Below, one piece after another: positions 1 through 64,000 of a stretch of 64,000 nt of DNA. The position numbers were made by a program, and so were the translations under genes. Each line of letters opens with the position of its first letter. Within the stretch, counting starts at the first letter, position 1. A model generated the notes under the pieces. It saw nothing but the letters and a program-made list of their open reading frames with translations, was not told where the DNA came from and did not search any database. The DNA is from Lucifuga dentata (taxonomy: Eukaryota > Chordata > Actinopteri > Ophidiiformes > Bythitidae). The stretch covers positions 1 through 64,000 of the forward strand of contig VXCM01002504.1 in assembly GCA_014773175.1 (NCBI GenBank). Direction: 5' to 3'.

Positions 1-719
1 TTCTTTGCCATTTCCATCGGCTTTTATGTTGCTTCCCTTTCCCCTAGACCATAGGGTTGTAACACCATATTACTGGCAAACACAGTTACGATAAATCTGC
101 TGTGATATGATCTCACCAACACGGCACGTATCACATTTTGTGGCTCTGAATTATGTATTCTGCACAACTGGCTTTATTATGTCATTTTAATTTTCTTCCA
201 GGCTTTCTGAATAAATGTATTTTTGTATATTTCCTTGTTGTAAAGAGCCTTAAGCTCTACGAAATAAGATTAGCCACAAATAACAACTGCTAGAAAAATA
301 ATAAGAACACATGGAAAAGATCATCTCGCTTAATCAAATAAATAATGGCGTTATGTAATCTGAAATAAACAAAGACTTGGGTTCGTTCACTGTAATGTGT
401 TTATATAACCTCCTAAACCGCTTAAATTTAAATGTGACTGTATTCCAACTGTCTTACTTCGTGAAAATGTTCCTTTTCTGTAGATCAGATACAGATCTGT
501 TCTGGCTGCAAAAGGAAGCGTCTGACGCTGCTGTGACTTCACACATAACTAAAAAAAAATTAAAATAGAAATGTCCCAAAATATACATCGTCCCCTAAAA
601 TAAATCTGTAATGGCTTTGCCTGCTGAAGACACTCAGATTATCTGTGTAGTTTTATAATGTAAAATGTTTTCACTGCGAGTAAAAAGCAGCGTGGAGGTT
701 TTTATTTTAGTTTATTTGA

Positions 720-1380
720 GAAGTTTAACTTCACTTCTTCAACTTCAAACCTTTATTGTCCCACAGGGGGAAATTAGCTCTGCAGCAGGGCGACAGCACA
801 ATCCAACAGTGACACAATAAATAAGCAAAACAAAATAAAACACAGACTACATCACATCAAATACCATTAAAATTGATCCAAATCTGTTTACAAAGTGCAT
901 GAGTTCAGCGACTTTATTGACATGGGATGAAAGAGAATTTATACCTGTTGCACTTTGCCCTCTGTAGCCCAAACCTCCGACCTGATGGAAGAGTTTCAAA
1001 CTCCCAGTAAGAGGAAGGAGTGAAGTGGCTTGAATTATCTGAGCTTTCCTGAGAACAGACGGCTGACAGGAAAAACTGCTGCTAATAAATGATTTTTCTG
1101 GCTGTTTTAACGTTATTGTTCAGTCTGTTCTTATTCTGAACATTTACATTTCATACCAACACATCAGTGAAATGTTAAGACTGATTCTATCACTGATTTG
1201 TAAAAAAGCTCCATCAGTTTTGTGTCCACACTGAAAAGATTGAGTCTTCGCAAGAAATAGTCTTTGATGAGCCTTCTTACAAATCAAATCAGCGTTTCCT
1301 TCAGATTCCAGTTTATTTCTATGACGTGCCAAGGTATCTGTAGGTCTCAACACTCTGCACCACCTGTAGAAACACAATGG
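720..1380 (-). mobile_element. LINE remnant (reverse transcriptase C-terminal end plus 3' tail)
   Basis: Reading the minus strand from about 1380 down, two frames together give a decayed reverse-transcriptase tail: VETYRYLGTS, then (frame shifted) RRLIKDYFLRRLNLFSVDTK and FYKSVIESVLTFH. These motifs are typical of the C-terminal part of fish non-LTR retrotransposons. At about 740-790 the plus strand reads CTTTATTGTCCCACAGGGGG, the reverse of a common LINE 3' end. It lies in a TMTC3 intron and is broken by frameshifts and stops. Confidence 0.6.
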
Positions 1381-1418
1381 AGACAGGTGAGGCTGAACTT
1401 AAAGCTGAAGCGACTTAC

Positions 1419-4400
1419 CTGGTGAAGACAGGAAGTTGTGACTGAATGACCTGGACTCTGATGATGACCAGCAGCAGAGTGCTGATGATGAGGACGATGA
1501 GCTTCATCAGCGTTTGCAGGACGGCATAGGGGAAACCGTCTTTACCCTGCAGGACTTTAAGAATCATGTGTAGCAGCATGGGCAGCGTGAACTGACAGGA
1601 AGGAAGAGTTAACAAAAAAAAATCACGTTCAACACCACACTTCTGCTCTTATTCTACATTCATCACCATGACGACACGTCTAAAAATCTACTTTTCATAT
1701 TAAGTCACATTTAATTCCAAACCGCTGAGGCATTTATTCAGTTTTTAAAGGAGCATACCAGTGGTTTTGCATGTTGGAGCCCAACAATCCACATACACGT
1801 TACATTACTGCCAACCATTTTCTAAAACAAAACTGCAGCAGTAGAATTTTTCAGTTGTTTTTCCACAAACACTGAATTTTAAGGTGGTGCATCACCTGAT
1901 CATTTCATTCTGAAAAATCTGGGGATCTGGAGAAATAACAGGAAAACTAAAATATGGTTTTCTGTTTTAGAAAATAGTTGACAGTAACGTGTATGCGGTT
2001 TGTATTTATTGGGCTCAAATGTGCAAAATCACCAATATGGTCCTTTAGGGGATTTAGAAAATTTATCCACAATTTTTTAAACTCTGTGGTACAATTTCAA
2101 AGCTTTATTATTTTAATCATGAAGCAAAATCAGACTACAAGAGATTCTGTGAAGATGAAATTGGTTTGAGATTTCATATTTTGGCACAGCAGCTGCGCTA
2201 AAGTTAGCATTCCGTGTGCTAAAGTAAGCGTTCTGCCACGGATTCACACGTAGCAGCACGCTAACAAACCGCTCGGATCATTTCTAAGCTGAAGGCTGAA
2301 CATGGAATAAAAGCAGGAAACAGCTGCTTGGTTCACTCAACCAACAAGTCTGACGCCACTTAAAGGACCATTACCGGCGATCGTGCACGTTTGAGCTCAA
2401 TATATACAAATCCTCATACATGTTACGTTACTGACAACCATTTCCCAAAATATACTACGTTAGCAGTAAATTTTAGATTGATTTTCCTACCTTCCAGACT
2501 GTCATTAGCTTCAGTTCATTCCAGCACGCTATTAAAGTCCACTTATACAGATCTGAAACATGCTGAGATCAGTAATCCATCACGTCTACGAGGGTTTTTT
2601 GCGAAGTAACTGTTTTTTAACCGATCCAGCACGGAGCTGCACGAAGACGATGTATTTCCTCCACAGATGTTCCATGAAGGTCTTAGCTGTGTTGCTAAAG
2701 CTAAGTTATCATGGCGTTGGACTTGACAGGATTTCCTCTCTCCTGGTTATTTGTTAGATTTGTGGATCTTTTGTTTATCAAGTCATCTGGTTCCTTTACA
2801 CGATCCTTTAAGGTGGAATTGCTGTTTTTGGAGCTTTTCTACAGTTCTGGTTACAGACTCTCTCCACCTCCCTACACTCCTATTTGGAGGCTAATTCATT
2901 TGACAAAAAAGAGACAAAACACACCATAAACAAAGGTAAAGATGAATTTGACTGATAGCATTATTATTATTTTTTTTTAATTTTCTATAGATATTGTGAT
3001 AATATTGTTATTGTGAATTCTTTTGGCCACAATAACCGTGGAGTGAAAATCTGATATTGTGACAGCGCTAAGCTGAACATTTGACTCTGAAAGCTTAGGG
3101 GCTTTAAAAAACATAAAAGGAAAATGAAAATACAGTTTTATGTTTAGGAAAATGGTTCAGTAATGTAACATATAAGCAGGTTGTACATGTTGGGGTCAAA
3201 CACGCACGATTGCCAGTATGGTCCTTTAAGTTAAAGACCACAAACCGTGCAGCCGTGCTTTATATTGCAGACGTGACGAATCGTGCTGCCAAACCGTGTC
3301 AGAGGTCAGGAATCTTACCCCTTGTGCGACAAACACCTCGTGGACGCAGCAGATCCCGACGACGGTGATGCCCTGCTCCTTACAAAGCGTCGCTGCTGCC
3401 ACCAGAAACACCGTCAGAGCGATGGGCGCCCAAACTATCACACACAGACATCCAGCACACGTTTACTTTGGTACATACAAACTTCTACTAACAGGTAAGA
3501 AACAAAAATGATAAAAAGGATTGTTTTACATGAGTGCAAAAACTCATTCATTACATTTAGAAACACATTTTCAGTCTAATTATGGTGTTTACATGAGGTT
3601 TGAAGACAAATCATTTCTGGATCCCAAAACTCGCCGGTGGGTTTGAAAGGCATGTTTTCTTTAAACAATCACCAAAATTACACCATTTGTCAGAGTCAGA
3701 AACTTTAAAAATCAAAATTATTGTCGGGTTTTCAAATTTCCGACAGTCCTTGAACTAACCATGTGCGTCTAACACTTCCGTAAGGAAACGTAACCAAATC
3801 TAAGCTTAAAATAGTGATATTTCCTCACAATCACTTTATTATAAATGTCTCACTTAAAAATTTGTTACAATCCAAATTCTGTAAAAAAAAAACAACAACT
3901 TCTGCATTTTTCGCCACAACTAGCAAGACTGGAGCTCCTGTGTGCTCTTTAACAGTCACATGACAACAATTCAGTGCGTCATTGGCTGAATGCAGACTGC
4001 AGCAGGAACACTAAGCCTATTATTAAAGATTATAGGTTGTAAAAATGTAAATAGTTCAGTATGTATAGTCCCTTTTTTTATTTTAAATTTTTTAATTTTA
4101 TTTTTCCAGTATTGGTAACACTTGTGGGCACTTGGAAAAATGTTGAATATATAGATTACATCTTTTTATAATTTTTTAAAATAAATTATCAAAGAAATTC
4201 AACTTACGTTTTTTTTTTATTTTTTTATGATTTATGACATTATAACTGTGTTATACTGCACTAAAGACATTTCTGAGTTCTTCCTACATGTAGCCATGAT
4301 GGTGCTGCTTCCATAGAGCTGCAGGACTTGCTGCTACAGTGAAAAATGAGCCACAGTGATAAAAATGTGACAGGAGCAGAAACCACCCAGAAAGAGCTTG

Positions 4401-6844
4401 GAGTCCAGAGGGTTAATTGGAGCGTAATAAAAGTCTGAATATACATTTAAATGTACTGAAGATGAGCATTAACTGTGGTCTTTTTCCATAGTTTAGATTA
4501 CCATAAAGGAAATTTAATGTCTAAAATATCACTTTTAAGGGGAAAAAACCGAAACACAGCCAGTATAAAAGCTAAAAAAATGATTTGTAAGGTACAGCAG
4601 GTAGAGTATTTCAACAAAGGAACATTTTTTGCATACTAAATATTGAGTAAACACATAACTTTAACAGTACATAAACTCCAACACTGGTTTTCAAGTTTAA
4701 TCCAGAAGTCACTAATGTGATTTATATGTCACAGTAGAATGCAGAAAATTGGTTCATGTATGAGTGACATAAAAGCTTAAATCTTAATGAAGCACAAGCA
4801 GCAGCAAGTGTGTGTGTTAGTGTGTGTTTGTGGTCACACAAACTATTAAACATATGTATGGTGTCATGTTTAAATGCTTCCGTGGAATCACCAGGTGTTC
4901 AAACAGCGCTGATCTCTGTGCCATGCCTTAATTTCTCAACACGGACCTCTGCACACGTACGGTCTGGGACGACTTCCAGCAGCTGAACTATCGCAGCTAA
5001 CCGCCGAGCACCAACGCCTCCGGCTTCCTGAGCAACGCGGCGTTAACAGATACTTGGCAGATGATGTCATCACACCTGCCAGCTGCACCAGAGGGTGAAG
5101 ACATAGGCTGGAACCGTAAAGGTTTATGTCTGGGCTTGTTGCATCATATATCTGCCTGTGTGTTATCATCAAAACAAAGCACTGAGGCAAACATACACAG
5201 GAAGTGTAAGAAACACGTTTAAGACTATTTTACGCATGGCTGCTGCATGTTAACAAGCATTAAAATAAAATGTGTTGCAACAGGGAGCTTTTCCCTGGAG
5301 GAAGAAACAGGTGGAACACTGCATGTGTGTCAGCGTGACGTTAAAATGAGAACAGATATCCATCAACAACTTATTACTGTAATTCCTCTTTAAGGAATTT
5401 AGGGGAGAAGAGAGCTGAACTCTGATGGTTTAAGTGAACTCAGACAGATATGACTCACGCTGTGGACCATTTCCACAACTTCTGTTCAGAGCCACATCAG
5501 CAGGGAGAGAGGCTGTACATCACATGATCCATGCATGTTTTAGGTGAGGCGTGAACTCAACACGCATGACATGAAGATGAGGTCTGAGACTGTTTTCAGA
5601 GCTGTGGATCGTTTGCTCTGGTCTGAATCAAGGCCTAAAGCACTGAATTTACCACTTGGTTTGTTAAGTCTCAATCAGGAAAAAACATCCAGTCAAACTG
5701 AAACATATCAGCAAACGTCATGTGTCATCTGTCTGCTGATTAGTCAGAAAGAAACTCCAAACAGGAAGCGGTTTCCTATCAAAGTAAATCAGAGTAACAA
5801 AGATGAATGTGGATCCTTTCCTAGTCATAGCATCATTTGATCCATGAAGAAGAAAACTATGACAGCAGAAGCTGAATCACGTGTGGAAAACCACATGCTG
5901 CTTCACATGACGTGAAGAAGACGTGCTGCCTTCACACACTGAACATGCTGAGAATATAAAAGCACACACTAACCTGAACACGTGTTAATCCGAACATGTG
6001 TTAGCTAACATTGATGTGTTTCCACCTTTATCAGCATTGTCTGATTTGATCATCAGAGGCAGAGTTTAACTGCATTTGTTTTACTTTTAACATGTTTAAT
6101 CTAAGATAAATTTAATGCACTTGGCGTTAAGCGTTAGCGACACGTAACCCTCTCCGGTTCTCCTTAGAACGGTCTCAGCGGAGTTGTTTTGATCTGCACC
6201 CGAGTGCAAACGAACTGGACCGAGGAGGAAACGAACCCACAAAACGCTCCTGACTCACCGATGGAACGGTTGGCGCTGGTGGAGTTTGTGTAGGCCAGAA
6301 ACGCCGCCAGCAGGAAGATCGAAGAAAGCAGTTCAGCTCTTCCAACCACGCCCGTGACCTGATGATGAAAAGTGATAACGTCAGCAGAACATATTCAGAA
6401 TTTACCTGAGCGGTCCAATCAGACGTGCCCCCAGACAAGAAGACTTTTATTTTTTTAAAAGACATTTTAGCATTATTTCCTGCTTTAAATAAAATGAAAT
6501 GACTGTTTACTAGATAAACCCACAAGTATTTATATTTTTAGGAAACAAGTAAGAAATTATTTAAAATGCAAATATGATTGATTTGTTGCTGTTTTTGGGT
6601 GGTCATGTTTCTATGATGATATTCATTGTATTTGTTTTATTACTGTGTTATTGTGAGATTTCTTGCTTGTATGTTTTTAACTGTATTTTTGTTTATCAAA
6701 TTTTGTATTTTAAAATTGTTGTACTTTAAAATTTGTGGTCCCCAGGAAGACTAGCAACCGCTGGAGTGGGAGCGAATGGGAACCAATAAATAATAAAGAC
6801 AAATAAAGATGTACTTTCATGTGGAAAAAATACTTATGAATGGA

Positions 6845-6877
<33 letters not shown>

Positions 6878-7538
6878 CCATCTCATAGGGACATCGCAGC
6901 TCAGAATTGACTCCTGACCTGACCGGCTGCGGTCCCTGCGATGGAAAACACACGCATATTATCCATTCCTAAGTATTTGTATTTGGAGTATTTGGAGCTT
7001 CATGCTACCAGAACATTTAAATTCTCAACTGCTAGTAAACACCAACAGTGATAAATGCTGACAGATCTCAGCTCACATCCCAGAAATTCTGATCACTCAT
7101 AAACCACAAGTCTAAAATACTGCTGCTATAGAAGTTGTCTGCTTGTGTAACAGCGAGTTCAGTTGAATCCAGCTGTGAAAACCGGTCATGAGCAGATAAC
7201 ACGTCTGTAAGAAGCCTGGCAGCGTGCACGGCTTCTGTAAACGGTGACTGCCCTCATGTGGAAGAAACAACCTTCTGACTTTTAAACCAAAACTCTGACA
7301 TACAAACAGATCTACACTAAAACCAAACACTTTAAGAAGAAGAACTATAATTCCATATATGAAAGAAGAGCTGATTTCACCAACAATCACAAAAAAAAAA
7401 AAAAAANAAAAAAAAAAAAAAATACTACAACACCGCTGATTATCCAGCAGCTTTATTTTCTTATGGGTTTTAATCCCAGAGCTGGAAAATGATTCCTGAA
7501 CAGAACAGGCATAAATAAATAATAATAATAACAACAAC

Positions 7539-7570
<32 letters not shown>

Positions 7571-7606
7571 NAACAGGCATAAATAAATAATAATAATAAC
7601 AACAAC

Positions 7607-7641
<35 letters not shown>

Positions 7642-8299
7642 TAATAATAAATCACACTTCGCTGAATGGGTCCGTTCACAACATCCTTAAACACATTATC
7701 TAAACAAGCACAAATCAACTCCAAGCCTGTTGCCGTCGTCATGGAGACCCTGACCAGATAAACGGCAGCGATTCCATCACGTTATGATCACAGGGTTTTC
7801 AAAGTAACGCGCGTCAGAAACATCCGTGTGCCAATTCAGCCTCGTCAAGGCTAATTCACAGGGCTGCAGGGTAACGAAGACAAACGACTGCTACGTCAAT
7901 TTACACGTTTAGCTGCTGTGACCACAAATCACATGTTCTGTATGTGCAGCATCAGCCTGAGGTGGAGCTGTGGAGTACGTAAATATACTAGCTGATACCA
8001 AAAAAAATTCAAATTAACGCCCATTTAAAGAGACAGGCAACCAAAAACACACAGAGAAAGACACGGGGACACACAGGGACTCTTTGCATGTACTTAACAT
8101 GAAGGGACCTTCAGTACAAACGACCCGTTCAGAGAGAGATTCCAGACGACGATAACACGAAGGGCATCTGCTGGACCAACTCTGAGGGCTCATTTGTGAG
8201 GCAAATCGTTTCCATTCAAGACTCTGAGAGGCTGTGTGTGTGTGTGTGTGTGTGTGCGTGTGCGTGTGCGTGTGCGGTNCATTCAAGACTCTGAGAGGC

Positions 8300-8330
<31 letters not shown>

Positions 8331-10874
8331 GCGTGTGCGTGTGCGGTGCATGCACGGCTCCCTACAAGCAGAGTGCTGCCTTTGTTTTTCTGCTCAGGCC
8401 TGACGGCCGTCAGCTCAGATCTGTGAACAGAGTGACAGAATGAAGTCCTAACAGATTGTTTAGTCATGTGACTTTATGACATCATCGAGCAGAAGTGGTG
8501 GCAGCAATGAAGAGCAAACACCATTGGTGGTTTACAGCCGAATATAAAAGATATATTTAACAAAAACTGCTGTGTGTGATGCTGTAGCTAGCTAGCTTCA
8601 GCTAACGTTGACATACATACTGTATGTTGTTGTTGTGTGCGTTGTTGAACGTTCGTTACATGACAAAGCTGCAGGAAGAATACTGTTTATGACTTTTTTT
8701 CAAGAGTACATGCTGTGACCACACGTGTCATTTATCACATTGAGCGTGTCAAACTATTTATCTGTTGTTTTGTTGCTGTAATTATTTTAGCTAGGTGGCG
8801 TTAGCCCACGTAACCATCACTGGCTGGTTCGCCGGCCGGCAGTCAGCGTGCTGCGTGGGTTTGTTAGCACACGGCTCACCGTACTTTAATCATTTTGCAT
8901 AACGGTACACAGGTCACTGACACGTGACCTTTGACACGTTTAGAACCCAAGCGTGACGTTGTATGTTTTCTGGTGGTAATCCTGTCTTGTTTGTGGATCC
9001 GTGTGGACTGATATGGTATTGATCACATGTTAATCTGCTCAGACGCCGTAGCTGTCAAAACTGATCAATAGCGTCTCAGCTAGCTAGCCTTCATTTGTGC
9101 AAGAGGAGCATGGCTAATATGGGGGTCACTGAGGATTTATGTGTGAACCTGCTGCATATATGAAATAAATATGTAGCGGTTACTTCATGTTATGACAGGA
9201 TTTTTATCTGGTGTCTGTCGCTCTACCAGAAGACAGACGTCAGTTTGTTAACCATCTCTCCCTGCGTTGTTGTGGATGGCTTCCAATGTTGATCACCCTC
9301 GGTTAAGCAAACTCCAGGAAAGTCCTACCTTTCCTGGACTTGAGCGATTGCCGCGACCTAAAGCAACGCATGAACACGGCATTTTTGCTTGAACAACTAG
9401 TCTCACGTCTCCTCTGCCGGTTGCATTTCCTGCGGAAAAAGCACGATGGATGTGAAGAAATTTTTTTTTTTTTTTTTTTTTAGATAGGCCTCATGGAGGA
9501 GAATGAGGTCAAATTCAAATGATCAACAAGGAAAATGTATCTGGTTTGAGATCAGCATTAATTAGCTTATTTTAATGCTTGTTTGCATTCATGACTGCAA
9601 TCATAAAATGGAAGAAGCCTCAAGCATTTTATCAGGTTCCAAGAATAAAGAATTTCATAGAAAATCAAAGAATTTGATAGTTAGGCTCTATAATTTGAAA
9701 AATGTTTACATGATAGCTGCAATAACTTGTTACTGCCTTCATCTGATTATTATAACTGAGCTGTTTTAGGGGATTGTTATAGTTTGTTTATTGTGATTAC
9801 TGACAGTTTTTTTTTGTTTCTGCTGTTTTTTGGGTTTTTTTATCAACACAGCTGACGCTGCAGTAAGTACTGAGCTTGAAGAAGCCACTGAAATGAACAG
9901 TGAAAAGCATTCATTTGTTTTTTTTGTTTTTGAGTAGGTACCTCAACACACTAAAGCTTTCATACTCTGGCTTTGAGCTACATAAGGGAGAGATCCAGAA
10001 CCTCTGATTTCTACTTTGACACAGCAAAATCACCTTTCATTTCAGTTTATCCTTTTAATCTTACCTAAGGTTTTAGGAAAAAAACAACAAAAAAAACACA
10101 CAAAACTTGTCTTTGGCCAGTATGCATACACTTACTGCTTCAGTGTGGATGGGATGCACGGCAAACAGTAGCGCTGCCACCAAGCTGGAAGTCTTATCCA
10201 GAAACAAACGGCACACACGCAGGAAGAGCACACAAACGACGGCGTGGAGCACGACATTGAGCAGATGGTAGGACACAGCGCTCAGCTCACTGAAGAGGTA
10301 GTTCAGTCGGAAGGTGAGAACAGTCAAGGGTCGATAAGATTTATGGCTTCGCTCCTGTATCGGGACATAAATACGTGCTGTCAGATGTAGGTCAGCTAAC
10401 TGATTAATCACAGGCTGTGGAATATTTACTGCAGCTTTTGAGTGATGCTTCAAATTTGCTCCATAGTCAAGCTAATTTGTGTGGAAGCCACACACGAGTT
10501 TCTACAAGTGTCATCAGACAAATATGTTTTCACTTAATCTAAACAAAACTGTTTGTGACCTATAAAACTAAATACACTATACTTGAAATATGCAGTGTGT
10601 GTTTTGAGCAATGATGTAATATTTCCACATTAAATTCAATTAGGCCTAGACTTCTCAAGTCTAAGTGTCATGGAGCATCACTTCCCTCAGCCATGGGCGT
10701 TCCCCAGAAATCATTAAGGAAAAGGTTATGGAGAGGGGTCGAGGGCCGCAGATCCTTATTGTCCAGGATTGCTGAAACGTCATCAAACACAAAGCCGCAG
10801 GACAGACTGTTCCAGTAGCATCCCACCACCAGTCCAGTCAAAAGTAAAATCTCCTTCCAGGACACGACAGCCAT
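1419..10874 (-). CDS. tmtc3: TMTC3, N-terminal part (partial, runs off left edge)
   Basis: TMTC3 is an ER multispanning protein of the TMTC family, which O-mannosylates cadherins; its C-terminal TPR repeats are outside the window. Coding exons read on the minus strand: 10874-10686, 10354-10136, 6358-6259, 3434-3319, 1591-1419, totalling 265 residues. The translation follows human TMTC3 closely: a first membrane segment, then [11 protein letters not shown] with the acidic DD pair expected of GT-C-like enzymes in the first lumenal loop, HPIHTEAV near residue 130, and the hydrophobic TPIALT-like and [15 protein letters not shown] segments. The start at 10874 matches the human N-terminus; the exon begins near 10899 after a TTTCTGGACAG acceptor. 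Four junctions are phase-consistent GT-AG. The first intron is not: exon 1 must end at 10686, where the donor reads GG. The downstream coding exon, expected to start FDNPA-like, is not visible in 1-1418. Confidence 0.95.
1745..2047. mobile_element. TTAA-flanked palindromic MITE, copy 1
   Basis: It starts TTAAAGGAGCATACCAGTGG and ends CACCAATATGGTCCTTTA. The first and last ~100 bp are imperfect inverted repeats of each other (GAGCCCAA..CATACA.GTTACATTACTGCCAACCATTTTC against its reverse). This is a short, internally deleted copy of a family with about 20 members in the window. It lies in a TMTC3 intron. Confidence 0.75.
2360..3229. mobile_element. TTAA-flanked MITE, copy 2 (long)
   Basis: It has the same ends as copy 1 (TTAAAGGACCATTACCGGCG and GCCAGTATGGTCCTTTAA). 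At about 870 bp it is longer than other members, with unrelated sequence in its middle from about 2690, so it probably carries a secondary insertion. Confidence 0.65.
3600..6250. other. TMTC3 intron, mostly plain AT-rich sequence
   Basis: No exon, RNA gene or clear mobile element is visible. Short open frames here (for example 4936-5190 minus and 5544-5840 plus) have no recognisable protein, start context or flanking splice sites. Confidence 0.5.
6590..6812 (+). mobile_element. Probable LINE 3' tail
   Basis: T-rich sequence leads to GGTCCCCAGGAAGACTAGCAACCGCTGG and ends in an AATAAATAATAAAGAC tail. This resembles the 3' untranslated end of a fish non-LTR element. No coding part remains. Confidence 0.4.
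6848..6877. repeat. (TG)n microsatellite
   Basis: About 15 TG units in the TMTC3 intron. Confidence 0.9.
7390..7650. repeat. Poly-A and (TAA)n microsatellites with two single-N joins
   Basis: A poly-A run is interrupted by N at 7407. A TAA/CAA repeat is interrupted by N at 7571, and the ~66 bp before that N (from AACAGGCATAAATAAATAAT) are repeated after it. Long open frames here are repeat translation only. Confidence 0.85.
8213..8350. repeat. (TG)n(CGTG)n microsatellite, duplicated across a single N
   Basis: CATTCAAGACTCTGAGAGGC followed by TG/CGTG repeats appears twice, with the copies separated by N at 8279. The second copy has slightly more TG units. It is most likely an unmerged contig overlap. 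Confidence 0.85.
8560..10070. other. TMTC3 intron without recognised features
   Basis: Contains a poly-T tract at about 9462-9481 and short direct repeats such as GCTAGCTAGC. No coding exon or RNA gene was seen. Confidence 0.5.
10684..10691 (-). other. tmtc3: Non-canonical (GG) donor of TMTC3 coding exon 1
   Basis: On the minus strand the exon ends ...ATGGCTGAG and the intron starts GGAAGT. A consensus donor here would be GAG|GTAAGT, so the sequence differs from an ideal site only at intron position 2. Phase 0 at this point is required because the next exon starts in phase 0 with ERSHKSY, and the human protein has the matching boundary after MSE. The nearest alternative GT is 4 nt downstream (GAA|GTGATG) and would shift the frame. 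Confidence 0.7.
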
Positions 10875-10899
10875 TGCAGACCACAGGCGTCATTGATCA

Positions 10900-12282
10900 C
10901 TGTCCAGAAAAAACACAGAGGAGTGCAAATATCCCAGTTAGGCCTCACTAACATGTGAAATACAGGGAACTTGTATTGAAAATGATCTTTTTTTGAGTTG
11001 GCTTAGCAGTGTTAAAATGCAACCAATCAGCTCCATTCTTACAAAACACAGTTTGGTATTCTGTCATCATACTGAGCATCTCTTCTTCAACAATAACTTC
11101 ACCAGCTGTTTCAGCATTATTTGCTGTAAGATGCAGTCACTCCCTAAAATTAACTTTAAATCTCCGGTAGCAATATAGCAATAGCCTCACCTGTGCCACT
11201 CTCCTTTTCTCATACTTCATTTGAATGGAATAGGTTATTTTAGTCACGAAATGAGGCTAAACTTCATTAACCTGAAAGGTGAACTAACAAGTTCTAAGTT
11301 TACACATGTTGAGGATTATTTTAAATGCTTACATGTGCCAGTAAACGTTTCAATGACAGATATCTGCAAATTAAAGAGCAATGGAAGATATAGCAGAGCT
11401 AAAGCCAGTTACTAGCTAGATAATTTAGATTATTTGAAGACGTTTATTCAACGAACACCGTGCGTTGCATCGTAGTATTATAACAATATAAAATACTCAA
11501 AGAGAATATTCTGGCGATTCACATTCGCAACTAGCTAACTGTAGCACAGCGTTAAGGCTAATCCCACGGCTAATGCTAACTAGCTTCATAAAAGTTCTTC
11601 AGCCTCACGGCGTCCTCACAAATTTACCTTTATTAAATTTCATGTTATGTGTACAGTTAAAACAGCAATGTAATGACAAAATAGCTGATAACTTAGAATA
11701 TAGAGACACAAACGTAGTGTACAATGAGGCAACCGACACCCTACCTGTGCATGTTAGCGTCGACACACGATCCCTATCACATCCGGTGCAAAGGTGAAGT
11801 TGTTAGCAAGTTAGCCCAGAGGTTTTGTTTTGTATGTAAGCGGTTAGTATCAGCTCGATAAAATGCGATTTATCATGTCCATCAAGTTTAGATATTTTGG
11901 ATAAGGTCACGGTAACAGTCCAGTCGTAGGTAAATACCAGTTTAATTTTCTTGAAAAAGTTAGCTAGCTAACCTGACTTGACAGCAGTTGTTGTCAGCGG
12001 TAACCTAGCAGCGAAACCCGCCTATCGCTGCTCAGCGACCTGCCGCTAAACGAAGATGTTCGCTGAATTTCTCGTAAAAGTTTCAAGATAAACGTCGTTG
12101 AGGACCTAAACTAACTTTAACGAAATGCGATTACTTCCTATTTAATTCTGAGGGTACTGGATTATTTTGCTAATGCTATAGCATCCCCGTTAAAATGCGC
12201 TAGCTAACATGTAATTAAGACTGCGCTGTGTTCTTCATTGTTGGAAAAGTCGTTATAACGCCTAAAGTCGTTATAACGCGAC
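10900..12282. promoter_or_regulatory. Bidirectional TMTC3/CEP290 upstream region
   Basis: TMTC3 (minus, start codon 10874) and CEP290 (plus, start codon 12283) are head to head, about 1.4 kb apart, as in human. The non-coding first exons of both genes should lie here, but I could not place them. A candidate RFX/X-box-like site (GGTCAC GGTAAC, 11905-11916) fits the second half-site well and the first only partly. An RFX site would be expected for a ciliary gene such as CEP290. Just before the CEP290 ATG, a CGTTATAACGC-containing unit is directly repeated (12250-12279). Confidence 0.5.
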
Positions 12283-47674
<35,392 letters not shown>

Positions 47675-48661
47675 CGCTAACCACAGGGTTAGCATTTTTT
47701 AAACTACAACCAAACGGACTTTTCAGTTTCTTAGACGATGCAGTTTGACATCGAGTTTATACGCACAAGGTGGCTTAAAGGACCATACCGGTGATTTAGG
47801 ATGTTTTGAGACCAATAAACACTTCCTGTATACGCATCATTGACAACCAAATTATTTAATGTATTGCTTATTTCAATATTTCTACACGTATATTTTTATG
47901 TTGTACTGGAATAAACTGAAACCAATGTTAGTCTGGAAGGTAGGAACAACAATTCTAATATCTACCCTCCAGCAGCATGTTTTGGAAAATGTTTGGCAGT
48001 GTAATAATGCGTATGCAGGTTGTATTTATTGGGCTCAAAGGTGAAAAACCACCGGTATGCTCCTTTAAAAACTTTACAGCACCGAGCTGAAAGTGATTTT
48101 AGCCTTTAAAGCTGCTTCAGGTTCGAACATGAAGCTGTTTTAATAACTTAAGTTCTATTTGGCAGAGAAATTTCTTTTTTTAATGAGAATTTTCTCCGTT
48201 TTTGTGTTTGTTTTGTGACTTTATGCTTCCATGAACGTTCTAATGAAGCAGATTTTATACTGAACTTGTTTCCACTTAAATCAAACGTTTTCATTTATGC
48301 TTGTTATTCTTCTATGCTAATATATTTACAATAAATAATGAAGCATGTCAGCGACTAAAAATGTTGATTTGGTCCTTCGTGTTAGCATCACGCCATCAGC
48401 TTTAACCTTGAGCCTTTACAAAGCGCCTCTGAGCAAGGCAGCAAACAGCAGCCGGATGAAACGTTTCGGCTAATGGCGTCATATTAATAATGTGTCAGCA
48501 GATACAGAATCCCTGTAAATCTGTTTCTCTGAGCTGAAAGACGGAGCATTTTTACAGCTAAACTTTAAATCCTGCTGAAGCATCAGCCAGCGGATCGCAA
48601 ACCGACGTCCTTCATCAGAAGCAGAAAGAACGTGAGACCGTTTCATCGTCTCTGACCGGAT
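47675..48661. other. CEP290/RLIG1 convergent intergenic region
   Basis: The two stop codons face each other 987 bp apart. An AATAAA at 48330-48335 is the best candidate polyadenylation signal for CEP290; earlier AATAAA copies lie inside the MITE (about 47813 and 47909). No separate gene is seen. Confidence 0.6.
47775..48068. mobile_element. MITE copy 14
   Basis: TTAAAGGACCATACCGGTGA to CCACCGGTATGCTCCTTTAA, about 290 bp. Lies in the likely CEP290 3' UTR and supplies alternative AATAAA motifs there. Confidence 0.8.
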
Positions 48662-50623
48662 TCACGGGTCAAACCGGACGTCCTGAAGCCGACTGAAGCA
48701 GCGTCCGTTTAGGCGGGAGAAGGACGCAAACACGCCACCGCCGCCGCCGTCAGATTCACTGAGAGTTCCATCGACGTGGACGACGACGGGCCGTGACCCC
48801 AGCAGCGTCTCTCCGTCAGGCCAGCGCAGACCCAGGTGATGCCGATGAGCCTGCAGCACGTCAGACACAAATACTGTCAATCACCAAAGCTCTTAAAGGA
48901 CCATACCGCTGAATCTGTCTGCCGATCATTTTCCAAAACATACTATTGGAGCAGTAAATATTAGAGTTGTTTTTCCTACGTTCCAGACGGTCATCACAGC
49001 GAACAAGAAAACATCAATTATTTGTCAAAGTCACTTAATTTTACTTAATTTTTGGATTCAGCGGAACAAAACAAACGTCTCGGCCAGCGAATAAAGTCCC
49101 AGAAGACAGATTTTACAGAGAAATGAAAACAAGTGTTAGCAGGCAAAACAATGAATTTTACGGTGGATTTATCACCTGAACATTTAGTTATTTATTGTTT
49201 ATTTGGCAGGGACGATACATATAACCTGCCAAATCTGAATCTGACGATACAGACAACTCTGTCACGGACAAATGTGGAAATTCCAATGTATAATTTGATT
49301 TAGAAATATTAGGGGATTTGGCAAAATAACATGAAAACTAAATATGGTTTTATTTAGGAAAAAGGTTTGCAGCAACATAAGATGCAGCGCACACTACAGG
49401 CCAGAAGTCTGAGGCCACGCCCACATTTATAAAAATAAATCATCAATACACTGTTTGTTTTACAGTTTATTACACAGGAAATGACAAAAATCTATAAAAT
49501 AAATGTCAGTAGTTAGTTTTGTAGAAGAATTAGTCACATCAAAGCTCTGAAGTCATTTCAGGCTCAGACTTTGGTTTGGTNTTATAGAAGAATTAGTCAC
49601 ATCAAAGCTCTGAAGTCATTTCAGGCTCAGACTTTGGTTTGGTCAAAGAAACCCCCTCTGGCCAATCAGAATTCTCAAACCTTTTGCGTCTCTTTTGATT
49701 GGATATAATTTTGGCAGAATTCTGATGATCGTTTCCTCTTGAAGAATGAAATTCTGACCAGTAACTGGTAAACCGGATGGAATCGCGTGTCTTTGAAAGA
49801 TGGAATGTAATTCTCTTTCTTCGTCATTCCTTTAAGTTGATGCTGATGCTGTTGCTCTGCAGCCACGCCCCCCATGGGGGGCGTGGCTGCAGAGCAACAG
49901 CATCAGCATCACCAAACAGTGTATTGCTGATTTTTTTTTTTAATCTGGAGGTGGCCTCAGACTTCTGGCCTGTAGTGTATAAATATTTGCAGGTAGTATT
50001 TATTGGGCTAAAACATGTAAAACCACATGTATGGCCCTTTAAAAAAAAGCTTTAAATTGAGTGTGATGGTTCCTGTGTAAAGCCGTCGTACCTTCAGCAG
50101 CGTTCCGTCGCTGCAGTGCCACACGATGCCCTCCACCCGACCCTCCGGACGCTCCTGGAACCAGACACTCAGCTGCTGGAAATCCACCAGCGGGGCGTTT
50201 CCGATCCGCAGGGCGCCATGCGGCACCAGGAAGTGGACGGGCTGCTTCTTACTGCCGAGTCCTGTCAGGAAGTTTAGCTACGTTCAGAAACACAGCGTCA
50301 CCATGAAGCAGCAGAGCGACTGAGCTGCAGAATATTTAAATATCCACGTTGTCAAGAAAACACACTACAGACGTGCTGCAAATCATCACGCCATCAGCTG
50401 ACAGGATGAATCTGATTGGCTGTAGATCATCATGTCATCAGCTGACAGGATGAATCTGATTGGCTGTAGATCATCATGTCATCAGCTGACAGGATGAATC
50501 TGATTGGCTGACAGACGCCTCATGCAGACGTCTAACACTTAAACTTCTCAAATTTTACAAAGGAAATTTCTCGCTACATATTCTGTTTTATTTTCATTGC
50601 TCTGTTTATAGAGCACGCGCACA

Positions 50624-50673
<50 letters not shown>

Positions 50674-53084
50674 TGTGAGTACAGTGAATTAGCGAACTTC
50701 CAGAAGCTTAAAAATGTGATGGCGAGTCGTTTGTGCTGCAGGTAGAAACAGGAAGTGGTTCTTTACCTGCAGCAGGTGTCTCTGCTTATTCAAACGACTT
50801 AAGAAATAAGTTTGAATAAAACCCAAAGTGTGGTAAAGAATAGTTTGTTAAATTCCACTCATAGTCAGTAATTAAAAAAATAAACAGGAATCTAATGAAT
50901 GGTTGTTAATTGTTAATTAAATGGCGGCTGTTGTACCGTAAGGATTCCCGTTGACGTTTGTTCCTATCAGCTCCAGCGTTTGTTCCAGGAGGTCAAACAG
51001 TGGAACGGCGGCCATTTCTAGCATGTCTTCGTCCTTGGCACAGGGCCTGAGAACGAGTGCCATCCCGACTTCGTAGTCCACGACAGAAGAGTGCCAGCAG
51101 TATTGTTTACTATCCGTTTCCACGGGAACCCAACCTAAACAAGCAGAAGGACCAGTCAATGTACCTGTGGTGATAATGAGTAAAATGATGCTTTGATCAC
51201 ATCATTTTACTTAAACACTAATTAACATAATATGTAAAAGTTAAAGGACCTGGAATGTGTCCGTGTTCGTCGGGCGCCGGACGGCCATCTTGGCGTTTGA
51301 CCCGGTGGGCTGGGATCCACGTCTCCGGCACCGTTTTAAAATCTTCCTCTACATCCCATGTGANGTCGGGCGCCGGACGGCCATCTTGGCGTTTGACCCG
51401 GTGGGCTGGGATCCATGTCTCCGGCACCGTTTTAAAATCTTCCTCTACATCCCATGTGAAACCTGTTTAACGTTAATCAGAGACATGAAATCTGACGCCT
51501 GAGTGGAAATAAATCTGCGGTGAGGGAAAAGCGATAAAACTGGACGTGAAAAAAAAAGCCCCACGCACACGAACGTTTCCTGCGTTCATGTATGTTGATA
51601 CGAGAAGCCGTGTACCTTTACCGCTCCTGTGTGAATGCTGGTACTTCCTGAACCGCTTCTCTGCCTGTTTGTTGGGTTTCCGGTCCAGTCGAGCCCAGAG
51701 ATAAGGACGTCCTGCGAGGACAAGATTCAGCCCAAGACAGGAAGCAAATTAAAGGACAATACCAGTGATTCTGTATGTTTAAGACCAATAATACTGCCAG
51801 CATAAACATTACAAACACAATCATTTTCCAAAACATAAAGCCATAATTTTTTTTGCCAAATCCCCTAAACTTTCAAAATCAAATGTTCAGATGACACACA
51901 TACTGTAAAATTTAACGTTTCACCTGCTAACATGTATGTCCGAAAGTGAAGGCAAAATTGTTTTCACATTTCCGGTAATGTCTCCTGGGAATATTGTCCC
52001 AGCAGACCGTGCAGCTCCGCGTTGAATCGGTTAAATTAAGTAACTTTAACAGAAAAATAAGAACGACTTCTGGCTCTGTGATGATTATTTATCTCAGCAC
52101 GTTTCAAGCCTCTAAAAGTTGATTTTTATAGCATATTAGAATGAAGAGAAACCAATGTCAGTCTGGAAGGTAGGAAAAACAATTCTAATATTTACTGCTC
52201 CAGCAGCTAGTTTTGGAAAATGCTTGTCAGTAACATACCGTGTATGCGGGTTGTGTTTATTGGGATCAAACATGCAAAATCACTGGTATGCTCCTTTAAG
52301 AATATGGCATGCTGCTGATCATTAGCACATTAGCATGCTAATACATGGTGCTCGTGGTTGTAATTCTGACCTTAGTTTACCTTTATGGATGCTGACGTAG
52401 CAGCAGGTCCCGTCCAGCTTCTCTGTAGGAAGAGCGGCGTGGACGTCAGAGTCCAGAGCTGCAGGGTTCACACGGGCCGTGGCTACAACCTGGAAAGGCT
52501 GAAGACAGACAGACACAGAATTTAAAGGGGAAACAGACTAAATTTCAACTTTGTGGTCTGAAAACATCAATGCTGAAACCTATTAATGTAATATGGCTAA
52601 CATAATCTGATTAGATATCATCTGATACCAGCATAAATGTTGATTTTCTGAGCTCACAGTGTTTTTTTAAACTTTCATCAGACAGTTCTTCTGCATGTAA
52701 ACCAACATAAAAAGCCTGTGCATCATTTTCATCCATAACACCCAGGATAAATAACATGACAGCAGAATCAGACTGATCTATAGTGTCAGAGTAACCAGTA
52801 TAGGCCAATTTATTATTTTTTATTATGTAGATAAATCAATCACGCATGCGTGACGTGACTCATTGCAAATGATCCTAAAACTATAAAATCGTCTTCACCG
52901 CTCAACATTATTTTCACCAGCAGATGTCACCAACGTGACTGATGAACCCATTTTCAATACAAAACACATCAAAAAGCTTCAGGAAGCTTCAGCAGCATCA
53001 TGAACACAGTTTAAAGAGAGAAGGTGAAGCTGTTGTTGGTTTAACTCCTGGATTTAGTTCGTGTCGCTCATCAGTGGCTGCTGC

Positions 53085-53129
<45 letters not shown>

Positions 53130-53357
53130 GCTGCTGCTGCTTGCTGCTGCTGCTTGCTGCTTGCTGCTGCTGCTGCTGCTGCTTGCTGCTGCTTGCTGCT
53201 GCTGCTGCTTGCTGCTTGCTGCTTGCTGCTGCTTGCTGCTTGCTGCTGCTTGCTGCTGTGCACCCACCTGAAAGTCTCTTTTTCTGGACGGTTCTTCCTT
53301 CACCTCCGTAACAAAAACACACGGAATCTTCTGCTGAACCGAGCCGAGGCGGCGCAT
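48662..53357 (-). CDS. rlig1: RLIG1 (C12orf29), RNA 5'-phosphate/3'-OH ligase, complete
   Basis: RLIG1 is the ATP-dependent vertebrate RNA ligase that auto-adenylylates a lysine and seals 5'-phosphate to 3'-OH RNA ends. Minus-strand exons: 53357-53268, 52498-52381, 51711-51616, 51462-51250, 51134-50937, 50261-50092, 48850-48662 (stop TCA on plus at 48662-48664). After removing a 96-nt assembly duplication in exon 4 the total is 978 nt, 325 residues, the human length. The nucleotidyltransferase motif KLDG (in [11 protein letters not shown]) places the adenylylated lysine at residue 57, as in human. Also conserved are [43 protein letters not shown] and [14 protein letters not shown], which carries the downstream lysine motif. 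An in-frame ATG 24 nt upstream (53381) could add 8 residues; 53357 matches human. Convergent with CEP290 and divergent from CROT. Confidence 0.97.
49391..49978. mobile_element. Tc1/mariner-like non-autonomous element
   Basis: Perfect 28-bp terminal inverted repeats beginning ACACTACAGGCCAGAAGTCT, which resemble Tc1-like ends. No transposase frame. It contains a single-N duplication (N at 49581; about 61 bp on each side, with at least one mismatch) and a long palindrome at 49838-49911. Confidence 0.75.
49838..49911. repeat. Perfect 74-bp zero-spacer palindrome
   Basis: The 37-bp arms meet at 49874/49875 with the centre CCCCCCATGGGGGG; no mismatch and no spacer. It lies inside the Tc1-like element, about 65 bp from its right end. 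Confidence 0.9.
50385..50512. repeat. 44-bp tandem repeat, about 2.7 copies
   Basis: Unit contains GTCATCAGCTGACAGGATGA and ATCTGATTGGCTGTAGATCA. Located in an RLIG1 intron. Confidence 0.85.
50618..50671. repeat. (CA)n microsatellite
   Basis: CGCACACGCGCA followed by about 20 CA units in an RLIG1 intron. A reversed copy of the CCTGCTGCAGG dispersed repeat follows at about 50730-50800. Confidence 0.9.
51269..51459 (-). repeat. Single-N duplication inside RLIG1 exon 4, copies differ by one base
   Basis: 95-bp copies 51269-51363 and 51365-51459 flank N at 51364. They differ at 51320 (C) against 51416 (T), suggesting two haplotypes or sequencing error at an unmerged overlap. The 96-nt excess is a multiple of three, so a naive model would keep the frame and include a false 32-codon repeat. 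Confidence 0.9.
51749..52299. mobile_element. MITE copy 16 (near full length)
   Basis: TTAAAGGACAATACCAGTGA to TCACTGGTATGCTCCTTTAA, in RLIG1 intron 2. Starts 38 bp from RLIG1 exon 3. Confidence 0.85.
53077..53260. repeat. CTG/CAG-rich trinucleotide array beside RLIG1 exon 1
   Basis: A run of about 14 uninterrupted CTG, then CTG blocks broken by CTTG. On the RLIG1 sense strand it is CAG-rich and begins 10 nt after the exon-1 donor (CAG|GTGGGTGCAC). If the intron were retained, the frame would run on into a Gln/Ala/Ser-rich tail ending near 52998. Confidence 0.95.
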
Positions 53358-53885
53358 GTTTCTCTTTCTGCTGCTATCCACCTAAAATCTCCGGTAACGT
53401 TACATTTAAGGCTGAGCGGTAAAGTGATTTTAGCGTCAGCAGCTAACACGCGGATGCAGTTGTCACGTGACCTTGTCTTTCTTTATTTTTTTTTAAGTTG
53501 CGTGTAAGCAATGAAATAGTACGACAGCGCCCCTACTAGTAGTAAACGTGTACTGCGGCTCATGATATTCGTAATTTTCTGACACAATTAATAAAAAAAA
53601 GTTTAAAAATGCACTAATTAAGGAACATTGTCCTTAATCTAAACGTGAGTGAAAACAATTATTCCACACACTTAAGGTATTTGTAAATAAATGTATTTTT
53701 AAAAATAGTTCATTCAACATTTAAAGACAAAATGAAACAGTATCGAGGGAGAAGGAGTCCAGCATGGTTTCATTGTGTTAGTTCATGACATTTCGTGCAC
53801 GAATTCTCTGGTAAAGGATGTTTTGACAGACAATAATGTGCTAACAATATGCTATAATTAAAAAAAAAAAAGTGGGGGGGAAATA

Positions 53886-53920
<35 letters not shown>

Positions 53921-54146
53921 TAGAAATCTAGCAAGATTTTAAATCTAATACAATTATATGAATAAATCAGTCAATGAAATTAGGTCAGTTCAGGTCACTC
54001 GCTGCAGGGGTTTGCGCATGCGCAGTCGGTCCTGGGGTTGGCAGCCTATCAGTGTTCAGTAGGGTAAAGGTAAAAGAACACCAAAAACAAAGCCACAAGA
54101 TCCACTGTTTTTCTGCTGCAAGCTAAACCAAATCCACATTTTCAAC
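53358..54146. promoter_or_regulatory. Bidirectional RLIG1/CROT promoter region
   Basis: RLIG1 (start 53357, minus) and CROT (non-coding first exon ending about 54147, plus) diverge from this segment. The sequence TGCGCATGCGCA at 54013-54024 is a perfect NRF1 palindrome, typical of divergent housekeeping promoters. An (AAT)n repeat lies at about 53888-53920. No TATA box is obvious at a fitting position. Confidence 0.6.
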
Positions 54147-54147
54147 G
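54060..54147 (+). other. crot: Probable non-coding first exon of CROT
   Basis: A good donor (TTTCAACG|GTGAGT, exon end 54147) lies just downstream of the NRF1 site. The next acceptor that makes sense is TTATAAG|GAGACATGG at 55387. The 5' limit is a guess. Confidence 0.45.
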
Positions 54148-55387
54148 GTGAGTTAGAACTGATGGTTTTATTTAAAAAAAAGACTCGATTAAATGTTAAA
54201 ATGAAGTTTGACCTACATTTGAAATGTTGTTGTTGATACCGGAAATGCTGCTATAGACATAGCATTACGTTATAATCTTTACATCGCTAATTTAATGAAA
54301 CCATCGTCATATTTTAAATGAATAACACTGAAAAACATCGATTTTGTGTGACCGCTTTGAAGAAGAAGGTTTAGGAGCTAATACTCAGCGATGTGAAGAT
54401 TATGGATTCAGACTACAGGGATTTATGGCTTTGATTCAGAATGCAAACATACGTGATCTCTAGTAAAAATACCTTAAGGTGTTTATTAAAATCTTTGCTC
54501 AAAGCTAAGTGTGATCACATTAACATCAGAGCTTCTCTTAGCTTCCTAGTGGTTTATATGCAGTATATGCTAATGTATATGCAGGCATACATTAGCTGCT
54601 ACGTTGCTGCTGTTTTCATGCTAGTGACTAAAAAAACTTCTTTACCATCCCAATAAAAAAATTATATGAAACATGTGTTGTAAAATTGAATAATTTATTG
54701 TGTTTTTATGTGCACGTTGTATTTTGTGATATGTAGGTCTAAAATATACAAAACATATAACTGCTGTAAGCCTACAGTATATGAAAACGATGTGATCATA
54801 AAAATAAAATACATATGCATTTTAATGTAAAGTACAAAGTTTGAGGATTTCTGTATTTCTGTTCTGTTTGTTTGTGTTGTTTTTTTAAGGTACACCTCAA
54901 AACAGGATTAGTTTTATTTATTTTTTAATTTTTTTTTAACTTGTGACCTTTTAATTGGACTGCAAATAATGATTATTTTATTATCAAGTACTCCGTCAAT
55001 TGTTGTTTTGATTAATCGATGAGTCGTTTAATCTGTGAAATGTCAGAAGTTTTGATAAAAGCTGATTTTATTCTGACAGTAAACATAAACAGCTTTTCAT
55101 TTACAATCATGTGACTCAGAGAAAAACTGCAGATCTTCAGAGAAATTTGAACAAGAAAAAGGTTGGAAGTTTTTATTTGATAATTAACCAAAAAGTACTA
55201 ATTGATTAGTAAAGTTGTTGTAAACATTTTCTGTCTCAAATTGACTAATTGATTGATTATTTGATTAATCGTTTCAGTTCTAATGTCCTGATCCATAATT
55301 GTATCAGTTATCAGTCACATAAACATGAGGCTGCATGCTGTCAGTGTAAATTGATGAATTTCATTTTTATGTTGTTTTTTTTATAAG
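54148..55387. other. CROT intron 1, no recognised element
   Basis: AT-rich, with no exon, RNA gene or clear mobile element. Open frames at 54441-54656 and 54695-54895 are unsupported. Confidence 0.5.
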
Positions 55388-55392
55388 GAGAC

Positions 55393-56950
55393 ATGGCCAA
55401 TCAGGTGTCAGCGTCTCTGCCGGAGCGAACCTTCCAGAACCAGCTCAGCCTGCCGCCGCTGCCCGTCCCACCACTAGAGGGCAGCCTCTCCAAGTACCTG
55501 GAGGCAGGTAAGCCCTGCAGCTTCGTACAGCCTGATGTGTTTCTGAGGCGGGCTGAAGTTTGTACCATCAGATCATCCTCTGGAAACTTTTTCATTCATT
55601 AAGATTATAATAATAATGATTGTGATTGTTTGATAATCGATAATGAGCCTTTAACACCAACATGCTGATGTATCTGTAATGAGCTCAAAGCATCTCCATG
55701 CTGCAGCTAAGACGACTTTGATGAACTTTGCATTGTCGCGTTTCCAGTGCGTCCCTTTGCATCTGAAGAAGAATTCCAGGCGACAGTGAACACTGTGAGG
55801 AAGTTTCAGGAAGGCGTCGGTGAAGAGCTGCACCAGAAACTTCTGCAGCGAGCGAAGACGAAGAGGAACTGGGTTCGTACCTGAGCTGGAAACTTTTGCC
55901 TTTGGTCTTAGATGTCGTCTGTCTTTCTTCTTATTATTATTATCTTTCTTTTAAAGGAGCATACCGGCGATTTGTTTCAGCCCGATAAATACAAATTGTT
56001 TATATGTTACGTTATTAACAACCATTTCCCAAAACAGACTGCTGGAGCAGTACATTTAGATTGTTTTTCCTACCTTCCAGACTGCCCTTGGTTTCAGTTC
56101 CTCCCAGGAGAAGACGACTTTTACAGAGAAATTAAAATGAACGTCCCTTCTACAAGCGTGCATATCTGTTGGAAGGCAAAACACTGATTTTTAAGGTGTG
56201 TGTATCACCTGAACATTAGATTTTGAAAGATTCGGGAATTTGGAAAAATAGCAGGAAAACTAAAATACGGTTTTGTTTTGGAAATTGGTTGTCAGTAATG
56301 TAACATGTATGTAGGTTGTATGTATTGGGATCAAACATGCAGACAGTCTGGTGTGGTCCTTTAAACATTTGAATGTCTCAGCTTGAAGAGTGGTGGTTTG
56401 ACACGGCGTACCTGGAGGTCCGCATCCCCTCGCAGCTGAACGTGAACTTCGGCGGTCCGGCGCCGTACCTGGAGACGTGCTGGCCCCCCGCAGAGGGAAC
56501 GCAGCTGCAGCGCTGCAGCATCAGCACGTGGCACACGCTACAGTACTGGAACCTGATCCGCACGTAAGACGCTCTCAGTGGGCGGGATTCATAAAACACA
56601 GCGCCAGACTGAACGTATCGATGAGGGCAAATATTTTCACGCATAAACATCTGCTACCGACATTTTTTATTGTTTGACCTGAAAGAGGCGTTGCTACGGT
56701 GTTTCCTTATTTACATGTCAGGAAGTGATTCATAAACACACCAGCACAAATGTATGTGTTTCAGTCTGACGGTAAATTTCATCATATGAAATGTGATGAT
56801 GTTTAAACTGTATTTGTCTCGCGTGTCAGTGATCAATAATCAATAACTTTGATAGATAAAAATACTCAGCTGATCAGTTTATTTAAATTGAGAGTTTTGA
56901 TCTGATCTCGCACATTCTAGTGGCTCTGAGACTCTTCATCAAGACTCATC

Positions 56951-57014
<64 letters not shown>

Positions 57015-58396
57015 NCACACACACACCTCCCGTGCTAACCCTAACAGCAGATGAATCAGGATAAATTATGACTCTAAACATGAAGCAGCTCATTAACATG
57101 CTGATCTTCATCGGTTTTTACCTGAGAGTCACCTAGCAGCAACGCGTCGCTAACGATGCTCTGATTAACATGACAGAAGCTTTATAACGAGCTTCATGAT
57201 CATAGCATGTCATGTAGCTACTAGAGAAACGAGTATCCGCTACGGATAATGTACTTTTTATGAGCACGAGTACCATCTGAGTCCGTACTTGTTAAAAAAA
57301 TCTGATTGGTTAGCTCTTACTAGCTCAGCGTCACATGGTTGCATGATCGTCCAGGCAGCCAATCACAGAGCTCCTCTCTACACAGAGCTGCTGCTGCTGC
57401 TCCACACAACCCACAGCCACTCTGTCCATGCTAGCATAGTAGCATCTATTAGCTATAGTTTAGCATAGTAGCATCTATTAGCTATAGTTTAGCATAGTAG
57501 CATCTATTAGCTATAGTTTAGCATAGTAGCATCTATTAGCTATAGTTTAGCATAGTAGCATCTATTAGCTATAGTTTAGCATAGTATAATCTATTAGCTA
57601 TAGTTTAGCATAGTAGCATCGATTAGCTATAGTTTAGCATAATAGCATCTATTAGCTATAGTTTAGCATAGTATAATCTATTAGCTATAGTTTAGCATAG
57701 TAGCATCGATTAGCTATAGTTGCTATTCTCAGATTCATCTTAACGTTATTCTCCGTCCACAGCTAAACAAACACACATTCATTTACTGTGGACATTCACA
57801 CGCAACATACTAACGCACAATTCTACTAGCTGCTACTAGCTTCTAGGCTAACTAGCCAGTTAGCTAGCGATTCTTAATGCTCTGTGTTAAGCTCCGCCCA
57901 CTTCCGGGTCAAGCCACGCCCATCCAAGTACAGATAGGGGTAATTTAGTTGAACGGATACAGATTACTCGCTCATACCTCGTAGCTACCATGGTTTTTTT
58001 TAGGAATCCCGCTGGAAATGTTTTTGTGTTTTAAGCAGAAGTTTCTCACTCCATGCATGAACTCACCTGTTTCCTGTCGTCAGGGAGAAACTTCCTCCTC
58101 AGAAATCTGGCGACGTGCCGTTAGACATGGACCAGTTCAGGATGCTGTTCTGCACCTGCAAAGTGCCTGGAGTTCAGAAAGACACCATCCGCAACTACTT
58201 CAAGACAGGTACGATACCTGCTTTAATGTACACACACCTGAACAGGCCGTTTCCTACCTGATGTGTTGCCTCTGTCACAGAGAGCGAGGGTCCGAGCCCC
58301 TCCCACATCATCGCCATGTGTCGCGGACGGATCTTCACATTTGATGCAGTTTATGACGGGCAAATTCTAACTCCACCTGAACTGTTCAGGTATTCA

Positions 58397-58438
<42 letters not shown>

Positions 58439-58933
58439 AAAGACAGAACGCCCAGACATATGAGACCTTGCTGGTGTCACGTTAAGTTTGTTTAATATGA
58501 CATCTGATGGTTCAGACGTCTTTACAGACTCAAACATCAACAGATCCTGATCAGACCAAACTCTCAGACAAGACGAGAAAAAACCCTAAAAATTTGATTA
58601 TACAAGGAACAAATAGGAGAGACTTTTCAGAGACAGATTTCCTGGGAAAACAGAAAAATTACAAAGACGTAAAAACAGTAAAACGTTATTACAAAGATAC
58701 AAAAAAAAAAAAACCTGTGAAACATGACAGGAAACAGCAAATAAAAGGATCAGAAAGATGATGATTCATGATACCAATCACTTAAAGTCACTAAAAGTTC
58801 CTTAAAGTCACTAAAAGTTCCTTAAGGTTACTAAAAGTTACTATAAGTCACTTGGAATCACTCATTTAAAGTCACTTTAAGTGACTTAAGACGACACGGT
58901 TAGATGAGATGGCTGCTAGTATTACAGCTGATC

Positions 58934-58973
<40 letters not shown>

Positions 58974-61900
58974 GTGTGTGTCCTCTCTGCAGGCAGCTGA
59001 GCTTCGTGCAGCAGCGCTGCGATGCCGAGGCGGAGGGAGACGGCGTTGCCGCTCTGACCTCAGAGGAACGGTCGCGCTGGGCGAAGGTGAGCAGCAAAAA
59101 AAAAAAAAAANAAAAAAAAAAAAAAAACAGAAATTAGGTCAAACAGGAAATAGAACATGTTTCATTAGATCAGAGCGCACCTGAGGATTAATGATGTCAC
59201 TTCCTGTGTCTGCAGGTGCGAGAGCATCTGATCAGCATCGACCCGCACAACAAGACGATCCTGGAGACGATTCAGAGCAGCCTGTTCACCGTCTGTCTGG
59301 ACGCCGCCAAGCCGTACTCCACGCCGCACAACTACACCAACGTACGGCCGCTCCGCTCCTCTAAAGGAGCACGCCGCTGGTTTTGTATGTTTGAGCCCCG
59401 TACATACATCCTGCATACATGTTACGTTACAAACATACGACTGGATGGCGTTGGTTTCAGTTCTTTGTTATTAAATCATCTTCAGAGATGTGAAACGTGC
59501 TGAGATTAATAATCATTAAAAAAAAAAAAGATTAATAATCACAACTTTCCTTTGNTGAAACGTGCTGAGATTAATAATCATTAAAAAAAAAAAAGATTAA
59601 TAATCACAACTTTCCTTTGTCAAAGTGATTTAACTGATCAAACACGGAGCTACATGTGAGAAAACACACGTCTCCGCCATGGAATATTCAGTAGCTCCAG
59701 GAGAAGTCGGCTTTTACTGAAAATGACCGTGGCGTCTGTTTTCAGACGTACGTATCAGCAATTCTGAGTGATTTTGTAAAAATTAGATGATTTAGAAAAA
59801 TAAACACGGTTTTATGCTTTGGAAAATAGGTGTCAGGAACATTACATGTATGTGGTATTTATAGGGCTCAAACATGCAAAACCACCAGTATGGTCCTTTA
59901 AGACTGCAGTATTTACCGTGCAAATAACAGTCTGGTAATTATGTGTCTGACTGACCTTTGAACTCTGCAGATGGCCCTGCAGGCTCTGACGGGCGACCCG
60001 ACCGTTCGCTGGGGAGACAAATCCTACAACTCCATCAGCTTCTCCGACGGAACCTTCGGATCCAACTGTGACGTGCGTGTGTGCATGTGTGTGTGCGTGT
60101 GTTTGTGTGTGCATGTGTGTGTGTGTGTGCGTGCGTGTGTGGTGAATGAAACAGGATGTGTGACCCTGTTTTTTTTGTGACGATGCTAATAATGGAACAG
60201 GAAGTTGTTTTTTTTTAAAAATGGAACAGGAAGTGATCGTCTGTTAAAGTTACTTCATAATAAACTTTTCATACATTTCTGCTCTGTAACGTTAAAACTC
60301 AGATCGACCTCGACACGTCTGAGATAAACAACGTTTCATAAAGCCGTTGATGCTTTTTCTTTGTTTATATTTAGCATCATTGTTTATGTTTAGCATCATT
60401 GTTTATATTTAGCATCATTATTTATGTTTAGCATCATTATTTATATTTAGCATCATTATTTATGTTTAGCATCATTATTTATATTTAGCTTCATTATTTA
60501 TATTTAGCATCATTATTTATGTTTAGCATCATTATTTATATTTAGCATCATTATTTATGTTTAGCATCATTGTTTATATTTAGCATCATTATTTATGTTT
60601 AGCATCATTGTTTATGTTTAGCATCATTGTTTATGTTTAGCATCATTATTTATGTTTAGCAGCATTATTTATGTTTAGCATCATTGTTTATATTTAGCAT
60701 CATTATTTATGTTTAGCATCATTATTTATATTTAGCATCATTATCTTGCTGCTGTTTTATATTTTATATCTGTATGAAATATGAGCACAAAGAGTCAAAA
60801 ACCAAAGTCATGTTTAAAGTCTGAAGAACATCATTCTTAGGGGTATTATGCATTGGTTGTTTTGCAGCATGCGCCATATGACGTGTTGATTGTTTTGCAG
60901 CATGCGCTGTATGACGTGTTGATTGGTTGTTTTGCAGCATGCGCCGTATGACGTGTGCATTGGTTGTTTTGCAGCATGCGCCATATGACGTGTTGATTGT
61001 TTTGCAGCATGCGCTGTATGACGTGTTGATTGGTTGTTTTGCAGCATGCGCCGTATGACGTGTTCATTGGTTGTTTTGCAGCATGCGCCATATGACGTGT
61101 TGATTGTTTTGCAGCATGCGCTGTATGACGTGTTGATTGGTTGTTTTGCAGCATGCGCCGTATGACGTGTTCATTGGTTGTTTTGCAGCATGCGCCATAT
61201 GACGTGTTGATTGTTTTGCAGCATGCGCTGTATGACGTGTTGATTGGTTGTTTTGCAGCATGCGCCGTATGACGTGTTCATTGGTTGTTTTGCAGCATGC
61301 GCCATATGACGTGTTGATTGTTTTGCAGCATGCGCTGTATGACGTGTTGATTGGTTGTTTTGCAGCATGCGCCGTATGACGTGTTCATTGGTTGTTTTGC
61401 AGCATGCGCCATATGACGTGTTGATTGTTTTGCAGCATGCGCTGTATGACGTGTTGATTGGTTGTTTTGCAGCATGCGCCGTATGACGTGTTCATTGGTT
61501 GTTTTGCAGCATGCGCCATATGACGTGTTGATTGTTTTGCAGCATGCGCTGTATGACGTGTTGATTGGTTGTTTTGCAGCATGCGCCGTATGACGTGTTC
61601 ATTGGTTGTTTTGCAGCATGCACCATATGACGTGTTGATTGTTTTGCAGCATGCTCCGTATGACGTGTTGATTGGTTGTTTTGCAGCATGCACCATATGA
61701 CGTGTTGATTGTTTTGCAGCATGCACCGTATGACATGTTGATTGTTTTGCAGCATGCACCATATGACGCCATGGTTCTGGTGTGTCTGTGTCATTATGTG
61801 GATCAGCANTTGTTTTGCAGCATGCACCATATGACGCCATGGTTCTGGTGTGTCTGTGTCATTATGTGGATCAGCAGCTCAGAGCCTCAGACGGCAAATG

Positions 61901-64000
61901 GAAGGTAAACTTCCTGTTACACAGAAACCCATACTTCCTCCATCAGCTTTTATTTTTATTATCAGTTAAATTAAAGTTGACCTTGTGACCTTTTTGGCGT
62001 TGTCAGGGCTTGGACGCCGTCCGGCCGATGCCATTTCCTGAGGAGCTGGTGTTCACTGTGGACGAAAAAGTTCGGAACGACATCAGCCACGCCAAGCAGC
62101 AATACCTGGAGACGGTGAGCCGATATTAAACATCAAATGCCGAGGGAAATGATGTAACCATGGCAACAGCTGCATCTGTTCTGTTTTAACAGACGCAGGA
62201 CCTGCAGGTGGTTTGTTACGCCTTCAGCGGCTTCGGAAAAGCAGCAATCAAACAGAGGAAGCTGCATCCTGACACCTTCGTTCAGATGGCACTGCAGCTA
62301 GCTTACTACAGGATGCACGGAAGGTATGGGACTCTTCCTCATCAGGTGTGTTCATCAGATGTGGGCGGAGCAGGGAGAGATGGCTCAAACATGCTAAATC
62401 AGCAGTATGGTCCTTTAAAATCCAGCCATTATTTTTCCACAATACTTGTCAAGAACTGAAGTGTTGGACGTGAAAACTTTGAGCAGGTGGAGGTGAAACG
62501 TCAGCGTGTTTTTAACAGACGTCATGCCAGACAAACACGGCTGCAGCATGGTGACATGTCAGCGTGTTTTTAACAGACGTCATGCCAGACGGACACGGCT
62601 GCAGCATGGTGACGTCAGCGTGTTTTTAACAGACGTCACGTCAGACGGACACGGCTGCAGCACGGATAAAACAGACATCAGAAATAAATAACCACGTATC
62701 TTCTCTCAGGCTGGGAAGCTGTTACGAGACGGCGATGACTCGCATGTTTTACCACGGCAGGACGGAGACCATGAGGCCGTGCACGCAGGAGGCGGCGGCC
62801 TGGTGTCACGCCATGCAGGATGCCACGAGCAGCGTGAGTTTATCTGAGAGACGCACAGCCATGTCAGAACATGTTTGTTTATCTGGGAGAATGATGAATT
62901 CATACGGTTCCTCTCAGGCTGATGCCCGGAGGAACGCCATGATGCTCGCCTTCAGCAAACACAACAAACTGATGGCGGAAGCTCAGGACGGACACGGTGA
63001 GGACGTCTCACAGGACGTGTTTCAGCTTCAGATTCCTGTCTCTGCCTTCAGTTTGAATGTTTCCTCACGTCTCTGCAGGCTTTGACAGACATCTTCTCGG
63101 GCTTTACCTCATCGCCAAAGAGGAGGGACGGCCCGTTCCAGACCTCTTCACCGATCCGCTCTATGCTAAGAGGTACCAACGCTGCTCCTTTAAATTACAT
63201 CCCATCAAATCACCATGGCAACGTTTCCATGTCTACCGTTGTGTTTTTCTGCTTTAATAACCACAGAAATCCATTTTTCTGCCGTCATGTGAATCCAGTA
63301 TAACTGATGCCTCATTATTGACCCTTAGATTGACCCTTAGACTGACCTTAGATTGACCCTGGGTGCTGTGGGAGTGTGGGTGGGGTCTGTGGGTTTGCTG
63401 AGTGGGCTGTGTTTTTCTGCAGCGGCGGCGGTGGAAACTTTGTGCTGTCCAGCAGCCTGGTGGGCTACACTAAGGTCCTGGGGGTCGTAGCTCCCATGGT
63501 GTACCAGGGCTACGGCTTCTTCTACTGCATCAGAGACGACAGGTGAGCGTCGACACGCCGTCACAGCGCCGTTACAACACGCTGTCACAACACGCCGTCA
63601 TAGCACAGCTATTATAGCCATTATAACACATGCTGTGCTGAGTAGGGCTCCTTAAAGGACCATGCCAGTGATTTTGCACATTTGAGCCCAACAGATACTA
63701 CCCGCATACACATTACTGAAAACCATTTTCCAAAACTAAAGCCATGTTTTATTTTCCTGTCATTTTGCTGCGCTCCCTAATGTTTAAAAATCAGACGTTC
63801 AGGTGATACATACACCTTCAAATTCAGTGTTTCACCTGCTGACAGGAATGTTTGAACGTACGCTGCAGGCTGAGTTAAATGTGAACTCGTCCCGGATTTA
63901 AATCTGGTTTTCCTGCAGGATAGTGGCATCCGTCTCGGCGTGGAAATCGTACCGTCAGACTGACGCCGAGACGCTGTTTCACGTCCTGAGTCGCTGCCTG
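55393..64000 (+). CDS. crot: CROT, peroxisomal carnitine O-octanoyltransferase (lacks last ~12 codons)
   Basis: CROT moves medium-chain acyl groups from CoA to carnitine so that products of peroxisomal beta-oxidation can leave for mitochondria. Exons: 55393-55507, 55748-55872, 56382-56563, 58084-58208, 58281-58389, 58993-59086, 59216-59341, 59971-60072, 61821-61904 (or 61753, see the duplication entry), 62007-62114, 62193-62323, 62710-62833, 62918-62996, 63079-63172, 63423-63542, 63919-64000. They sum to 1800 nt, 600 of about 612 residues. Every junction is phase-consistent, and the protein aligns with human throughout ([55 protein letters not shown]). The catalytic histidine is residue 327, as in human, and is the first codon of the 61821 exon (DHAPYDAM). 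The human S-T-S motif in NFVLSTSLVG reads S-S-S here. The C-terminal peroxisomal signal lies beyond the edge. Confidence 0.98.
55951..56364. mobile_element. MITE copy 17
   Basis: TTAAAGGAGCATACCGGCGA to GTCTGGTGTGGTCCTTTAA in CROT intron 2. Ends 17 bp before the exon at 56382, so its right arm occupies the place of the normal branch-point region. Confidence 0.8.
56587..57160. repeat. Dispersed repeat shared with 38050-38480, with (CA)n and a single N
   Basis: Matches the CEP290 intron-41 copy in several ordered blocks. An (AC)n run at 56957-57028 has N at 57015. Confidence 0.6.
57431..57722. repeat. 30-bp tandem repeat, about 9-10 copies
   Basis: Unit TAGCATAGTAGCATCTATTA plus GCTATAGTTT, with a few TATAATCTA variants. 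Located in CROT intron 3. Confidence 0.95.
58408..58436. repeat. (CA)n microsatellite after CROT exon at 58389
   Basis: CTCTCTCTCACACACA run starting about 12 bp after the donor. Confidence 0.85.
58785..58890. repeat. Short degenerate tandem repeat (CTTAAAGTCACTAAAAGTTC)
   Basis: Five or so degenerate copies of about 22 bp in CROT intron 5. Confidence 0.7.
58938..58982. repeat. (TG)n before the CROT exon at 58993
   Basis: TG units with one CG step run up to CCTCTCTGCAG, the acceptor of the exon. Confidence 0.9.
59092..59127. repeat. Poly-A with single N
   Basis: N at 59111 within an A-run 8 bp after a CROT donor. Confidence 0.85.
59361..59901. mobile_element. MITE copy 18 (near full length, with single-N duplication)
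   Basis: CTAAAGGAGCACGCCGCTGG to CCACCAGTATGGTCCTTTAA. Begins 19 bp after the donor at 59341. 64-bp copies 59491-59554 and 59556-59619 flank N at 59555. Confidence 0.8.
60073..60142. repeat. GTGTGC-rich repeat starting at a CROT donor
   Basis: The donor GAC|GTGCGTGTGTG after the exon ending at 60072 is itself the first part of the GT/GCGT repeat. Confidence 0.85.
60362..60745. repeat. 18-bp tandem repeat TTTATRTTTAGCATCATT, about 21 copies
   Basis: The units differ mainly at TATG/TATA and ATTA/ATTG. Lies in the same CROT intron as the acceptor-derived array. Confidence 0.95.
60850..61752 (+). repeat. Tandem array of CROT splice-acceptor/exon-start units, 25 copies
   Basis: Each unit carries TTGTTTTGCAG followed by CATGCRCCRTATGACG, i.e. 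a pyrimidine tract, an AG acceptor and the first 16 nt of the CROT exon that starts with the catalytic histidine. Twenty-five units precede the real acceptor. Subunits are 33 or 36-37 bp, and three form a higher-order repeat of 107 bp, seen at least five times (about 60960-61600). The units nearest the gene (from 61617) carry CACC like the true exon; those further upstream carry CGCC or CGCTG. Minus-strand open frames ([16 protein letters not shown]) are repeat translation. Confidence 0.95.
61742..61876 (+). repeat. Single-N duplication across the acceptor of the CROT His exon
   Basis: 67-bp copies 61742-61808 and 61810-61876 flank N at 61809. Each includes the acceptor and the first 56 nt of the exon. 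One copy should be removed; the complete exon is 61821-61904. Confidence 0.9.
62380..62418. mobile_element. MITE copy 19 (right-end stub)
   Basis: GGCTCAAACATGCTAAATCA and GCAGTATGGTCCTTTAA only; about 38 bp remain. Confidence 0.6.
62495..62665. repeat. ~58-bp tandem repeat, three copies
   Basis: Units contain GTCAGCGTGTTTTTAACAGA, then CGTCATGCCAGACRGACACG and GCTGCAGCATGG. The TTTTTAACAGACG part resembles the acceptor of the exon at 62193 (TGTTTTAACAG|ACGCAGG). Lies between CROT exons 62323 and 62710. Confidence 0.85.
63652..63860. mobile_element. MITE copy 20 (left part)
   Basis: TTAAAGGACCATGCCAGTGA followed by the family's left arm and the adjacent TTCAGGTGATACATACACCTT segment; the right part is absent. 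Lies in the last CROT intron seen. Confidence 0.7.

Follow-up and report, generated by a model that had tools for sequence, protein, structure and literature searches.

Minisatellite-like tandem duplications spanning an intron-exon boundary, referred to as mirages, have been described in the amphioxus genes BflGb6, BflGb9, Adh3, troponin C and PGBD5 (PMC3087553, PMC3902484), and these two papers report normal splicing of the globin, Adh and troponin C genes bearing duplicated boundaries. Arrays that duplicate a boundary have also been put forward as a possible source of new introns (PMC3087553). Internal tandem repeats located in human segmental duplications consist of ~30-bp minisatellites, some of them at exon-intron boundaries, and such boundary repeats can accompany alternative splicing or new introns (PMC2812944). 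A splice site matching that of the adjoining exon is present in each unit of the VNTR in intron 18 of human ABCA7 (25-bp unit, repeated 23.7 times in the human reference; PMC5954066), and intron 7 of human F7 contains highly homologous 37-bp repeats with donors, of which normally only the most upstream, exon-proximal one is used (PMC6627357). The array analyzed here was found in the crot gene of Lucifuga dentata, a Cuban cavefish that lacks eyes (PMC7826195) and is placed in the ophidiiform family Bythitidae. Every unit of the array contains the 3′ splice site that belongs to exon 9, the exon lying downstream.

The window, that is to say the whole stretch of 64,000 nucleotides under analysis, belongs to an assembly of 597.9 Mb in 8,189 contigs, where it represents bases 1-64000 of an 89,083-base contig. 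The crot gene model comprises 16 coding exons (55393-64039 in contig coordinates) encoding 612 amino acids with no internal stop, and is 100% identical to the deposited L. dentata protein LDENG_00046780 across all 612 residues. With the C-terminal half of the protein as the query, the identity of the gene as crot was established by a match to Pfam PF00755 (E 6.7e-98) and by a match to mouse CROT 1xl7 (E about 2e-134). Query position 6 corresponds to residue 298 of the mouse protein in this alignment and no gaps follow, which places query position 35, the histidine encoded by the first codon of exon 9 (CAT), at residue 327. This histidine, which we take to be the catalytic base of CROT, had been proposed in the original prediction to open the exon exactly, as indeed it does; the exon 8 donor and the exon 9 border put forward at the same time agree with the open 612-residue gene model (Table 1).

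LDENG_00046780 has 40 additional residues ahead of the methionine that starts our model (start codon at 55393). Because an in-frame TAA immediately precedes GGAGAC-ATG at the start of crot, this N-terminal extension would need a separate upstream exon; 612 residues is the size of many other listed fish CROT proteins. Elsewhere, identical translated matches on opposite strands at 27287-27547 and at contig positions 72120-72380 suggest an inverted duplicate or a mobile element.

Table 1. Features of the crot acceptor array and its surroundings, in positions of the window; a slash marks the exon border or its copy.
Feature	Position	Strand	Basis or remark
crot coding exon 8, donor GAC/GTGCGT at 60072/60073	59971-60072	+	gene model, homology
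Minisatellite in the array's own intron, 19-bp unit x 20, TTTATGTTTAGCATCATTA	60364-60744	+	
Array: 25 decoy acceptors and the intron end of the real one, 33/37-nt units around TTGTTTTGCAG/CATGC	60851-61752	+	
Homogenized block, seven 107-bp copies (33+37+37), 0-1 difference	60851-61599	+	
Diverged exon-proximal array end, decoys -4 to -1; the last two (61687, 61720) in frame	61600-61752	+	
Real acceptor with exon 9 nt 1-56, left-hand copy at the seam	61742-61808	+	identical over 67 bp to 61810-61876
Single N between two contigs with a 67-bp end overlap (false duplication)	61809	.	
84-nt coding exon 9 of crot, opening with the CAT of His327 (mouse CROT numbering)	61821-61904	+	gene model, homology
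Large minisatellites	31130-32019 (20/30 bp), 36731-37879 (13 bp), 43281-44494 (9 bp), 57432-57721 (29 bp)		

An exact search for TTGTTTTGCAGCATGC returned 26 sites between 60857 and 61742 and one further site at 61810, whereas base composition predicts about 1.5e-5 sites for a single strand of 64 kb. Across the array, 26 copies of TTGTTTTGCAG/CATGC follow one another at an unbroken spacing of 33 or 37 nt; as the copies were located by means of this exact string, its invariance is not an independent result. Each unit is made up of 17-21 intronic nucleotides and 16 exonic nucleotides and spans the exon-intron boundary, which bears out the original description of the unit as the real acceptor together with the first 16 nt of the exon; TATGACGTGTTGATTG is an example of the word formed where two units meet. 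The spacing repeats in the order 33, 37, 37 nt, yielding the 107-bp higher-order block that had likewise been recognized earlier. Seven of the 107-bp copies differ from one another by 0 or 1 base, and the eighth, exon-proximal copy (61600-61706) shows 5 or 6 differences from the other seven, making for an array that is diverged at its exon edge and hardly so at its 5′ edge (1 difference). Variation restricted to synonymous positions was considered and set aside, third positions representing 2 of the 3 variable columns in the five copied codons, too few to be of use. The motif GCATG, presumably RBFOX-like, occurs 27 times in the intron compared to about 0.9 times per kb elsewhere in the window; this enrichment was given no separate meaning since the motif belongs to the array unit.

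The single N at the exon end of the array is flanked by two stretches of 67 bp, 61742-61808 and 61810-61876, that are the same letter for letter, an addition to the original prediction, which had omitted this seam. Exact overlaps of 62-67 bp were found at 6 of the 15 single-N sites of the window and, with lengths of 48-67 bp, at 13 of the 51 single-N sites in 182,739 bases of control sequence drawn from 19 further stretches of this assembly. Because exact overlaps recur at other single-N sites of the assembly, the duplication at 61809 is taken as an unmerged contig overlap. The TTGTTTTGCAGCATGC sites at 61742 and 61810 are therefore one and the same, and the array, once the seam is collapsed, consists of 25 decoy acceptors and one real acceptor, in keeping with the 25 upstream copies originally counted. 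The presence of two alleles in the reads was also entertained, the right contig beginning exactly where the 33- and 37-nt units diverge; it was given no weight, as this is a single event and overlap lengths vary between seams. Duplications of 59-67 bp around single Ns are located at 7504-7638, 17591-17720, 24175-24303, 44552-44691, 49518-49643 and 59489-59624, those at 17591-17720 and 24175-24303 being coding-like by eye. Such unmerged seams could mislead gene annotation of the L. dentata assembly.

A false 67-bp duplication at the very edge of the array, the frequency of such seams in the assembly and the practical identity of seven copies raise the question of whether a real array was multiplied by the assembler or given a misleadingly wrong length. 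This we consider highly improbable: two unit lengths, differing point changes and a diverged exon-proximal block would be hard to obtain by copying one unit, and the left contig alone holds the array together with 56 nt of the exon. The copy number reported here is that of one draft assembly, in which seven near-identical 107-bp copies are easily mis-counted.

Six arrays with a period of 9 or more and a TRF score above 500 were detected in the 64-kb window, compared to none with a period of 7 or more and a comparable score in the control stretches (183 kb), where 62 rows of shorter period were returned. The 19-bp array at 60364-60744 repeats the acceptor-like TTTAG/CAT, such that AG sites recur in both arrays of intron 8, whose AG dinucleotides total 63. 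A perfect 26-bp run of TTAGGG is found at 40000-40025; the region might be subtelomeric.

As against an unrelated satellite elsewhere in the genome, which the original prediction had named as a potentially better explanation of the unit, the 107-bp unit searched against its own assembly matched the array alone (10 of the 10 matches listed, in a search that skips very common words). A 261-nt piece from the 5′ end of the array had no match among plasmid records. That an unrelated satellite landed beside the exon by chance is an explanation whose probability we place close to negligible; no point in its support was found, the genome search returned one match region, and the unit includes the acceptor of exon 9 itself along with 16 coding nucleotides.

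To compare the boundary with its counterparts, 14 ORFs were collected from public contigs in which the exon 9 motif is preceded by sequence other than exon 8. Thirteen of the 14 read past the exon 9 donor and thus represent unspliced DNA, the exception being P0020, which may not be unspliced DNA; the set is taken to come from other fishes, several of the ORFs possibly sharing one species. No second HAxYD was seen upstream in any of the 14, among them 10 whose upstream part reaches 11 residues or more and could therefore show a 33-nt unit; the reading covered one frame, in which a 37-nt unit adjoining the exon would escape notice. At the real Lucifuga acceptor, the intron end is ATTGTTTTGCAG and reads IVLQ. 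Intron ends of the comparison ORFs read IVL in 5 of 14 cases and VVL, the 37-nt type, in none, with the proviso that 11 of the 14 were found with a query containing LIVLQ (IVL in 3 of these 11), such that IVL may be over-represented; P0101 and P0105, both of the IVL type, were retrieved by a query devoid of intron residues. The acceptor end thus seems to be common to the comparison ORFs and the array not, a distribution that would fit growth of the array outward from the exon.

Outward growth had been part of the original prediction, on the grounds that the units nearest the exon are the most like it. This likeness proved weak. Identity to the real copy along the array (27-nt core, 25 decoys) showed no significant rise towards the exon (Spearman 0.16, p 0.46). 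Of the 4 decoys closest to the exon, however, 3 carry the A found at exon position 6, compared to 0 of the 21 others. It is this position-6 A, together with the IVL intron end of the comparison ORFs, that favors an array grown outward from the exon border. The 0-1 differences separating the 107-bp copies suggest that amplification of the block was recent, unless copies were multiplied by the assembler.

What the decoys would do was next considered from their sequence. Of the 23 positions between -20 and +3, each decoy has 17-22 in common with the real acceptor. TATGAC is found upstream of 25 of the 26 acceptors (all but the first), with its A located 19 or 23 nt ahead of the last base of the AG, which is within branch-point range. 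TATGAC being the copied exon start, each unit supplies the candidate branch point of the next, and we infer that these copies may be used as branch points. Upon joining exon 8 in silico to each decoy, 23 of the 25 reading frames reached a stop 16 or 27 residues past the join. Decoys 61720 and 61687, the nearest to the exon, remained open through the joined exons and would add 11 or 22 residues, respectively, ending in LIVLQ and repeating HAPYD. Comparison at the protein level revealed no array-derived residues and no insert in LDENG_00046780, an entry that may be a gene prediction only. A search of 227 CROT-related proteins (107 from one search and the best 120 of 526, the latter scoring only part of the candidates) revealed neither a doubled H[AS]P[YF][DE] motif nor any of the array peptides sought. 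CD/H[AS]P[YFW] is contiguous in 157 of the 227, and many of the remaining 70, among which P0101 and P0105 are genomic read-through ORFs, are without it.

RNA structure was examined as a feature that might mark out the real site, and predicted openness gave no clear answer. Ranked for openness among the 26 sites under four window settings, the real CAG came 10th, 7th, 10th and 3rd, whereas the 12 nt closing with the real AG came 5th, 1st, 2nd and 1st; the 12-nt ranks lean towards the real site and were given little weight, since every site is predicted to be nearly closed (0.003-0.037 for the real CAG). The whole array is not unusually structured, 20 of 20 shuffles folding at least as well, and the same holds for one 107-nt block (112 of 200 shuffles).

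The array could be functional: its decoys might serve as a poison switch, or CROT forms enlarged by 11 or 22 residues and with a duplicated HAPYD might arise from the nearest two, with the length of the array tuning enzyme output in consequence. The two nearest decoys being in frame and open while all other 23 stop, and the resemblance of the decoys to the real acceptor, would be in line with such a role, as would the observation that in ABCA7 retention of one unit accounts for about 2% of measured isoforms and skipping of exon 19 rises with array length (PMC5954066). The deposited protein, however, is without insert, related mirages are reported without splicing disturbance (PMC3087553, PMC3902484), and shuffled sequences fold at least as well as the array; we regard a functional array as quite unlikely. 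Decidedly unlikely, in our view, is a length-tunable bank of acceptors through which the output of crot, or the form of its protein, would be inherited and would vary among individuals; decoys -1 and -2, used at a low level, would produce an enzyme with a duplicated HAPYD catalytic motif, and the other 23 would serve as poison sites. The 23 decoys that run into a stop could also weaken crot, competing acceptors cutting productive mRNA, a cost that a small cave population might bear where selection is relaxed; relaxed selection is reported for the vision genes of L. dentata (PMC7826195). Given a frame that is wholly intact over 16 exons, in a gene that is not a vision gene, this too appears unlikely.

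The array is probably a near-neutral boundary-spanning minisatellite of the mirage kind, with splicing directed to the exon-proximal acceptor through exon definition. A segment of ~33 nt, made up of ~17 nt from the end of intron 8 and 16 nt from the start of exon 9, would have been duplicated in tandem, and the units would then have diverged through a 4-nt indel, giving the 33- and 37-nt forms, and through a few point changes, several of which are consistent with CpG decay. The three-unit block of 107 bp would later, and recently, have been amplified about seven-fold. Each acceptor but the first is provided with a branch-point-like TATGAC from the exon copy of the preceding unit, a short T-rich tract and an AG. 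The normal protein would still be made, exon definition presumably favoring the acceptor that adjoins the constitutive 84-nt exon and its donor, and most mis-splicing would be cleared by nonsense-mediated decay. An array of this type is most likely close to neutral, and its length probably varies. The intact frame and the insert-free LDENG_00046780 agree with exon-proximal splicing, but are not transcripts; the little-diverged 5′ edge, unlike the diverged boundary units described for BflGb6, counts against this near-neutral mirage.

The kind of array is already known, from the mirages of amphioxus and from the boundary tandem repeats of human duplicated genes. With the mirages, the crot array shares a tandem unit lying across the boundary and splice signals inside the units. 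It differs from them in belonging to a vertebrate gene and in having 25 decoys, compared to 6 and 3 units in the two haplotypes of BflGb6, in its units of 33 and 37 nt assembled into a 107-bp block, where mirage units measure 150-160 bp and those of Adh3 10-72 bp, and in its branch-point-like motif, which is contributed by the exon copy. The ABCA7 VNTR, in contrast to the crot array, is on the donor side, where it begins at the GT of exon 18, and effects on splicing and expression have been measured there (PMC5954066). The F7 repeats also differ in being on the donor side, and their number is variable (PMC6627357). The regular site is the exon-proximal one in both F7 and ABCA7, to which the proposed choice of the exon-proximal acceptor in crot may be likened. 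The human internal repeats, for their part, have 4 units on average and are found in recently duplicated genes (PMC2812944). Among the top-ranked titles and abstract openings of the open-licence literature, we noticed no vertebrate acceptor-side array of this size, although the repeats of PMC2812944 may include acceptor-side cases.

With decoys and real site near-identical, position is isolated as the variable, since use might fall on the first AG, on the AG nearest the exon or on several of them, and the crot array offers a natural test of splice-site choice among near-identical sites. According to the genome paper, the transcriptome of L. dentata (GIAU01) and reads from its sister species Lucifuga gibarensis (PRJNA610231), estimated there to have diverged 4.1 My ago, are publicly available (PMC7826195); these data could answer which acceptor is chosen. 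What is new is the case itself: a fish gene, the acceptor side, 25 decoys, a unit containing the codon of a catalytic residue, and only two decoys that preserve the frame. The crot array thus stands as a vertebrate acceptor-side boundary duplication with far more copies than the lancelet globin examples.
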